NCBI GenBank assembly: GCA_027623555.1
Contig: JAQBSZ010000014.1
Coordinates: 1 to 64,000, forward strand
Source of the DNA: Pseudomonadota bacterium
GTDB taxonomy: Bacteria > Pseudomonadota > Gammaproteobacteria > Pseudomonadales > Pseudohongiellaceae
Length of the DNA stretch: 64,000 nt
Direction: 5' to 3'
The notes below the pieces were generated by a model. It did not search any database. It was not told the DNA's origin and saw nothing but the letters and a program-made list of their open reading frames with translations. The stretch's first letter is position 1. Each line of letters opens with the position of its first letter. Below, in pieces: positions 1 through 64,000 of this stretch. A program made the translations under genes and the position numbers.

Positions 1-1
1 T

Positions 2-991
2 CTTTGCGAGGCGGAGATTATGTACCTTGGCCGCAAAGGCTTCAGAGACGTAAGGCCTAACGAAACATCTAAAGCGTCTCAGTACTACCCAACAAGCAAG
101 TTCATAAAGCTATTTAGCTCATCGCTTTATTCCACCTATGGTGACTTCAGTGACTATGAGCCTCTTAAGTTTGACCGCTTTGAGGCTGCAGACATGCCCT
201 CAGCAACAACGGTCAAAGAATGGCAGCGAATATTGACGCGTTATAACGAGTTCATGCTTGACCATACATGGGCAATGAAGAACCCAAGTAGTCGCAGTCT
301 TAAGGACTTTGCAGGGAGAAGTGGGCGTATTAACAACTATTATCAAAACCTTGTTAATAGACGTATTCCGTTACGGACCAGTACGCTTATTGACGGAGAA
401 GCAATAGTAGAGCCTGACTTCTCTTGTAATCATCTTCGTATGGCTTCGTACATTGTCGGTGAAGAGCTACCTGCCGATCCTTACAGTGACATTGCCAAAG
501 AAACAGGTTTATCCAGAGACAAGATTAAAACAGTTATTACCAAATGCTTTGGTGCAGTAACCGCAGGACGCTCTAAAGGTAAGCTGATAAGGGATGCTAG
601 CTTAGATAAAAGGTCACCAATGGGCGTTGATGACTTTAAAGCCATACTGTCATCCATCGAAGGCAATTATCCTTGGGTAACAAGACGTAAGCTATTCTTT
701 AATGACGTTGGCACGCGCATGCAGTGGCTAGAAGGTGAAATTGCGTTAAAGATGCTGCAATGGGCTACAGAAGAGCAAATACCGTTACTTGCAGTACATG
801 ATGCTTTTGCCGTTAGAGACATCGATGGCTCTAACACCAATAAAAGGATGCTAGAGGTGTGGAAAGAGGTAGTAGAAAGGGCTAAGAACGATAGGTTCTT
901 AGAAGCTACACAGTACACAGTCGCAATAGCTCTTGAGCGTAAGAAGGCTCTTAAGGCGCTGAAGGCTGGAGAGACTCTGCAGGTGCTTTAG
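2..991 (+). CDS. Polymerase-like protein with family-A/T7-type palm motifs (5' partial)
   Basis: The frame is open to the window edge, so the N-terminus probably lies outside; the first in-window ATG is at 20. Numbering from that ATG, three blocks resemble the palm of family-A DNA polymerases and single-subunit RNA polymerases. A motif-A-like DFSCNHLR is at 133-140. A motif-B-like TVITKCFG is at 171-178 after R166/K170. A motif-C-like VHDAF is at 259-263, preceded by a helix with IALKMLQW. The two putative catalytic aspartates would be D133 and D261. HD followed by a small residue and F is closer to T7-type RNA polymerases than to the VHDE of DNA polymerase I, while spacing between motifs A and B is shorter than in either. 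Base and codon use is more AT-rich than downstream, and the gene lies on the 3' side of tRNA-Leu, both fitting a mobile element. The substrate is unknown and the polymerase assignment is inference. Confidence 0.6.
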   Translation, partial: LCEAEIMYLGRKGFRDVRPNETSKASQYYPTSKFIKLFSSSLYSTYGDFSDYEPLKFDRFEAADMPSATTVKEWQRILTRYNEFMLDHTWAMKNPSSRSLKDFAGRSGRINNYYQNLVNRRIPLRTSTLIDGEAIVEPDFSCNHLRMASYIVGEELPADPYSDIAKETGLSRDKIKTVITKCFGAVTAGRSKGKLIRDASLDKRSPMGVDDFKAILSSIEGNYPWVTRRKLFFNDVGTRMQWLEGEIALKMLQWATEEQIPLLAVHDAFAVRDIDGSNTNKRMLEVWKEVVERAKNDRFLEATQYTVAIALERKKALKALKAGETLQVL

Positions 992-1091
992 CACTAGCAT
1001 GTACACTAAACGCTATAGCAGTCACGCAAGACAGCGCGGAGTGAGCTAGGGAATCTATATTTCATTTTCTCTAATATGGGCATCACTAAGT

Positions 1092-1976
1092 CTATTGGTT
1101 TAAATGCTTCTCAAACCACGCGAGTCGCGCTGCGTTCGCAATCTTAGCGTTCTCACCACCGAAACCGTGTTTCCCGCCACTTATAACAATCAGTTCCGAC
1201 GGTACGTCAAACTTCTTGAGCGTTGCCAACATTGCATGCGAATGTGTCACATGCACTAATGGATCAGCATCTCCGTGGATCAGCAATACCGGTGGATCGT
1301 TGCTATCAACATGCGTAATTGGCGACATCATCGGAATCATCGCTTCGTCATAATCCAGAGCCGGAAATCGTTGCATTAATTCGTCTTGCTCGACTTCATT
1401 AATTATTCCCTGTGCCTCTGCTTGATCCGATCTGAAATCTACTGGCGGGAAATACGCCACTATCGTAGCTACCGTATTATCCTGCTGCATTACCGGATTG
1501 CGCGCGTCAGCCTTTCCGCTGTCTGAATTTAGACCAACCATGAGAGACAGATGACCGCCTGCACTTCCTCCGGTTAAACCGATTCGATGGCTATCTATCT
1601 GATAGGTGTCGGCATTTGCCTTAATGTGCCTTACGGCCATATCGACATCCGAATATGCGTCGGGCACTTTATATAGCGGGGCACTTCCGTGATAGACAGG
1701 AATCATTGTAAAACCTGCTTCCAACATATCGGCAAATTGGTTTGCTCTAGTTTCTGGCGCGCCCCACGAGGAATACCATCCGCCACTCATCATAAAGACT
1801 ATTGCTGCTCCGTTTGCATTCTCTGGCTGTAAAACATCGTAAGTTAGCGCCATGCCATCTTTTCGCCCATAGATGACATCACTTATGTAAGATACTTCAG
1901 CTGCGTTAACAGCCTCCGTTAGAATCATGCAAAATCCACTTGCGAGTATTAACACTTTTCCTATACTTTTCTTCAT
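1092..1976 (-). CDS. Secreted alpha/beta hydrolase (esterase/lipase-like)
   Basis: The 294-aa protein opens with a signal peptide (MKKSIGKVLILASGF, cleavage likely near NAAE). The body is an alpha/beta-hydrolase of the BD-FAE/carboxylesterase type: oxyanion-region GGW near 65, nucleophile elbow GGSAGG, acid in HGDADPLV, and the catalytic histidine in GGKHGFGG near the C-terminus. It probably hydrolyses small esters or acyl-sugars in the periplasm; the substrate cannot be read from sequence. It stands alone, opposite to the polymerase-like gene and codirectional with the GFA gene. It lies in the AT-richer segment beyond tRNA-Leu, so it may belong to the integrated element. Confidence 0.85.
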   Translation of the reverse strand: MKKSIGKVLILASGFCMILTEAVNAAEVSYISDVIYGRKDGMALTYDVLQPENANGAAIVFMMSGGWYSSWGAPETRANQFADMLEAGFTMIPVYHGSAPLYKVPDAYSDVDMAVRHIKANADTYQIDSHRIGLTGGSAGGHLSLMVGLNSDSGKADARNPVMQQDNTVATIVAYFPPVDFRSDQAEAQGIINEVEQDELMQRFPALDYDEAMIPMMSPITHVDSNDPPVLLIHGDADPLVHVTHSHAMLATLKKFDVPSELIVISGGKHGFGGENAKIANAARLAWFEKHLNQ

Positions 1977-2022
1977 TGCCTACTTCTCCCGAGATTCTAA
2001 TATTTACTCGATCTGCTAATTG

Positions 2023-2445
2023 CTAATTTTGAGGGTTGTGTTCAAAAGCTGGTAGCTCTTCTCGTACAGCATCCCAGTGCCGAGCTGAAGATTTCCAAAT
2101 ACTAGCGTTAACCGTCACCCATGACGAGTCATCAAGACTCCCTGCTTTTATCAGTTTAATACCTTCCCAACCCTCAAGACCAACTACTACGCTCATGACC
2201 GGCGAACCGCAGTTTTCGCAGAACCCTCTATTCACTGTTGCCCCATCAGTGCCCACAACTGAATAGTATTTAAGCGTTCCTTTGACCGTCAGGCTAGATT
2301 CAGGAATGGCTATGATTGTCGCCTTGCCTGAGCCTGTCGACTTCTGACAGTCTAAGCAATGGCAATGCATTGCTGTGACCACAGCGTCCTGCTCTAGTCC
2401 GTACGATATAGCGCCACACAGGCAGCCTCCAGTATGTGTAGTCAT
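2023..2445 (-). CDS. GFA-family zinc protein (CENP-V/Gfa fold)
   Basis: The 140-aa length and cysteine pattern fit the GFA family: GGCLCG at the N-terminus, CHCLDCQ near 28-34, and CENCGSP near 76. These cysteines bind zinc in family members. The family name comes from a glutathione-dependent formaldehyde-activating enzyme, but most members have no proven reaction, so only the fold is asserted. It is 46 bp upstream of the secreted hydrolase on the same strand and could share a transcript. No membrane segment or signal peptide is seen, so it is probably cytoplasmic. Confidence 0.85.
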   Translation of the reverse strand: MTTHTGGCLCGAISYGLEQDAVVTAMHCHCLDCQKSTGSGKATIIAIPESSLTVKGTLKYYSVVGTDGATVNRGFCENCGSPVMSVVVGLEGWEGIKLIKAGSLDDSSWVTVNASIWKSSARHWDAVREELPAFEHNPQN

Positions 2446-2747
2446 AGCATCTTTCCATTCAGCAGTTTAGATTAGGCTAGAAGGCAACTTTGCTTGTAGT
2501 GCAAAGTAAATAGCGATGAATAGCCCCCAATTTACTGGATCAATTCGATAACAGGCAAGTGAAATCAGCCTATTAAATGTCTGCGCAGGTACGGCAACAA
2601 TCTCCAACGCCATCCAACCACCCCCGCCCTTGTTATGATGCCACCCTTGCTTTTATCTACATTTTTATCTACAAAAGGGTTTCGCGGGAATTAGATAGGG
2701 CTGAAAAGCCTGTATATAAAGCGTCTTTTGGGGAGTTACAGAAGTGA
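2446..2747. other. Gene-free junction between GFA gene and tRNA-Leu
   Basis: No supportable ORF is present. The stretch lies immediately 3' of tRNA-Leu in the tRNA's own orientation, where tRNA-targeting integrative elements carry their attachment region. It contains a close direct repeat at 2651-2673 and is AT-rich near the tRNA. No integrase gene is in the window. Confidence 0.5.
2651..2673. repeat. Paired 11-bp direct repeat TTTTATCTACA near tRNA 3' end
   Basis: TTTTATCTACA occurs at 2651-2661 and again at 2663-2673, a 12-bp period. Two short direct repeats about 75-100 bp from the tRNA 3' end resemble arm-type binding sites of tyrosine integrases at tRNA attachment sites. That role is inferred from position only. 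Confidence 0.45.
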
Positions 2748-2834
2748 TGGTGCCCAGAAGAGGACTTGAACCTCCACGACCTTTCGATCACTAGCACCTG
2801 AAGCTAGCGCGTCTACCAATTCCGCCATCTGGGC
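2748..2834 (-). tRNA. tRNA-Leu (anticodon CAG)
   Basis: Read on the minus strand this is an 87-nt class II tRNA with encoded CCA. The acceptor stem is GCCCAGA with TCTGGGC, the D-loop has GGAATTGGTAGAC, the anticodon stem CTAGC/GCTAG encloses loop TTCAGGT (anticodon CAG), there is a long variable arm, and the T-arm is GGTTCAAGTCC. It diverges from rnr. A tRNA-Leu beside rnr is also found in Pseudomonas. Its 3' end faces the AT-richer lower-coordinate segment, so it is a plausible integration site. Confidence 0.97.
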
Positions 2835-2898
2835 ATTTCGATCTACTGAATACTCAGCAGAGTTACTACAATAACTTACGAATCAGCAGCCTGTCGGC

Positions 2899-3060
2899 TG
2901 CAGTCTACCAATTCCCCCAGCCACCAATCACAGATTGGTGTCGTTCGAGCCGCGCTGAAAGCTGTCGCTTTCAAAACGCTTGCTCTCATCCAGCCACCAA
3001 TCATAGATTGGTGGCGTTCGCCTGCGCGCAAAGCTGTCGCTTCGCATACTACGCTTGGCT
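2899..3060. repeat. Two-copy hairpin-bearing tandem repeat, tRNA-Leu/rnr intergenic
   Basis: Two diverged copies of a roughly 75-80 bp unit occupy this stretch. Each starts with a near-perfect palindrome, CCACCAATCA then AGATTGGTG(G), at 2921-2940 and 2996-3014, followed by CGTTCG. Each then has a second small hairpin around AAAGC-TGTC-GCTTT or AAGC-TGTC-GCTT. The left flank at 2904-2918 repeats a piece of the adjacent tRNA-Leu 5' half (GTCTACCAATTCC), suggesting duplication from the tRNA region. No protein is supported here. Confidence 0.6.
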
Positions 3061-3128
3061 CACCCAAGAGCAGGGGAGCGGAACTCTAACCAGAGAGCCA
3101 GAATCTGTCAACTATCTCCGCAATATCG

Positions 3129-3157
3129 CAGACATTGTAATATTTGGAGTGTATACT
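3129..3157 (+). promoter_or_regulatory. Candidate sigma70 promoter of rnr
   Basis: CAGACA (3129-3134) and TATACT (3152-3157) are separated by 17 bp. A start site 6-8 nt after the -10 would fall only a few bases before the preferred rnr ATG at 3170, giving an almost leaderless mRNA. No Shine-Dalgarno is visible before that ATG, which agrees with this. Confidence 0.45.
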
Positions 3158-3169
3158 CCGCCCAAATCT

Positions 3170-5710
3170 ATGCCCTCCCGTACGTCCAAACCACGAAACT
3201 CCACCGAATCCTTTGCCAAACGCGAAGAGAGTTCCTATTCCCATGAGATACCCAGCCGGGACCAGATAATTCAACATCTGGAGAAGGTTGGAAAGCCGGT
3301 CGCCCATGACAAGCTCTGCAAACAACTGCACCTGAAGGCTGAAGAGGAGATCGAAGGCTTGCGCCGCCGGCTCATCGCCATGAGCAGGGATGGGCAGTTG
3401 ATCAGCAATCGTCGCGGTGTCTATGGGCTGGCTGCCCATATGGATCTCATCAAGGGGCGCGTTCAGGGTATTAAGGAAGGCTATGGATTCTTCGTTCCTG
3501 ACGATGGCTCCGGTGATTTTTTCCTGAATGTCCGAGAAATGGAAAGACTGTTCGATGGCGATACGGTGCTGGCCAGGTTCACTGGTTTAGACAGTCGTGG
3601 TCGTAAGGAAGGCACAATTGTCGAGATATTGCAGCGGCGTTTCACGGAAATTGTGGGTCGATTCTACAGTGAACATGGATTAGGAATAGTAGTCCCTGAC
3701 AGCAAGCGAATTACCCACGAGATTCTAATTCCCCAGCAGCACGTTGGAAACGCCAGGGATGGTCAATTCGTTGTTGCCGAAATAATTGAGTATCCAGCAC
3801 GACGCCGCAAAGCCATCGCCCGCATCGTCGAAGTGTTAGGTGATGTTTCAACGCCGGGGCTCGAGATCGACATTGCGGTGCGCAGCCACGACATTCCACA
3901 TCAATGGCCAGCGCAGGTAAATAAGGAAACTTCCAACCTGCCGGCAGAGGTTTCGCAGCAAGATCACGAGGGGCGATTTGATCTGCGAGACGTCCCGTTT
4001 GTCACTATCGATGGTGAAGATGCCAAGGATTTCGATGATGCCGTATTTACTCATCGACACCAGCGCGGCAACTGGACGCTCTACGTGGCGATTGCCGATG
4101 TCTCGCACTATGTGTCCATTAATAGCGCTCTCAATGAAGAGGCAATAAACAGAGGCACTTCGGTTTATTTTCCCGGTCACGTAATCCCGATGTTGCCCGA
4201 ACAGCTTTCCAATGGACTCTGTTCGTTAAAACCCCGAGTCGACCGGCTCGCGATGGTTTGTGAGATGGAAATTTCCGCCACAGGTGAAATGACAGACTAC
4301 TCATTCTACGAAGCCGTCATTCATTCCCATGCGCGACTGACCTATTCTGAAGTCGCGGACATCGTCCAGGTGCCCCAGACGGATGCGCAACAGAATTTGC
4401 AATCCAGGCAAAGAGACCGCCACTCTAGAGTCTTGCCTCATCTGGAAAATCTCTACTCGCTTTTTCAGGCTTTGCATGAAAACAGAAAACGCCAGGGTGC
4501 GATGGATTTTGAATCCACAGAGACTCGCATCGTGTTTGGGGAAGACAGGAAGATCCGCGAGATTGTTCCTGTTGAACGCACCGATGCCCACAGATTGATC
4601 GAAGAATGCATGCTCAGCGCCAATGTCGCCACAGCCCAATTGCTGGAAGAATCGAAAATACCGGCGCTCTACCGTGTGCATGCGGGCCCGAACCCGGACA
4701 AGCTGGTGAATCTCCGGGAATTTCTAGGTGGCCTCGGCCTGTATCTCGGCGGCGGAGAAGAACCTTCTACTTCAGACTACCAGCAGGTACTTCAAGTCGT
4801 GACAGGACGTCCGGACCGGCACTTGCTACAGACGATGCTGATTCGCTCGATGATGCAGGCGATTTATCAACCGGAAAACCTTGGGCATTTTGGCCTCGGA
4901 TTCCCAGCTTATACCCACTTCACTTCGCCTATTCGACGCTACCCGGATTTACTGGTACATCGTGCGATACGCTTTCTCATCAGAAATCGCGCGGGTGTAC
5001 ATGTGAAGAAACATGCTGCGGCTGGGCCGTTAGCCCAGAATGAAATCTACCCCTACAACAAATCGGAGATGGAAAACTTCGGCGTAATCTGTTCGGTTGC
5101 AGAACGACGTGCTGATGCTGCCAGTTACAGTGTCATCGATTGGTTGAAGTGTGAATACATGCAAGATCATGTTGGCAGTGAATTTGAAGGCACGATTTCC
5201 TCTGTCACCAGTTTTGGCCTGTTTGTCGAGTTGCGTGATGTCTATATCGAAGGACTGGTGCACATCACGGCATTGAGTAACGATTATTACCACTTCGATC
5301 CGATACGTCATTGCCTGGAAGGAGAGCGCCGGCATAACATTTATCGGCTGGGCGATAGCGTCCAGGTAAAGGTTGTGAGAGTCGATCTCGATGAGAAGAA
5401 GATCGATCTGCAAATGATTGCCAGTAACTCTTCTACCGCTCCATCGAAAGCGGGCAGGCGCAACAAGCAGAAAGACACTGGGCGAAAAGCACACAGCAGC
5501 CCAGCTGATGCGCGCACAAAAAGAACGGGTAAGAAAAAGAAAGACAGGAAACCGGGAGAGAAAAAAGGAAAACCAGTCGCGAGGAAGTCCTCCGCAAGTT
5601 CTCCAAAGAAGCAGGCTGCCCCCAAGAAGGGCAGTAAGAAAACTGCAGCGAAACCACCCGGGAAAACGCCACAAAATAACAAGAGAAGGCGAACACGCGG
5701 TGACCGATAA
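3170..5710 (+). CDS. rnr: Ribonuclease R
   Basis: RNase R is a 3'-5' processive exoribonuclease that degrades structured RNA, rRNA and tmRNA-tagged messages. Numbering from ATG 3170 (846 aa), there is an N-terminal helix-turn-helix-like segment, two cold-shock domains, the RNB catalytic domain with DGEDAKDFDDAV near 281-292 (metal-binding aspartates), the FTSPIRRYPDLLVH block, and an S1 domain from about 668. A long Lys/Arg/Ser-rich basic tail covers roughly 755-846. The frame stays open upstream to 3008, but the extra 54 residues lie in the intergenic hairpin repeat and resemble nothing, so the later ATG is preferred. It overlaps rlmB by 11 nt. Confidence 0.96.
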   Translation: MPSRTSKPRNSTESFAKREESSYSHEIPSRDQIIQHLEKVGKPVAHDKLCKQLHLKAEEEIEGLRRRLIAMSRDGQLISNRRGVYGLAAHMDLIKGRVQGIKEGYGFFVPDDGSGDFFLNVREMERLFDGDTVLARFTGLDSRGRKEGTIVEILQRRFTEIVGRFYSEHGLGIVVPDSKRITHEILIPQQHVGNARDGQFVVAEIIEYPARRRKAIARIVEVLGDVSTPGLEIDIAVRSHDIPHQWPAQVNKETSNLPAEVSQQDHEGRFDLRDVPFVTIDGEDAKDFDDAVFTHRHQRGNWTLYVAIADVSHYVSINSALNEEAINRGTSVYFPGHVIPMLPEQLSNGLCSLKPRVDRLAMVCEMEISATGEMTDYSFYEAVIHSHARLTYSEVADIVQVPQTDAQQNLQSRQRDRHSRVLPHLENLYSLFQALHENRKRQGAMDFESTETRIVFGEDRKIREIVPVERTDAHRLIEECMLSANVATAQLLEESKIPALYRVHAGPNPDKLVNLREFLGGLGLYLGGGEEPSTSDYQQVLQVVTGRPDRHLLQTMLIRSMMQAIYQPENLGHFGLGFPAYTHFTSPIRRYPDLLVHRAIRFLIRNRAGVHVKKHAAAGPLAQNEIYPYNKSEMENFGVICSVAERRADAASYSVIDWLKCEYMQDHVGSEFEGTISSVTSFGLFVELRDVYIEGLVHITALSNDYYHFDPIRHCLEGERRHNIYRLGDSVQVKVVRVDLDEKKIDLQMIASNSSTAPSKAGRRNKQKDTGRKAHSSPADARTKRTGKKKKDRKPGEKKGKPVARKSSASSPKKQAAPKKGSKKTAAKPPGKTPQNNKRRRTRGDR

Positions 5711-6446
5711 ACAGGATCTGATCATCGGAATTCATGCCGTGTCGGAACTGCTTAAACAGGGCGCCGGAGCAGTCAACCGGGTGATGTTCCAGTCCGGCCG
5801 CAAGGACAACCGCCTGCAGGAGTTGCGGCGAGTGGCAAGAAAGGCCGGTATCACCATAGAAGAACTTGGCAAAGATGAAATGGACCGGCAGGTCGCTGGA
5901 GTGCATCAGGGTGTGGCTGCCGTGGTTGAAGGTGAAAAAAGAGCGCTGGATGAGAAGGCACTGTTTCAATTGTTAAAGGAGTTGCAGACTGATCCGCTGC
6001 TGTTAATCCTGGATGAAGTAACCGATCCCCATAACCTTGGTGCCTGCCTGCGTACCGCCGATGCCGCCGGTGTCCATGCGGTAATCATTCCCAAGGATCG
6101 TTCAGCAAGCCTGAATGCAACAGTCAGAAAGGTAGCTAGCGGCGCCGCCGAATCGGTAGACCTGGTAACAGTCACCAACCTGGCGCGCTGTCTGCAACAA
6201 CTAAAAGAACAGGGCATCTGGCTGGTGGGCACGGACGACCAGTCGGAAACCTCTCTGTATCAGCAGGAACTGACCGGTCCGCTGGCCCTGGTCATGGGCT
6301 CTGAAGGATCCGGATTGCGACGCCTGACCCGGGAAATGTGCGATTATCTGGTGGCAATCCCGATGGCCGGAGCGCTCAGCAGCCTCAATGTGTCCGTGGC
6401 TACTGGCGTCGCGCTATTCGAAGCCGTCCGCCAGCGGCAAATTTAG
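5700..6446 (+). CDS. rlmB: 23S rRNA (guanosine-2'-O-)-methyltransferase RlmB
   Basis: This is a SpoU/TrmH-family (SPOUT) enzyme that methylates the 2'-O of G2251 in the 23S rRNA P-loop. At 248 aa the length is normal. There is an N-terminal L30e-like substrate-binding domain (IIGIHAVSELLK), then the SPOUT motifs DPHNLGACLRTADAAG, VMGSEGSGLRRL and PMAGALSSLNVSVATG, which form the knotted SAM site. The start is GTG at 5700, inside the last codons of rnr, implying translational coupling. An open frame extends upstream to 5418 but only shadows the basic tail of rnr. Confidence 0.95.
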   Translation: MTDKQDLIIGIHAVSELLKQGAGAVNRVMFQSGRKDNRLQELRRVARKAGITIEELGKDEMDRQVAGVHQGVAAVVEGEKRALDEKALFQLLKELQTDPLLLILDEVTDPHNLGACLRTADAAGVHAVIIPKDRSASLNATVRKVASGAAESVDLVTVTNLARCLQQLKEQGIWLVGTDDQSETSLYQQELTGPLALVMGSEGSGLRRLTREMCDYLVAIPMAGALSSLNVSVATGVALFEAVRQRQI

Positions 6447-6511
6447 ACCCGGGTGGCGTAGCGCAGGGTTGCGGAGCGGGGATTGGGTACCTGGCAGTAC
6501 CGGATTGTTAC

Positions 6512-6540
6512 TTGCATAACCGCTCCGGTTTCACTAGAAT
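6512..6540 (+). promoter_or_regulatory. Sigma70 promoter for the rpsF operon
   Basis: TTGCAT (6512-6517), a 17-bp spacer and TAGAAT (6535-6540) lie about 100 bp before rpsF. The leader has a small stem GGTAG/CTACC around 6555-6572 and a strong AAGGAG before the ATG at 6642. Leaders of rpsF operons in many bacteria bind S6:S18; whether this one does cannot be judged by eye. Confidence 0.65.
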
Positions 6541-6641
6541 CCCCGCTCTTTATCGGTAGGGCCAGGCTCTACCCCACATAACTCCTTGTCTCACCACGCA
6601 CGCCAGTGTTTGCTGGGAGACCAAAACCTTAAGGAGTCTCT

Positions 6642-7208
6642 ATGAGACACTATGAAGTAGTATTCCTCGTGCATCCGGACCAGTCTGAGCAGGTCCCGGG
6701 GATGATTGAGCGCTATTCCCAGTTGATGAATGATAGCGGTGGCAAGATACACCGTATGGAAGACTGGGGGCGTCGTCAGCTTTCTTATCCAATCAATAAA
6801 ATCCACAAGGCCCACTATGTGATGATGAACATAGAGTGTGGAGGTGAGACACTTACAGAACTGACTACACTGTTCCGCTATAACGATGCGGTCTTGCGAA
6901 ACCTTGTTATCAAATGCAAAGAAGCCGTTACCGAAGAATCCCTGATCCTGAAGGGTGAGCGAGAAGGCAAGGAGCGCAAGGCGCGCGCCGAAGCCAAGCG
7001 CAAGATCGAAGACGACGCGGCGGCAGCCGCGGCGGCAGCCATAACTGACGATGTAGAGCTCGATCCCGGTTCCCTGATGGAGGGAGCAGATTCAGATGAG
7101 GATGAGGACAGCGACATCGAGACAGCAGCTGAAGAAAATTCGGAATCCGCTGCAGACCTTTCAGAGGATGCTCAGGATTCCAGTGAAGAAGAGTCTGAAA
7201 AAGAATAA
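6642..7208 (+). CDS. rpsF: 30S ribosomal protein S6 with long acidic tail
   Basis: S6 pairs with S18 on the 30S platform. Residues 1-95 are a standard S6 fold ([14 protein letters not shown] start, [31 protein letters not shown]). The protein continues to 188 aa, against about 131-135 in E. coli. The extension has a charged helix with an alanine run (about 125-133), then an Asp/Glu/Ser-rich tail from about 137 to the end. The start has an AAGGAG Shine-Dalgarno. It is first in the rpsF-rpsR-membrane protein-rplI cluster. The tail is in frame and compositionally simple, hence probably disordered. Confidence 0.97.
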
Positions 7209-7243
7209 TCTTCACAACAATCTCATAGAACAGGAACACAATT

Positions 7244-7474
7244 ATGGCTCGTTACTTTCGTCGGCGTAAATTCTGTAAATTTACGCAAGAAGGCACAAAA
7301 GAAATTGACTACAAGGATCTGGAAACCTTGAAAGCCTATGTATCTGAAACCGGGAAAATCGTTCCCAGTAGGATCACGGGCACCAAGGCACGCTATCAGC
7401 GTCAGTTGGCAACGGCAATCAAGAGAGCAAGATTTCTGGCACTCATTCCTTACACGGATAGTCACCTGGTTTAA
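7244..7474 (+). CDS. rpsR: 30S ribosomal protein S18
   Basis: At 76 aa this is normal length. It has the typical basic start [13 protein letters not shown] and the conserved core [37 protein letters not shown]18 forms a heterodimer with S6 and binds the central domain of 16S rRNA. It lies 35 bp after rpsF with a GGAAC-type ribosome-binding site and is surely cotranscribed. Confidence 0.98.
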
Positions 7475-7516
7475 TAGGCAAGAAATAAGCTGTCCAGCTG
7501 ATTTCCAGAGGTAAAC

Positions 7517-7558
7517 ATGCGCGCCCCTACTGAATTTGTGCCAGATAATGCAAATTAA
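7517..7558 (+). CDS. 13-codon ORF copying the start of the downstream membrane gene
   Basis: The sequence around 7508-7540 closely repeats that around 7617-7649: the same GAGGTAAACATG ribosome-binding site and start, followed by a near-identical codon series. Here it encodes a 13-residue peptide (MRAPTEFVPDNAN) and stops at 7556-7558. The downstream gene begins MRGLAEFV. It lies between rpsR and the membrane gene. It could be a leader peptide, a decoy translation start or simply a partial duplication; nothing shows that it is translated beyond the ribosome-binding site. Confidence 0.4.
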   Translation: MRAPTEFVPDNAN

Positions 7559-7625
7559 AGAGAGTGCGGAAGCTCCGTCATTCGGGTAACTGGCATAGCA
7601 ACTCACACTATTCGGAGAGGTAAAC

Positions 7626-8450
7626 ATGCGCGGCCTTGCTGAATTTGTAATGAAGGGCAGGAAGCAGGCGATTCTGGCAGTTGCCTTGATTGGCCTGATC
7701 CCGCTGGTTAATTTACTGAACCCGGTTGTTGTTGGTTTGGTAATTTTGCGCAAGGGCGTGCGTGAAGGCGCCATCCTATTTGCCTGGGCGATTCTACCGA
7801 TAGGTGCCTGGGCAATAGTGGGGGATATCGTTCCGCTGATTATGCTAATTGGCATCAGCGGTCTGGCATGTCTGCTGAGAGAATCAGAGTCCTGGGAATT
7901 TACGCTGTTAGCCTCAATTGTTATTGGCGTGAGTATGGAGCTCTATCTTCGCTTACAACCAGCGGTGCTGGACGTGGTGTTCCAACAGCTGGAACTTTAT
8001 TTGCAGACCAACAACCTGCAGGGAATGCAGCTAGAAGATTTGCGGGAAACCCTGACCAGCTTCATCGGTGCGGTCTATATGTTTCTGGCCATCATGTTAT
8101 TGATGTTGGCGCGCTGGATGCAGGCGGCTTTGTATAATCCAGGCGGATTTCAGAGTGAATTTTACCGCCTGCGAATAGAACGGAAGGTAGCGTTAATTCT
8201 GTTAGGGTTGATGTTACTGGCAAGTTTCCAGGTGGTAATCCCTCAATCCTGGATGTTGTATTTGATTTTGCCATTGCTGGTTTCCGGGTTGGCACTGATA
8301 CATGCAGTGGTCGCAAAGAAGAAGTTAGCAACCATGTGGTTAGTAGCGCTTTACGCAGTAATGATGTTCCCTGTGGTATTACAAGTGATTGCACTGCTGG
8401 CGCTGGTCGACAGTTGGTATGATTTTCGAGCACGATTGCAGCAGTCATAA
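7626..8450 (+). CDS. Multi-pass membrane protein of the rpsR-rplI interval (DUF2232-like)
   Basis: A 274-aa very hydrophobic protein with about eight predicted membrane segments and few charged residues apart from short loops (RLRIERK). A membrane protein of this size sits between rpsR and rplI in Pseudomonas and relatives, so position and topology identify the family; its function is unknown. The start at 7626 has GAGAGG 8 nt upstream. An almost identical ribosome-binding site and start are present 109 bp upstream (7517). Confidence 0.75.
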   Translation: MRGLAEFVMKGRKQAILAVALIGLIPLVNLLNPVVVGLVILRKGVREGAILFAWAILPIGAWAIVGDIVPLIMLIGISGLACLLRESESWEFTLLASIVIGVSMELYLRLQPAVLDVVFQQLELYLQTNNLQGMQLEDLRETLTSFIGAVYMFLAIMLLMLARWMQAALYNPGGFQSEFYRLRIERKVALILLGLMLLASFQVVIPQSWMLYLILPLLVSGLALIHAVVAKKKLATMWLVALYAVMMFPVVLQVIALLALVDSWYDFRARLQQS

Positions 8451-8509
8451 AATTGGCAATAATGTCGCGTCGTGTAATGAATAAGACGTGAGGATACGAG
8501 GAAAGAAGC

Positions 8510-9088
8510 ATGAACGTAATCTTGCTGGAAAAGATTGGCAAACTTGGTGAAATTGGCGATACCGCCAAGGTGAAGTCGGGTTATGCCAGGAACTTTTTGT
8601 TCCCCCAGGGCAAGGCCATTCCTGCCACAAAAACCAACCTGACGGATTTTGAGCAGCGCAGATCTGAATTAATGGCGGCACACAATGCCCGGGTCGCCGA
8701 AGCACAGGGCAGGGCTGACAAGGTTAAAGGTGCCAGACTGACTATCGAAGTGAATGCCAGCGAAGAAGGAAAATTGTTCGGCTCTGTTGGAACCAGGGAC
8801 ATAGCGGAAGCATTGAATGCCATAGCCGGCTCTGATATTTCCAAGAGTGAGGTGTTGATGCCGAACGGAATCATCCGGGAGCTGGGAGCTTACGAGCTAG
8901 TCCTGGATCTTGGAAACGATGTTCACACAAGTATTAATGTCGCCGTGGTTGGCCTTAAGTCTGCAGCCGGCGTGAGCGATGACGGCAGTATTATTGAGGA
9001 GATCGATGAGGCTGCCGCAGAAGCAGAAGCGGCTGAACACAGTGAAGTTTCCACCGCTGATAGCAACAAGGCCGCTGCTGATTCCTGA
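8510..9088 (+). CDS. rplI: 50S ribosomal protein L9 with C-terminal extension
   Basis: L9 binds 23S rRNA domain V near the L1 stalk and helps maintain frame. Residues 1-50 match the N-domain (MNVILLEKIGKLGEIGD, VKSGYARNFLFPQGKA), followed by the long connecting helix and the C-domain. Total length is 192 aa against 149 in E. coli. The extra roughly 40 residues are Ala/Glu/Ser-rich and acidic, echoing the tail of S6 in the same operon. A GAGGAAAG ribosome-binding site precedes the ATG, and a terminator follows at 9132. Confidence 0.97.
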   Translation: MNVILLEKIGKLGEIGDTAKVKSGYARNFLFPQGKAIPATKTNLTDFEQRRSELMAAHNARVAEAQGRADKVKGARLTIEVNASEEGKLFGSVGTRDIAEALNAIAGSDISKSEVLMPNGIIRELGAYELVLDLGNDVHTSINVAVVGLKSAAGVSDDGSIIEEIDEAAAEAEAAEHSEVSTADSNKAAADS

Positions 9089-9131
9089 ATAGTAAAGTAG
9101 CGGGTCATTGCTTGACCTGCTTACGTGCATG

Positions 9132-9168
9132 AAGCACCATCTGTTAACCAGCATGGTGCTTTTTTTTA
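9132..9168 (+). terminator. Rho-independent terminator after rplI
   Basis: AGCACCAT (9133-9140) pairs with ATGGTGCT (9153-9160) across a 12-nt loop and is followed by a run of seven T. It closes the rpsF-rplI transcript before dnaB. Confidence 0.9.
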
Positions 9169-9185
9169 TCCAATCTTTGTAGTTT

Positions 9186-10613
9186 ATGACTGAATCATTC
9201 GAAGCCAGCGGACACCCAAATCCGGACAAGAAGGCAAGCAACCTGACGGCTCTCAAGGTCCCGCCTCATTCTGTGGAAGCCGAGCAGGCGGTGCTCGGTG
9301 GTCTGATGATCGACAATCGGGAATGGGATAATATTGCCGACCTGTTGTTACCCCAAGACTTTTATCGACCGGAACATCAGCTCATCTACAAGGTGATGAT
9401 GCAGCAGAGTGAAGTCAACAGCCCCATCGATGTGGTGACACTGACTGAGTCACTGGACAGTCTCAATGAACTGGATCTTGCCGGTGGCACCGACTATCTG
9501 ACAGAGCTGGTGGGGAATGCCCGTGGTACCGCTAACATGACCACCTACGCTGACATCATTCGCGAGCGGGCTGTGCTGCGTCGGCTGATATCTGTAGCCC
9601 ATAATATTGCCAATAGTGGTTACAACCCGGCAGGCAAGAAGGCTGAGGTCATTCTCGATGAGGCCGAGGCGCAAGTGTTTAATGTCAATGATGAGCGAGC
9701 CAAGGGAGCTGGCCCGGTTCACATCACGCCGCTCGTGACGGCAGCGGTAGATCGCATCGATGAGCTGGCTGGGCTGGGTAGTGATCTGACGGGATTGACC
9801 AGCGGCTTCAAAGACCTGGACAAGATGACTTCGGGCTGGCAGAAATCGGACCTGATCATCGTTGCTGGCCGGCCGTCAATGGGTAAGACGGCGTTTGCGA
9901 TGAATCTGGTTGAGAACTCAATCATGGATAACGACAACGCGGTTGTCGTTTTCAGCCTGGAGATGCCGGCTCAGAGCCTGATCTTCAGAATGCTGTCATC
10001 CATTGGCAGGATTGATCAGACCCGGCTGCGCACCGGGCAGCTGAATGAAGATGACTGGCCCGGTTTCAACGCGGCCGTGGCCAAGCTGAAGGATCGTTCG
10101 CTGTATATCGATGACAGCGCCGGCATTACACCGATGGAAATGCGCGCACGTCTGCGGCGTATCGAACGTCAGTTAAAGCATGACGGTAAATCATTGGGAC
10201 TGGTGGTTGTCGACTATTTGCAGTTGATGCAGCTTCGGGACACCAAGGAGAATCGCGTCGGAGAAATTTCCGAGATCTCCCGGTCACTGAAACTGCTGGC
10301 ACGTGATTTCGAATGTCCGGTGATCGCACTCTCCCAGCTCAATCGGGGTCTGGAACAGCGACCGAATAAACGGCCGGTCATGTCGGACCTGAGAGAATCC
10401 GGCGCGATTGAACAGGATGCCGACATCATTGCCTTCATTTATCGGGACGAAGTCTATAACGAAGACTCCCCGGACAAGGGTGTCGCCGAAGTCATCATCG
10501 GTAAGCAAAGAAACGGGCCGATTGGCACAATCCGCTTGAGCTTTCTCGGGCCATACACCCGTTTCGAGAGTCATGCGCAGCCGCGCTATGACAGCAGCTA
10601 TACGCATCAGTAG
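9186..10613 (+). CDS. dnaB: Replicative DNA helicase DnaB
   Basis: This is the hexameric 5'-3' helicase at the replication fork. At 475 aa it has normal length: an N-terminal primase-interacting domain (PPHSVEAEQAVLGGLM), a linker, and a RecA-like motor with Walker A GRPSMGKTAF, Walker B LVVVDYLQLM and the C-terminal DLRESGAIEQDAD and GPIGTIRL blocks. No intein is present. The gene starts 18 bp after the rplI terminator stem, so its promoter may overlap that region. Candidate loader-type partners lie far downstream at 43964-45725. Confidence 0.97.
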   Translation: MTESFEASGHPNPDKKASNLTALKVPPHSVEAEQAVLGGLMIDNREWDNIADLLLPQDFYRPEHQLIYKVMMQQSEVNSPIDVVTLTESLDSLNELDLAGGTDYLTELVGNARGTANMTTYADIIRERAVLRRLISVAHNIANSGYNPAGKKAEVILDEAEAQVFNVNDERAKGAGPVHITPLVTAAVDRIDELAGLGSDLTGLTSGFKDLDKMTSGWQKSDLIIVAGRPSMGKTAFAMNLVENSIMDNDNAVVVFSLEMPAQSLIFRMLSSIGRIDQTRLRTGQLNEDDWPGFNAAVAKLKDRSLYIDDSAGITPMEMRARLRRIERQLKHDGKSLGLVVVDYLQLMQLRDTKENRVGEISEISRSLKLLARDFECPVIALSQLNRGLEQRPNKRPVMSDLRESGAIEQDADIIAFIYRDEVYNEDSPDKGVAEVIIGKQRNGPIGTIRLSFLGPYTRFESHAQPRYDSSYTHQ

Positions 10614-10699
10614 AGCGACCGAGACCTGCCTGGATCAGCAATGCCCCCTCTGGAAAAACCAAACCTGTCTGGAAATATCCCGTCTTTCGGAAACAGTGG

Positions 10700-11848
10700 A
10701 TGACAGCACCTACTAAACGGGCATGGGCCACTATCGATCTGAATGCCTTGAGAAAAAACCTGGCGCAAGTGCGGGCACTCTGTCCCGAGTCGAAAATAGT
10801 ACCGGTCATCAAGTCCAATGCGTATGGTCATGGAATGGAACGGGTCGCCAGGGCGCTGCAAGACTCCCGTACCCGGATCGCGGCCTTTGCCGTGTCTACG
10901 CTCGAAGAAGGCCTGGAGCTGAATGCACTGAAGCTCGATGTGCCCATCGTGTTGCTGAACGGGTTCGTCACCGCGCAGGAATTGGCACTCTGCCTCGAGG
11001 TTGGTATCGAACCGGTCGTGCATTCCCCTTACCAGGTCACCTTGCTGGAAGATCAATTCAACAATGAAATCTTTGGCGACAAGCGCAAGCTCTGGCTGAA
11101 GCTGAACTCAGGGATGAATCGCCTGGGGATGAGCCAGGAGAACTGCCTGGAATCCTATGCAAACCTGCACAAGTTTCCGGGTACAGAATTTGTACTGATG
11201 TCCCACCTTGGCTATGCAGATGATATGGACAATCCGGCATCGCGCGATTTTACGGCCAGGCAGATGCAGGAAATCAAAGTGGCCCATGAAAAAATGGTTG
11301 CATCAAAACAGCAAGATGTAGAACTCAGCGTGGCGGCCTCGGTGGGGATTCTGACCTTGCCAGATACACACTTTAACTACGTACGACCCGGTGTGATGCT
11401 CTATGGAAGCTCACCCCTGGCTGCCGAGACTGGAGAAGAAATCGGGCTGCAGCCGGTAATGACCCTCTCCTCCCGCTTGATAGCAATTAACAGGGTTGCC
11501 ACCGGTGAATCGATTGGTTACAACGCCACCTATGTATGTGCGCGGGATACTCGCGTCGGTGTGGTTTCGATTGGCTACGGAGATGGCTATCCGCGTTCGG
11601 CAGTCAATGGCACGCCGGTGTTAATCAAGACGGCATCGGGAGTGACGCGTACCCAATTGATAGGTCGGGTTTCCATGGACATGATTACGATCGATCTTAC
11701 TGGCATCGACGATGCGAGTATCGATGACGAAGTAATCCTGTGGGGTGCCGGCCTCTGCGCGGACGAGGTGGCGCGGACAGCTGGCACCATCGCCTACGAA
11801 TTATTCTGCAAAGTGACGCAGCGAGTCTCGTTTCAATACGAGGAATAG
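10700..11848 (+). CDS. alr: Alanine racemase
   Basis: A PLP enzyme making D-alanine for peptidoglycan. At 382 aa it has the PLP-lysine motif VIKSNAYGHG (lysine at about 38), the TIM-barrel GMNRLG and SHLGYADD blocks, and the second catalytic tyrosine in SIGYGDGYPR of the C-terminal domain. It follows dnaB by 86 bp, as in other Gammaproteobacteria. The stop is followed at once by the palindrome-like GGGGACAGACCCCC (11848-11861) before radA. Confidence 0.96.
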   Translation: MTAPTKRAWATIDLNALRKNLAQVRALCPESKIVPVIKSNAYGHGMERVARALQDSRTRIAAFAVSTLEEGLELNALKLDVPIVLLNGFVTAQELALCLEVGIEPVVHSPYQVTLLEDQFNNEIFGDKRKLWLKLNSGMNRLGMSQENCLESYANLHKFPGTEFVLMSHLGYADDMDNPASRDFTARQMQEIKVAHEKMVASKQQDVELSVAASVGILTLPDTHFNYVRPGVMLYGSSPLAAETGEEIGLQPVMTLSSRLIAINRVATGESIGYNATYVCARDTRVGVVSIGYGDGYPRSAVNGTPVLIKTASGVTRTQLIGRVSMDMITIDLTGIDDASIDDEVILWGAGLCADEVARTAGTIAYELFCKVTQRVSFQYEE

Positions 11849-11872
11849 GGGACAGACCCCCATTAACCGACC

Positions 11873-13246
11873 ATGTCAAAACCCAAGACAGCATTCGTAT
11901 GTACTGACTGCGGCGCCGAACATGGCCAGTGGCAGGGTCAGTGTGCTGCCTGCAAAGCATGGAACACCCTCTCCCGGATCAACCTCGGCAGCAGCAGTTC
12001 GCCGGCTACTAAAGCAGACTTCCGTAAGAAAGGCTTTGCCGGTGAACAGTCCAACGTGCAGAACCTGGCCGACATCGATCTGCAATCCCTGCCCCGCTAT
12101 TCGACCACCATGGGCGAGTTTGACAGGGTGCTGGGCGGTGGCCTGGTTCCAGGGTCGGTGGTACTGATCGGTGGCAACCCGGGAGCGGGCAAGAGTACCC
12201 TGTTGTTACAGGTCATGTGTCAACTGGCACACAGTGGAAAACCCTCACTGTATGTAACAGGCGAGGAATCGTTACCGCAAGTCGGCATGCGCGCCAGACG
12301 TCTGAACCTTCCCGAGAATAATCTGCAGATGCTGGCCGAGACCAATGTCGAACTAATCTGCGCGGCGGCGCAGCAGCATGGGCCAGAGCTATTGGTGGTG
12401 GACTCGATCCAGGTGATGCATAACGCCGATGTGCCTTCGGCACCAGGTAGCGTCTCCCAGGTGCGCGAGTGTGCGGCTTACCTGATTCAGTATGCCAAGC
12501 AGACCAACACGGTGCTGTTCCTGGTGGGGCATGTCACCAAGGAAGGCAATCTGGCTGGACCCAAGGTGCTCGAACACATGATCGATTGTTTCATCATGTT
12601 GGAAGGTGGCGATGACAACAAGTATCGGATCCTGCGTGGATTGAAGAATCGATTCGGGGCAGTCAATGAACTGGGTGTCTTCGCCATGACGGAGCAGGGA
12701 CTCAAGGAAGTTAAGAATCCATCAGCAATCTTTCTCGCCAGATCAGAAGAAGACGCGCCGGGTTCGATCGTGATGGTGCTGTGGGAGGGCACTCGACCAC
12801 TGCTGGTGGAGATCCAGGCGCTGGTCGATAGCAGCCCCCTGGGAAATCCCCGTCGCGTGGCCGTGGGCCTGGAACAGAATCGGCTGGCCATGTTGCTGGC
12901 GGTGCTGCACCGACATGGCGGTTTGTACATGGCGGATCAGGACGTGTTTGTAAACGTTGTGGGTGGCATAAAGGTTAACGAGACGAGTGCGGATCTTGCC
13001 TTGCTACTGGCGATTGTCTCGAGCTTTCGCGACAAGCCGCTGCCAAGAGACCTGGTGGTGTTCGGCGAAGTAGGACTGGCCGGAGAGATCCGACCAGTAC
13101 CAGGGGGCCAGGAAAGAATTCTGGAAGCGGCCAAACACGGATTTACCCGCGCTATCGTTCCCAAGGCCAATGCGCCAAAAAATCGGATTGCTGGAATCGA
13201 GGTGATTGCTGTTGCAAAGATCACCCAGGCATTGGAAGCGATCTAG
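11873..13246 (+). CDS. radA: DNA repair protein RadA
   Basis: RadA (Sms) is a RecA-related DnaB-type ATPase promoting branch migration in recombination. The 457-aa protein has an N-terminal C4 zinc finger (CTDCG then CAACKAW), Walker A GGNPGAGKST, Walker B LLVVDSIQ, the RadA-specific KNRFGAVNE motif, and a C-terminal Lon-protease-like domain (VNVVGGIKVNETSADLA, GEVGLAGEIRPV). All expected motifs are intact. It starts 24 bp after alr, so cotranscription is likely. Confidence 0.97.
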   Translation: MSKPKTAFVCTDCGAEHGQWQGQCAACKAWNTLSRINLGSSSSPATKADFRKKGFAGEQSNVQNLADIDLQSLPRYSTTMGEFDRVLGGGLVPGSVVLIGGNPGAGKSTLLLQVMCQLAHSGKPSLYVTGEESLPQVGMRARRLNLPENNLQMLAETNVELICAAAQQHGPELLVVDSIQVMHNADVPSAPGSVSQVRECAAYLIQYAKQTNTVLFLVGHVTKEGNLAGPKVLEHMIDCFIMLEGGDDNKYRILRGLKNRFGAVNELGVFAMTEQGLKEVKNPSAIFLARSEEDAPGSIVMVLWEGTRPLLVEIQALVDSSPLGNPRRVAVGLEQNRLAMLLAVLHRHGGLYMADQDVFVNVVGGIKVNETSADLALLLAIVSSFRDKPLPRDLVVFGEVGLAGEIRPVPGGQERILEAAKHGFTRAIVPKANAPKNRIAGIEVIAVAKITQALEAI

Positions 13247-13311
13247 GCAGCTCTCTTTGCTCAACCGTGCTATTCCCGCAATAAATCTTTTTGTCTTTTA
13301 CTTATTTTCCT

Positions 13312-14664
13312 TTATGCCGGTGCCTGGGCGAAATCTTCCCGGATAGTCTTTGCGGCCAGGAAGTAGTGCACGGCACACCAGATATTTACCAGCACCGTAA
13401 TTGACATGGCGTAGCGCAGCGCATCATCACCATAGGATGGCGTCAGGAAATCGCTGACAAATCCGGTTAGCATCGGACCCAGTCCCAGGCCGATCAGATT
13501 CAGCACGAACAGCAAGATAGCCGAGGCCATGGCGCGCATGCGAACACCCACTAAAAAGTGTGTTGCGGCGATGCAAGGTGCCAGGTACCAGCCGCCGAAG
13601 AATACCGGGAGCAAGTAAGAGTACACGGCCAGGTAACCGTTGGGCATGATGAGAAACGTGTTCAGTGCCAGCGGGATCGCCAGCACCGTGGAGATAAACG
13701 GTATCCACACATACCAGGTCTTGTCACCGGTCTTTCTGCTCATCCGGTCCGATACCCAGCCACCGAAGAACGTGCCCGCCAGTCCGCCGATGCCGGCAAT
13801 CATGCCGTAGTACCAGCCTACATCCAGGATCGGCATGCCGTGTACTCTTCCCAGAAACAAAGGCATGAAGTTACCCATACCGTAAGTCACGAAGGCGTGC
13901 AGGGCGCAGGCGAAGGAGAGGTGTCGAAACGATTTCCGTTCCCAGAGAAACTCCATCACGCGGAAAAATCCCGGTGGTGCCACGTCCTGGCGTGCCTCCG
14001 CCATACCTCTGGGCGGTTCCTTGATGACGAAACGTACGACTACCGCCAGCAATACTCCCGGCAAGCCGACTACAACGAACGCCGTCCGCCAGTCGAAATA
14101 CTGTACCAGGTAAGCACCGCCCACTGTGCCCACCAGGATGCCGCCGTAGACGCCGAGGGAATAAATCGACAGCGCTGTTGCGCGTTGCTCGGCCGGGAAA
14201 ATGTCCGACACGATGGAATGTGAAGGAGGCGATCCACCGGCTTCACCCACGCCGACACCGAAACGGGCCAGGAACAATTGCCCGAAACTCTGCGCCGCAC
14301 CACAAAGGGCAGTCATTACACTCCAGACGGCGACGGAGATCGCTATGATATTGCGGCGATTGCTGATATCGGCCCAGCGGGCAATAGGAATTCCTAAGGT
14401 CGTATAGATGGCGGCAAAGGCAAGACCGGACAGCATGCCGAACTGGCCATCGGATATCTCCAGGTCTTCAATGATGTACTGCGCCAGAACATTGATAACC
14501 TGACGATCGACGAAGTTTGAGACATAGACCGTGGTGAGGATGCCCAGCACCAGGTATCGGTAATACGGATTCTTGTAGGCTGCTACGATTGCAGCGGTAT
14601 CGGCCGCGCTTGCGGAGCCTTCATCGGCAGCGTTTGCAATGCTGCCTTCACTTTCCATAGCCAT
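13312..14664 (-). CDS. MFS transporter (spinster-like)
   Basis: A 450-aa 12-TM major facilitator. The loop motif between TM2 and TM3 (IPIARWADISNRR) and the GVGVGEAGGSPPSHS segment resemble the bacterial spinster-like/MFS_1 group often annotated as sugar or glucarate-type carriers. The substrate is unknown. The cytoplasmic N-terminus is about 35 residues. The ribosome-binding site AGGAAGG precedes ATG 14664, and a TTTA/TCTA tetranucleotide tract begins 17 nt further upstream. It converges with radA. Confidence 0.88.
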   Translation of the reverse strand: MAMESEGSIANAADEGSASAADTAAIVAAYKNPYYRYLVLGILTTVYVSNFVDRQVINVLAQYIIEDLEISDGQFGMLSGLAFAAIYTTLGIPIARWADISNRRNIIAISVAVWSVMTALCGAAQSFGQLFLARFGVGVGEAGGSPPSHSIVSDIFPAEQRATALSIYSLGVYGGILVGTVGGAYLVQYFDWRTAFVVVGLPGVLLAVVVRFVIKEPPRGMAEARQDVAPPGFFRVMEFLWERKSFRHLSFACALHAFVTYGMGNFMPLFLGRVHGMPILDVGWYYGMIAGIGGLAGTFFGGWVSDRMSRKTGDKTWYVWIPFISTVLAIPLALNTFLIMPNGYLAVYSYLLPVFFGGWYLAPCIAATHFLVGVRMRAMASAILLFVLNLIGLGLGPMLTGFVSDFLTPSYGDDALRYAMSITVLVNIWCAVHYFLAAKTIREDFAQAPA

Positions 14665-14680
14665 AGATCCAGCCTTCCTG

Positions 14681-14723
14681 TTTATCTATTCATTTATTTA
14701 TCTATTTATTTATCTATTTATTT
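14681..14723. repeat. Tetranucleotide (TTTA/TCTA) microsatellite upstream of MFS gene
   Basis: About 43 bp made almost entirely of TTTA and TCTA units lie 17-59 nt before the MFS start, in its presumed 5' leader or promoter. Unit length is four, so slippage would change spacing rather than the coding frame. Confidence 0.8.
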
Positions 14724-15159
14724 CTGGGGTTTTGTGGCTATCGCAGAATGCCCGCATGAGAACATGTATTCTCGGGACAGTCTACGAATCAAAACCGCAC
14801 TGAGTTTTGCCCGTTCCACCAGCGAGCTGACCCTGGCTTCTTCGCCATTGGAGTGGGACTCCGCTGCCAGCAACTCCCATTGAGTCGATTGTTGGCAGAC
14901 CTGCCGCCCGGGTGAGGGAGCCGTCGGTACCTACTCCGGAATCCTCTACTCCCAACTACTGGCCCGACGAGCGGCCAAGTGACCGGGTTTTTCCCAGCAG
15001 GTAATCAAATTCGGGAGCCCGGGATTCGTGATCGATCGGATGGCAAAAATTAAAGGTACTCCTAGTCATAAACAGCGCAACATAGCCGTTTGGCTACCCG
15101 TTGTCACATTTGCCGCATCAGTTGTAATTAACAGCCACTGACTTCATAATCCTTCGCCC
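14724..15159. other. Gene-free divergent interval
   Basis: No ORF of useful size, RNA gene or clear terminator is seen between the MFS gene (minus) and the ABC transporter (plus). It must contain both promoters; none stands out by eye. Confidence 0.5.
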
Positions 15160-16122
15160 ATGGATGTAGCCGCCGAACCGATTCTTTCCATAAGAAACCT
15201 CAACAAGACCTATGCCGATGGTTTCCAGGCCCTGAAGGATATCAATCTGGATATCCACAAGGGTGAAATCATCGCGTTGCTGGGACCCAACGGTGCCGGC
15301 AAGACCACGCTGATATCGGCCATTTGCGGGATCGTCCGGCCAAGCTCAGGACAGGTAACGGTCGCCGGTTTTGACATCGTTAAAGATTTCCGCAAGACCC
15401 GTTCTCTCATCGGATTGGTTCCGCAGGAGCTCACTACTGATGCATTCGAATCAGTCTGGAGTACGCTGGCATTCAGTCGTGGCCTGTTTGGCAAGGCGCC
15501 GGATGCCGCGCACCTGGAAGAGGTCCTGAGAGCCTTGTCTTTATGGGATAAGAAAGACAAAAAGATCCTGACTCTTTCGGGGGGTATGAAGCGACGCCTG
15601 ATGATAGCCAAGGCACTGTCTCATCAACCGTCGATCCTGTTTCTTGACGAACCCACCGCTGGTGTCGATGTCTCCCTGCGCAAGGACATGTGGAATATTG
15701 TCAATGAACTGAAGGACGAAGAGGTCACTATTATCCTTACCACACACTATATCGAAGAAGCGGAAGAGATCGCCGACCGTATCGGCATCATCAATAATGG
15801 CGAACTGATCCTGGTGCAGGAGAAGGCCAGCTTGATGAGCAAATTGGGCAAGAAACAGCTGCACCTGGACCTGGCAGCGGGGATCGATAGCATCCCGGAA
15901 CAATTGTCGCCCTACAAACTGGAGTTGACCAGCGAAGGCAATCGCTTGATCTACACATTTGATACCCAGAGCGAACACACAGGCATTACCGCCTTATTGG
16001 ACGATCTGAACCTGGCGGGCATTCGATTTCGTGATCTCAATACTACGCAGAGGTCACTGGAAGACATTTTTGTGAATCTGGTGAACGAGTCTTCCGAAGA
16101 GAACACCGGAGCCCCTGTATGA
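15160..16122 (+). CDS. ABC-2 type transporter ATP-binding subunit
   Basis: A 320-aa nucleotide-binding protein of the DrrA/YadG type: Walker [12 protein letters not shown] near 40, Q-loop VPQELT, signature LSGGMKRR near 139, Walker [12 protein letters not shown]-loop THYIEEAE. The C-terminal roughly 90 residues are the extension typical of exporters of this group. It overlaps the permease gene by 4 nt (ATGA), so the two form one exporter. The substrate is unknown; YadGH-like pairs with this organisation are common and uncharacterised. Confidence 0.93.
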
Positions 16123-16880
16123 ATTTTTATGGCGTAATGGCAATCTACAAGTTCGAGATGGCGCGAACCGGGCGTACGCTGATTCAAAGCATCGTGGCAC
16201 CGGTAATAACGACTTCGCTGTATTTCATTGTATTTGGTGCCGCTATTGGTTCGCGGATTCAGCAGGTAGAAGGAGTCAGCTACGGTGCGTTTATTGTACC
16301 GGGCCTGATCATGTTGAACCTGTTGATGAACAGTATCTCCAATGCGTCGTTTGGAATCTACTTTCCGAAATTCGTTGGCACCGTGTATGAAATGCTATCG
16401 GCGCCAATTTCAACCTTTGAGGTCGTGCTGGGTTACGTGGGGGCGGCGGCGACGAAGTCGGTGCTGCTGGGTCTGATTATACTGGCGACCGCGGCGGTTT
16501 TTATCGACCTGCAGATTGCCCATCCCGTAATAATGATGCTGTTCATAGTGCTAACGGCAGCATCATTCAGCCTGCTGGGATTTATTCTGGGAATCTGGGC
16601 CGACAATTTCGAGAAGCTATCAGTTGTACCTATGTTGCTTGTCACACCCCTGGTCTTTCTGGGGGGTAGCTTCTATTCAACCGATATGTTGCCGCCATTC
16701 TGGCAAACCGTAACACTGTTCAATCCGGTGCTTTACCTGGTGAGCGGACTACGATGGAGCTTCTACGAAATCGCTGAAGTGAATGTGCTGGTGAGCCTGG
16801 CGAGCATTGTAGCTTTCATGCTTGTGTGTCTGGGAATCGTGTACTACATGTTTCGTACCGGCTATAAGCTTCGCGTCTAA
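16119..16880 (+). CDS. ABC-2 type transporter permease
   Basis: A 253-aa membrane protein with six hydrophobic segments and the ABC-2 family blocks ([42 protein letters not shown]). It resembles YadH/DrrB-type export permeases. It is translationally coupled to the ATPase at 15160. It ends 23 bp before the convergent MORN-repeat gene. Confidence 0.93.
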
Positions 16881-16903
16881 GCGTCTCGGCGTCTAAGGAA
16901 TAC

Positions 16904-17851
16904 CTAGCTTACGCGGCGGCCACCCTGAAATTCCATTGCCATGCTGGCTCCTTTCGCGTCGGTATACATTCCTGCTCCGTCACGTTCGCCGCGAACCCAG
17001 GGTCCGACGTAGCGGTCACCGTTAGAGAAGAAGTAGGTTCCGTAACCGTGTAGCTGGTCATCCCTGAAACCGCCCTCGAAGCGATTGCCATTGTAGTAGA
17101 TGAAGACTCCCTGGCCATTCATTTGATCGTTTTGCCACTGTCCGTCATAACGATCGCCATTGGCCCAATATTTCGTGCCCTGACCATGCTGTACACCATT
17201 TCGCCACTGACCTACATAACGATTCTCGTTGGACCAGAAAAATGACCCCATGCCGTTGCGTTCGTTGTTTTGAAACTCGCCTTCGTAGCGATTGCCATTT
17301 GCCCACCTGAACGTACCGCGACCATTCTGCTGCCCGTCGCGCCACTGGCCCTCGTAGCGATCGCCATTATTATAGTAGTAGGAACCCTGTCCGCTAAACT
17401 GGTCAGCATCCCAGTTGCCTTCGTAACGATCCTCGTTTAAAAAGTAATAATTGCCACGACCCATTCTTTGATCATTGCGATATTGCCCAACAAATCTTTC
17501 ACCATTCGCTCGCAGCAGGATACCCTGACCATTGCGTTGGCCATTTCGAAATTGACCTTCGAAGCGATCACCATTGGCAAAGAAATAAGCACCGCGCCCG
17601 TTCTTGGCGTCATTGGCGAAGGCGCCTTCGTATCTATCGCCATTGTTCAGATACAGTGTTCCCTGACCAACGAATACATTGTCCTGGCACTGCCCCTCGT
17701 AACGGTTGCCATCTGACCAACGATAAATTCCAGAGCCGGTCGGACAACTCCCCCGCAACCAGCCATTGTCAGCTGCTCTGCCAGGAATGGAAATCATAAG
17801 GAAAATAAAGGTGATTAGCGACGTGGCTATCAGCAGTAAGCGGTGCTTCAT
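16904..17851 (-). CDS. Secreted MORN-repeat protein
   Basis: After a signal peptide (MKHRLLLIATSLITFIFLM, cleavage near GRA-A) the protein is built almost wholly of 23-residue MORN units of the form NGDRYEGQFRNGQRNGQG. Eleven are complete and a degenerate twelfth ends the protein. MORN repeats form an elongated beta-ladder used for membrane lipid or protein contact. In bacteria secreted examples have no established role. The preferred start is ATG 17851, which gives a normal signal peptide; an in-frame ATG at 17890 would add 13 residues. It converges with the ABC permease. Confidence 0.88.
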   Translation of the reverse strand: MKHRLLLIATSLITFIFLMISIPGRAADNGWLRGSCPTGSGIYRWSDGNRYEGQCQDNVFVGQGTLYLNNGDRYEGAFANDAKNGRGAYFFANGDRFEGQFRNGQRNGQGILLRANGERFVGQYRNDQRMGRGNYYFLNEDRYEGNWDADQFSGQGSYYYNNGDRYEGQWRDGQQNGRGTFRWANGNRYEGEFQNNERNGMGSFFWSNENRYVGQWRNGVQHGQGTKYWANGDRYDGQWQNDQMNGQGVFIYYNGNRFEGGFRDDQLHGYGTYFFSNGDRYVGPWVRGERDGAGMYTDAKGASMAMEFQGGRRVS

Positions 17852-17964
17852 CAAGGGCTCACGAATGTCTCTTGCAATTAGGGTTATCATAACTCGACTT
17901 AACCAGGGTTTTCGGTACTACTTCGCATTTTCAGAATTCGACTTTAAATAAGTCGCCAGGTTCC

Positions 17965-18492
17965 TCAGTTGCCGGTAAAGCTGTCGGAGAACAATATTCG
18001 TTTGCTGATACGCCAGCCATCGGCTGTCTTGCGCCAGCTATTTCGGTAAATTCCGGAAGCGCTGATGAATGCAGCGCTATCTTCTGCCCGCTGGTGAGTA
18101 ATCAGCGCCATGTTCTCGGTCACTGCCATTTCCTCGCTGAGCTCCAGAAATACCAGGCCCGAGAAATGGTGGCGAGTCTGCCGGTCCGCCAGGCGACCCT
18201 CATGGGAGCGTTTCGCGTACTCGAAGATGGCCTGTTTTCCAATTACCCGGGAGTTCTCTACCAGGGCGCCTTCCTGCCAGCGTGCCATTTCGCCGTCATT
18301 AGTAAACAAGTTAGCAAATCCCGCGGAATCTTTAGAATCCCAACGATAGGAATACTGGGCGAGTGCGTCGGCGATGGCCAGTCGGTCGAACATAGGGGTT
18401 AGCCCGTCTGCCGCCAGTGACGTGGGAATCTGCAAGACTATCAACAGCAGGAAAGCGAGCGGGTTAATCGATGGATTTGTTGGACTCGCCAT
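17965..18492 (-). CDS. Secreted SnoaL/NTF2-like protein
   Basis: From ATG 18492 (AGGAG 8 nt upstream) the protein has a signal peptide ending near SLAAD, then an NTF2-like domain: LAIADALAQYSYRWDSKDSAGFANLFTNDGE, RQTRHHFSG, and a C-terminal DGWRISKR strand. The fold serves as a small-molecule binding or isomerase/dehydratase cone; this member's ligand is unknown. An upstream in-frame ATG at 18525 lacks a ribosome-binding site. A second secreted NTF2-like protein lies at 19314. Confidence 0.8.
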   Translation of the reverse strand: MASPTNPSINPLAFLLLIVLQIPTSLAADGLTPMFDRLAIADALAQYSYRWDSKDSAGFANLFTNDGEMARWQEGALVENSRVIGKQAIFEYAKRSHEGRLADRQTRHHFSGLVFLELSEEMAVTENMALITHQRAEDSAAFISASGIYRNSWRKTADGWRISKRILFSDSFTGN

Positions 18493-18587
18493 GGGTGTTC
18501 TCCTGAGTCTGGATTTCTCAAGCATAGCAAGCTTGTTCGAGTTTTTCTAAGCAGCAGCTGAGGCTATACTGAAATCAGGAACCAGGC

Positions 18588-19262
18588 GTGAATTTGGCGA
18601 GCGGCATAATGTTTAACATGGACTTTACCAAGCGTGTGGTCATCGATAGCCAGGCGCTGCAGTGGCTTGCCAGTCCCAGGCAGGGTGTCTGGCGAAAACC
18701 CCTGGCCAGAGAAGAGGCCGAACAGGGCCACGCTACCAGTGTCGTGCGCTACGACCCCGGCGCGTCATTTTCGTCACACAATCACCCGGGTGGTGAAGAG
18801 ATTCTGGTACTGGAAGGCACGTTTTCGGATGAGACCGGCGATTATCCGGCCGGAACCTATTTCCGCAATCCGGTTGGTTTCAGGCATGCCCCCTTCAGTG
18901 ACGAGGGCTGTGTCATCCTGGTAAAACTACACCAGTTTCAAGCAGGCGATGATCAGCACGTACAGATCGATACCAATACCGCCCGGTGGGAGACCGGCTC
19001 GGGCAGGCTCAGGAAAATAATCCTTCATCAATTCGCTACGGAGAGAGTTGCACTCTATGAATGGCCAGCAGGCGAACAGATCACTCGACATGGCCACAAT
19101 GCGGGTGAGGAAGTCTTTGTCATCACCGGAGCAATCGCCGATGAGTATGGTCACTATCCGGCGGGAACCTGGCTACGCTATCCCCATGGCAGCGAGCATG
19201 CGCCATTGGCGAAAATCGATTCGCTGGTCTGGGTAAAAAGCGGACATTTACCTGTCAACTGA
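18588..19262 (+). CDS. Tandem cupin protein (ChrR-like)
   Basis: A 224-aa protein with two repeats of one cupin unit: SHNHPGGEEILVLEGTFSDE and RHGHNAGEEVFVITGAIADE, each followed by DYPAGTY or HYPAGTW and a histidine before APF or APL. The spacing of histidines and glutamate matches metal-binding cupin_7/ChrR anti-sigma cupin domains. There is no sigma-binding zinc domain and no sigma-factor gene nearby, so a regulatory role is not supported. The start is GTG 18588; ATG 18609 is an alternative. Confidence 0.82.
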   Translation: MNLASGIMFNMDFTKRVVIDSQALQWLASPRQGVWRKPLAREEAEQGHATSVVRYDPGASFSSHNHPGGEEILVLEGTFSDETGDYPAGTYFRNPVGFRHAPFSDEGCVILVKLHQFQAGDDQHVQIDTNTARWETGSGRLRKIILHQFATERVALYEWPAGEQITRHGHNAGEEVFVITGAIADEYGHYPAGTWLRYPHGSEHAPLAKIDSLVWVKSGHLPVN

Positions 19263-19313
19263 GTCGAGTCTTACTTTAAACTGGGTTATCAAATTTTCAT
19301 TGAGGACCATGCC

Positions 19314-19769
19314 GTGATCAGAGGCTCCCTGGCTTTATTCTGCTTATTGTCATTTTCTAGCAATGCTCTGGCGCAGGACTCTGCCGAGACAGATTCCGCC
19401 ATAGCCGGTGCCATGCAGGCAATGGATGAGTTTATGCTGGCATTCAATGCCAGGGATCCGGAAGCCTGGGCCGCCTCGTTAAACTATCCGCATGTCAGGT
19501 TTGCCAGTGGCAGAGTAACAATCTGGGAAACCGCCGCTGAGTTCGTGCAGTCCGGAGCCTTTGTCAGACTTGCTGAGAGCGGTTGGGATCATTCGCATTG
19601 GCTGACTCGTGAAGTCACTCTGGCAGCACCGGGTAAAGTTCACATCGCTACCGTTTTTCAGCGCTTCAATCGCGATAATGAAATCATGGGGACCTATCAG
19701 TCACTCTATATAGTCACCCGGGTCGACGGGCACTGGGGCACACAGGCCCGATCCAGCCTGGCGCCTTGA
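19314..19769 (+). CDS. Secreted NTF2-like (SnoaL/DUF4440-type) protein
   Basis: A 151-aa protein with signal peptide MIRGSLALFCLLSFSSNALAQ, then an NTF2-like fold (MDEFMLAFNARDPEAWAASLNYPHVRFASG, VHIATVFQRFNRDNEIMGTYQSLYIVTR). The start is GTG 19314 with GAGG upstream. The stop overlaps the TTG of the longer form of the sensor-kinase frame, so the two may be coupled. The function is unknown. Confidence 0.75.
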   Translation: MIRGSLALFCLLSFSSNALAQDSAETDSAIAGAMQAMDEFMLAFNARDPEAWAASLNYPHVRFASGRVTIWETAAEFVQSGAFVRLAESGWDHSHWLTREVTLAAPGKVHIATVFQRFNRDNEIMGTYQSLYIVTRVDGHWGTQARSSLAP

Positions 19770-19813
19770 GAACCAGGCTCCCCAGGCTACGGGCCCAGAG
19801 GCCAAGAACCGCC

Positions 19814-22516
19814 ATGTTGCAGCGAAGTATTTCTGCTCAGAGAGCGTGGTGTCGCCTGCTATTCGTTTTCAGTACCTGCCTGGTTGTCGCAGGCTCAGTC
19901 TCGGCGCTTGCCCAGGATAGCGTGTCCGCCCAGAAAATCCTGGTTATTCACGATTCATCGGATCTCGGATTCTGGCGTCAGTCATTCGACTCCTCACTCC
20001 ATAGTTATATCTCTGAAAACACCAGACCCAATAAACCGATGCGCCTGTCGATCGAATACACGGGAATCAACCAGCAGCCAGAAAGCCAACGTCCCGATGC
20101 GCTGATTGCATTTTTAAAGGAACAGCATGCCCTGGATCCGGCTCACCTGATTGTTTCCGTACTGCCACCTTCCGCTCAGTTCGTCAACACCTACGGTGAT
20201 GAGATATTCCCGGGCGTGCCAAGAATCTACCTGGCACCCGCATTCTCCCCCGCTATCGCGAATGAATCCGGAAACAACGAGAACGTCTACCTCTTTGAAG
20301 GAAATCTCGATGCCATGACCAGAGAAAACCTGCGCCTGATTCCTCAAGTCTATCCACGGCTTGCCAATCTTCTCATTCTCTCAGGCAGTGGGTCCTATGG
20401 CGGGGTACAGGCGCGGCAGATGCGTGATGCACTTGACGAGATAGATATCGATGTCAGTGTCGAGTTCGTAACCGGGCTTCCCATCAATGAACTGTCAGAG
20501 CAATTGCAGGCCGCACCCCCTGGAACGGCGGCGGTCCTGCTCAGTTACGAAATTGACGCGCAGGGCAATGTCTTCAGTACCCAGGATGTCCTGAACGAGA
20601 TTACCAGCAAGACTACGATTCCGGTGTTCGGAGTCTTCGATTCGGTCTATGGTCGTGGCATTGTGGGCGGTTACATGAGCCGTGCATCCTTTACGGCGGG
20701 ACGAGTAGGAGCGATTGTGCTCGCCATGCTCAACGATGAACCCATTCCGGCACCGGTGGCGCCCTATGATTACCTGTTTGACGGCAGTGAGCTGGATCGC
20801 GTGGGGATTGATCGCGATCTGCTACCTGCTGGAAGTATCATCGAATTTGAAGCCTTCTCTCTGTGGCGAACCTACCAGTCGCAGATCATCACCGGCATCA
20901 TTGTCATTCTGATACAGGCGCTGCTCATCCTCGCTTTGTTTGTCTCACTGCGCCGACAACGCGCTGTTGAGTCAGAGTTGAAAGAGCAGGCGCAAGATTT
21001 GTCGGTGCAGAAGAATCTGTTTGAATCGGTAATCAACAGTATTCCTGATGCCATCGTGATCACCAGGATGGACCGTACGATTTCTGCGGTAAACAAGAGT
21101 AGCAAGGATATATTTGGACTGGAGTCCGCAGAGCTGATTGGAATGAATGCGAGTGAGTTGGCGCAATTCAAGGATATGGAACAGCGTATCCAATTACAGA
21201 CTATGCTGGACTCACCGGGCGATCCTGATCCGATGATCCTTCAATTCAATAAGGGCAATGGTGAGACATTCTCCGGGGAGACTATTGGCACCAAGATTAT
21301 CAGTGCCGAAGGAGAAGAGTTGGGCTACTTTTCTCTCGTACGTGATATCACCAGGCGCCTGGTGGAAGAGCAGGAACAGCAGCAAAGCCAGAAGATGCAA
21401 GCACTGGGCACCATGGTCGGTGGAATAGCCCATGATTTTAATAACGTATTGGGAGTAATCAGCGCCTATGCCGAGTTGCTGGGATTCGATGCAGAGACTG
21501 AAGAAGGCAGGACTAATATCGGCAAGATTGTGAAAGCCACGCAGCGCGGCGCCGATCTATGTAACCAGATCATGTCTTTCAGCAGGGACATGAGCGTTGA
21601 ACAACAACAGCTGAACCTGCTGGATGTCGTCAAGGAATCAGTCAGGCTTCTCTCGGCCACGATACCCAGCAAGATTCAACTGCGACTGGAAAGTTATGGA
21701 GACGAGTTTTCAGTGTTCGCAAATTTCACCCAGTTGCAACAGGTGATTCTGAATCTTGCGACGAATGCTAACCATGCAATTGGTGAAAGCGCTGGTGAGA
21801 TTTGTATTTCTCTTTCTCTTGAGTCGCTGAATGAAAAACGCTTTTTTTCACAGGGCTGGATAGAAGCTGGTGACTATGTAGTGCTGCGTGTCGCTGATAC
21901 CGGGTGTGGAATAAAGTCAGAAGATTTAAACCGCATCTTCGATCCGTTTTTTACGACGCGAAAAAAAGCAGGAACCGGGATGGGGCTGGCAATGGTTTAT
22001 AAGATCGTTCGCGCTCATAATGGAACGATCAATTTGAATTCAAAGATCAATAGTGGAACCCAGATCGATATTTACCTGCCGCGCTCAAAAGTGGAAGCGC
22101 TCTTCAATCCGGAATTGCTCGATCCTGAATTGGTAAAAGGCGATGGTCAGCACATCCTGTTAGTCGATGATGAAGAAGAGCTGCTGAACTCAGTCAGAGG
22201 GTTGTTAGTAAACATAGGATACTCAGTGGAGGCCTATAGCGATGCCTTTGAGGCATTGGATGCATTCCGACTCCTGCCCGGCGGATACGATTTACTGATT
22301 TCCGATCAGGTTATGCCTGGAATGAATGGCACGGTACTGATGCAAAAGCTTCGAGAGCTTCGTGAAAATTTGCCGGTAATAATTTGTACGGGGCACAGCG
22401 AGGTTCTGGATAAAGACTATGAATTCGAATCCGAGATCAATTCTGTGATGCGCAAGCCATTCACTGCTATTGAATTATCTCACTCGATTGATCAGGCATT
22501 GTCAGTGTCTGTGTAA
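19814..22516 (+). CDS. Hybrid sensor histidine kinase with ABC-substrate-binding-like sensor
   Basis: About 900 aa from ATG 19814. A signal-type segment ending near ALAQD is followed by a periplasmic region to about 350 resembling the ABC-transporter substrate-binding (PF04392-like) fold (QKILVIHDS, YLFEGNLDAMTRENLRLI, PVFGVFDSVYGRGIVGGYM). Then come a membrane helix at about 356-378, a PAS domain at 400-515, a HisKA box GGIAHDFNN with phospho-His near 540, an HATPase (NLATNANHAI, DTGCGI, GTGMGLAMV) and a C-terminal receiver with DQVMPG (Asp near 831). A TTG at 19766 overlapping the previous stop would add 16 residues. No cognate regulator is adjacent. Confidence 0.92.
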   Translation: MLQRSISAQRAWCRLLFVFSTCLVVAGSVSALAQDSVSAQKILVIHDSSDLGFWRQSFDSSLHSYISENTRPNKPMRLSIEYTGINQQPESQRPDALIAFLKEQHALDPAHLIVSVLPPSAQFVNTYGDEIFPGVPRIYLAPAFSPAIANESGNNENVYLFEGNLDAMTRENLRLIPQVYPRLANLLILSGSGSYGGVQARQMRDALDEIDIDVSVEFVTGLPINELSEQLQAAPPGTAAVLLSYEIDAQGNVFSTQDVLNEITSKTTIPVFGVFDSVYGRGIVGGYMSRASFTAGRVGAIVLAMLNDEPIPAPVAPYDYLFDGSELDRVGIDRDLLPAGSIIEFEAFSLWRTYQSQIITGIIVILIQALLILALFVSLRRQRAVESELKEQAQDLSVQKNLFESVINSIPDAIVITRMDRTISAVNKSSKDIFGLESAELIGMNASELAQFKDMEQRIQLQTMLDSPGDPDPMILQFNKGNGETFSGETIGTKIISAEGEELGYFSLVRDITRRLVEEQEQQQSQKMQALGTMVGGIAHDFNNVLGVISAYAELLGFDAETEEGRTNIGKIVKATQRGADLCNQIMSFSRDMSVEQQQLNLLDVVKESVRLLSATIPSKIQLRLESYGDEFSVFANFTQLQQVILNLATNANHAIGESAGEICISLSLESLNEKRFFSQGWIEAGDYVVLRVADTGCGIKSEDLNRIFDPFFTTRKKAGTGMGLAMVYKIVRAHNGTINLNSKINSGTQIDIYLPRSKVEALFNPELLDPELVKGDGQHILLVDDEEELLNSVRGLLVNIGYSVEAYSDAFEALDAFRLLPGGYDLLISDQVMPGMNGTVLMQKLRELRENLPVIICTGHSEVLDKDYEFESEINSVMRKPFTAIELSHSIDQALSVSV

Positions 22517-22827
22517 GAAAAAAACCAGAACTCGATCTCTGCTGTATCTGCCGGAAACTCCGCTGCATGTTGCTTGCCAGCCGGAACGTGATACCAGTTC
22601 CCGGCAGTTATGCGGTGGGTTTCACCATCCATAGTGAGAAGCAGCTCTCCGGTGGTTATAACGCCGACGTTTTCAGTCTCGTGCTTATGCGCTTCGATCT
22701 TCGTGCCAGCGGTGTAAGTCGCAAATAAAACATCGCAATTCCGGGCCGTCAATTTGTGTGCGCTGAAGCGACCTTCAAACTGGGGGAGGCCACGAATCAG
22801 TTCGGGATAATATTCTGCAAGATTCAT
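22492..22827 (-). CDS. Small single-domain cupin
   Basis: A 111-aa cupin: AGTKIEAHKHETENVGVITTGELLLTMDG and GNWYHVPAGKQHAAEF carry the two conserved histidine motifs, so a metal-binding barrel is likely. No function can be assigned. The gene converges with the sensor kinase and their 3' ends overlap by 25 bp. Confidence 0.82.
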   Translation of the reverse strand: MNLAEYYPELIRGLPQFEGRFSAHKLTARNCDVLFATYTAGTKIEAHKHETENVGVITTGELLLTMDGETHRITAGNWYHVPAGKQHAAEFPADTAEIEFWFFSYTDTDNA

Positions 22828-23042
22828 CGCTAGCCAGGATCCTTCAATAATGTACTAGTGAAGCGGATAGAGTAGGTCAATTTCCCACAATTTGCCAAAC
22901 GATCTTCAGCTGAAGATCTGGGATCCCCGAGGCCGATCGGCCACAAATTTTGGCGCAAAAAGTACATTGAAAGAGGTATCATTACAAGCTGGTCTGGATG
23001 GCTGGAACTGGAATAGATGATGTTTCGCTTGGAGATTGATGT

Positions 23043-24623
23043 ATGGCTGAGTTTGTATCACGGCGCGAATTTCTAAATTTACTGGCTGCAACTGGCGGAA
23101 CGGCTGCCGCCTTGAAGGCTGGCGCTGCACTGGGCTTGTTGCCTGGAGGAGTCGCCGCCGCCGCGCTGGACCTGGTGAACCCGGGTACGGCTGGCCGCCG
23201 GGTTGCGATCCTGGGTAGCGGTATTTCGGGTTTGACGGCGGCTTATGAGCTCGGTAAAGCGGGTTATGATTGCACCGTCCTGGAAGCGTCCCATCGCGCT
23301 GGTGGCAGGATTTTTACAGTACGGCACGGTGACCTGATCGACGAGATTGGCAATCGCCAATACTGCGAGTTTGAAGACGAGCCGCATATGTATTTCAATG
23401 CCGGCGCTGCGCGTATTCCAAGTACCCACCGTAATCTACTTCACTATTGCAAGGAACTCGGGGTCGAACTCGAGGTTTTCGTCGGCGAGAACAATAACGC
23501 CTATCTGCAGGATGACTCGCTGCTGGACGGTAAACCGATTCGTAGTAACGATTACAAGACTAATGTGCGGGGCTTCCTGGCAGAGATGCTGGCAAAATCC
23601 ATGTCGAGCGAGGAAATAGATCAGCCCTTTACGGAAACCGAAGCAGAACAGCTTCTCGGTATGCTGAGAGAATTCGGCGATTTGAGTGAAGGCGATCTCT
23701 ATCGAGGCAGTCTCCGCACGGGTTACGCCTCGGGTGGTTTTCTCACCCACGGCGTGCAGAAAGACATGCTGGCGTTTCGCGATCTCTTAACAGGCCGGGT
23801 AGGTCGCAATGCCCTGGCTGGATTCGAGGGGGATTATGGCCCCATGCTGATGCAGCCGACAGGGGGCATGGACAAAATTATCGCGGGATACACCAGGGTG
23901 CTTGGTAACAGGATGAATTACCGAGCCATGGTGACTGCAGTGCAGATAACAGAAGACGGTGTTGATGTTGCCTATGACCAGGATGGGGTTCGCCATACAT
24001 TGCAAGCCGACTACTGTTTCAATTGCATCCCGACCCACCTGATGGTGGGCATCGAGCATAATTTTCCGGCTGACTATGTCAAGGCCATGAAATATGTGCA
24101 GCGGGGGCGGGCCTATAAGGCGGCATTCCAGGCCAGGGAGCGCTTCTGGGAGAAAGACGATATCTATGGTGGTATATCCTGGATGAACAATCGTAGTGCC
24201 CAGATCTGGTATCCGTTCCACGGTATCCACAAAGCCAGGGGCGTGGTACTCGGCGCTTACGACTACGGCGGTGGTATGAACCATACCGAAATGAACCAGG
24301 CAGAAAGAATCGAATCGCATCTGCAGGACGGGGAGAAGATTCACCCGAACTATCGTAACCTGGTTGAAAAACCAATCACCATCGCCTGGCACCGGATGAA
24401 CCATATGTTGGGTTGTTCTGCGCGGTGGTCTCGCAATTTCCGCACTGGATGGACTCACGATGAAGAAGCGCTGTATCGCACCCTTCAGGCACCTGTGAAC
24501 GGGCGGCACTACTTCATTGGTGACCAGATAAGCATGCACTCAGCCTGGCAGGAGAGTGCAATCATGTCGGCACAATGGGCATTGGCCAACCTTGATGAGC
24601 GGGTACGAGCTAAGAGTGCTTGA
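23043..24623 (+). CDS. Tat-exported flavin amine oxidase
   Basis: A 526-aa FAD enzyme of the monoamine/L-amino-acid oxidase family. The N-terminus has a twin-arginine signal (SRREFLNLLA) and an Ala-rich hydrophobic stretch. The dinucleotide fold follows (VAILGSGISGLTAAYEL, VLEASHRAGGRI), and the C-terminal FAD-contact segment is GRHYFIGDQIS. It likely oxidises an amine or amino acid in the periplasm. The neighbouring diheme cytochrome c (63 bp downstream, same strand) could accept electrons; that is inference. The substrate is not readable. Confidence 0.9.
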   Translation: MAEFVSRREFLNLLAATGGTAAALKAGAALGLLPGGVAAAALDLVNPGTAGRRVAILGSGISGLTAAYELGKAGYDCTVLEASHRAGGRIFTVRHGDLIDEIGNRQYCEFEDEPHMYFNAGAARIPSTHRNLLHYCKELGVELEVFVGENNNAYLQDDSLLDGKPIRSNDYKTNVRGFLAEMLAKSMSSEEIDQPFTETEAEQLLGMLREFGDLSEGDLYRGSLRTGYASGGFLTHGVQKDMLAFRDLLTGRVGRNALAGFEGDYGPMLMQPTGGMDKIIAGYTRVLGNRMNYRAMVTAVQITEDGVDVAYDQDGVRHTLQADYCFNCIPTHLMVGIEHNFPADYVKAMKYVQRGRAYKAAFQARERFWEKDDIYGGISWMNNRSAQIWYPFHGIHKARGVVLGAYDYGGGMNHTEMNQAERIESHLQDGEKIHPNYRNLVEKPITIAWHRMNHMLGCSARWSRNFRTGWTHDEEALYRTLQAPVNGRHYFIGDQISMHSAWQESAIMSAQWALANLDERVRAKSA

Positions 24624-24686
24624 TGACTCGATCATCTATTCTTCAGTAGTTAAAGAGATACCTGGCTCTTATTGGAATTCAGAAGC

Positions 24687-25313
24687 ATGAAAAGTTGTAG
24701 ATTGTTGATTATTACCCTTGGGCTATTGCTCAGTGGATTGGGTATTGCGGCAGAGAGTGAAAGACAGGCGTACGATGACCGCTATTGCACGACTTGTCAT
24801 GGTACGGATGGAAAGGGAAACGAAGGGGTACAGGCGCCGAGACTCGCCGGCATGGAGCAGTGGTATCTTGAGCGGCAACTCAACAACTTCCGAGCTGGGT
24901 TACGTGGAGTACATCCTCAAGACATCGAGGGGATCGCCATGCGAGATATGGCGACGCAGCTGAGCGATGACAGCATCGCTGATATCATTGCGTGGGTTGC
25001 CTCGTGGAAATACGTTGCCGCCGAAGAAACTATCGAGGGAAACGCCAATGCGGGTCGACAGCTCTACGCGACCTGCGCGACTTGTCACGGCAACGACGGT
25101 GAGGGCAACGCGGCATTAGGTGCTCCAGCGCTTGCCGGACAGAATGACTGGTACCTTGTCACCCAGCTAAAAAATTTCAAGGCGGGCTATCGCGGCAATC
25201 TGCCCGAAGATGGCTACGGGCAACAAATGAGACTCATGGCACAAACCCTCGTTGATGAGCAACGCATTCTAAATGTCGTCAGCTATATCAATACTCTCAC
25301 CGGTGACAGGTAG
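24687..25313 (+). CDS. Periplasmic diheme cytochrome c (c4/c553-like)
   Basis: From ATG 24687 a signal peptide (MKSCRLLIITLGLLL, cleavage near GIAAE) leads two homologous c-type domains, each with a CxxCH (CTTCH, CATCH), the GxxGxG loop and PxLAG. Distal methionines lie in IAMRDMA and QMRLMAQ. This is the cytochrome c4 arrangement, an electron carrier to terminal oxidases. It directly follows the Tat amine oxidase. The frame opens 15 nt earlier at a TTG, but the ATG has the better ribosome-binding site. Confidence 0.92.
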   Translation: MKSCRLLIITLGLLLSGLGIAAESERQAYDDRYCTTCHGTDGKGNEGVQAPRLAGMEQWYLERQLNNFRAGLRGVHPQDIEGIAMRDMATQLSDDSIADIIAWVASWKYVAAEETIEGNANAGRQLYATCATCHGNDGEGNAALGAPALAGQNDWYLVTQLKNFKAGYRGNLPEDGYGQQMRLMAQTLVDEQRILNVVSYINTLTGDR

Positions 25314-25332
25314 CATTCCGCCATGCGCCGCG

Positions 25333-25473
25333 ATGGAAGAGACCCTTGACAAATTAGGTCTTAATCGGAGTGAGTTATATACTCCGGAGTACCGGAATCA
25401 CCCTGCATTTATGCACGCAGAAGAAGTAAAAAAATGTCCGGGCTGCAGTCATGAATCGGTAGCGATTCTGTAG
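25333..25473 (+). CDS. Small hypothetical protein with CPGC motif (46 aa)
   Basis: An in-frame ATG 20 nt after the cytochrome stop encodes 46 residues with a predicted helix (EETLDKLGLNRSELY), an acidic/histidine segment and a single CPGC pair near the C-terminus. It is codirectional with the cytochrome and cystine-carrier genes. I do not recognise the family; the shape recalls small Cys-pair proteins of unknown role. The longer frame starting at 25273 only shadows the cytochrome 3' end. Confidence 0.4.
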   Translation: MEETLDKLGLNRSELYTPEYRNHPAFMHAEEVKKCPGCSHESVAIL

Positions 25474-25512
25474 CCTGCTTTCAGGCCAGCGCCTGTATCG
25501 AGGAGCAAGACC

Positions 25513-26910
25513 ATGTCAGCATTTGCAATAGTAAACCTGATTCTATTCACCGCACTGCTCAGTTTTCTATATCAATTGGCCAGGCGAGACATGGGGCTGT
25601 CTCGCCGCGTACTGGCTGGCCTGATAGCTGGATCGCTATTCGGATTCTATCTACAGGTGGTATTTGGTTATTCCGGTGTGGTTACCGAGCAAACCCTCAA
25701 TTGGACCAATGTAATCGCCAATTCCTACGTGAATCTGCTGCGCCTGATCATCATGCCGCTGATTTTGATCACGATGATTGCGGCGGTGCTGAGGGTTGAA
25801 GAGATTAAGTCCCTGGGCAAGATTGGCGGCTGCGTTGTTGGCATTCTCATCGGAACCACCATGGTTGCAGCATTGATCGGCATCATGATGGCAACAATTT
25901 TTGGATTGAATGCCGGTGACCTCGTCGCTGGCACTCAAGAACTCGCCCGCGCCGAATCTTTGCAGGCTCGACAGGGCTCGGTGGCAGGTCTTGGCACGCT
26001 GCAGGGCTGGCCCAATCTGCTGGTGAGCTTTGTATCCAGCAATATTTTCAGAGACCTTACCGACGCTCGCGATACTTCAATCATTGCTGTGGTGATATTC
26101 GGATTGCTATTCGGGATAGCTGCTTTACTGGTCTGTGAAGAAGACAAGACTCACGGAGAGCGCATTCGATCCTTCGTTGATACTACCCAGGCTGTAGTAA
26201 TGAAGTTGGTCAAGCTGGTAATCAACCTGACCCCCTATGGCGTACTGGCACTAATGACCCGGGTGATTGCAGGTTCCGATGGCAACGCCATCCTCACACT
26301 AATCAGTTTCGTTATTGCTTCCTATATAGCGATAGTCATTATGTTTGGCGTACACGCCTTACTGATCAGTTTGCTGGGTGTGAATATCAAGAGCTATTTC
26401 CAGAAAGTATGGCCGGTGCTGACCTTTGCATTTGTTACCCGCAGTTCGGCAGCGACGATTCCGCTGACCATTCGCGCACAGATTGAAGAGTTGCAGATAC
26501 CCGCGCCAATTGCCAATATCACCGCCTCATTCGGTGCCACCATTGGGCAAAACGGTTGTGCAGGCATCTATCCAGCCATGCTGGCGGTGATGGTGGCGCC
26601 CACTATGGGTGTGGATGTCGACATCAGCTTCATTGCCAGCCTGGTTGTGATTATTGCCATCGGCAGCTTTGGTATCGCGGGAGTGGGTGGGGGAGCGACC
26701 GCTGCCGCACTGGTGGTCCTGCCTGCCATGGGATTCCCAGTGACTGTTGCGGCACTCTTGATTTCGATCGAACCACTGATCGACATGGCGAGAACTGCGC
26801 TGAATGTCAACGGAGCCATTACCACCGGATTGATAACCACGCGGTTCCTGGGCGCAGAACTTGAAGGACACGCGCCCGAGCTGGCAGCGCCTGCCGTGGG
26901 GAAGAATTAA
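25513..26910 (+). CDS. tcyP: Sodium/proton-dicarboxylate-type symporter, TcyP/YdjN L-cystine carrier family
   Basis: A 465-aa DAACS-family carrier that is collinear with E. coli YdjN/TcyP. Long identical stretches include TPYGVLALMT, KVWPVLTFAF, ASFGATIGQNGCAG, YPAMLAVMVAPT, GVGGGATAAALVVLPAMG and LLISIEPLIDMARTALNV. It has eight transmembrane helices with two re-entrant hairpins in the family. Uptake of L-cystine is the known activity of the E. coli homologue and is inferred here. No sulfur gene is adjacent; the small CPGC protein precedes it by 39 bp. Confidence 0.9.
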   Translation: MSAFAIVNLILFTALLSFLYQLARRDMGLSRRVLAGLIAGSLFGFYLQVVFGYSGVVTEQTLNWTNVIANSYVNLLRLIIMPLILITMIAAVLRVEEIKSLGKIGGCVVGILIGTTMVAALIGIMMATIFGLNAGDLVAGTQELARAESLQARQGSVAGLGTLQGWPNLLVSFVSSNIFRDLTDARDTSIIAVVIFGLLFGIAALLVCEEDKTHGERIRSFVDTTQAVVMKLVKLVINLTPYGVLALMTRVIAGSDGNAILTLISFVIASYIAIVIMFGVHALLISLLGVNIKSYFQKVWPVLTFAFVTRSSAATIPLTIRAQIEELQIPAPIANITASFGATIGQNGCAGIYPAMLAVMVAPTMGVDVDISFIASLVVIIAIGSFGIAGVGGGATAAALVVLPAMGFPVTVAALLISIEPLIDMARTALNVNGAITTGLITTRFLGAELEGHAPELAAPAVGKN

Positions 26911-26963
26911 TAATTTTTTGCGCTGGTAAATTCGTTTGGATCAGATAATAAGGAGCAAGGACC

Positions 26964-27437
26964 ATGATCGGGAACAACAGGATGAGAATAACCCTGATTC
27001 TACTCGCACTTTCAGGCAGCTCAATGGTTGCCAGTGCCCAGGAAATTACTCGTTATAACGAAGGTAATTACTTCTACACCAGCATCACCATTCCAGCCGG
27101 TGCCGAGACCATGTACCTGAGTGGTTCTGGAGCACGACCTGAGGCCGATGGCAGTTGGGGCGACATGAAGCAGCAAACCGTGAACACATTTTCCCGCTTC
27201 AAGGAAACCCTGGAATCCCAGGGCTGGTCGATGGGCGATATCATCCAGGTCAGGGCTTTCGCTGTTGCCGGGGATGATGGGCGGCTGGACTTCGCCGGAT
27301 TTAATGAAGGTTACGCCCAGTTCTTCGGCAGCACTGACAATCCTCACAAGCCGGTGCGTTCCTTCGTTGAAATAAAGGACCTGGTTGTTGATGGCTGGCT
27401 TATAGAGATTGAAATCAGAGCCGCCAGAATGCCCTAG
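26964..27437 (+). CDS. Secreted RidA/YjgF-family protein
   Basis: A 157-aa protein with signal peptide (MRITLILLALSGSSMVASAQ) and a chorismate-mutase-like RidA fold: MYLSGSGARPEADGSWGDMKQQTVNTFSRFKETLESQGWSMGDIIQVRAF. Cytosolic RidA hydrolyses enamine/imine intermediates. The usual catalytic arginine segment near the C-terminus reads KPVRSFVEIKDL, with an Arg present. Export is unusual for RidA itself but common in this subfamily, which has no known role. A terminator follows. Confidence 0.82.
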   Translation: MIGNNRMRITLILLALSGSSMVASAQEITRYNEGNYFYTSITIPAGAETMYLSGSGARPEADGSWGDMKQQTVNTFSRFKETLESQGWSMGDIIQVRAFAVAGDDGRLDFAGFNEGYAQFFGSTDNPHKPVRSFVEIKDLVVDGWLIEIEIRAARMP

Positions 27438-27482
27438 CGGGCCCTGAAACTCTGTCAGGTTTATCAGTCGGGTTTATAAGGG

Positions 27483-27522
27483 GACCAGTTGTGGAACAGC
27501 AGGTAGCACAACTGGTCTTTTT
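27483..27522 (+). terminator. Rho-independent terminator
   Basis: GACCAGTTGTG (27483-27493) pairs perfectly with CACAACTGGTC (27507-27517), followed by five T. It ends the unit containing the RidA-like gene. Confidence 0.9.
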
Positions 27523-27563
27523 ATTGAGTGCGTATTAATGACTATTCGTGGTGATGACTGAAA

Positions 27564-28241
27564 ATGTTCGTACGAATCCAACAGCTACTGAGTAAAGAAG
27601 ACCAGGAAAAAGTTGCCGACATAATCTCGACGGGCAGCTTCGTTGACGGCAGTGCAACCGCGGGCGGTCCAACCAAAAAGGTCAAGTACAACCAGCAACT
27701 GGATCTGGCGGCGCACCCGGAGAAAGAAGCGCTTCTGCGCCTGATAACCCAGGTCATGAACAGCCATTCAGCGGTGCGGTCAGCGGCCGTGCCTCGCCAT
27801 ATGACAGCGCCAATGATCAGCAAGTACCAGCCGGGCATGTCCTATGGCTGGCATATCGACAATGCCATCATGCCAGGTATTGGCAGGCCGGTTAGATCGG
27901 ATGTGGCCTGCACAATCTTCCTGAGTGACAGCAAAGACTACGACGGTGGAGAGCTTGTGGTCCGCTCGGTGACTGGAGATGTAAAGATCAAGCTGGAGAA
28001 AGGCGATGCGGTGCTCTATCCAGCCTCCCAGTATCACCATGTGACCGAGGTAACTCGCGGAGAGAGACTGGCGATCGTGTTCTGGATCCAAAGCATGATC
28101 GCCGACATGGGCAAACGGGAACTGTTATACGATCTGGAGATGGCTTACGATCGGGTACTCAAAGACAACCCGGATTCGGAAGCACTGAGGATGATTCAGC
28201 GCGCGCAATCCAACCTGATTCGGCGCTGGAGCGATCTCTAA
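27564..28241 (+). CDS. PKHD-type hydroxylase (Fe(II)/2-oxoglutarate dioxygenase, YbiX/PiuC family)
   Basis: The 225-aa length equals E. coli YbiX. The metal triad is visible as HxD in GWHIDNAI and a distal histidine in PASQYHHVTEV, with a 2-oxoglutarate-binding arginine shortly after in GERLAIVFWIQS. Family members are often next to a TonB siderophore receptor and iron-regulated. Here no receptor is adjacent and I see no convincing Fur box, so the iron link is not supported locally. The enzymatic substrate is unknown. Confidence 0.92.
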   Translation: MFVRIQQLLSKEDQEKVADIISTGSFVDGSATAGGPTKKVKYNQQLDLAAHPEKEALLRLITQVMNSHSAVRSAAVPRHMTAPMISKYQPGMSYGWHIDNAIMPGIGRPVRSDVACTIFLSDSKDYDGGELVVRSVTGDVKIKLEKGDAVLYPASQYHHVTEVTRGERLAIVFWIQSMIADMGKRELLYDLEMAYDRVLKDNPDSEALRMIQRAQSNLIRRWSDL

Positions 28242-28286
28242 TTCGAAGACATTAAAGCCATTCGTAACAGCACTACACTAGAGCGT

Positions 28287-29087
28287 CTATAATCCCAATG
28301 CGGCGCGCATCTCTCTGGCGGTCATGCCTTTCACATACACATCAGTCCCCTGATCGAACTCCCGGGCCCGCTCCAGGCCGCCCACTACGACCGGGTCGAA
28401 GCCGGCATCAATAACCAGTTGGGTGGTGACAGCCACTGCCTCGGCATCGTCACCAGCGATAGGGATGGCGATAAGTTCACCACGGCGGTGGGCCTCATCG
28501 TTGACTTCCATCCAGCTCACCGCATTGAACGCCCGCACCAGCCTGACGCCGGGTAGAAATTCTGCAGAGGCGACGCCGGTGCCCTGCGCCAGTGCCCGGG
28601 CGGCCATTTCGCCATCGCGTTGCACATAAGGATTACCACAATCGATCACGATCTTGCCCTGCAATAGCTCAGCATAGTCCTGACCGACTTGAGGCATGGC
28701 GGCGTAGGGCACCGCGATAAAAACGATATCACCAAACTCAGCGGCTTCCCGCGGCAAACCAGCCCTGGCGCGCGGACCAGCCTGCGCGACTAATTCTCCG
28801 AGCTCATCGGGATTGCGCGAAGCGAACAGGATCTCATGTCCGGCTTCAGCCCAGCGCAGACCAACCGAGCCACCAATGCGGCCGGAACCGATGATGCCAA
28901 TTTTAAGCGGAGCGGGGGATTGGGCCGCCGCTGTCCTTCGCAACAGGGAAGGTGCGAGACCGAGTGCCGCCGTTGCTAGCAGGAGTTGTTTGCCAAATCC
29001 TCTTCTTGAAATCCTGGGGACCCGCGTGCCTTCGGGGCAGGCAGTGGACTGCGCATCGCGCTTTTTCTTCTTCAGACTCTTATTCAT
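28287..29087 (-). CDS. Tat-exported NADP-dependent oxidoreductase (F420-reductase-like)
   Basis: A 266-aa protein with twin-arginine signal SRRGFGKQLLLATAALG at about 27-43, preceded by a Lys-rich start. The Rossmann fold is IGIIGSGRIGGSVGLRW, followed by FASRNP, and its shape is that of the NADP oxidoreductase F420-dependent/YrpG family (GKIVIDCGNPY, VRAFNAVSWMEVN). Family members reduce cofactor or ferric substrates, and many are annotated as NADPH-dependent F420 reductases even where F420 is absent. The actual substrate is unknown. Confidence 0.85.
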   Translation of the reverse strand: MNKSLKKKKRDAQSTACPEGTRVPRISRRGFGKQLLLATAALGLAPSLLRRTAAAQSPAPLKIGIIGSGRIGGSVGLRWAEAGHEILFASRNPDELGELVAQAGPRARAGLPREAAEFGDIVFIAVPYAAMPQVGQDYAELLQGKIVIDCGNPYVQRDGEMAARALAQGTGVASAEFLPGVRLVRAFNAVSWMEVNDEAHRRGELIAIPIAGDDAEAVAVTTQLVIDAGFDPVVVGGLERAREFDQGTDVYVKGMTAREMRAALGL

Positions 29088-29169
29088 TATTTACTCCTGT
29101 TGCTGGACTAACGCTGCGAGCCAGGCAATATAGCAAAAACCTTGATATGGAGTCTTTAACGATTGAGCC

Positions 29170-30501
29170 ATGAAGACATCGAACCCTGACAAGGGTAGTC
29201 GAATGACGGCCCGGCGCAATTATTTTCGTGCACTGGGCAAGCGCGCACCACAATTGTCCCTGGCCCTGGATATAGAGGCCCTCGGGCACAACGACTACTA
29301 CCTGAACATGCCGTTTCGGCGCTCACTGATCGGCATAGCCATAAGCGCTGCTTTTCTCGCGGCATTTTCCATACCGCTGTTTACCGTGGGCGGCTCTGTC
29401 ATGGGTGACGCAGATGGCGGGCTGTTCTCTTTAGTCGCGATGTTGTTCTCGCTATTCTGGATGCTGGGCTGGTCAGTTGGTGTAGGCGTGCTGGCGTTGG
29501 TGTTCCTGGCCATGACCTTTGGCAGGGAGACGCTGCGGGTCAGAAACAATGAGCTGATTCTGCGTATTGGTATTCCGGGCATTGGCTTGGGCGCGCGTTA
29601 TCGGGGAGAGGTGTTGCGTCACTTCCGCCGCGCCGCTCCGGATACAATCAGTGGAACAGGCTGGCGCGGACAACACCTTGCAGTTAATTACGGCGCTGAA
29701 ACCATCGAATTCGGCTCGGGCATCGAAGCAGAGCAGGCTAGGGAAATTTTGCAGAAGCTGAGCCGGCTCTTCCCGCAGCAAGGTAGCGAGCCTCCCGACT
29801 TCTCGGCCCTGGTCCGGGATCACGAGGTGGCGCTGGCGGCAGCAGATAAAAATGCCGCGCCACATCCAGCTGCCGCAGCCACCATCGACTCCGCGGCGCC
29901 TGCGCGCCTGCTGGGAATCTCCAGCCTGGCCCTGGTGGCAGCGAACCTGATTCCGTTTCTGGGTGTGCTCTTCGATAACTGGCGCATTGGCGAGATCATG
30001 TTGTTGTTCTGGGCTGAGAGTGCCGTCATCGGCTTCTATACCCTGTTAAAGATGTGGAAGATCGGCAGATGGAGCTTACTTTTCTATGGGCCGTTCTTCG
30101 TTGGGCACTATGGCGGGTTTATGGTTGTGCATTTGTTATTTATCTACGGCCTGTTTGGTACGGTATTATCCAACAGCGGCGACATTCAGGTGGCCGAAGT
30201 CCTCAGGGATTTCCAGCAGATGACTCCAGCCCTGCTGGCTTTCTTTATCAGTCACGGGATTTCCCATTTCACTAATTTCATCGCCCGGCAGGAGTATCGG
30301 GGCAGAGAGATCAACCAGCAGATGGGCCAACCCTATAAGCGCATTATCATTATGCATGTCACGATAATTTTCGGGGGCTTCCTGGTGATGGTGCTGAACA
30401 CACCTTTGCCGGCGCTCTTGCTATTGATCATTCTGAAGTTGCTGGCAGATCTCAAGGCGCACCTGTCAGAACACGCTCCCGGGAATACCGCGAGTCCATG
30501 A
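29170..30501 (+). CDS. Membrane protein with C-terminal DUF6498-like domain
   Basis: 443 aa in two halves. The N-terminal half (to about 235) has two membrane helices followed by a soluble strand-rich region (ETLRVRNNELILRIGIPGIG), resembling DUF2244/PH-like membrane proteins. The C-terminal half (about 245-430) has five or six helices with LFDNWRIGEIMLLFWAES and GHYGGFMVVHLLF, typical of DUF6498. The combination may be a fusion. It shares an ATGA overlap with the next gene, so the two form an operon. The function is unknown. Confidence 0.7.
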   Translation: MKTSNPDKGSRMTARRNYFRALGKRAPQLSLALDIEALGHNDYYLNMPFRRSLIGIAISAAFLAAFSIPLFTVGGSVMGDADGGLFSLVAMLFSLFWMLGWSVGVGVLALVFLAMTFGRETLRVRNNELILRIGIPGIGLGARYRGEVLRHFRRAAPDTISGTGWRGQHLAVNYGAETIEFGSGIEAEQAREILQKLSRLFPQQGSEPPDFSALVRDHEVALAAADKNAAPHPAAAATIDSAAPARLLGISSLALVAANLIPFLGVLFDNWRIGEIMLLFWAESAVIGFYTLLKMWKIGRWSLLFYGPFFVGHYGGFMVVHLLFIYGLFGTVLSNSGDIQVAEVLRDFQQMTPALLAFFISHGISHFTNFIARQEYRGREINQQMGQPYKRIIIMHVTIIFGGFLVMVLNTPLPALLLLIILKLLADLKAHLSEHAPGNTASP

Positions 30502-31703
30502 ACCGGTATCGGTGCGAAGCTGAAGCTACGGTAGACCCTGCATTGCTCAGAGGCTCCCTGGTCTGCGTCTCCGCCATAAGGTATGGTGTTAGCTTCATCG
30601 CAACCCTGATTGCAACCCCGATCAAGAGGCTGGTGCCTGTGTTGAAATCTTCACTGCTACTGTTGTTCGCCTGGAGTCTGCCGCTTTATTTGAGCGCGCA
30701 GACTTCTGAGGATCTGCAGGATTTCAATGCCACGTACCTGGAATATGTAAATACCAGAGAGTCCGATCCGGAGCTGGCCAGGGAGGCGGCCCGCCGGGCA
30801 CATGAGATAGGCGCGCGGGTGTTTGGAGAAACCAGCGAACGCACCGCCATGCTGGCAATCAACTACGCCATCCTGTTGGCGGACGAAGCGGCATCACAGG
30901 ACTACCTGGATGAAGCGGTTACCATCTATCAGGCAATCTTCGGCTTCGGCAGTGCGCAGCTGATTGATCCCTTGATGAGACTGGGCAGGACGCTAGGCGA
31001 CGGTGAGCAGTTGCGTGCGGCCGCGCTGTACTATAACCGGGCGCTAACCCTGGCTGTTACCCATCTCGGCAGTACCTCCAGCAAGGCAGCAACGATTGAA
31101 GTGGAATTGGGAGCCATTGCCCTGCGCGCTGCTCAGTATGAGGAGGCGTACAGCAGATTGAGTAACGCCCGAGAATTGCTGGGCGCCTATTCCGATAGCG
31201 CTTCTCAAAGCAATCACGCCCGGGCCAATCTGTTGCTTGGCGATTACTTCCTGGCCACGCAGCAATACCAACAGGCGGTACAGCCCTTACTCGCCGCCCT
31301 GGCGTCCCTGTCTCAGTATCCACATGCCGATGTGACACTGCGCAATAGAATTGCCCTGATTGAAACCTATGAGAAACTGGGTATGCGGGAAGCCGCGACT
31401 GAACATTGTCTCGCTATAGGATCGCTCAGGCGAGTTGCCGCCAACACGAACTTGCGACCGCTGTATACCGTAACTCCTGGTCGCGAACAGATCGATGCGG
31501 TGGTTCAGGGCCAGCCCGGAGTGCGGGTGAGCTTTACGGTCGATGAGAACGGCTTTGTGCGCAGTCCGCAACTTCTAGACCAGACACTCACTGCACCCCT
31601 GTCGGCTATCTTCCTGCAGGCCGTGCAAAAATTTCGCTTCGCTCCGCGCTTCGTCGATGGCGAAGCAGTTGCGACCCCAAACCAACAGTATGTCTTTAGA
31701 TGA
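30498..31703 (+). CDS. TPR-like protein with TonB-type C-terminal domain
   Basis: A 401-aa frame. A hydrophobic signal-like segment (VLKSSLLLLFAWSLPLYLSAQ) lies at about 50-70, so the true start may be a GTG or TTG near 30640 rather than the coupled ATG 30498. Helical repeats at about 100-310 look TPR-like (KAATIEVELGAIALRAAQYEEAYSRLSNA). The last roughly 80 residues resemble a TonB C-terminal fold (VRVSFTVDENGFVRSPQL, FLQAVQKFRFAP). It probably faces the periplasm; the partner is unknown. Confidence 0.65.
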   Translation: MNRYRCEAEATVDPALLRGSLVCVSAIRYGVSFIATLIATPIKRLVPVLKSSLLLLFAWSLPLYLSAQTSEDLQDFNATYLEYVNTRESDPELAREAARRAHEIGARVFGETSERTAMLAINYAILLADEAASQDYLDEAVTIYQAIFGFGSAQLIDPLMRLGRTLGDGEQLRAAALYYNRALTLAVTHLGSTSSKAATIEVELGAIALRAAQYEEAYSRLSNARELLGAYSDSASQSNHARANLLLGDYFLATQQYQQAVQPLLAALASLSQYPHADVTLRNRIALIETYEKLGMREAATEHCLAIGSLRRVAANTNLRPLYTVTPGREQIDAVVQGQPGVRVSFTVDENGFVRSPQLLDQTLTAPLSAIFLQAVQKFRFAPRFVDGEAVATPNQQYVFR

Positions 31704-31721
31704 GTTTTCTGAGGTACCGAC

Positions 31722-33578
31722 ATGATTAGACAAATTTTGCTCATGTGCATGCTGAGCTTCGCACTGGGTGCGAACGCCCAGAACCGGTTCGATGTGTTCG
31801 AGACCAGTATTGCTGAGTTGCAGCAAGCCCTGGAAGCAGGGCAGGTGACCTCAGTGGAACTTGTCCAGCAATACCTGGCGCGCATCTCCGCCTACGACAA
31901 GCAGGGACCGGCGCTGAACAGCATCCTGCGACTCAACCCGGCGGCGCGCGACACAGCGGCGGCTCTGGATGCTGAGCGCAGACGCAGTGGACCCCGCAGC
32001 AGCTTGCACGGCATCCCGATTCTTGTGAAAGACAATTACAACACCATGGACTTACCCACCACGGGCGGCTCGGTGGCACTCGCCAGTTTTGTGCCGGATG
32101 AAAATGCCACCCAGATTGACAAGCTCATCGCCGCCGGTGCGATTATTCTCGCCAAGACTACCCTCCATGAGTATGCCTACGGTATCACTACGATCGCTTC
32201 GCTGTTTGGGCAGACCCGCAATCCTTATGACTATCGCCGGGTACCCGGGGGTTCAAGTGGTGGTACCGGAGCGGCAGTCGCCGCGAGCTTTGGCGCCATC
32301 GGGCTCGGTTCAGATACCTGTGGCTCGATTCGCATTCCGGCGGCGTTTAACAATCTCTTCGGCCTCAGACCCAGCAAGGGGCTTTCCAGTATTTATGGCG
32401 TCATGCCGCTTTCCCATACCCAGGACGTAGCGGGTCCGCTGGCGCGGAGTCTCGATGATCTGGCGATTCTGTTGGACATCGTAGTTGGCTACGATCCCAA
32501 CGATGCGGCCACCGAAGTAATGCGAAACACCGCCCATCCCCAGTTTCAACGCAGCCTCGCATCGGTTCCCATGGACGGACTGCGCCTGGGGAAACTGACC
32601 AGTGCATTCGATAACAGCAATATGGCAGTATTGCGTCCCATTGAGGAAGCGCTCGAATGGTATGAAGAGCAGGGGGCGAGGCTTATCGAGATCGCTATTC
32701 CCGAGTTGGATACCCTGCTCTTAGCAAGTGCATTAATCGCACATGAGTTTCGTGTCGATATTGATCAGTACCTGCAGCAGTTTGGTAGCGACGCGATCGC
32801 CAGCCTCGCCGATATCGTCGATCAGGGGCTCTATCACCAGGCAGTAGGCGGGCCATTGACCAACAACCGTGGCACGGAACGAGACGATGCGGCCTATGCC
32901 GCGGCGGTCGAGGCGCGCACAGAGTTACGACTGGCCATCGAGAAAGTTTTTCTCGATCACGAGCTGGACGCGATCGTGTATCCGACAGTCATCGAAAACC
33001 AGGTGTTCATCGGCGAACCCCAGCCCGGGAGTCAGTGTCAGTTAGCGGCCCATTCGGGACTGCCAGCCCTTTCCATGCCAGTTGGACTCAACGGCAGAGG
33101 ATTACCCATCGGCTTGGAATTGCTCGGACAGCAGTTTCAAGATGCCGAGCTGCTGGCGATGGCTTATCCCTATGAGCAGGCGCAGCGTCCTCGCACAGCA
33201 CCGTCTGTGACGCCGGCACTGGATGACGGTCGGGCACCGGAAGCTCAGAAAGTGGAGCTTGAGTTCGATCGGCAGGGAGCTGTCTTTGCTGCCGGTTTTG
33301 AATTCGATATCGTTCGCAACCTGTTTAACTACGAGCTTGTAATCGCGACATCCAACCAGGCGGAAATCTACGCGGTGACCGTTGTCATCGATGACAGTGA
33401 TACTCAGGAACTGAATGACCCTGTTGTGCTGAATCTGCTCGGGCCGGAGATGCAGGCGGCTGCCGGTGAGTATTTCATGACCCGGGCATTCAGGGAGGCC
33501 TTTGTCGAAGGCCGGCTCTATCTCAAGGTTTTTGCCGATCAGCTGCCGATTTCTGGCGCTCCCCAGCTTATTCAGTAA
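31722..33578 (+). CDS. Secreted amidase (amidase-signature family)
   Basis: A 618-aa amidase-signature hydrolase with a signal peptide (MIRQILLMCMLSFALGANAQ). The Ser-cisSer-Lys triad is visible: lysine in LVKDNYNT, then GGSSGGTGAAVAA with the serines, and the nucleophile in GSDTCGSIRIPA. The family cleaves amides including N-carbamoyl or acyl-amino compounds; specificity is not readable. A roughly 120-residue C-terminal extension follows the catalytic domain (from about 500), beta-rich and unlike the core. It starts 18 bp after the TonB-type gene. Confidence 0.92.
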   Translation: MIRQILLMCMLSFALGANAQNRFDVFETSIAELQQALEAGQVTSVELVQQYLARISAYDKQGPALNSILRLNPAARDTAAALDAERRRSGPRSSLHGIPILVKDNYNTMDLPTTGGSVALASFVPDENATQIDKLIAAGAIILAKTTLHEYAYGITTIASLFGQTRNPYDYRRVPGGSSGGTGAAVAASFGAIGLGSDTCGSIRIPAAFNNLFGLRPSKGLSSIYGVMPLSHTQDVAGPLARSLDDLAILLDIVVGYDPNDAATEVMRNTAHPQFQRSLASVPMDGLRLGKLTSAFDNSNMAVLRPIEEALEWYEEQGARLIEIAIPELDTLLLASALIAHEFRVDIDQYLQQFGSDAIASLADIVDQGLYHQAVGGPLTNNRGTERDDAAYAAAVEARTELRLAIEKVFLDHELDAIVYPTVIENQVFIGEPQPGSQCQLAAHSGLPALSMPVGLNGRGLPIGLELLGQQFQDAELLAMAYPYEQAQRPRTAPSVTPALDDGRAPEAQKVELEFDRQGAVFAAGFEFDIVRNLFNYELVIATSNQAEIYAVTVVIDDSDTQELNDPVVLNLLGPEMQAAAGEYFMTRAFREAFVEGRLYLKVFADQLPISGAPQLIQ

Positions 33579-33665
33579 GTCTGGCTCATTTGCATTGTGT
33601 CAGCAGCTAATCTAAGCTGCGTCAATTAGTCCGTTCCATAACTCCCTACTCAGGAGAGAGTCTCA

Positions 33666-35078
33666 ATGCATTATCTACGTCTCTTAAAATCATTCGGTGT
33701 TGCCTCGCTCGCTGGCCTGCTGCCTGCCTTGTTCGTCTCGCCCCTGTCAGCGCAGGATGTTGAGCTGAATTACCAGTTCTTCAAAAACGAAGTTCAGCCT
33801 GTTTTCCTGGCGAAGCGCGACGGCAATATTCGCTGTGTGCAGTGTCATGGCCGCAGCAGCAGTTTTCGCATTCAGCCTCTTGATGAGCATCAGCTGTTCT
33901 TCACGGAAGAGCAGTCGAGAATGAATTTCGAATCTGCCAGCCAGTTCGTACTGCCCGGTGAAGATCCGCTCAAGAGTCGATTTCTGACTCATCCGCTGGC
34001 GAGTAATGCCGGGGGTGATGCCTTCCACGGAGGTGGCACACATTTCCACAGCATCTATGATCCGGAGTGGCGCATCATGGCCGACTGGGTAGCGGGAGCA
34101 ACATCCCGGCGTGCACCCTCTTCAGTAGAGGTGCGCATCATCCAGACCAATGCCGCAGGTGACGACTCCCATGTCATCGACCCGGTCACGAACAAGTCCA
34201 TAGGTCGGATTACCGATATCGAGATTCCCCACGGTGTCGTCGGTGCGCCCGATGGTTCACAGATTTACATCACTAACGAGGCGCTGCATAGTCTGGATAT
34301 CGTCGATTCGCGTACCATGCGTGTGAAACGCCGTATTCCATTGAGTGGGCGCCCCAACAATGTAGGGGTCACCAGCGATGGACGCAAAGTCTATGTCGCC
34401 ATCATGGAGATGCCCGGCTCTGTCGATGTCATCGATGTCCAGAAAATGGAAAACATCAAGACCATACCAGTCAACGGTGCGATCCATAATGTCTACGTGA
34501 CACCGGATAGCCGACATGCTGTGGCTGGCTCTATCCAGACCAGTACCATTAATGTCATCGACACCGCGACCGACGAACTGGTCTGGGAGCTGGAGATGGA
34601 TTCAGGCATTCGACCCATGACCTTCAACACGAAAAGTGATGGGTCCACCGACAAGATCTTCGTGCAGCTGTCGGGCTTTCATGGGTTTGCCGTAGTCGAC
34701 TTCGATCAGCGTAGAGAAGTAGCACGCGTAGAGCATCCACCAGCGACGGGTCAGGAAGCACATTATGATGGATTGCAGGGTGCGCCTGCCCATGGACTCG
34801 GAGTGCCGCCAGATGGCAAGACTGTCTGGTCGACCAGCAAAGTCTACAGTACGGTCTATATTCACTCATTGCCTGACCTGAAAGAAGTCGGCCAGGTCTA
34901 TGTGGGACAGCATCCGGAATGGGTTACCTTTACTCCCGATGGCAAGACAGCCTATATCGGTGCGGCCGGTGATCATGTCACCTTCGCAGTGGATGTAAAG
35001 AGTATGAAAACTGTCGCGAGAATTCCAGTTGGCCAGGTGCCGAAGCGAGTAGCAATGGTGCGAATGGCCGTCGATTAA
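33666..35078 (+). CDS. Secreted YVTN beta-propeller protein with N-terminal c-type heme site
   Basis: 470 aa: a signal peptide ending near LSAQD, then a cytochrome-like region with one heme motif (CVQCHG near 56-61). From about 170 there is a seven-bladed YVTN/NHL-type propeller (IEIPHGVVGAPDGSQIYITNEALHSLDIVDSRT and repeats to the C-terminus). Heme-propeller proteins of this kind are periplasmic and suspected in redox enzymes with quinoprotein partners. No partner dehydrogenase is adjacent. GAGAGAG precedes the start. Confidence 0.82.
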   Translation: MHYLRLLKSFGVASLAGLLPALFVSPLSAQDVELNYQFFKNEVQPVFLAKRDGNIRCVQCHGRSSSFRIQPLDEHQLFFTEEQSRMNFESASQFVLPGEDPLKSRFLTHPLASNAGGDAFHGGGTHFHSIYDPEWRIMADWVAGATSRRAPSSVEVRIIQTNAAGDDSHVIDPVTNKSIGRITDIEIPHGVVGAPDGSQIYITNEALHSLDIVDSRTMRVKRRIPLSGRPNNVGVTSDGRKVYVAIMEMPGSVDVIDVQKMENIKTIPVNGAIHNVYVTPDSRHAVAGSIQTSTINVIDTATDELVWELEMDSGIRPMTFNTKSDGSTDKIFVQLSGFHGFAVVDFDQRREVARVEHPPATGQEAHYDGLQGAPAHGLGVPPDGKTVWSTSKVYSTVYIHSLPDLKEVGQVYVGQHPEWVTFTPDGKTAYIGAAGDHVTFAVDVKSMKTVARIPVGQVPKRVAMVRMAVD

Positions 35079-35130
35079 TACTTGCGACGATTTATTCTTA
35101 GAATAAATTAATTCTTACTAATAAGAAGAA

Positions 35131-35163
35131 ACCACCAATTCTGTCATTGGCAGAATTGGTGGC
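35131..35163. terminator. Stem-loop between convergent genes
   Basis: CCACCAATTCTG pairs with CAGAATTGGTGG around an 8-nt loop. There is no strong T run, but position between two convergent genes suits a bidirectional terminator. A second palindrome, TTATTCTTAGAATAA, lies just to its left. Confidence 0.55.
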
Positions 35164-35232
35164 TTACAATCTTCGCGTGTCAGGATGACACTGGGAATTC
35201 CCTTCTATACCCGTTTAAAGTAAAGCATGCGA

Positions 35233-35916
35233 TCAATTCGCGAGCAGCTCTCTGATACGAACCTTGAATTCATCGACAGTCAATGCGCGTTCGATCAAAA
35301 GCGAGCTCGACTCAGTTGTGACGCCTGCGGCGACTGCGTTCCTTTCTTGGATAATGGCCTGTGGTTTCTTGATAACAGAGGGGATGTTTGTTACTGAGTC
35401 CACTGCAGTGACCGGCTCGCTATCCACTGTGCTGATACGTGATGTTCCTGCTTCATCAACGATCAGGAAATGTCCCTGCGACCAACCCAGCAGCGGATTG
35501 ATGAGATCCCGATTGAGTGACTCGACAAAGTAAACACCTCGTTCGCCGGGTTGTGGAATAGTCAGTCCGCTTACCGCAACGACTTCGCCATTGAATGTTC
35601 CACCCATAAATTTCAGTTCAATGCTGTCAGCATCATAGTCACCCTTGATGACATCGGAAATCTGAAAAGTGACATACGTGTTGATGATCCCCGAGTTCGA
35701 CTCCTGCCTTGCTTCTGTAACCAGCACCGTACCCTCGAAGATCAGTTCAGCTTCCCGGGCAATATCATCGATATCCATGCCGAGCAGGGTAGTGGCGTTA
35801 CAGCCCAGTGATGCCAATCCCATAAAAAGAACGGCTAAGGAAGCCCATGGCTTGATGAGACCAACCAGTGCATCTTCCAGCGTAGTACGAATAAAACTTA
35901 ATGGGGTAGCCAACAT
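35233..35916 (-). CDS. Hypothetical membrane-anchored or exported protein
   Basis: From ATG 35916 (227 aa) there is a hydrophobic N-terminal segment (WASLAVLFMGLASLGC), then a strand-rich domain with AELIFEGTVLVTEARQ, TYVTFQISDVIKGD, SIELKFMGGTFNGE and PGERGVYFVES. These read as a beta-sandwich found in hypothetical proteins of aquatic Gammaproteobacteria. The frame continues upstream to 36069, but the added 51 residues show no family character. The cysteine after the hydrophobic stretch is not a canonical lipobox. The function is unknown. Confidence 0.65.
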   Translation of the reverse strand: MLATPLSFIRTTLEDALVGLIKPWASLAVLFMGLASLGCNATTLLGMDIDDIAREAELIFEGTVLVTEARQESNSGIINTYVTFQISDVIKGDYDADSIELKFMGGTFNGEVVAVSGLTIPQPGERGVYFVESLNRDLINPLLGWSQGHFLIVDEAGTSRISTVDSEPVTAVDSVTNIPSVIKKPQAIIQERNAVAAGVTTESSSLLIERALTVDEFKVRIRELLAN

Positions 35917-36219
35917 AAACTTTAACCTGATAAGGGAGAATCCAGTATAAAGCAGCTCGGTAAACCAGGACAGGCCAAGATTGGATGATATTCCTGTGGC
36001 AATTTGCTTCCGTGAGCCTTGTCGCCAGCAACGCAATGGGTTGGTGGAACTCAGTCTCCAGCTGATCATTTTTATAACGCAGCTAGGGGGAATTGGATGA
36101 CAAAATCGGGGACATTTTTGGGCAAAACCTCACTACTACCGGGTTCCTAACATGCTAGTATCTGGTCTCGCGATTGAATTTCTCGACACACTGCTAGCAG
36201 TTGAGACAATAACAAGAAA

Positions 36220-38397
36220 ATGAAGTCCAGTTATTTCGCCAACGTCTTATCCGGTTCTCTCATTGCCCTGGTGAATATCTCTGTGGCCGTGTCGGTGGCA
36301 GCACTCCTGTTCGCCCAGACCGATCCCCGCCTTATGGTGCCGGGTATCGCAATTTTATTGATAGGCACTCTTGTCACCGGCCTCGGTGGTTCCCTGTTCA
36401 GCGATTACAAGGCAGTCATCTGTTCCCCTCGCAACGGGCTGGTCCCAATATTCGCTGTTATGGTCAGCGGTATCTACCTGAGCTTTGGATCGGAATATTC
36501 CATCGGTGCCGAGGCGACCATTATAGTCGCCATAATGATCTCAACCCTGGTTGCTGGACTATTTCTTATTCTGTTGGGAAAACTGAAACTCGGCAACCTG
36601 GTGCGCTATATTCCCTATCCGGTGACAGGTGGCTTCTTTGCAGGCATTGGTTATATCTTTGTCGAAGGGGGTCTGACAGTTGCCAGTGGCCGGGAACCCA
36701 CATTCGCGGCCTTTTCAGAAGCTGAGTTTATTCAGCTCATTACCCCCGCGGCGGTATTGGCACTGTGCCTGATTATCGGCAAGATGTTTCGCGATAACCG
36801 GCTTTCAGTACCAGGTATCTTATTACTTTCAATCGTCATCTTTTACGGTGTGCTGATCTTTGCAGGAATCTCAACAGAAGAGGCTGCCGCCAATGGACTC
36901 TTACCGGTGATCGAATCGACGGGCTCTCTCATTCCTGTTTTCCATCTGGACTATCTGCAAGAAGTGAGCTGGACTGCCATTGCACAACAGACTGGCGGCA
37001 TCCTGGTTATTTCACTGTTGTGTTCCATGATGCTATTACTGGACGTATCTGGGATTGAACTGATTGCCAGTGATGATCTTAATCCCGATCACGAACTACA
37101 GGTGATGGGTTACACCAACATCGTCAACAGTTTAGCCGGCGGGTTTCCAGGTGTACACGATGTGTCTGATACGGCGCTGGTGGACAGGCTCGGCGGAAAG
37201 GACCGGTTAACCGGATTCGTCTATGCAGCTCTGGTAGCGGCGGCGATACTGGCCGGCGCCGAATTCATGGAGATTGTACCCACCTTTATTCTGGGTGGCT
37301 TACTCATCTATGTGGGTTTGGAGTTTCTGATCGACTGGGTCTGGAAGGCACGGGACGAACTTCCGCTTTCGGACTATGTGGTCGTGCTCCTGATTCTCGT
37401 AGTAATCATGTTCTCGGACATACTCCAGGGTGTAACCTTCGGATTTTTCGTCGCAATTATCCTGTTCGTGATCAACTACTCACAGCTCAGTGTCATCAAG
37501 ATCGAAACTAATGGCAGCGACCATGCCAGCAATGTCGATCGCGATCTGGAAACCCGCGAATTGTTGAACAAGGAAGGGCATCGGGTACTCATCCTGGTCT
37601 TGCAGGGCTTCATCTTTTTCGGAACAGCGGACAAATTGATCACTGCGATACGCACTCGCATCATGGACAGAGAGGGGGGTCATTTCGATTTCCTGGTGCT
37701 GGACTTTCATCACGTAAGTCAGTTGGATACATCTGCCATTGTTACCTTTTCCAAGTTGGCCCAGTTAAGTGATCGCATTGGTTTTCATGTGGTGATCAGT
37801 GGCGCCGATGAAAAATCCTTGAAGCAACTGGTGAAACACCGATTCTTCACCTTTGGTGAGCACGCATGGGAGCGCAATTACAAGGACCAAATAGAAACTG
37901 CGGTGGACTGGTGCGAGCGTCGCATTCTGGTAGATCTGAATCGCGATGATGAAGATGCCCACCTGGGATTGTCCGATGTATTGCGTCGCATTGCCTATGA
38001 AGAGAACGATGTGAAATTACTGGCGGACTTTTTTGTCATCGAGGATCGCGCCGCCGGTGAATACCTGTTCAAGGAAGGCGACAAGGGCGAGAGTCTCTAT
38101 TTTGTAGGTTCGGGCACTGTCGTGGTTGTGTTGCAGATCCCCCGCCAACAGGAGCAGATTCTCAGGAAGTACAAGGCCGGTGCAATACTCGGTGAAATGG
38201 CGATCTATACCGGAGAGAATCGCACCGCCAGTGTGCGCATTGAGGACGATGCGGTGCTGTTCAGACTGGATAAAGACAAGCTGGAAGAAATGTCGCAACG
38301 CTTTCCGGCCTCAACGGCGGCTCTGCATACCTATATCGTGAAGGTGTTATCCGAGCGCCTGGGCAGGGCGAACCGAAATCTGAGCCGTTACATCTAA
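36220..38397 (+). CDS. SulP-family anion permease with STAS and cyclic-nucleotide-binding domains
   Basis: A 725-aa SLC26/SulP protein. Residues 1-420 are the membrane domain (10-14 helices; RYIPYPVTGGFFAGIGYI, GGFPGVHDVSDTALVDRLGG). The STAS domain spans about 440-545 (VLILVLQGFIFFGTADKL, FLVLDFHHVSQLDTSAI). The C-terminus at about 600-720 is a cNMP-binding fold (GEYLFKEGDKGESLYFVGSGTVVV, GAILGEMAIYTGENRTASVR), which includes the PBC-like GEMA and RTASV elements. The architecture implies nucleotide-gated anion or bicarbonate/sulfate transport; the ion is not readable. Confidence 0.93.
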   Translation: MKSSYFANVLSGSLIALVNISVAVSVAALLFAQTDPRLMVPGIAILLIGTLVTGLGGSLFSDYKAVICSPRNGLVPIFAVMVSGIYLSFGSEYSIGAEATIIVAIMISTLVAGLFLILLGKLKLGNLVRYIPYPVTGGFFAGIGYIFVEGGLTVASGREPTFAAFSEAEFIQLITPAAVLALCLIIGKMFRDNRLSVPGILLLSIVIFYGVLIFAGISTEEAAANGLLPVIESTGSLIPVFHLDYLQEVSWTAIAQQTGGILVISLLCSMMLLLDVSGIELIASDDLNPDHELQVMGYTNIVNSLAGGFPGVHDVSDTALVDRLGGKDRLTGFVYAALVAAAILAGAEFMEIVPTFILGGLLIYVGLEFLIDWVWKARDELPLSDYVVVLLILVVIMFSDILQGVTFGFFVAIILFVINYSQLSVIKIETNGSDHASNVDRDLETRELLNKEGHRVLILVLQGFIFFGTADKLITAIRTRIMDREGGHFDFLVLDFHHVSQLDTSAIVTFSKLAQLSDRIGFHVVISGADEKSLKQLVKHRFFTFGEHAWERNYKDQIETAVDWCERRILVDLNRDDEDAHLGLSDVLRRIAYEENDVKLLADFFVIEDRAAGEYLFKEGDKGESLYFVGSGTVVVVLQIPRQQEQILRKYKAGAILGEMAIYTGENRTASVRIEDDAVLFRLDKDKLEEMSQRFPASTAALHTYIVKVLSERLGRANRNLSRYI

Positions 38398-38427
38398 CCG
38401 AGCAGCGGGTTACCCCAAAGCAGGAAA

Positions 38428-38835
38428 TCAGAATGTAGGCGAGTCTACTGGTCTTAATACCACAGGCACCATCTCGCTAAACTGAAACCAGTCTCCATCA
38501 ATGCGGATAATTTTTTCACCAGCCTCATCGAAGCGAAGAGTCCCGGTAAATTCAAGATCGAGTCTTGGTATGCGTATGATTACGTTGATGCCTTCGACCG
38601 TGACAGTGTCGGCGGGCATTCCGTAAATTCCCAACCCGCCACTAATCAATGCCGCTGTGTACTCCCCGTTATTCATGCCAAAGGTAAATGCCAGGTTCAT
38701 ATTGTCCCGGCCGAGCACCAGCGGCCCTTCCCAGGAACCCAGCAGGCTCGCCTGGATTTCCTGATCCTGCGCGAACAGGGCTGTACTGGAACTTGCGATC
38801 AGCAAGAAGAGAATGAGGATTGAGTCACGTTGCAT
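38428..38835 (-). CDS. Small secreted hypothetical protein
   Basis: From ATG 38835 (135 aa): signal peptide MQRDSILILFLLIASSSTALFAQ, then a beta-rich domain LLGSWEGPLVLGRDNMNLAFTF...GEYTAALIS...GLGIYGMPADTV...LEFTGTLRFDE. It resembles lipocalin-like or DUF-type secreted domains found before serine hydrolases, but here it stands alone. An ATG 12 codons upstream (38871) is a less likely start. The function is unknown. Confidence 0.65.
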   Translation of the reverse strand: MQRDSILILFLLIASSSTALFAQDQEIQASLLGSWEGPLVLGRDNMNLAFTFGMNNGEYTAALISGGLGIYGMPADTVTVEGINVIIRIPRLDLEFTGTLRFDEAGEKIIRIDGDWFQFSEMVPVVLRPVDSPTF

Positions 38836-39137
38836 GAAACCATGGTAAATCAGCCGGCTACATCCGTGCAACGTCGGCGTGCCTGGATTAATAGAAGGAT
38901 TAGATAAAACGCAGAACGCTCAATGCTGCTGGTTTGCCTTCAAACACTTATGGGCAAAATGGTCAGAGCCGGTAGGCAATCGATATTGGCGTGCGCTATA
39001 GGGCCAGGACCGAGCAGTTCCATAAAGTAAAGCATCGGTGCAACCAGACCATACTGCTTTCGCTTCAGGACCGCAACATCACCATCCCATTTCCGCAACG
39101 GGAAGTGCGCGCGCTGCTGTAGACCAACTGGCACACT

Positions 39138-40382
39138 CTAGCGAAACAGATCCAGGTCGATGGCGTCCGCCATTACCTTGTAACCCGCATCATTGGGGTG
39201 CAGATTGTCCTGGGTAAACGCTGGCAGGATTCTGCCTGGATGCGCCGGGTCCTGCACAACCCTGTCGAAATCAATCACGCCATCGAATGCACCACTGCTG
39301 CGGATGAAGGCGTTCACGGCCTGTCTCACTACTTCACCAGCCTCGGAATAATAAGCGGCGCCCTCATAGGGTGTGAGGGTAGCGCCGATCACCTGGATGC
39401 CACGGGCATGCGCTCTGGCGATAATGTTCTGGTAACCCGCAATGATTTGACTCGCCGAAATCAGTTCGCCACCACCGGAGGAAGACATGCCGATATCATT
39501 GATTCCTTCCATCAGCACTATGTGAGTAACCCCACTCAAGGCAAGCACATCGCGCTCGAAGCGGGCTTGCAGATTTTCTCCGAACAGGGAGTTCCCTTCG
39601 GTGGTTACCCGATTACCGCTAATGCCGGCGTTAACGACCGCAAAATTGTCGATGCCGTTATCGGCGAAGAGGCGCCGGGCAAAGTGATTCGGCCAGCGCT
39701 GGTTGCCGCTTAGCGTGGAGCCCCATCCGTCAGTAATGGAATCGCCTACCGTGGCGATGGCAGATACCGGATCATTGCCGATCACATCGATTGCCGTTAA
39801 CAGGTTCCAGGCCGGTGTTTCAGCGGCGACAGGAAGGCTGCCGCTGGCAGTATGGTTGCCGGATTCAGACAGGTAGTTAGTCTGGTTGGACAGGGCATGG
39901 GCAGTGAGAAAACCACTGGATTGAGGCAGGTAAACACTGACCACCAGATTCGTCAGTTCTGGCACCGTAAATGACAGCGGATCGCTCATGATGACAGCGC
40001 CGCGGGGAATGGTTACCGCGGCGCTGCCGGCAAAGCTGACCGGTTGCAGGCTCGCTGTCTGCACAGAACTGCCCTCGGACTGCAGGGCGATAGTGACAGC
40101 GCCAACCTTCACCGCCTGGTCGCCATGATAGTTCGCCAGACGCAGCCGGACACTGCCGCCGCCAACGCTGCTGTGCACAATCAGCCTTAGTGTCTGGTCT
40201 TGCAGCGGCGCATAGTCATCATCAGTTGCAGGCAGGGTACTGGGGCTGGTTGCCCAGGTCGTTATCCATCTGGGATCGGCGTGTTCCTGAGCCTGGAGCT
40301 CGACAACAGAGCCGTTGGTGACAAGCAGCAATACCAACGCGTAGCGCAGGAGCTGCCTGGGAAATATTTTGAGTTGCGACAT
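39138..40382 (-). CDS. Secreted SGNH/GDSL hydrolase
   Basis: From ATG 40382 (GAGG 7 nt upstream), a signal peptide ends near ELQAQ. The N-terminal region carries a jelly-roll-like domain (RLRLANYHGDQAVKVGAVTIAL). The SGNH domain follows with block I VGDSITDGWGS, block II NAGISGNRV, block III EGINDIG and block V DNLHPNDAG. This matches the GDSL lipase/rhamnogalacturonan-acetylesterase type that deacetylates or de-esterifies carbohydrates. An upstream in-frame ATG at 40451 gives a poorer N-terminus. Confidence 0.92.
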   Translation of the reverse strand: MSQLKIFPRQLLRYALVLLLVTNGSVVELQAQEHADPRWITTWATSPSTLPATDDDYAPLQDQTLRLIVHSSVGGGSVRLRLANYHGDQAVKVGAVTIALQSEGSSVQTASLQPVSFAGSAAVTIPRGAVIMSDPLSFTVPELTNLVVSVYLPQSSGFLTAHALSNQTNYLSESGNHTASGSLPVAAETPAWNLLTAIDVIGNDPVSAIATVGDSITDGWGSTLSGNQRWPNHFARRLFADNGIDNFAVVNAGISGNRVTTEGNSLFGENLQARFERDVLALSGVTHIVLMEGINDIGMSSSGGGELISASQIIAGYQNIIARAHARGIQVIGATLTPYEGAAYYSEAGEVVRQAVNAFIRSSGAFDGVIDFDRVVQDPAHPGRILPAFTQDNLHPNDAGYKVMADAIDLDLFR

Positions 40383-40561
40383 GAGCAGTCCTCGCCGTCT
40401 GGTTTCTATCTTGTTGTTTTTTTTCTCTGGTCGGAGTAAATCACAGATCAAGAGTGAATAGAATCACCGCCCGGAGTCGCGACCAAAAGTTGCTATGACT
40501 ATTGGCCCTTGCTATAAATTCGCGCTTGAGAACTCAGCGGCTCCCCAGGTGAGGAAAGCAC

Positions 40562-41230
40562 ATGGATTTATTGCCAGCAGTTGAACTTCAGTCGCCCCCT
40601 GGCGTTGATGTAAACGCCACCATCATCTGGTTGCACGGCCTGGGTGCCGACGGCAATGACTTTGCACCCGTGGTTCCCCAATTGGCGCTGCCGGACAGTT
40701 TTGGCATTCGCTTTGTATTTCCCCATGCGCCTTCCATACCGGTCAGCATTAACAACGGCTACGTTATGCCGGCCTGGTACGACATCAAACAACTGGATAT
40801 CGATCGGCATGTGGATGTCGAACAACTGCTCCAGTCTGCACAGTGGATACACGATCTGATCGGCAGGGAGATCGAACGAGGCATCGCCAGCGAGCGCATC
40901 ATCGTGGCCGGATTTTCCCAGGGCGGTGCCGTGGCCTTCGAGGCAGCCCTGACTTATCCAGGGCCGCTGGCGGGCATCATGGCTTTGTCGACCTATTTCG
41001 CAACGGCCGGCAGTATCCAGATCAATCCCATCCACAACACGATTCCCATCATGATTTGTCATGGCACGATGGATCAGGTGGTTCCCGAGTCCCTCGGCCT
41101 GAAAAGTCTGGCAACCCTGCAAAACCTGGGTTTCGTGCCTGAATACAACAGCTATCCCATGGAACATGCGGTCTGCCCGCAGGAAATCGCCGATATCGGC
41201 ACCTGGATATCCCGCATTCTGAAGGCCTGA
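40562..41230 (+). CDS. Carboxylesterase / acyl-protein-thioesterase family hydrolase
   Basis: 222 aa, the standard size of the phospholipase/carboxylesterase family (Pseudomonas EstB type). It shows IIWLHGLGADGNDF at the N-terminus, the nucleophile elbow GFSQGGA, the catalytic Asp region CHGTMDQVVP and the histidine in MEHAVCPQE. It has no signal peptide and is cytoplasmic. The ribosome-binding site GAGG precedes the ATG. Confidence 0.93.
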   Translation: MDLLPAVELQSPPGVDVNATIIWLHGLGADGNDFAPVVPQLALPDSFGIRFVFPHAPSIPVSINNGYVMPAWYDIKQLDIDRHVDVEQLLQSAQWIHDLIGREIERGIASERIIVAGFSQGGAVAFEAALTYPGPLAGIMALSTYFATAGSIQINPIHNTIPIMICHGTMDQVVPESLGLKSLATLQNLGFVPEYNSYPMEHAVCPQEIADIGTWISRILKA

Positions 41231-41243
41231 TGCTAATAATGGG

Positions 41244-41275
41244 TTGACCTTAGACCTGACTCTAATGTTTATAAT
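41244..41275 (+). promoter_or_regulatory. MerR-type promoter with 20-bp spacer
   Basis: TTGACC (41244-41249) and TATAAT (41270-41275) are separated by 20 bp, the abnormal spacing used by metal-responsive MerR regulators such as ZntR. The spacer contains the dyad TTAGA-CCTGAC-TCTAA, suited to a dimeric regulator. It drives the regulator-permease pair. Confidence 0.8.
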
Positions 41276-41332
41276 GCAGGCCATTGCCAGACAAAGGGCC
41301 AGCATGGTCAGATGAGAAAGGGAGAGGGTCAA

Positions 41333-41772
41333 ATGCTAAAAATCAGCGAGCTGTCAGCCAGAGCGGCCATAGTCTTGTTCAGAGGCTCCTTAGATACTAC
41401 GAGAAACACGGGCTGATCAGCGCCAGTAATCGCAGTGACGCGGGCTATCGTTACTACAGCGACGCGGATGTGCGCCGTGCCGAATTCGTCAAGACCGCCC
41501 GCAATACCGGCTTCTCTCTCGATGACATCGCGCAGCTGCTCTCCATCCGGGTCGATAAAAAGAGTCACAGTTGTCAGGAAGTCACCGACATTACCCGGCA
41601 CCAGTTAGATGCAGTCAATGCCAGGCTCGCCGAGCTTCAATCCATGCAACAAACGCTGCAAATATTATTGGATAGCTGCTGCGGCGGCCCGGAGCAAGCT
41701 AGCCAGTGCTCGATCATGGAGGCGCTCGAAGAGGGTGAAGTCAGGAATGCGGTAAGGAGTAAAACGCCATGA
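41333..41772 (+). pseudogene. ZntR-like MerR regulator, frameshifted in its DNA-binding domain
   Basis: ATG 41333 has a good ribosome-binding site (GGGAGAGGG) and begins MLKISELSARAAI, the correct MerR N-terminus, but this frame soon leaves the family and stops at TGA 41414-41416. The next frame continues LLRYYEKHGLI...GYRYYSDADVRRAEFV...GFSLDDIAQLLSIRVD...DSCCGG...QCSIMEALEEG, a ZntR-like body including the zinc-site cysteines. Removing five bases (41372-41376, GTCTT) rejoins the halves as AAIVQRLLRYYEK with exactly the spacing of E. coli ZntR. It is either a pseudogene or an assembly or sequencing error. The last codons overlap the permease start (ATGA). Confidence 0.75.
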
Positions 41773-42875
41773 ATCTATTGAGTATCTTCTGGAATCTGGT
41801 TATTGAGAGCGCACCGTGGCTGCTTATCGGCTATTTGTTGGCGGGAATTATCAAGCAGGTAATTCCGAGTAGTTGGGTCGAGAAACAATTGGCGGAGCCT
41901 GGTTTCACCTCTATCGTGAAAGGTGCGTTCATTGGCGCGCCACTGCCACTGTGCTCCTGCGGAGTAATTCCTACCGCGCTGGCGATTCGCAAGGCGGGTG
42001 CCTCCAAGGGCGCAACTGCGTCCTTCCTGGTGGCCACACCGGAAACGGGGGTGGATTCAATCTCTTTCTCTTATGCCGTGCTCGGACCTGTCTTCGCCCT
42101 GGCCAGACCCATCGCTGCACTCATCAGTGCCATCATCGCCGGAGTCCTGGTGCATTCATTTGACGAGAAGGCGAGCAGTGCCGAAGCAGTAGTGGCAAGC
42201 GGTGGCCATTGCTGCGGTGGCAATCAACAGAAAACCGAAGCAGTGCTCAGATTCGGGGAGCGCTTGGTCGCGGCAATCAGATACGGTTACGGCCAGATGA
42301 TTGCGGACACGGCGAAGTGGTTAGTAATCGGCCTGGTTGCTGCCACCGTGATTACCGCTGTCGTGCCACAGTCGTTCTTTCTGCAATGGGGCAACGGGGT
42401 AGTGGCCATGCTGGTCATGGTGATAGTCGGCTTGCCCATGTATATCTGTGCCACAGCATCGACTCCGGTTGCCGCCAGTCTATTGTTCGCGGGTATCTCT
42501 CCGGGCGCTGCCCTGGTATTCATGCTGACCGGCCCTGCCACCAATATTGCCACCATGGGGGTAATCAAGGAGCAACTCGGACTGCGCTCCCTGCTTGCTT
42601 ATCTTGCCGGTGTGATTGGTACTGCCATAGCCTGTGGGCTGCTGTTGAATGAGTTCTACCGTTTCTTTGGCTGGCCGCTGCAGATCATGACGGCAGAACA
42701 TGGCGAAGTTTATCCTCTGTGGCGTCAATTCGCCGCCATACTGCTAGCCTGTCTGGTGGCGAGTGTCTGGCTGCAACCGCTGCTCACGCGTAGTCAGCAA
42801 TCCAGCACGGCAACCGGACAGGTCTCCAGTACGGCGGCCGAGCAGGGTTCCGGAACGACAGCCGAGCAGGGCTGA
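41769..42875 (+). CDS. SO_0444/YraQ-type permease, probable Zn/Cu efflux
   Basis: A 368-aa permease of the DUF318/ArsP group with two homologous halves. APLPLCSCGVIPTAL and FLVATPETGVDS in the first half match MYICATASTPVAASLLFAG and FMLTGPATNIATMG in the second. A loop with GGHCCGG separates them, a likely metal-binding segment. The arrangement matches the SO_0444 Cu/Zn efflux family. Its position behind a ZntR-like gene and a 20-bp-spacer promoter supports metal efflux. The C-terminus ends in three near-repeats of about eight Ser/Thr/Gly-rich residues (STATGQVS, STAAEQGS, GTTAEQG). Confidence 0.85.
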   Translation: MNLLSIFWNLVIESAPWLLIGYLLAGIIKQVIPSSWVEKQLAEPGFTSIVKGAFIGAPLPLCSCGVIPTALAIRKAGASKGATASFLVATPETGVDSISFSYAVLGPVFALARPIAALISAIIAGVLVHSFDEKASSAEAVVASGGHCCGGNQQKTEAVLRFGERLVAAIRYGYGQMIADTAKWLVIGLVAATVITAVVPQSFFLQWGNGVVAMLVMVIVGLPMYICATASTPVAASLLFAGISPGAALVFMLTGPATNIATMGVIKEQLGLRSLLAYLAGVIGTAIACGLLLNEFYRFFGWPLQIMTAEHGEVYPLWRQFAAILLACLVASVWLQPLLTRSQQSSTATGQVSSTAAEQGSGTTAEQG

Positions 42876-42897
42876 GACCGGCCGCCGGCCTGCTCAA

Positions 42898-43860
42898 CTA
42901 ATCGAGGAGTTCAGCAACTCGGTGTGCGTCGGTCAGTTGTAGCACCGCGTCGGCCTTGGCTGGCAGAGTCTTCAGGCAGTGCCGAGTGAGGCGTTCGAAA
43001 AACTGGATGAATCTTTCCAGCTCTTTCTCGTCCATGAGTCCAACAGCTTTCCTGCTGCTGTGTTCTCTGTGTTTTCTTTCTCTGAGTTTGCGTTCCTGTG
43101 TGGAACGCCAGTGGTACACCAATTCAAAACCGGGGGCTTGCAACACGATCAGGTAATGGAGCATCGCGAACAGTCGCTGGTAATCCAGGCCTAACTGGGT
43201 GTTTACATAGCGCCGCCAGCGACCGTCAGCGTCGTCATCTCTTTCCAGGTTGTTAATGGGGACTTCAAGCTCAGCGTCCGCCTGTGGAGTGGCACCGACA
43301 AACCAGCCCTCCAGCAGGATAAGATCAAGCGGACCGCGAATCGTCGGGCAGTGCTTTATCCTCACACAGTCATCGAGTGACTTATCGAATACTGGCAGCA
43401 CTACCTGCTCCTTTGCGGTGGCGGTTAGCAAGGACTCCAGCGTCGCCAGGGCGAGCGACATATCGTGGGTGCCTGGCACGCCCCGGGTAGCAAGCAGTGG
43501 ATGTACCCGCCGGGCGAGTTCGCTACGCCTGGCCCTGGACAGGTAAAAATCATCGATAGAGAGGTGGGCTACCGCGAACCCGCTCTCAGCAAACAACTGC
43601 TGAACCAGTTCAGCCAGGGTCGACTTTCCAGTTCCCTGCGCTCCGCTGATACCGACGATGAATGGCCCGTTTGAATCTTGCAGGCGATTTTTGATGGCGG
43701 CGATGAGCGGCAGGACGAATTGTTCGGCATCAATCGCATAAGTCTCGGGTAGCGATTTCTGTGCAATGAATTGTCGAATAAGGTGTGGATAGTTTGTTGA
43801 CAACAGGTATACCAATTGATGCGAAAAACCAGTGTACAGTGAGGTCATCCACGCGATCAA
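42898..43860 (-). CDS. P-loop kinase, D-glycerate 3-kinase-like
   Basis: 320 aa with a Walker A GISGAQGTGKSTLAE, the LSIDDFYLSRA segment, and RGVPGTHDMSLA and ILLEGWFVG motifs that characterise the glycerate-kinase/YGR205W branch of the uridine-kinase/phosphoribulokinase superfamily. D-glycerate to 3-phosphoglycerate is the plant GLYK reaction; bacterial members are less tested. It converges with the permease and is divergent from the DnaT-like gene. No glycerate-pathway neighbour is present. Confidence 0.82.
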   Translation of the reverse strand: MIAWMTSLYTGFSHQLVYLLSTNYPHLIRQFIAQKSLPETYAIDAEQFVLPLIAAIKNRLQDSNGPFIVGISGAQGTGKSTLAELVQQLFAESGFAVAHLSIDDFYLSRARRSELARRVHPLLATRGVPGTHDMSLALATLESLLTATAKEQVVLPVFDKSLDDCVRIKHCPTIRGPLDLILLEGWFVGATPQADAELEVPINNLERDDDADGRWRRYVNTQLGLDYQRLFAMLHYLIVLQAPGFELVYHWRSTQERKLRERKHREHSSRKAVGLMDEKELERFIQFFERLTRHCLKTLPAKADAVLQLTDAHRVAELLD

Positions 43861-43963
43861 TTGCGCAGTGTGTTCAGAAATATTCCTGTGTTACGATGCT
43901 TCAGAGCTTACTTTATTTATAGCCGCCATTTTCCTTTTTGTTCGTTTCGCATCCACGAATATA

Positions 43964-45103
43964 ATGCCGTCATCGTTACTGCCTGAGAGACCCTTGCTGA
44001 TTTCGCCAACGCTGGCCCAGACTATCGGGCTGGAAGAGGCCGTCATGCTACAGGTGCTGGCGGACATGATTTCACAACGGGAATCATCGAAGCGACCACT
44101 CAATCCCAGGCTGGAGTGGATAAAAGTGAATGACGCTGAGCTGCAGGAAGTATTCCCGTTCTGGGCGCCGGTCGATATCAAACGGGTGCAGGCGAGCCTT
44201 CACGCCCTGGGAGTAATCCTGATCGATGGGGTCACCAGCGAGGACTCCGGCAACTCTCACTATTTCGCCATCGAAGATAATTCTTCAGTAGAAAACCCGG
44301 TTACGAATACCAGTAACACAGTACCGAGCTCCAAGCCAAAGCCGGCGGGGAAAACGGCGCTAATCCCTGCGAACTGGCAGCCGGATGACAATTGGCTGAA
44401 ACTCTGCAAACAACATTCGATTCCTGAGCAATTTGCGCTGGAGCTGGTGCCGGAATTCGTCTTCTATTGGCGCGAGCGCGGCGAGGCCAGGTTCTCCTGG
44501 GGTAATGCCTTTTACAAGCATGTGCTGAAGGAGTGGCGCAATGAACAGACGCGCAAGGGAACCTATGAACTGGCCAGTAACATGTCAGCGGAATGGAGAC
44601 CGAACACTGACGCCTTGGGAATTCTGGTGAACGCAGGCATTAATGCCAGCTTCATCGAAGACGCGATTCCTGAATTCGTGCTGTATTGGCGCGAGCGGGG
44701 TGCAGTACACGGTGCCTGGAATACCAAGTTTATCGAACACATTCGCAGGCAATGGGCAAAGTTTTCTGCATCCTTCGGTCACGATGATACACCGCAGGTT
44801 ATTCCCGCGGATTGGCAGCCAAGTGCAGAATGTTATGAAATACTACAGCTCGCGGAGATTGACGAGGAATATGCCCGTAGCAGGATTCCGGAATTTGTGC
44901 TGTACTGGAGAGACAGTCAGCAAGTGAAAGCCTCATGGAATACCGTGTTCCTGCAGTTCATCAAGCAGGATTGGGCGCACAAACTGAAACAGTTCGAGAA
45001 CGCCGATATAAACTATGCAGACGATCAAACCATTGTTGGATCAAGCCAGCAAAAAATTAAGGAAAGATTCCAGCGCATTGCCGACCGAAGCTGGGCCGAG
45101 TAG
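43964..45103 (+). CDS. DnaT-like protein with three DnaT-type domains
   Basis: From ATG 43964 (379 aa): an N-terminal domain (ERPLLISPTLAQTIGLEEAVMLQVL) seen in replication-initiation-type proteins. Three repeats follow of a roughly 80-residue unit built as W-P-x...L...I...F/Y..x..IPEFVLYWRERG...W...F..H...W, near 120-195, 205-280 and 285-365. This matches the ssDNA-binding DnaT C-domain consensus, so a role in primosome assembly is likely. The frame opens earlier (43832) inside the kinase promoter, but that part looks non-coding. It overlaps the next gene by 89 bp. Confidence 0.8.
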   Translation: MPSSLLPERPLLISPTLAQTIGLEEAVMLQVLADMISQRESSKRPLNPRLEWIKVNDAELQEVFPFWAPVDIKRVQASLHALGVILIDGVTSEDSGNSHYFAIEDNSSVENPVTNTSNTVPSSKPKPAGKTALIPANWQPDDNWLKLCKQHSIPEQFALELVPEFVFYWRERGEARFSWGNAFYKHVLKEWRNEQTRKGTYELASNMSAEWRPNTDALGILVNAGINASFIEDAIPEFVLYWRERGAVHGAWNTKFIEHIRRQWAKFSASFGHDDTPQVIPADWQPSAECYEILQLAEIDEEYARSRIPEFVLYWRDSQQVKASWNTVFLQFIKQDWAHKLKQFENADINYADDQTIVGSSQQKIKERFQRIADRSWAE

Positions 45104-45725
45104 CACCCACGGCAAGGTCAGCAGTCGTGTGCGGGAGCCAAAAGCTGGATCCGAAGCTGCTGGAGTCGATCGCGTGGATGCCATCAATCAGGTGTTCGCC
45201 GAGTTTGAGTTTGCCTATCACAACCAGTTTCACAAGGCGTTCGCCGATGCAGAAAGTCTCGCTATCGCCAAGAAATACTGGATGAGTAGCCTGGAAAATT
45301 ATTCCCCTCAGCAAATTATTCTGGCCGCCAAATCGGTCATTCGCTCCCAGGATTATCTACCCTCTATTGCGGTAATCCTGCGTGCCTGTGAACAAGGCAC
45401 GGATCTGTTTGGTCTGCCTGCATTGCGGCAGGCTTACCTGGAAGCCTGTGGGGCGGCATCACCTAAATGTGAACAACACTGGTCACACGAGGCCGTCTAT
45501 CTTGCCGGCAAGGCGGCGGGATGGTTCCTGTTAGCGAACGAACCGGAATTGACTGGGTTACCGGTATTCGCCTATCACTATGAAAATCTATGCAGGCGCG
45601 TGATTAACGGAGAAGCGCTGGAAATAGCAGCGCCGGAAGCGCTACCGGAAAAAATTTCTCGCAAACTCGACAAGCAAGAGACCCGCGCCAGGATCGCGAA
45701 AATGAAACGGGAGCTCGGGCTCTGA
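45015..45725 (+). CDS. Phage-lambda-P-like replication protein (putative DnaB loader)
   Basis: 236 aa. After a charged, probably disordered first 50 residues, the domain with FAYHNQFHKAFADAESLAIAKKYWMSSLENYSPQQIILAAK, SQDYLPSIAVILRAC and AGKAAGWFLL matches the replication-protein-P family, whose lambda member loads DnaB helicase. It overlaps the DnaT-like gene by 89 bp in another frame, an unusually long overlap unless a later start is used. The pairing suggests a chromosomal helicase-loading module acting on the DnaB encoded at 9186. There are no phage genes around. Confidence 0.72.
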   Translation: MQTIKPLLDQASKKLRKDSSALPTEAGPSSTHGKVSSRVREPKAGSEAAGVDRVDAINQVFAEFEFAYHNQFHKAFADAESLAIAKKYWMSSLENYSPQQIILAAKSVIRSQDYLPSIAVILRACEQGTDLFGLPALRQAYLEACGAASPKCEQHWSHEAVYLAGKAAGWFLLANEPELTGLPVFAYHYENLCRRVINGEALEIAAPEALPEKISRKLDKQETRARIAKMKRELGL

Positions 45726-45732
45726 GCCAAGA

Positions 45733-45822
45733 GGGGACACCTACAATTTAACAACTTAAACACAATCAACAGAATTAGTAGCTTTGATATTCTCTTTAAG
45801 TTGTTAAATTGTAGGTGTCCCC
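45733..45822. repeat. 90-bp palindromic element, copy 1 (3' side of ettA)
   Basis: A perfect 28-bp inverted repeat (45733-45760 with 45795-45822), starting GGGGACACCTACAA and ending TTGTAGGTGTCCCC, encloses a 34-bp loop. A second copy lies on the other side of ettA at 47546-47634. It could act as a bidirectional terminator or be a non-autonomous REP/MITE-like element; no transposase is in the window. Confidence 0.85.
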
Positions 45823-45859
45823 CTAAGCAAGTTGTTAAATTGTAGGTGTCCCCCTAAGC
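45798..45859. repeat. 31-bp tandem duplication reaching the ettA stop codon
   Basis: The right arm of palindrome copy 1 plus CCCCCTAAGC is repeated in tandem with period 31 (45798-45828 and 45829-45859). The second copy contains the ettA stop codon (TAG, complement of 45854-45856). Confidence 0.8.
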
Positions 45860-47524
45860 ATCGAGCTTCTTAAATTTCACTCTGGTTGGTAGTGCATTTT
45901 CACCGAGTCGTTTCTTGCGCTCTGTCTCATAGTCTGAATAGTTCCCTTCATGCCAGACCACCTTGCTGTCTCCCTCGAAGGCCAGGATATGGGTGCAAAT
46001 GCGATCCAGAAACCAGCGATCGTGTGAGACTACAATTGCACAGCCGGGAAAAGCCAGCAGGCCCTCTTCCAGTGCACGCAAAGTTTCTACGTCAAGATCG
46101 TTGGTCGGCTCATCCAGCAACAGGACATTGGCTCCGCGCTTTAACAGCTTGGCCATATGCAGGCGGTTGCGTTCGCCCCCTGATAAGTCCTTGACGAATT
46201 TCTGCTGATCTCCACCCTTGAAGTTGAAGCGACTGGCATAGGCGCGGGAAGCGATTTCGTATTTTCCGATCTGCAGAAGATCCTGCTCGTCAGAGATCTC
46301 TTGCCAGACAGTGTGAGCACCGTTCAAGTCATCACGTGATTGATCAACATAGGCAAGATCCACCGTCTCACCGAGATCGATAGATCCGCTATCGGGTTGT
46401 TCGGTACCCACCAGCATTCTCAGGAACGTCGTCTTACCGGCGCCATTGCCGCCGATGATGCCGACGATGCTGCCCTTGGGGATGGCGAAGCTCAGATCAT
46501 CTATCAGCGTCTTGTCATCGAACGCCTTGCTCAGATGATTCACCTCGATCACCTTGTCGCCTAGCCGGGGGCCGGGGGGAATATAGAGTTCCTGGGTTTC
46601 GTTGCGTTTCTGAAAGTCCTGTGAATTGAGCTCCTCGAAGCGGGCAATTCTCGCCTTGCTCTTCGACTGCCGACCTTTTGGGTTCGCGCGTACCCATTCC
46701 AGTTCCGATTTGATAGTGCGTTCATGGGCGGCCTGTTGTTTCTCTTCAGTATTAAGCCGCCGTTCTTTGGTTTCCAGCCAGGCGCTGTAATTTCCTTCGT
46801 AGGGAATGCCGTGTCCAAGGTCCAGCTCCAGGATCCACCCGGCGACATTGTCGAGGAAATAGCGATCATGGGTAATCGCTACTACCGTGCCAGGGTACTC
46901 CTGCAGAAATCGCTCCAGCCAGGCCACGCTCTCGGCATCGAGATGGTTAGTCGGCTCATCCAGTAATAACATGTCCGGCTTGGAGAGTAGCAACTTGCAC
47001 AAGGCAACCCGGCGCTTCTCGCCGCCAGAGAGCTGCCCGACGTTTACGTCCCAGGGTGCCAGGCGCAGGGCATCGGCGGCAATTTCCAGGGTTCGTTCAA
47101 TCTGCCAGCCATCGACCGCATCGATCTCGTTCTGCAACGAACCCTGTTTTTCCAGCAGCTCATTCATCTCATCGTCACTCATCGGTTCGGCAAACCTGTC
47201 GCTGATGGCGTTAAATTCGTCAATCAGTTGAATGATGTCGCGGATACCTTCTTCGACATTCCAGCGTACCGTCTCAGTCTCGTTGAGTTCCGGCTCCTGT
47301 GGCAGGTAGCCAATCTTGATTCCGGGTTGCGGACGGGCTTCGCCATTTATTTCCTTGTCCACCCCGGCCATGATTCTTAACAGGGTTGATTTACCGCTGC
47401 CATTGAGCCCCAGCACACCGATTTTCGCACCAGGGAAAAAGGACAGGGAGATGTCCTTGAGGATCTCCCGCTTGGGAGGAACGATCTTGCCAACCTGGTG
47501 CATGGTGTAGACGAACTGCGACAT
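45854..47524 (-). CDS. ettA: Energy-dependent translational throttle protein EttA
   Basis: A 556-aa ABC-F ATPase, the same size as E. coli EttA (555). Two ABC cassettes are present: GLNGSGKSTLLRIMAG with LSGGEKRRVALCKLL and LLDEPTNHLD, then GGNGAGKTTFLRMLVG with LSGGERNRLHMAKLL and LLDEPTNDLD. Between them is the charged P-site tRNA-interaction motif region (SELEWVRANPKGRQSKSKAR). EttA binds the ribosomal E site and gates the first peptide bond according to ADP/ATP ratio. Both ends of the gene are bounded by copies of the palindromic element. Confidence 0.97.
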   Translation of the reverse strand: MSQFVYTMHQVGKIVPPKREILKDISLSFFPGAKIGVLGLNGSGKSTLLRIMAGVDKEINGEARPQPGIKIGYLPQEPELNETETVRWNVEEGIRDIIQLIDEFNAISDRFAEPMSDDEMNELLEKQGSLQNEIDAVDGWQIERTLEIAADALRLAPWDVNVGQLSGGEKRRVALCKLLLSKPDMLLLDEPTNHLDAESVAWLERFLQEYPGTVVAITHDRYFLDNVAGWILELDLGHGIPYEGNYSAWLETKERRLNTEEKQQAAHERTIKSELEWVRANPKGRQSKSKARIARFEELNSQDFQKRNETQELYIPPGPRLGDKVIEVNHLSKAFDDKTLIDDLSFAIPKGSIVGIIGGNGAGKTTFLRMLVGTEQPDSGSIDLGETVDLAYVDQSRDDLNGAHTVWQEISDEQDLLQIGKYEIASRAYASRFNFKGGDQQKFVKDLSGGERNRLHMAKLLKRGANVLLLDEPTNDLDVETLRALEEGLLAFPGCAIVVSHDRWFLDRICTHILAFEGDSKVVWHEGNYSDYETERKKRLGENALPTRVKFKKLDA

Positions 47525-47545
47525 TCCTGACTCCTGTTTGAGAGA

Positions 47546-47634
47546 GGGGACACCTACAACTTAACAACTTAAACACAATCAGCCGAGTTGGCCGCTTTGA
47601 AATTCTCTTTAAGTTGTTAAGTTGTAGGTGTCCC
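47546..47634. repeat. 90-bp palindromic element, copy 2 (5' side of ettA)
   Basis: Arms 47546-47573 and 47608-47634 pair like copy 1 around a similar 34-bp loop. Relative to copy 1 one arm has C for T and the other G for A at the matching pair, so base pairing is kept. It sits 22 bp before the ettA start, within its 5' region, with ettA transcribed away from it. Confidence 0.85.
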
Positions 47635-47830
47635 TGCCCTACTATTATGGCACAGCCAATGTCGAGGTGTTTCTCAAAATTGTCGGCTATCTTTATTTGC
47701 AATATTCTCCTCAGTAAACCTTGCGCACCAAAATCCGCGCGAATCCCGGCAGAATAAAGATGCCGTGACTAGTGTCATCATGTAGAATAACGCCTTCAAA
47801 AAATCCCCAATCCAGCCAGTGGAGTAGTCG

Positions 47831-49084
47831 ATGTTCAGGAGCGATCTCAGCCTATCGGAGTTTGATCCAGAGATACACGCGGCTATCGAAGCGGAAAAAA
47901 CGCGTCAGGAAGAACATATCGAACTGATCGCCTCAGAAAATCACACCAGCCCTTTAGTAATGGAAGCGCAAGGGTCTGTACTCACCAATAAATACGCAGA
48001 AGGCTATCCCGGCAAACGCTATTACGGCGGTTGTGAAAATGTCGATGTAGTTGAAGAACTCGCGATCGCTCGCGCAAAAGCGCTGTTCAAGGCGGATTAC
48101 GCGAATGTGCAGCCCCATTCCGGATCCCAGGCAAATTCGGCAGCCTACATGGCGATGCTCAAGCCAGGGGACACGCTGTTGGGTATGAGCCTGGCCGATG
48201 GCGGGCACCTCACTCACGGTGCGAGCGTCAGTTCATCGGGACGGATTTACCAGGCGGTGCAATATGGTCTGAATAATGACACCGGGGAGATCGACTATGA
48301 TCAGGTGGATCGGCTGGCTCAGGAACACAAGCCCAAAGTTATCGTGGCTGGTTTCTCGGCCTATTCCCGGGTAGTGGACTGGCAGAAGTTTCGCGAGATT
48401 GCGGACAGCATCGGTGCCTTCTTCATGGTGGATATGGCGCACGTGTCTGGCCTGATCGCCGCCGGCGTCTATCCCAGTCCGGTCAACATTGCCGATGTGA
48501 CTACGACCACTACACACAAGACATTAAGGGGTCCGCGCGGTGGTTTGATACTGGCCCGTAGCAATCCCGATCTGGAGAAGAAGCTGAATTTCGCCGTGTT
48601 CCCGGAAAGCCAGGGTGGACCACTGATGCATGTTATAGCGGCCAAGGCCATTTGCCTGAAAGAGGCCATGAGCAAAGACTTCGTTGTCTACCAGCAACAG
48701 ACGCTGAAGAATGCCCAGGCGATGGCCCGGGGATTTATCGAGCGTGGTTATGATGTAGTCTCAAACGGCACCGATGATCACCTGTTCTTGCTCAGCTTGA
48801 TCAGGCAGGGTATTACCGGCAAGGATGCCGATGCCGCATTGGGCAATGCGAATATCACTGTCAACAAGAATGCAGTACCGAACGATCCTAATCCACCTTT
48901 CGTCACCAGTGGATTGCGCATAGGTTCTCCTGCCGTGACCACGCGAGGATTTAAAGAGGCAGAAGTGATCGAGCTGACAACATGGATGTGCGATATATTA
49001 GATGATATTAATAACAAAGCGATGATTGCCGGGGTCAAACAGAAGGTACTTGATCTCTGCGCAAGATTCCCCGTGTATCAATAA
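47831..49084 (+). CDS. glyA: Serine hydroxymethyltransferase
   Basis: A PLP enzyme interconverting serine and glycine with tetrahydrofolate, the main one-carbon source. 417 aa, full length, with [66 protein letters not shown] and the PLP-lysine motif [14 protein letters not shown]. All catalytic blocks are intact. It is followed by nrdR, the usual order in Gammaproteobacteria. Confidence 0.98.
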
Positions 49085-49109
49085 TTTTAGGTAGAACGAT
49101 AGGTTTACT

Positions 49110-49571
49110 ATGCATTGTCCATTCTGTGGCGCCACAGACACCAAGGTTATCGATTCCCGGTTAGTCTCCGAAGGCAATCACGTACGCAGGCGCCGTGAGT
49201 GTGTTACCTGTGAGGAAAGATTTACGACTTACGAATCTGCCGAGCTCGTGATGCCCAAGATCATCAAGCAGAATGGTATCCGTGAGCCGTTCAATGAAGA
49301 CAAGTTACTGGCCGGGTTCACCAAGGCACTGGAAAAAAGACCTGTTAGTGTAGAAAACCTCGATGAAGCTATCAATCGTATAAAGGCGACGCTTCGTTCC
49401 ACCGGTGAACGAGAGATCCCTTCCCGTGATGTAGGTGAGCAGGTAATGAAAGAATTACGTGAACTCGATGAAGTTGCCTTTGTCCGGTTTGCCTCTGTTT
49501 ACCGCAGTTTCAAAGATCTTGATGAGTTCAGGAAAGAGATAGATCGACTTTCCAAAGATAGCTCCAGCTAG
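49110..49571 (+). CDS. nrdR: Ribonucleotide reductase repressor NrdR
   Basis: A 153-aa zinc-ribbon/ATP-cone repressor. The N-terminal ribbon is CPFCG and CVTCEERF (Cys4), and the ATP-cone carries [15 protein letters not shown]. In other bacteria it binds NrdR boxes before nrd operons in response to dATP/ATP. No nrd genes are in the window. It lies 25 bp after glyA and ahead of the rib cluster, the common synteny. Confidence 0.97.
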
Positions 49572-49705
49572 ACTTTCCAGCCCCCGCTCCCTGCACTTGA
49601 CCCCTTCATTCTGCTAGAATCGATTGCTTCATTGAATGCCTGGTTACATTTCCGGGCAAGTCGCGCGGTAAACTGCCAAACTAACTTATCTATAGAGTCA
49701 GGAAC

Positions 49706-50881
49706 GTGAAGTCTCTAAGTAACTCAAAACTCGATGCGACGATTATTGACTGGCCAGTCCATATGCAGCGAGCTATTGACCTGGCCGAAAGCGTGTGGAC
49801 GGCCACGCCGAATCCAAGGGTCGGTTGCGTACTTACAAAAGATGGCGAAGTTGTTGGAGAGGGTTGGCACTCGGCAGCGGGTCAGGCTCATGCAGAAATA
49901 GCCGCGCTCCATCACGCCGGTGAGAAGGCCAACGCGGCGACGGCATTTGTCAGCCTCGAACCCTGCGCGCATACGGGACGTACTGGTCCTTGTAGCGAGG
50001 CACTGATTCATGCAGGAGTCGCCCGGGTGGTGATAGCGACCCTGGATACGAATCCTCAAGTAGCTGGCAAGGGTGTTCTGCAGTTGGAACAAGCGGGAAT
50101 TGAGGTGTGCCATCTGGCTGATTTCGATCAGCAGGCGCGCGCGGTTAATCCTGGATATTTCAAACGTCTTGAGCAGGGACTTCCCTATGTCAGGATGAAA
50201 CTGGCTATGAGCCTGGATGGCCGAACGGCGTTGGCCAATGGCGAGAGCAAATGGATTACCAGTGCCGCAGCCAGAAGCGACGTGCAGCGACTGCGCGCCA
50301 GCGTCAGCGCAGTAATAACAGGTATTAATACTGTTCTCACCGATGACCCATCGCTGAATGTGCGACGCGAAGATCTGGTAGAAAATTCCGAGGTGTTAGA
50401 GGCAAATAGCGGTGGATTGAATCGACAACCGCTGCGGGTAGTTGTAGACAGCCAATTGCGGACACCTGGCACTGCCAGGATAGTCACCTGTGACGGCGAG
50501 GTAAAAATCTATACCAAAGACGCCAAACGCACGGGGAAAAACATTGCATCAAATGTGGAGATAGTCGGTGTAGCAAGCTCTGCAGGCGGAGTAAATCTTC
50601 GATCTGTGCTAGAATCGCTGGCCTCCGATTTCGCCTGTAATGAAGTAATGATAGAAGCTGGATCGACCCTGAGCGGCGCCTTCATTGCCGCGGGCCTGGT
50701 GGATGAGTTGGTTGTTTACATCGCACCGAAAATTCTTGGCAGTGATGCCAGACCACTTCTTGAGTTAGCCGGATTGCAATCTCTTGCCCACAGCATTGAG
50801 TTTACAATAGGCGATGTAAGGCAAGTCGGAGATGACATTCGAGTGACACTCAAGGCGAAACGAGATTACGGCAAAGAATAA
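49706..50881 (+). CDS. ribD: Bifunctional riboflavin deaminase/reductase RibD
   Basis: 391 aa. The N-terminal deaminase has HAEIAAL and EPCAHTGRTGPC zinc ligands. The C-terminal reductase has VRMKLAMSLDGRTA, KWITS, NTVLTDDPSLNVR and FIAAGLVDELVVYIAPKILG. It performs the second and third steps from GTP to riboflavin. The start is GTG 49706. Its end overlaps the ribE ATG by one base. I see no FMN riboswitch in the 134-bp leader. Confidence 0.96.
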   Translation: MKSLSNSKLDATIIDWPVHMQRAIDLAESVWTATPNPRVGCVLTKDGEVVGEGWHSAAGQAHAEIAALHHAGEKANAATAFVSLEPCAHTGRTGPCSEALIHAGVARVVIATLDTNPQVAGKGVLQLEQAGIEVCHLADFDQQARAVNPGYFKRLEQGLPYVRMKLAMSLDGRTALANGESKWITSAAARSDVQRLRASVSAVITGINTVLTDDPSLNVRREDLVENSEVLEANSGGLNRQPLRVVVDSQLRTPGTARIVTCDGEVKIYTKDAKRTGKNIASNVEIVGVASSAGGVNLRSVLESLASDFACNEVMIEAGSTLSGAFIAAGLVDELVVYIAPKILGSDARPLLELAGLQSLAHSIEFTIGDVRQVGDDIRVTLKAKRDYGKE

Positions 50882-51543
50882 TGTTTACTGGAATCATCGA
50901 GGCTACCGGAAAGCTAACCAGTCTGAGTCAAAAGGAGTCGGAATGGCGCCTGACGATTAGTGCCGGAAAGCTGGACATGTCCGATGTAAAACTCGGTGAC
51001 AGCATTGCCGTGAACGGCTGTTGCCTTACCGTGGTCGACCGTGGCGATAATCATCTCAGCGCCGATGTTTCACTAGAGACCCTGCGCTGTACAACCCTGG
51101 GATCGCTACAGCAGGATTCTCGCCTGAACCTGGAAAAGGCAATGCTGGCAAGCAGTCGCTTCGGTGGACACATCGTCAGCGGTCATGTCGATGGAGTAGG
51201 CGAACTCGTTGCATCACAACAGGAAGGGAAAAGCATCAGGCTGGATTTTTCCATTCCTGATGAACTGGCGAAGTACATCGCCGCCAAGGGATCGATTTGT
51301 ATAGACGGTGCTAGCATGACTGTGAATGAGGTTAGTGGAAGTACATTCTCTATCAACGTGATTCCGCACACACAGGAAGAAACCATCATCGGAGAATACA
51401 AGCTGGGTCAGCGAGTCAACATAGAGGTGGATCTGGTGGCGCGTTACCTGGAGAGACTAGTGCTTAATAAAGAGAGTGCAGATACAACATCGCCAGGCAT
51501 TGATCTGGAGTTTCTCAAACAACATGGCTTTCAATCGGCTTAA
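50881..51543 (+). CDS. ribE: Riboflavin synthase alpha subunit
   Basis: 220 aa of two homologous lumazine-binding barrels: MFTGIIEATGKL, AVNGCCLTVVD, GGHIVSGHVDGVG, then CIDGASMTVNEV and VNIEVDLVARYLERL. It dismutates two 6,7-dimethyl-8-ribityllumazine molecules to riboflavin. It is coupled to ribD (one-base overlap) and 20 bp before ribBA. Confidence 0.97.
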   Translation: MFTGIIEATGKLTSLSQKESEWRLTISAGKLDMSDVKLGDSIAVNGCCLTVVDRGDNHLSADVSLETLRCTTLGSLQQDSRLNLEKAMLASSRFGGHIVSGHVDGVGELVASQQEGKSIRLDFSIPDELAKYIAAKGSICIDGASMTVNEVSGSTFSINVIPHTQEETIIGEYKLGQRVNIEVDLVARYLERLVLNKESADTTSPGIDLEFLKQHGFQSA

Positions 51544-51563
51544 GCAGGACGTTAATACCAGAC

Positions 51564-52676
51564 ATGGAACTGAACACAATAGAAGAAATCATCGATGATA
51601 TCCGCCAGGGAAAGATGGTGATATTGATGGATGATGAAGACAGAGAGAATGAAGGCGATTTGATTATCGCCGCTGAACGCGTGCGCACCGAAGATATAAA
51701 TTTCATGGCCACGAATGCCCGTGGATTAATTTGCCTGACTCTCACCCGGGAGCGCTGCGAATTCCTCAAGTTGCCATTGATGGTCAATCAGAACAACACG
51801 CCCTACAACACCAACTTTACTGTGACTATCGAAGCCGCCACTGGTGTAACTACTGGCATATCGGCAGCGGACCGGGCGCGTACGATTCAAGTGGCAGTGG
51901 GTCGAGACAGTGAACCTGAAGATATCATCCAGCCTGGTCACATCTTTCCAATCATGGCACAACCCGGTGGAGTGTTACGCCGCGCCGGGCACACCGAAGC
52001 CGGTTGCGACCTGGCAAGAATGGCAGGCTATAAGCCGGCGGCTGCCATCGTCGAGATCATGAATGATGATGGATCGATGGCGCGTCGAGTAGACCTGGAA
52101 CGGTTTGCGCAAAAACACGACATCAAGATCGGGACGATTGTCGATCTTATTCACTATCGAATTGCACACGATCACACGGTTACCCGAACCGAGTCAAATG
52201 TCATGCAGACCCAATATGGCGAGTTCACTATACACAGCTATTCGGACTCAATCAGTGGCAATTTGCATCTCGCCTTCGTGAAAGGGGTAGTCACCAAAGA
52301 CGATCCAGTGCTGGTCAGGGTACACATACCCAATGTCCTTAGAGACATCTGCGAGGTCTATAATGCTGAGAGAACCAGCTGGTCCTTCGGTAACGCACTT
52401 GAAGAGATAAGCAAAGAAGGCAAGGGTGTTGCTGTGCTATTATCTAGCGAGGACTATGGGCAGGACCTCTCACATAACCTGGCGTCGGCAGTTGCTGCAG
52501 GAAGTGAGGCTGCACAGTCCAAGAGACCTGGCAGCGACCTCACAATTGGTACAGGTTCGCAGATCCTTAGAGATCTTGGAGTTGGGAAAATGCGCTTGTT
52601 GAGCTATCCGGCCAAATTTAATGCGATTTCCGGATTCGATCTCGAAGTTGTCGATTTCGTGCCGTTTCAGAAATAG
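51564..52676 (+). CDS. ribBA: 3,4-dihydroxy-2-butanone-4-phosphate synthase fused to a degenerate RibA-like domain
   Basis: 370 aa. Residues 1-205 are RibB (ILMDDEDRENEGDLIIAAE, GVTTGISAADRARTI, GHTEAGCDLARMAG). Residues 210-370 resemble GTP cyclohydrolase II (QTQYGEFTIHSYSD...RVHIPNVLRDICEV), but the zinc-binding cysteine triad of RibA is lost, as is the RQEGRG catalytic segment. GTP cyclohydrolase activity is therefore unlikely. The second domain probably serves a structural role, and the authentic RibA is at 55269. Confidence 0.93.
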   Translation: MELNTIEEIIDDIRQGKMVILMDDEDRENEGDLIIAAERVRTEDINFMATNARGLICLTLTRERCEFLKLPLMVNQNNTPYNTNFTVTIEAATGVTTGISAADRARTIQVAVGRDSEPEDIIQPGHIFPIMAQPGGVLRRAGHTEAGCDLARMAGYKPAAAIVEIMNDDGSMARRVDLERFAQKHDIKIGTIVDLIHYRIAHDHTVTRTESNVMQTQYGEFTIHSYSDSISGNLHLAFVKGVVTKDDPVLVRVHIPNVLRDICEVYNAERTSWSFGNALEEISKEGKGVAVLLSSEDYGQDLSHNLASAVAAGSEAAQSKRPGSDLTIGTGSQILRDLGVGKMRLLSYPAKFNAISGFDLEVVDFVPFQK

Positions 52677-52692
52677 GTAGCAGGAATTCAGA

Positions 52693-53169
52693 ATGAGTAC
52701 GATCAAGACCATAGAGGGTAACTATAGCAACGCCTCGGCGAGCTATGCAATTGCCGTTGCGAAGTTCAATAGTTTTATAGTCGACCGCCTGCTGGACGGT
52801 GCCCTCGATGCGTTAAAAAAACACGGTGTTATGGATCGGGATATAACGATTGTAAAAGTACCCGGTGCATTCGAATTACCTTTGGCAGTCAGGAAACTGG
52901 TAGCGCTGAATAATTACGATGCGGTTATCGCACTCGGCGCCGTGATTCGTGGTGGAACTCCTCACTTTGAATATGTGGCTGGAGAATGTGTCAAAGGACT
53001 AAGCCAGGCAAGTCTGGAGAGTAGTAAGCCGGTGGCCTTCGGCGTGTTGACAGTGGATACCATCGAGCAGGCGATAGAGAGAGCGGGTACCAAGTTTGGA
53101 AACAAAGGAGCTGAGGCTGCGCTGACAGCCATCGAGATGCTTAATCTGGTTCGTCAACTGGAGAGCTAG
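52693..53169 (+). CDS. ribH: 6,7-dimethyl-8-ribityllumazine synthase
   Basis: 158 aa, normal length. Blocks: [53 protein letters not shown], and [30 protein letters not shown]. It condenses the RibB and RibD products and forms capsid-like or pentameric assemblies. It is 16 bp after ribBA, and its stop TAG abuts the GTG of nusB. Confidence 0.97.
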
Positions 53170-53661
53170 GTGGCCGCGAACAATGGCGCAACTGCCACAA
53201 ACAGCAATCGCAACAACCGGCCACGGGTACCTCTAGCGCAACGGCGTAGGGCGCGCCGACTAATTTTACAGGCCATGTACCAGTGGTTGATGGCCGAGTC
53301 AGATCCGGTAGAGATCGCCAAACAATTTCGAGAGGAAACCCAGGGCAAGGTAGATTGGAAGTATTTTGAGGAAGTCTTCATCAGCATTCCAGAATCAGCG
53401 CCGCAACTGGATAAGTTTCTCAATCCGCTACTGGATCGTGACCCGTCTGCCATTGATCCGGTTGAGAAAGCGCTGCTTTACCTGGGCGCGTACGAGTTAG
53501 CCCATCGCATCGACGTGCCGTATCGAGTCGTTATCAATGAATGCGTAGAGTTGGCAAAGGTGTTCGGCGCCACCGATAGTCACAAATATATCAATGGTGT
53601 CCTGGATAAGCTGGCTGCCTCACTGAGATCGGCAGAACGCAGACATTCGAATTCAATCTAA
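53170..53661 (+). CDS. nusB: Transcription antitermination factor NusB
   Basis: A 163-aa all-helical NusB: RRRARRLILQAMYQWLM, DRDPSAIDPVEKALLYLGAYEL, VPYRVVINECVELAKVFGATDSHKYINGVLDKLA. It binds boxA RNA with NusE (S10) for rRNA antitermination. The start is GTG directly after the ribH stop, and the extra basic N-terminus of about 20 residues is rich in Asn/Arg. ribH-nusB-thiL is conserved synteny. Confidence 0.96.
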   Translation: MAANNGATATNSNRNNRPRVPLAQRRRARRLILQAMYQWLMAESDPVEIAKQFREETQGKVDWKYFEEVFISIPESAPQLDKFLNPLLDRDPSAIDPVEKALLYLGAYELAHRIDVPYRVVINECVELAKVFGATDSHKYINGVLDKLAASLRSAERRHSNSI

Positions 53662-53704
53662 TCTTCACAGAGTTTCAAATTTTGAGAAAGGCGATGATTA
53701 GCCA

Positions 53705-54712
53705 ATGAGCCAGGCAGAGTTTGAAATAATCCGTCGCTATTTTAAAGAATCAGCCCTGAATTTCTCCAGGCAGGGCATCGAGAAAAGCATCGGTGACGAT
53801 GGCGCCCTGATCAAGATCCCCCCCGACCACCTGCTATGCATGTCAATGGATGCCCTGGTTGCCGGAGTCCATTTTCCCTATTCTGCCGATGCGGCAATGA
53901 TTGCCAATCGAGCCCTGGCCGTAAACCTCAGTGATCTCGCGGCAATGGGTGCTGAGCCCTACTGCTTCACTCTTGCCCTGGTGCTTCCCGAAAACAACCC
54001 GGCCTGGTTGGAAAAATTCAGTGGCGGGCTGCTGCGTCTGGCGCAGCGCTTTAACTGCCCGCTGGTGGGGGGTGATATTACTGAAGGACCACTGAGCATT
54101 GTCATTCAGGTCCACGGCCTGAATCAGCCCGACCGGGTCATTCGCCGGGATGGCGCCAAACCAGGAGATTCGGTGTATGTATCGGGTTGCCTGGGAGACG
54201 GTGCCATAGCACTGGCCAGTATCGGAATTCGCTCCCACCTTGGCGAAGCCGTTGAATTGATCGATGAAACCTTACCCGATGCCTGCCGGGAGTACTTTCG
54301 AGCCGCCTATTATGAACCAGAGCCAAGGATTGAGTTGGCCGGGCGCTGCAACGCTCTGGTGAGTGCCGGGATCGATATCTCCGATGGATTGCTCGGTGAT
54401 CTGGGCCATATCCTCAATGCCAGTGGCGTAGGAGCTGAACTCAACGTTCACCGCTTGCCGTATTCCGAATCCTCTACCTGTTGCACAAGCCCGGAAAACA
54501 GACTGCGGGCTGCGCTTTATGGCGGTGATGACTATGAACTGTGCCTGACAGTTTCACCTCAGCAGATCTCCGCACTGGAATCGGTTGCCGAGAAGCTGAA
54601 CACGCGAATTAGCTGCATCGGTGAGATTGTCGAGGGAGACGGGATTGTGTGTCTGGATGAAGCGGGTCAGGTCATCGAACTTACCGACCATCCTTATGAG
54701 CACTTTCTGTAG
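53705..54712 (+). CDS. thiL: Thiamine-monophosphate kinase
   Basis: 335 aa. The PurM-like fold opens with IGDDGALIKIPP, then LCMSMDALVAGVHFP, ANRALAVNLSDLAAMGAEP, CPLVGGDITEGPLSI and the C-terminal GGDDYELCLTV. It phosphorylates TMP to the cofactor TDP, which the Dxs encoded at 60370 needs. It is 43 bp after nusB and 12 bp before pgpA. Confidence 0.96.
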   Translation: MSQAEFEIIRRYFKESALNFSRQGIEKSIGDDGALIKIPPDHLLCMSMDALVAGVHFPYSADAAMIANRALAVNLSDLAAMGAEPYCFTLALVLPENNPAWLEKFSGGLLRLAQRFNCPLVGGDITEGPLSIVIQVHGLNQPDRVIRRDGAKPGDSVYVSGCLGDGAIALASIGIRSHLGEAVELIDETLPDACREYFRAAYYEPEPRIELAGRCNALVSAGIDISDGLLGDLGHILNASGVGAELNVHRLPYSESSTCCTSPENRLRAALYGGDDYELCLTVSPQQISALESVAEKLNTRISCIGEIVEGDGIVCLDEAGQVIELTDHPYEHFL

Positions 54713-54724
54713 GAGTCCTGGTTG

Positions 54725-55201
54725 ATGGTCACGACGCCGCCGTCTGTCTGGCGTAATCCAGTTCATTTCCTGGCATTTGGTCTCGGCAGCGGTGCCGTTC
54801 CGAAGGCGCCAGGTACCGCCGGATCATTGGCTGCAGTTTTGCTATACCTGCCACTTTCTGAATTGTCTGTTAGCGCCTACGCCCTGGTGCTGATAACAAG
54901 CTTCAGCCTGGGAATCTGGCTCTGTGGCAAGACCGCGGAAGAGATTGGGGTACATGATCACGGCGGCATCGTGTGGGACGAGTTTGTGGGCATGTGGTTC
55001 ACCCTGTTTATGGCCCCGGAGGGGTGGTTATGGATAGGCCTTGGTTTTTGCCTGTTTCGTGCCCTGGATATCCTCAAGCCCTGGCCAATCAAATGGGTCG
55101 ATAAGCGGGTGGCAGGTGGGCTGGGAATCATGCTAGATGATGTATTAGCAGGTATAATGGCCGCCCTGTGTATTCAGGCCATCCAGGTGTTGATTGGCTA
55201 A
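54725..55201 (+). CDS. pgpA: Phosphatidylglycerophosphatase A
   Basis: 158 aa with a short membrane region. GSGAVPKAPGTAGSLAAV, IVWDEFVGMWFTL and LFRALDILKPWPI are the PgpA signature; the acidic residues bind Mg. It dephosphorylates phosphatidylglycerol phosphate in the inner membrane. ATG 54725 (AGGAG 9 nt upstream) is preferred over the preceding TTG at 54722. Confidence 0.95.
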   Translation: MVTTPPSVWRNPVHFLAFGLGSGAVPKAPGTAGSLAAVLLYLPLSELSVSAYALVLITSFSLGIWLCGKTAEEIGVHDHGGIVWDEFVGMWFTLFMAPEGWLWIGLGFCLFRALDILKPWPIKWVDKRVAGGLGIMLDDVLAGIMAALCIQAIQVLIG

Positions 55202-55268
55202 TCTGCTGATCTCTTCGGCTCTCGATCATAGGGTGGACTGGTAGAAGGAAAAGAGAAGAGGAATTTTT

Positions 55269-55853
55269 TTGACAGTCAAGTACGTAGCATCGGCGACATT
55301 ACCCACGCAGTGGGGTCAGTTCACCATTCATGGTTTCGAAGAACAGGAATCCGGCAAGGAGCATATCGCTCTGACGCTGGGCGAAATTTCCAGCGCTGCG
55401 CCATTATTGTGCCGCGTCCATTCGGAGTGTCTGACTGGCGACTGCCTGTTTAGTCTGCGCTGCGACTGTGGTCCCCAATTACAGGCTGCTATGGAAAGCA
55501 TAGCGGAAGAAGGCAGAGGGCTGCTTCTCTATTTGCGCCAGGAAGGCAGAGGCATCGGACTGCTTAACAAGATCAAGGCCTATGCGCTGCAAGACTCCGG
55601 CGCTGACACGGTTGAAGCAAACGTCCAGCTTGGTTTTGAACCGGACAGTCGCGATTATCAAATCTGTAAACCCATGCTCGATCATTTTCAGGTCAAGGCG
55701 CTTAGATTAATGACCAATAATCCGCGCAAGGTTGATGCCCTGCATGACATGGGATTCGAAGTGCCGGAGATTATTCCCATCCACACAAAAGCAAACCCGC
55801 ACAATGAAAGCTATCTTGCGGTGAAGGTGGATAAGTTAGGCCACATGAAGTAA
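55269..55853 (+). CDS. ribA: GTP cyclohydrolase II
   Basis: 194 aa. The zinc ligands are complete ([14 protein letters not shown]), with the catalytic [13 protein letters not shown] and [13 protein letters not shown] blocks. It opens GTP to the first riboflavin intermediate. This is the functional RibA of the window, compensating for the degenerate domain in ribBA. The start is TTG 55269 after AAGAGG and a seven-T run; the N-terminus then aligns with E. coli RibA. Confidence 0.95.
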
Positions 55854-55857
55854 ATCC

Positions 55858-56523
55858 GTGGCCGTTACTCGCAAAAAAATTATCGTCGACTTCATACGCC
55901 ACGGTGAACCTGAAGGTGGCGACATCCTCCGCGGCAGGGTAAATCCAATTCTTACCGAACGGGGTTGGGCACAAATGCAGAACGCCACGGCACTGAGTCA
56001 AGCTCATGAACCGTCACCCGCCACACCGCCCTGGACCGAAATTATTTCTTCTCCCCTGGATCGCTGTCGGCAATTCGCCGAGCGCACCGCCGAACGGATA
56101 AACCTTAAGACTGGCATTGATGAGCAATGGCAGGAAATTGACTACGGTGACTGGGATGGCATGCTGGTGAGTGAGTGGCGCAAAGTAGCGGCCGAGCAGT
56201 TCAAGGCATTTCGCAATGATCTCTCCGCGCTCGCACCCCCAAATGGCGAAGACTATCTCGCCTTCAAGCAGCGCGTGTTGACCGCCTGGGATAGCATTGC
56301 CAAAAAGCCCGATGGCAGTCACCTGCTGATTGTGACTCACGGTGGCGTGCTGCGCGTCATACTGCCTACGGTATTAGGTATGCCCCTGAATCGAAGTTTC
56401 CCGCTGCATATTCCCTTCGCCTGTTTCAGCCGCGTAAGCCTGGATGTTCAGGCAGGCAAGGTCAGTGCCAGTCTGATCTTTCATAACGCCGCCGAATACG
56501 CAGCGGGTAGCGACTCCAGCTGA
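55858..56523 (+). CDS. cobC: Histidine phosphatase, alpha-ribazole-phosphatase-like
   Basis: A 221-aa phosphoglycerate-mutase-type phosphatase with IRHGEPEG at the N-terminus (phospho-His), SPLDRCRQFAE, WQEIDYGDWDG and THGGVLRVILP. CobC removes the phosphate of alpha-ribazole-5'-phosphate in B12 assembly. The assignment rests on fold plus neighbourhood: the convergent B12 genes end 6 bp away. It begins GTG 4 bp after ribA, so it is transcribed with the flavin gene. A broader histidine-phosphatase role is possible. Confidence 0.75.
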   Translation: MAVTRKKIIVDFIRHGEPEGGDILRGRVNPILTERGWAQMQNATALSQAHEPSPATPPWTEIISSPLDRCRQFAERTAERINLKTGIDEQWQEIDYGDWDGMLVSEWRKVAAEQFKAFRNDLSALAPPNGEDYLAFKQRVLTAWDSIAKKPDGSHLLIVTHGGVLRVILPTVLGMPLNRSFPLHIPFACFSRVSLDVQAGKVSASLIFHNAAEYAAGSDSS

Positions 56524-56529
56524 ATACGC

Positions 56530-57432
56530 TTAGCGCTTGCGTCTGGCCAGTTCGAGCTGTTCACACATCTGCTGTGCCCCAAGCAGTGCCCGAGGTGTAT
56601 GCCGCTGTAGAAGTTCAGGAGGAATGAAGTACAGGTTTTCCTTCGCCACGGCTTCCAGACTGGACCACCGCGTCCAGTCATCCAACCACTCGGGCCGCTC
56701 TATATCCATGCCGCTGGCAATGATCACTTCGGGATTTCTCACCAGCACCGCTTCTCTGCTTACCTTTGGGGCTACGAGCTTGATGTCGGCGAAGACATTG
56801 TTACCACCGCACAGCTTGATAATGTCATTAATCAGCTCATTACCACCCGCCGTAATCAGTGGCAGGGCCCATACCTGATAAAAAACCTGGAGCGCAGGGA
56901 GGCCGCTGTACTGGTTTCTCAGTCTAGCCAGATTCTCGTGGAACGCGACAAGCGCCTGGCGCGCTAGCGCTTCGGTGCCTGCCAGTTGCGCCAGACGTTC
57001 AATATGGGATGGTATCGACGCCAGGCTCTTCGGTTCCGCGATATACACTGTCAGCCCCAATTGTCTGAGGCGGTTCACCGAGGTGCGCGGGTTACCGCTC
57101 TGCCAGGCAATGACCAGATCAGGCTGCAGTTCCAGGATGCGCTCGGTGTCCAACAGGTCAAAGCGCCCGATAATAGGTAACCTGGCGGCTGCGGCTGGAT
57201 AATCGCTGTACTCGACGGCGCCAACCAGCTGTTCACCTGCGCCAGCGGCATAGACCAGTTCGGTCAGAGAAGGTGCCAGACTGATAATGCGGGTCGCCGG
57301 TCGCTCAAGAGAAACCAGGGTACCTTCGTCGTCCCTGACTTCCGCCGCAACCAGACTCGAGCTGGCAATGCCGAGCAATACTGTAAATACCGCCGCGCTG
57401 AAGAGTGCCACTGAAATGAAACCTGACCTCAT
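56530..57432 (-). CDS. btuF: Cobalamin-type periplasmic binding protein BtuF
   Basis: About 300 aa with a signal peptide (SVALFSAAVFTVLLGIASSSLVAAE), then a class III binding fold: RIISLAPSLTELVYAAGAGEQLVGAVEYSDYPAAA, ILELQPDLVIAWQSG, LAQLAGTEALA, LINDIIKLCGGNNVF, NPEVIIASG. This matches BtuF, the B12-delivering subunit for BtuCD. No btuC or btuD gene is in the window. ATG 57432 shares one base with the cobO stop (TGATG), so coupling is likely. Confidence 0.88.
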   Translation of the reverse strand: MRSGFISVALFSAAVFTVLLGIASSSLVAAEVRDDEGTLVSLERPATRIISLAPSLTELVYAAGAGEQLVGAVEYSDYPAAAARLPIIGRFDLLDTERILELQPDLVIAWQSGNPRTSVNRLRQLGLTVYIAEPKSLASIPSHIERLAQLAGTEALARQALVAFHENLARLRNQYSGLPALQVFYQVWALPLITAGGNELINDIIKLCGGNNVFADIKLVAPKVSREAVLVRNPEVIIASGMDIERPEWLDDWTRWSSLEAVAKENLYFIPPELLQRHTPRALLGAQQMCEQLELARRKR

Positions 57433-58040
57433 CAATAATCGATGCCTTTCTGAACCTTGATACCGGCGTTGAAGGCGTGCTTGGTGTCTGCCACTTCGCT
57501 GACCGTGTCCGCCAGTTCCACCAGTTCCTTCGCTGCATTGCGCCCGGTAACAATGACATGTTGGGATTCCGGTCGGTTCTTCAGTGCTGTCAGCACCGAT
57601 TCCTTGTCCAGGTAGCCATAGGTGAGCATGTAGGTGAGTTCATCGAGTATCACCACATCTATGTCTGAATCACTCAGCAGCTCGACAGCTTTTTCCCAGG
57701 TGGCTAGCGCGGCGGCGATGTCCTTGTCCCGATCCTGGGTCTCCCAGGTAAAGCCGGTATTCATGACATGGAATTCAACCAGGGGACTACCCTCGAACAG
57801 GAGTTGCTCGCCACACTCCCACTGTCCCTTGATGAACTGGACGACACCACACTTCAGGCCGTGCCCGACGCTGCGCGCCAGCATGCCGAATGCCGAAGAA
57901 CTCTTGCCTTTGCCATTTCCGGTCAGCAGCACCAGCAGTCCTTTGTCCCTTTGTGCTTCGGCAATGCGCGCATCGATGTGCGACTTCTTGCGCTGCATGG
58001 CACGTTTGTGACGCTTGTTGCGCTCTTCGTTATTCGACAC
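57432..58040 (-). CDS. cobO: Cob(I)yrinic acid a,c-diamide adenosyltransferase
   Basis: 202 aa of the CobA/CobO/BtuR type: GLLVLLTGNGKGKSSSAFGMLARSVGHG is the P-loop, with VQFIKGQWECGEQLL and DIDVVILDELTYML. It adds the 5'-deoxyadenosyl ligand to corrinoid. The N-terminal roughly 30 residues are Lys/Arg-rich. It lies 10 bp after btuB and overlaps btuF, all under the upstream riboswitch. Confidence 0.94.
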   Translation of the reverse strand: MSNNEERNKRHKRAMQRKKSHIDARIAEAQRDKGLLVLLTGNGKGKSSSAFGMLARSVGHGLKCGVVQFIKGQWECGEQLLFEGSPLVEFHVMNTGFTWETQDRDKDIAAALATWEKAVELLSDSDIDVVILDELTYMLTYGYLDKESVLTALKNRPESQHVIVTGRNAAKELVELADTVSEVADTKHAFNAGIKVQKGIDY

Positions 58041-58050
58041 GGTCTGCTCC

Positions 58051-60012
58051 CTAGAAGTTTACCCTGATACCTATATAAGACGCGCGATCCGGGGCGATAA
58101 AATCGCTAACCTCCTGGTAGTGGTCATTAAACGCGTTTTCGATGCGGCCATACAACTGAATTGCCGCGCTGATTGTGTAGCTGGCGGTCAAGTCCACCAC
58201 ATCGAAGTCTTCGAGTGTGGCTGTGGTGCCGAATATTTCATCGATTGCATCCTGCGCGGCACGATACAGAACGCTTATTCGAAATCGCTCGGAGTTGCTA
58301 ACGTAGTGCAGTCCGAGATTCGCCAGGTGCCTGGGTCGGCGTAAGCGCTGTAAACCTGTGGGTCGCTCGGTATCGTTGTAAGTATAGTTGGCTGAAACGG
58401 AGTAGTTTTCGTTCCATGTCAGCCTGCCACTGACCTCAAACCCCCGGGAAGAGCTGGTACCGAAATCCTGCAGGTAGCCACTGAATCCCGCCAGATCGAA
58501 GAAGATGGCATCTTCAATCTCCTGGTCAAACAGGGTTGCTTCCAGATGTAAGCGGTTTCCTGCCTGGTATTCAATGCCGTATTCGAACCCCTGGCTTGTC
58601 TCCTCATCAAGAGAAGTGAAGGCAGCAGGTGGAAAAGCGAAGGGGCCGGCATTGTAGTCGATCTCAAAAAGACTGGGTGCTCTGAAACCAGAGCCGTAAC
58701 TGGCCTTGAATTTGAGCAGCGAGTCAGCGAAGGAAATCAGATAGGCAGCCGTTATGCGGGAACTCACATGAGTCCCGAAGTCGTCGTTGTCATCGAGCCT
58801 GGCGCCTGCAGTAAGGAACAGTGAGTCTGAGAAATCGCTCAGCAATTCCACGAAGTAGCCCTTGTTATCTCTTTGCAGTATGCCGCTGTGTTCTTCTTCC
58901 AGATCGAATCCGAAGACCACATCGAGTCCGGGCAGGTTCTGCAGGCTACCCAGGTACTCCCAGCGCGCGATCTCACCTTTGGAGCCGAAGGCAAACAGCC
59001 CTGACGCGAAGTCTTCCCGGTCTGTGCGCGTATTGGTGTAGGCCAGGGAATGATTAATGCTTCGTGAGGTGAAGTCTGCAGCGATTCGGGTAGCGGTGAA
59101 GTCATAGTGTGAATCGCAATCGTAGACCGTGGTACCTGAGAAGCACCCATCATACTGTGCTCGACCTTCGACATTTCTGTGCACAAGCTGCAGGCGCAAT
59201 GAATCACTGACCGTGAATCCGACCCGTCCATGAAAACTCGTATTTTCATAGCCATCATCATCTGCAACGGCTACGTCAGAACTGCGCACATTGTATCCGT
59301 CGGTTTCAAATTCAGCAGCGGTAAGTGTGAAATCGACTCTCTCATTCCCGCCCGCCAAATTCGCCACGAGCTGGTCGGTGCCACGACTTCCGACCTGCCC
59401 ATCTACGCGGCCAAATATTCCCGGTTCAGTTGTGGTCCGGGAGCTGATGGCGATGACTCCGCCTGCATCCGCGCCGTAACTGAGTCCCTGTGGACCACGC
59501 AGAATTTCTACCCGGCTGATTCCGCTGCTGAGCACGTGTTCGATGGGACTCAGGACCTGCGGCGCACTGGGGTCGGATAACTCCACGCCGTCGAACAGCG
59601 TGAGCGTGCGATAGCCTTCTTCGCCGCGAATTCTCAAGGCAGAGGTAGCGCCGGTTCCACCGTTGCTGGATTTCCCTATCGCCAGAGTCTGTCTCAGTAC
59701 ATCCGCCAGTGAAAAATTCCCGTGTGCCTGAATCTGCTGCTCATTAAGAACCGTCACCGAGGCGGCGACCTGCCGTGCGGGCACCGGAATACGGTTTGTA
59801 ATGACAATGATTTCTTCAAGCGGACTGGTTTGTTGCTGAGCCAGGACCGATTGGCCTGATAAGAGCAATAGTGTGCCGCAGAGCGCATTCCTTGTGCCGC
59901 AGAGCACATTCATTGTGCCGCAGAGCACATTCATTGTGCCGAAGAGCGCTTTCATTGTGCCGAAGAGCGCTTTCATTGTGCCGAAGAGCACAATAAGTTT
60001 GCGTGTTAACAT
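58051..60012 (-). CDS. btuB: TonB-dependent vitamin B12 receptor BtuB
   Basis: About 650 aa: TonB-box-like EEIIVITNR near 72, plug (SLADVLRQTLAIGKSSNGG, VEILRGPQGLSYGADAGGVIAI), 22-strand barrel and C-terminal phenylalanine (IGIRVNF). The riboswitch and the cobO/btuF neighbours support B12 as ligand. ATG 60012 has GGGAG 6 nt upstream and is preferred over ATG 60018. The signal region is unusual: six copies of a heptad (LFGTMKA or LCGTMNV type) precede LLLLSGQSVLAQ. Several repeats contain an in-frame ATG. Confidence 0.93.
   Translation of the reverse strand: MLTRKLIVLFGTMKALFGTMKALFGTMNVLCGTMNVLCGTRNALCGTLLLLSGQSVLAQQQTSPLEEIIVITNRIPVPARQVAASVTVLNEQQIQAHGNFSLADVLRQTLAIGKSSNGGTGATSALRIRGEEGYRTLTLFDGVELSDPSAPQVLSPIEHVLSSGISRVEILRGPQGLSYGADAGGVIAISSRTTTEPGIFGRVDGQVGSRGTDQLVANLAGGNERVDFTLTAAEFETDGYNVRSSDVAVADDDGYENTSFHGRVGFTVSDSLRLQLVHRNVEGRAQYDGCFSGTTVYDCDSHYDFTATRIAADFTSRSINHSLAYTNTRTDREDFASGLFAFGSKGEIARWEYLGSLQNLPGLDVVFGFDLEEEHSGILQRDNKGYFVELLSDFSDSLFLTAGARLDDNDDFGTHVSSRITAAYLISFADSLLKFKASYGSGFRAPSLFEIDYNAGPFAFPPAAFTSLDEETSQGFEYGIEYQAGNRLHLEATLFDQEIEDAIFFDLAGFSGYLQDFGTSSSRGFEVSGRLTWNENYSVSANYTYNDTERPTGLQRLRRPRHLANLGLHYVSNSERFRISVLYRAAQDAIDEIFGTTATLEDFDVVDLTASYTISAAIQLYGRIENAFNDHYQEVSDFIAPDRASYIGIRVNF
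59872..59997 (-). repeat. Six 21-bp in-frame tandem repeats in the btuB signal region
   Basis: Six consecutive 21-bp units fill 59872-59997; on the plus strand each begins TGTGCCG. They encode seven-residue repeats with at most four differing residues between units. Because the unit is a multiple of three, copy-number change would lengthen or shorten the signal segment without frameshift. Confidence 0.92.
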
Positions 60013-60119
60013 TTTCATCTCCCAATGAATCCATCCGCAGTCTTTTACTGCAGATAAAAAGTCATCAGGGAGGGATCAGGTAGCAGAGTATGAAAAGACT
60101 CAACCACTGATGTAGCCCT

Positions 60120-60275
60120 CCGCTGCATCGATTATGGCGGTTAATCAGGCTGGTGTCGGACTCAACTCTCTGCTGAATGAAAATCTCAGCAGGGCGTATC
60201 ACCGTTGCGGGGGCAGTACCGGATTCACACCGGTTTCCCAGTTAGCCAGATTGTAAAGGACAAAACTGGCGCCAG
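60120..60275 (-). ncRNA. Cobalamin riboswitch upstream of btuB
   Basis: On the minus strand the conserved core is plain: GGGAAACCGGTGTGAATCC, then GGTACTGCCCCCGCAACGG, and further on the B12-box-like GTCCGACACCAGCCTG (complement of 60147-60162). The paired segment CCGGT...ACCGG and the stem CTGCTGAG/CTCAGCAG (around 60167-60193) are also present. It precedes btuB by about 110 nt and should repress the btuB-cobO-btuF unit when adenosylcobalamin is high. The exact ends are approximate. Confidence 0.93.
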
Positions 60276-60369
60276 AATTAACTCGTTCTCCAAAGAGAAC
60301 GGACGCAGTCTATCTGCCGGGGATTAATCAGTCAATCAAGGGAATGCGAAGAGTAGGGGCCCGGGTGGG

Positions 60370-62328
60370 CTAAACCGCTTTGGATTGAATCTTACAATCA
60401 GCAAGTTTCTTCTTGATAGCACTGAAGATGCTGTCGCTGTCCAGGTCGATGCTGGCGAGCATTTCCGGAACCTTGCCATGACTCAGAAAGGAATCGGGGA
60501 GGCCGAGGTTGAGGATAGGAATCTGGTAATTCGCGCGTAGCAAGAATTCGTTTATCGCCGAGCCAGCGCCTCCCATGACAACATTCTCTTCAATGGTAAC
60601 GATGAGCCGATGGCGGGTTGCCATGTCACCGACAAGATCTTCATCCAGTGGTTTTACAAACCGCATGTCCACTACTGTGGCATTGAGCCGGTCGGCTGCA
60701 GCGAGGGCCGGGCCCACCATGCTACCGAAGGCAAGAATCGCTACCGATCTGCCTTCACGGCGCAGCTTGGCCTTGCCAATAGGGACTGGTTCGAGCGTGT
60801 TTTCGATTTCAACGCCTGGGCCTTTGCCGCGCGGATAACGCACTGCCGTAGGACCCACGTGATGATAGGCGGTAGACAATAATTTTCGCGTCTCGTCCTC
60901 ATTGCTGGGGGTCATGACCACCATATTGGGAATACAGCGCAGGTAGCTGAGATCGAAACTGCCTGCATGTGTCGGGCCGTCTTCACCGACCAGGCCGGCC
61001 CGATCGATAGCGAAGAGTATGTTCAGCTTCTGTAATGCCACATCATGGATAAGTTGATCATATCCACGTTGCAGAAAAGTTGAGTAGATCGCGATTACAG
61101 GCTTGATATTATTACAGGCCATGCCGGCGGCGAAGGTGATCGCATGTTGTTCGGCAATGGCCACATCATGGAAGCGCTCGGGGAATTGCTGAGCGAAGTC
61201 TTTCATTCCTGAACCATCACCCATCGCCGGTGTGATCCCGACGACTCGCTCATCAAGGGTGGCAACATCACACAACCAATCCCCGAATACTTGTGAGTAA
61301 GTTGGGGAACCCTTGGGCAGTTTTGTACCTATCGCTTGCTGTGCTGCTTCCTGCTCAGGGCTTGATTGCTCAGTGACTGTTTTCTTTGCACTTGTGGCTG
61401 GATCGATCTTGCTCAGGGCATGCATGCCGAACGGATCATTCTCGGACTCAGAGTAACCCTTGCCTTTCTGTGTGACGATATGTAGTAGCTGCGGACCGCG
61501 CAGCGACTTTATATTGCCCAGTATGTCAACCAGCCCTTCGGTATCATGCCCATCAATCAAACCAATATAGTTAAAGCCGATTTCTTCGAACAAGGTGCCG
61601 GGTGACACCATTCCCTTCATGTATTCTTCGGCTCGATGTGCGGCTTTGAGTGCGGGTGGAATCTTTGCCAGCACGCGCTTGGAACCGGTGCGGATAAAAT
61701 TGTAGGGCTTGCTTGCCCACATGCGTGCGAAGTAACTGGAAAGGCCACCAACATTGTCGGAGATCGACATGTTGTTATCGTTGAGGATCACCAGAATATT
61801 GTCATCCAGATGCCCGGCATGGTTGAGCGCCTCGAATGCCATACCGGCAGTCATTGCACCATCCCCAATCACTGCGATGTTATGGTGGTCCTGATCGAGC
61901 ATGCGGTCTGCAACCATCATGCCCAGTGCAGCACTGATCGAAGTGCTGGAGTGACCCACTCCAAACATGTCGTATTCGCTTTCCTCGCGATTTGGAAAGG
62001 GGGCCAGGCCTCCGGCTTGTCGTATAGTCAGCATTGCTTCCCGGCGCCCGGTGAGTATCTTGTGTGGATAGGCCTGGTGGCCCACATCCCATACCAGTCG
62101 ATCCCTGGGTGTGTCGAATACATAATGCAGTGCAATGGTGAGTTCAACGACCCCCAGGCCTGCGCCAAAATGTCCGCCAGTTTTCCCTACAGAGTAAAGC
62201 AGGAAAAGACGCAATTCTTCTGCCAACTGGGAAAGCTGATCGATTTCCAGCTTTTTGAGGTCGGCTGGGCTGTTTATCTGATCCAGCAGCGGGGTTTCGG
62301 GACGAGTTCGGGGTATCTCTTTCAGCAT
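60370..62328 (-). CDS. dxs: 1-deoxy-D-xylulose-5-phosphate synthase
   Basis: 652 aa, full length. The TDP-binding motif is [18 protein letters not shown]...LNDNNMSIS. The N-terminal [19 protein letters not shown], the transketolase-like [12 protein letters not shown] and [20 protein letters not shown] are intact. It condenses pyruvate and glyceraldehyde-3-phosphate, the first MEP-pathway step, also feeding thiamine and pyridoxal. It is downstream of ispA and xseB on the same strand. Confidence 0.98.
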
Positions 62329-62419
62329 TTGCGTATTTCAACCCTACAGGCGCCAGTTTTCAAGGGTTTCCTTGGCAATTCAGGGAATAAAATGGCTAAG
62401 GCGAGACTGCAGTGGGCAA

Positions 62420-63343
62420 TCAGTGCATTCGCTTGACGGTGTAGGTAGCGAGTTCTCGAAGTGGAGCAGCAAGATCTGAGAACGCGCGCAGAGAATTCAG
62501 CGCCTTGTCACTCAGCTCAACGGCCTTGGCCCGTGCGGCCTCCAGCCCGAGTAACGAAACATAGGTCGGTTTGTCCAGTCCCTGGTCGGAACCCTGGGGC
62601 TTGCCCAGCGTCTTCGTATCGCCGGTGACATCCAGGATGTCATCCTGAATCTGAAAAGCCAGACCGATATTCCTGGCATATTCACCAAGCGCTTCCAACT
62701 GCGCGGCAGTAGAACGCGGGCTACTCAGGGCTCCCAATTTGACACTGGCAGAGATTAGCGCACCAGTCTTCGATCGATGCATGGCTTCCAGCATGGTCAG
62801 GTTGAATTTCTGGCCACTGCCTTGAAAATCCAGTGATTGGCCACTCACCATGCCAGCGGCTCCAGCTGCCTCGGCGAGAACATGGACCATTTTTAATTGC
62901 ATGCCAGGGTCGAGTGCCGGGATCGGCTCACCCAGCAGTTGAAATGCCAATGATTGCAGGGCATCGCCAACCAGTATCGCAGTCGCTTCATCGAAGGCCT
63001 TGTGCAGACTGGGTTTACCCCGGCGCAAGTCATCATTGTCCATTGACGGTAAATCGTCATGAACCAGAGAATAACTGTGGATCAGTTCAACCGCGCAGGC
63101 GGCATTGTCCGCGCAAGCAAGATCGCCGCCGGTGGCCTGGACACTGCCATACACCAGTAGGGGTCGAATTCGTTTTCCCCCATTAAGACAGGCGTAGGCC
63201 ATCGCTGTCCGCAGGCTTTTACTGGGAATGTCTCGATCGAGGTGTTGGGTAAGGGATTGATTTACCCTTTGTTGGCACTGCACCAGAAAACTATCCAACA
63301 CCTGGTAAGCGCTGGAATTCCTGGTGAGAGGATCAGCTGTCAT
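62420..63343 (-). CDS. ispA: Farnesyl diphosphate synthase (IspA)
   Basis: About 307 aa from ATG 63343. Polyprenyl synthase motifs: [15 protein letters not shown], first Asp-rich [29 protein letters not shown], and second Asp-rich [13 protein letters not shown]. It extends DMAPP to farnesyl diphosphate. The start overlaps the xseB 3' end by 11 nt; the frame opens 11 codons earlier within xseB, which is less likely. Confidence 0.95.
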
Positions 63344-63575
63344 CGTCGTCAAATACAAGTTCTTCTGTATCGCCATTCTCGTTAATCAGAACCTGAACTT
63401 TTTGTTCGGCATTCTTCAGAGCTGCCTGGCATTCCCGGGTGAGTTTGATACCCTTCTCGAAGGCCTGCAATGACTCCTCCAGGCTGAGCTCTCCTTCTTC
63501 CATGGATGTCACCAGCTCCTCAAGGTCTTCAAGGGCCTGTTCGAAGTTAAAGCCGATTTCTTTCTTCTTTGTCAT
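63333..63575 (-). CDS. xseB: Exodeoxyribonuclease VII small subunit
   Basis: 80 aa, typical Xse[51 protein letters not shown], a two-helix protein that coats XseA. The C-terminus is acidic (ending in a run of Asp). xseB-ispA-dxs is standard gammaproteobacterial order; xseA is elsewhere. Confidence 0.96.
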
Positions 63576-63869
63576 TATTCTTTTCTAGCTCTATTTCTCT
63601 TACGTCTTTTTCGGGCTACCGTTTGCGCATGGGTTCCCGCACAATTCTTTGGGTTATCGACCCGGAATTATACGCCAAGTACTGCCTGATTTCCGATTCA
63701 ATACGCGTGTTATGCCCGATAAGATCAAACCTTCGGCGCTTTTCCAGCGCCTATCCCCATAGTTTCAACGGAAATTCCAATTACAAACTCTAAAAAATTC
63801 TATCCAGGAAGCGTTAAAATCTGGGTGTTGGACAATAAAAAGGGCAGAGGCCCCCTAGCGGAGAGTAGC
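63576..63869. other. Divergent intergenic region
   Basis: This stretch separates xseB (minus) from a secreted-protein gene (plus) and must hold promoters for the isoprenoid operon and that gene. An AT-rich stretch around 63778-63842 precedes the plus-strand gene. A 74-codon open frame at 63569-63793 has no ribosome-binding site or family features and is not called. Confidence 0.5.
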
Positions 63870-64000
63870 ATGCTAAGGTTTGGTACCGGACGGTTCTCGA
63901 GTTATTCAGGCTGCAAGATCGCAGCCCTGCTGATCTTGTACTTACTCCACTCAGGGTTGGTAAGCGCCCAGGATTCCAATGCCAGGTTTATCAGCGGCGT
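63870..64000 (+). CDS. Secreted protein, 5' end only
   Basis: ATG 63870 with GGAGAG upstream opens a frame running off the window: a basic start, a hydrophobic segment (KIAALLILYLLHSGL), then a cleavage site near VSAQD. Only 43 codons are visible, so no family can be named. Confidence 0.55.
   Translation, partial: MLRFGTGRFSSYSGCKIAALLILYLLHSGLVSAQDSNARFISG

Follow-up and report, generated by a model that had tools for sequence, protein, structure and literature searches.

A predicted compact family-A-like polymerase gene beside tRNA-Leu at the presumed end of an integrase-bearing island in a Pseudohongiellaceae genome

The window analyzed here, a stretch of 64,000 nucleotides from a gammaproteobacterial genome of the Pseudohongiellaceae, opens with a frame whose product carries polymerase-like motifs and which lies close to a tRNA-Leu gene (Table 1), thus raising the question of what kind of enzyme is encoded and what it may do for the element that appears to carry it. 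The answer that we favor, with a probability of roughly 0.65, is a compact, family-A-type polymerase that replicates a tyrosine-integrase element, the element itself integrating at the 3' end of tRNA-Leu. This interpretation is based on the predicted fold, the intact catalytic pattern, family membership, the location of relatives near integrases and tRNA genes, and the occurrence of the tRNA 3' end at two places in the assembly. Enzymes of this kind are known from mobile elements and phages, and the window protein belongs to a divergent branch of them. The frame already reads open where the window begins, and contig C54 itself starts at window base 1; being open at the contig edge, the gene lacks its 5' end, and the encoded protein is estimated to be short of roughly 100 residues relative to a 430-residue paralogue (P0002) encoded on contig C4 of the same genome.

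Table 1. Features of the window discussed in the text, with positions in window coordinates
Feature	Position	Strand	Basis
Compact family-A-like polymerase gene (TV-Pol / divPolA2 / phrog_4756 type)	2..991	+	ORF, translation, phrog_4756 match, predicted fold
Hairpin region SGRINNYYQNL, conserved Gly-Arg (Gly108, Arg109)	320..352	+	81-row alignment
Motif A, EPDFSCNHLR; predicted catalytic Asp139 at 416-418	410..439	+	Asp in 81/81 rows
Motif B / fingers RxxxK, Arg172 and Lys176; Gly184 further on	515..556	+	Arg and Lys in 81/81 rows
Motif C, LAVHDAFA; predicted catalytic Asp267 at 800-802	788..811	+	Asp in 80/81 rows, His in 78/81
Alpha/beta hydrolase (BD-FAE), between polymerase gene and tRNA	1092..1976	-	PF20434, E 1.3e-38
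GFA-domain protein	2023..2445	-	PF04828, E 1e-24
25-nt presumed attachment-site core	2747..2771	.	Exact whole-assembly search
tRNA-Leu(CAG), presumed integration target	2748..2834	-	ARAGORN

The initial annotation had recognized DFSCNHLR, TVITKCFG, and VHDAF as palm motifs A, B, and C, and all three are present in the frame in that order (the aspartates which it numbered D133 and D261, counting from an ATG at window position 20, correspond to Asp139 and Asp267 here). To assess their conservation across the family, 72 of the 81 family ORFs from 80 loci were aligned with the window protein (nine, from L040, L049, L052, L065, L069, L075, L081, L082, and L092, were omitted), and the alignment was completed to 81 rows with eight proteins, namely, the paralogue, two bacterial proteins, and five phage proteins. 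The catalytic columns proved near-invariant: Gly108, Arg125, Asp139, Tyr161, Arg172, and Lys176 are identical in every row, Arg109 is replaced in a single row (by Lys), Asp267 is interrupted by one gap, and His266 is retained in 78 rows. Because the key columns are identical to this degree, the motifs are not a product of chance. The hairpin segment aligns with the position of TGRLSS..PNLQN in Pol I, in profile alignments which are themselves not significant. The spacing between motifs A and B is short, as had been claimed, with 37 residues separating Asp139 from Lys176, the corresponding distance being 53 residues for the Pol I of E. coli and 94 for T7 RNA polymerase (RNAP).

Residues 67 to 296 of the window protein match phrog_4756 (440 positions; function unknown) with an E value of 2.1e-19. 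The same family is matched by AUR84708 (E 1.8e-91), the model protein of divPolA2, a group described from phage genomes in the passages of Yutin et al. (2024, PMC11348598) devoted to it; AUR84708 also matches a profile of mostly bacterial members (E 1.3e-30) and shares 16.6% core identity with the window protein. No Pfam family came close to its cut-off with the window protein. With a limit of E 1, neither the window protein nor eight relatives matched the family-A profile PF00476, which was also absent from the best 25 of 36 families for 73 members; the encoded enzyme may still function in the manner of a family-A DNA polymerase. PF00940 (RNA_pol) was likewise unmatched by the window protein within that limit and matched 8 of the 73 members weakly (best E 0.0061); an NCBIfam scan returned no recurrent family. 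In a Foldseek search with the window model, nothing reached E 0.001 (query TM-scores, 0.25 to 0.39), the best fold neighbors including 7a8p and 6ymv. The sole sequence match among solved structures, Rad50 (E 0.38), was at chance level and was discarded. A polymerase fold is nevertheless very probable on the strength of the models, and kinship with polymerases is carried by the predicted fold more than by the sequence.

The predicted layout comprises putative thumb helices, an arginine-bearing hairpin, a palm with two presumed metal-binding aspartates, and small RxxxK fingers. In the window model, Arg172 and Lys176 are held by helix 172-184, and a helix spanning residues 68 to 85 is also present; the predicted model of the full-length relative L016 places helices 206-222 and 233-249 ahead of the hairpin. 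The N-terminal part is missing from the window copy itself; in L016, the order of helices and strands across residues 66 to 155 looks like that of a winged-helix N-terminal domain, and no helix-turn-helix family of Pfam matched more than one of the 73 members. No nuclease domain was found in the layout, a 3'-5' exonuclease family being absent from nine proteins scanned singly and from the best 25 of 36 families for the 73 members.

That the gene sits on a tRNA-Leu-linked element, as had been proposed, was borne out in part. The 25-nt 3' end of tRNA-Leu(CAG) occurs exactly twice in the assembly, at C54:2747-2771 and C52:101396-101420, and 98 nt past the C52 copy lies a gene for a tyrosine integrase (PF00589, E 3e-9) that reads towards the end of that contig. 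In orientation, the end of C52 and the start of C54 fit a single island broken by the assembly, which contains no sequence joining them; we infer that they represent the two ends of one island whose middle portion is missing from the assembly. The hydrolase and the GFA-domain protein are possible cargo of this island. No primase partner or helicase was identified alongside the window gene, in an island lacking its middle. A short palindromic element, CCACCAATC...GATTGGTG, was noted by eye in two copies beside tRNA-Leu at window positions 2925 to 3060.

An empty site was sought in 31 genomes of the same genus, the window's own included, that matched rnr, from which 30 loci were taken. Among the 29 loci from other genomes (flanks of up to 1.5 kb), tRNA-Leu(CAG) was present in 20, and no empty site was found; in tblastn searches of these loci, the hydrolase, the GFA-domain protein, the C52 flank (M56 peptidase and BlaI), and the C52 integrase were all unmatched. 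This result neither proves nor disproves the C52-side boundary of the island.

The paralogue lies in a comparable setting on C4, in the order tRNA-Leu(TAA), integrase, SHOCT-domain protein, and paralogue. A C-terminal Mg-chelatase-like fragment (L003 4146-4655, plus strand; PF13335 and PF01078) near it is perhaps a gene cut by another insertion. Upstream of the paralogue, direct repeats occur at L003 6726-6755 and 6815-6844 (21 nt exact, 89 nt apart); across the family, 10 of 77 upstream regions exceeded all 10 shuffles where approximately 7 were expected, and 15 of 149 controls did so, and since these counts are near expectation, iterons were rejected as a family feature.

The neighborhoods of relatives point in the same direction as the window locus. 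From 404 candidate stretches of the genome_contigs collection, 263 relatives were obtained, and 80 loci, several of them short, were retained: 62 carry an integrase, 48 a tRNA or tmRNA gene, and 32 an integrase within 600 nt of such a gene. Among the 50 loci of at least 15 kb, integrases were present in 45 and tRNA or tmRNA genes in 36, versus 0 and 2, respectively, of 20 control stretches of 17 kb from ten genomes, mostly other than those of the 50 loci; because the integrase profile was grown on the same loci, this control is not fully independent. A Pfam scan independent of that profile considered up to two ORFs per side (148 upstream and 152 downstream), of which 142 and 146, respectively, were scanned, six on each side, from L069, L079, L082, or L092, having been omitted as presumed near-copies. 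It placed Phage_integrase in 14 upstream and 23 downstream neighbors and Resolvase in 5 and 8, while a D5-type helicase was not among the best 25 of 146 and of 191 neighbor families. Record titles assign the short integrase islands largely to marine genera. Additional observations include two family ORFs on one stretch (L033 and L193), two family loci approximately 22 kb apart on one Glaciecola contig (L079 and L092), a tmRNA gene on the stretches of L046, L050, and L184, and, on L183, a family member near a predicted tRNA-Sec.

In the proposed mechanism, the integrase would excise the element, the polymerase would prime and/or extend DNA on the excised form or on an incoming single-stranded form, and the element would then reinsert. 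A role in element replication that includes priming is, in our estimate, slightly favored; the window enzyme can probably prime, an expectation modeled on CCPol, whose own priming depends on its partner MP, and catalytic activity, use of dNTPs, and a role in replication are likewise presumed for the window enzyme. Were the enzyme instead a repair or second-strand-synthesis polymerase, it would fill gaps or convert incoming single-stranded DNA and would not start replication. This alternative, which we consider unlikely, finds some encouragement in the literature, as barbaviruses with divPolA2 possess a regular PolB in addition and repair figures among the published suggestions (PMC11348598), and as the sections of Rice (2023, PMC10061031) on PolA-SSB enzymes propose second-strand synthesis for them; the recurrence of integrase-bearing stretches, however, argues for a function in the element over general repair.

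Motifs A and C had also been read as closer to those of single-subunit RNA polymerases; this reading survives for motif C, and one detail of motif A does not hold. Against eight phage RNA polymerases, hhalign scored only the motif C block (E 1.9e-5, probability 78; reversed family, 0.62), whereas the comparison with 25 Pol I sequences (E 0.13) was no better than its reversed controls (0.076 and 0.2), and a version with 93 family rows reached E 0.011 over 202 columns (reversed, 0.088). On these scores, sequence alone supports a link to the motif C of RNA polymerases without establishing kinship with Pol I. The motif A cysteine is not a family feature: at motif A+3, Gly is commonest (41/81 rows) and Ala next (17/81), and at A+4, Leu is commonest (46/81).

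An RNA polymerase or RNA primase of the single-subunit type, producing RNA for transcription of the element or for priming its replication, is an unlikely explanation too, much on a par with the repair enzyme. The phenylalanine thought to occupy the sugar-selecting tyrosine site of T7-type enzymes is Phe183, at motif B Lys+7, and not the expected column, Lys+8, which we take to correspond to Tyr639 of T7 RNAP and Tyr766 of Pol I. That column holds Gly184 in the window protein and Asn in 71 of the 81 rows, which speaks against an RNA polymerase, as does a Gln at P0001 position 241, presumably Pol I-like, in 55 rows. At motif A+5, a column assumed to match Glu710 of Pol I and Gly542 of T7 RNAP, His is present in 70 rows and, as His144, in the window protein; this column and Lys+8 distinguish the family from the textbook enzymes. 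Finally, the tested enzyme CCPol-MP requires dNTPs, according to Bebel (2020, PMC7581432), which likewise disfavors an RNA-synthesizing enzyme.

The window protein and its paralogue pair in the family tree with support of 100/99, both on long branches (the root serves for drawing only). When both proteins were used to search 390 genomes of the order, 27 gave a match, that of the window among them; with the window protein alone, the one match in 58 nearer genomes was to its own genome. The phrog_4756 profile had matches in 5 of the 369 genomes searched across the class. Twelve genomes of the order supplied thirteen stretches, twelve of which hold one member each of the sub-branch; the two ORFs of the remaining stretch, L193, scored as main family and were excluded from the sub-branch profile. 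The twelve members and the paralogue, aligned to P0001, all have Ala at motif A+3 and Asn at A+4 (13/13), and members of the sub-branch carry GR[LIF]...(F/Y)Q[NSQ]. The sub-branch profile matches the main family with E 1e-42 (reversed control, 0.26), and an integrase is present on the same stretch in 7 of the 12 (L181 to L185, L187, and L191).

These relatives also bear on an explanation that we regard as very unlikely, namely, that the window holds a nonfunctional leftover of the gene at the margin of a decayed island. Its frame is cut by the contig edge, and dead copies do exist, given that the member at L192 7723-8949 (plus strand) in the same order has both catalytic aspartates replaced and is, judging by these substitutions, probably inactive. 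The window frame, however, retains 329 open codons with all catalytic residues, and its nearest relatives, L185 (47% core identity) and L184 (46%), have intact motifs in other genomes.

Among 50,697 phage records, the window protein matches one, and three full-length relatives match 74, 151, and 241, with 115 Rheinheimera phages as well as Vibrio phage ICP1 represented. Hypothetical proteins predominate in the annotations of the phage matches listed, and a Pseudomonas phage M1 protein is annotated as DNA polymerase; the hypothetical ICP1 protein at L013 7380-8684 (plus strand; ORF100 in HQ641347.1) matches phrog_4756 with E 6.8e-126. No relative was found in the viral_contigs collection, though the phage collection has many, and neither the window protein nor the paralogue was matched in the plasmid collection. 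The weakest alternative, a defense polymerase carried as island cargo against invading phages, is highly improbable, for, although restriction-modification families (ResIII in 4, N6_Mtase in 3, and Methylase_S in 3 of 142 upstream neighbors) and an AbiEii-like AAA family (2 of 146 downstream neighbors) occur nearby and PMC10061031 mentions defense as one option for PolA-SSB enzymes, tailed phages carry the same family, one member matching the 241 records mentioned above.

Taken together with the island-replication reading, these results allow a broader and rather doubtful conjecture. Sugar discrimination is associated with a Glu/Tyr pair in DNA polymerases and a Gly/Tyr pair in RNA polymerases. 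Under this conjecture, the separate branch found in gammaproteobacteria-like genomes of one order would represent family-A counterparts of pipolins, that is, integrase elements of tRNA and tmRNA genes replicated after excision by their own primer-independent family-A enzyme; His at A+5 and Asn or Gly at Lys+8, in place of either of those pairs, would discriminate between sugars, possibly permitting mixed RNA/DNA primers; and phage divPolA2 and the island enzymes would form one family exchanged between phages and islands. More broadly, the analysis makes phrog_4756, a family of unknown function that includes the ICP1 protein, open to testing as a polymerase family, connects divPolA2 of phages with chromosomal islands located at tRNA genes, and provides clear residue-level predictions on sugar selection and priming; if the islands do replicate with this enzyme, this would help to explain the persistence and movement of many short integrase islands.

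Within the literature searched, which leaves most subscription journals outside, no paper on phrog_4756 was found, and divPolA2 appeared in versions of one work. The window family resembles divPolA2 in several respects: AUR84708 and the window protein both match phrog_4756, each study has 7a8p and 6ymv among its best fold neighbors, no 3'-5' exonuclease is seen in either as far as the passages on this group in PMC11348598 go, and an active-looking palm is joined to an N-terminal domain of its own (in the full-length L016 model, the window copy being truncated). One difference lies in location, as the window member is chromosomal, beside a tRNA gene and with an integrase at the presumed other end, whereas divPolA2 is described from phages in those passages.

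TV-Pol, which the main text of Yutin et al. (PMC11348598) names once, in its Background, was defined by Iyer, Abhiman, and Aravind (2008, PMC2579912) as a minimal family-A core of 400 to 600 residues, found in mobile elements with an integrase or resolvase, with an absolutely conserved hairpin Arg, two highly conserved palm Asp residues, fingers bearing RxxxK, a thumb of two antiparallel helices, and no nuclease, a subset being linked to a D5-like helicase. By these described features, the window family resembles TV-Pol in its minimal core, hairpin Arg, two Asp residues, RxxxK, lack of a detected nuclease, and mobile-element neighborhood, and the host genera Loktanella, Roseovarius, and Sulfitobacter are common to both. 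MAP_030 of Microcystis phage LMM01, picked for its motifs and its place beside transposases and likely to be the TV-Pol member of that phage, belongs to another PHROG; its hhalign alignment with the family, over 74 columns, was not significant (E 0.045, probability 1.2), and a search with the family profile did not recover it within a limit of E 1.

Comparison by description extends to two further systems with a family-A polymerase on a mobile element, as set out in the sections of PMC7581432 and PMC10061031 that treat them. CCPol-MP of SCCmec has polymerase activity plus, with MP, primase activity. In those PolA-SSB enzymes whose polymerase domain is complete, the 3'-5' exonuclease domain is retained wholly or in part and the partner is an OB-fold protein, in contrast to the window family, in which no exonuclease was detected. 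Pipolins, in the account of Flament-Simon et al. (2020, PMC7385651) as far as it concerns their organization, are integrative elements with their own polymerase and often tyrosine recombinases, those of E. coli residing in a Leu-tRNA gene; they share with the proposed window island the integrative habit, a polymerase of their own, and a Leu-tRNA target, while differing in that the pipolin polymerase, piPolB, belongs to family B and not to family A.
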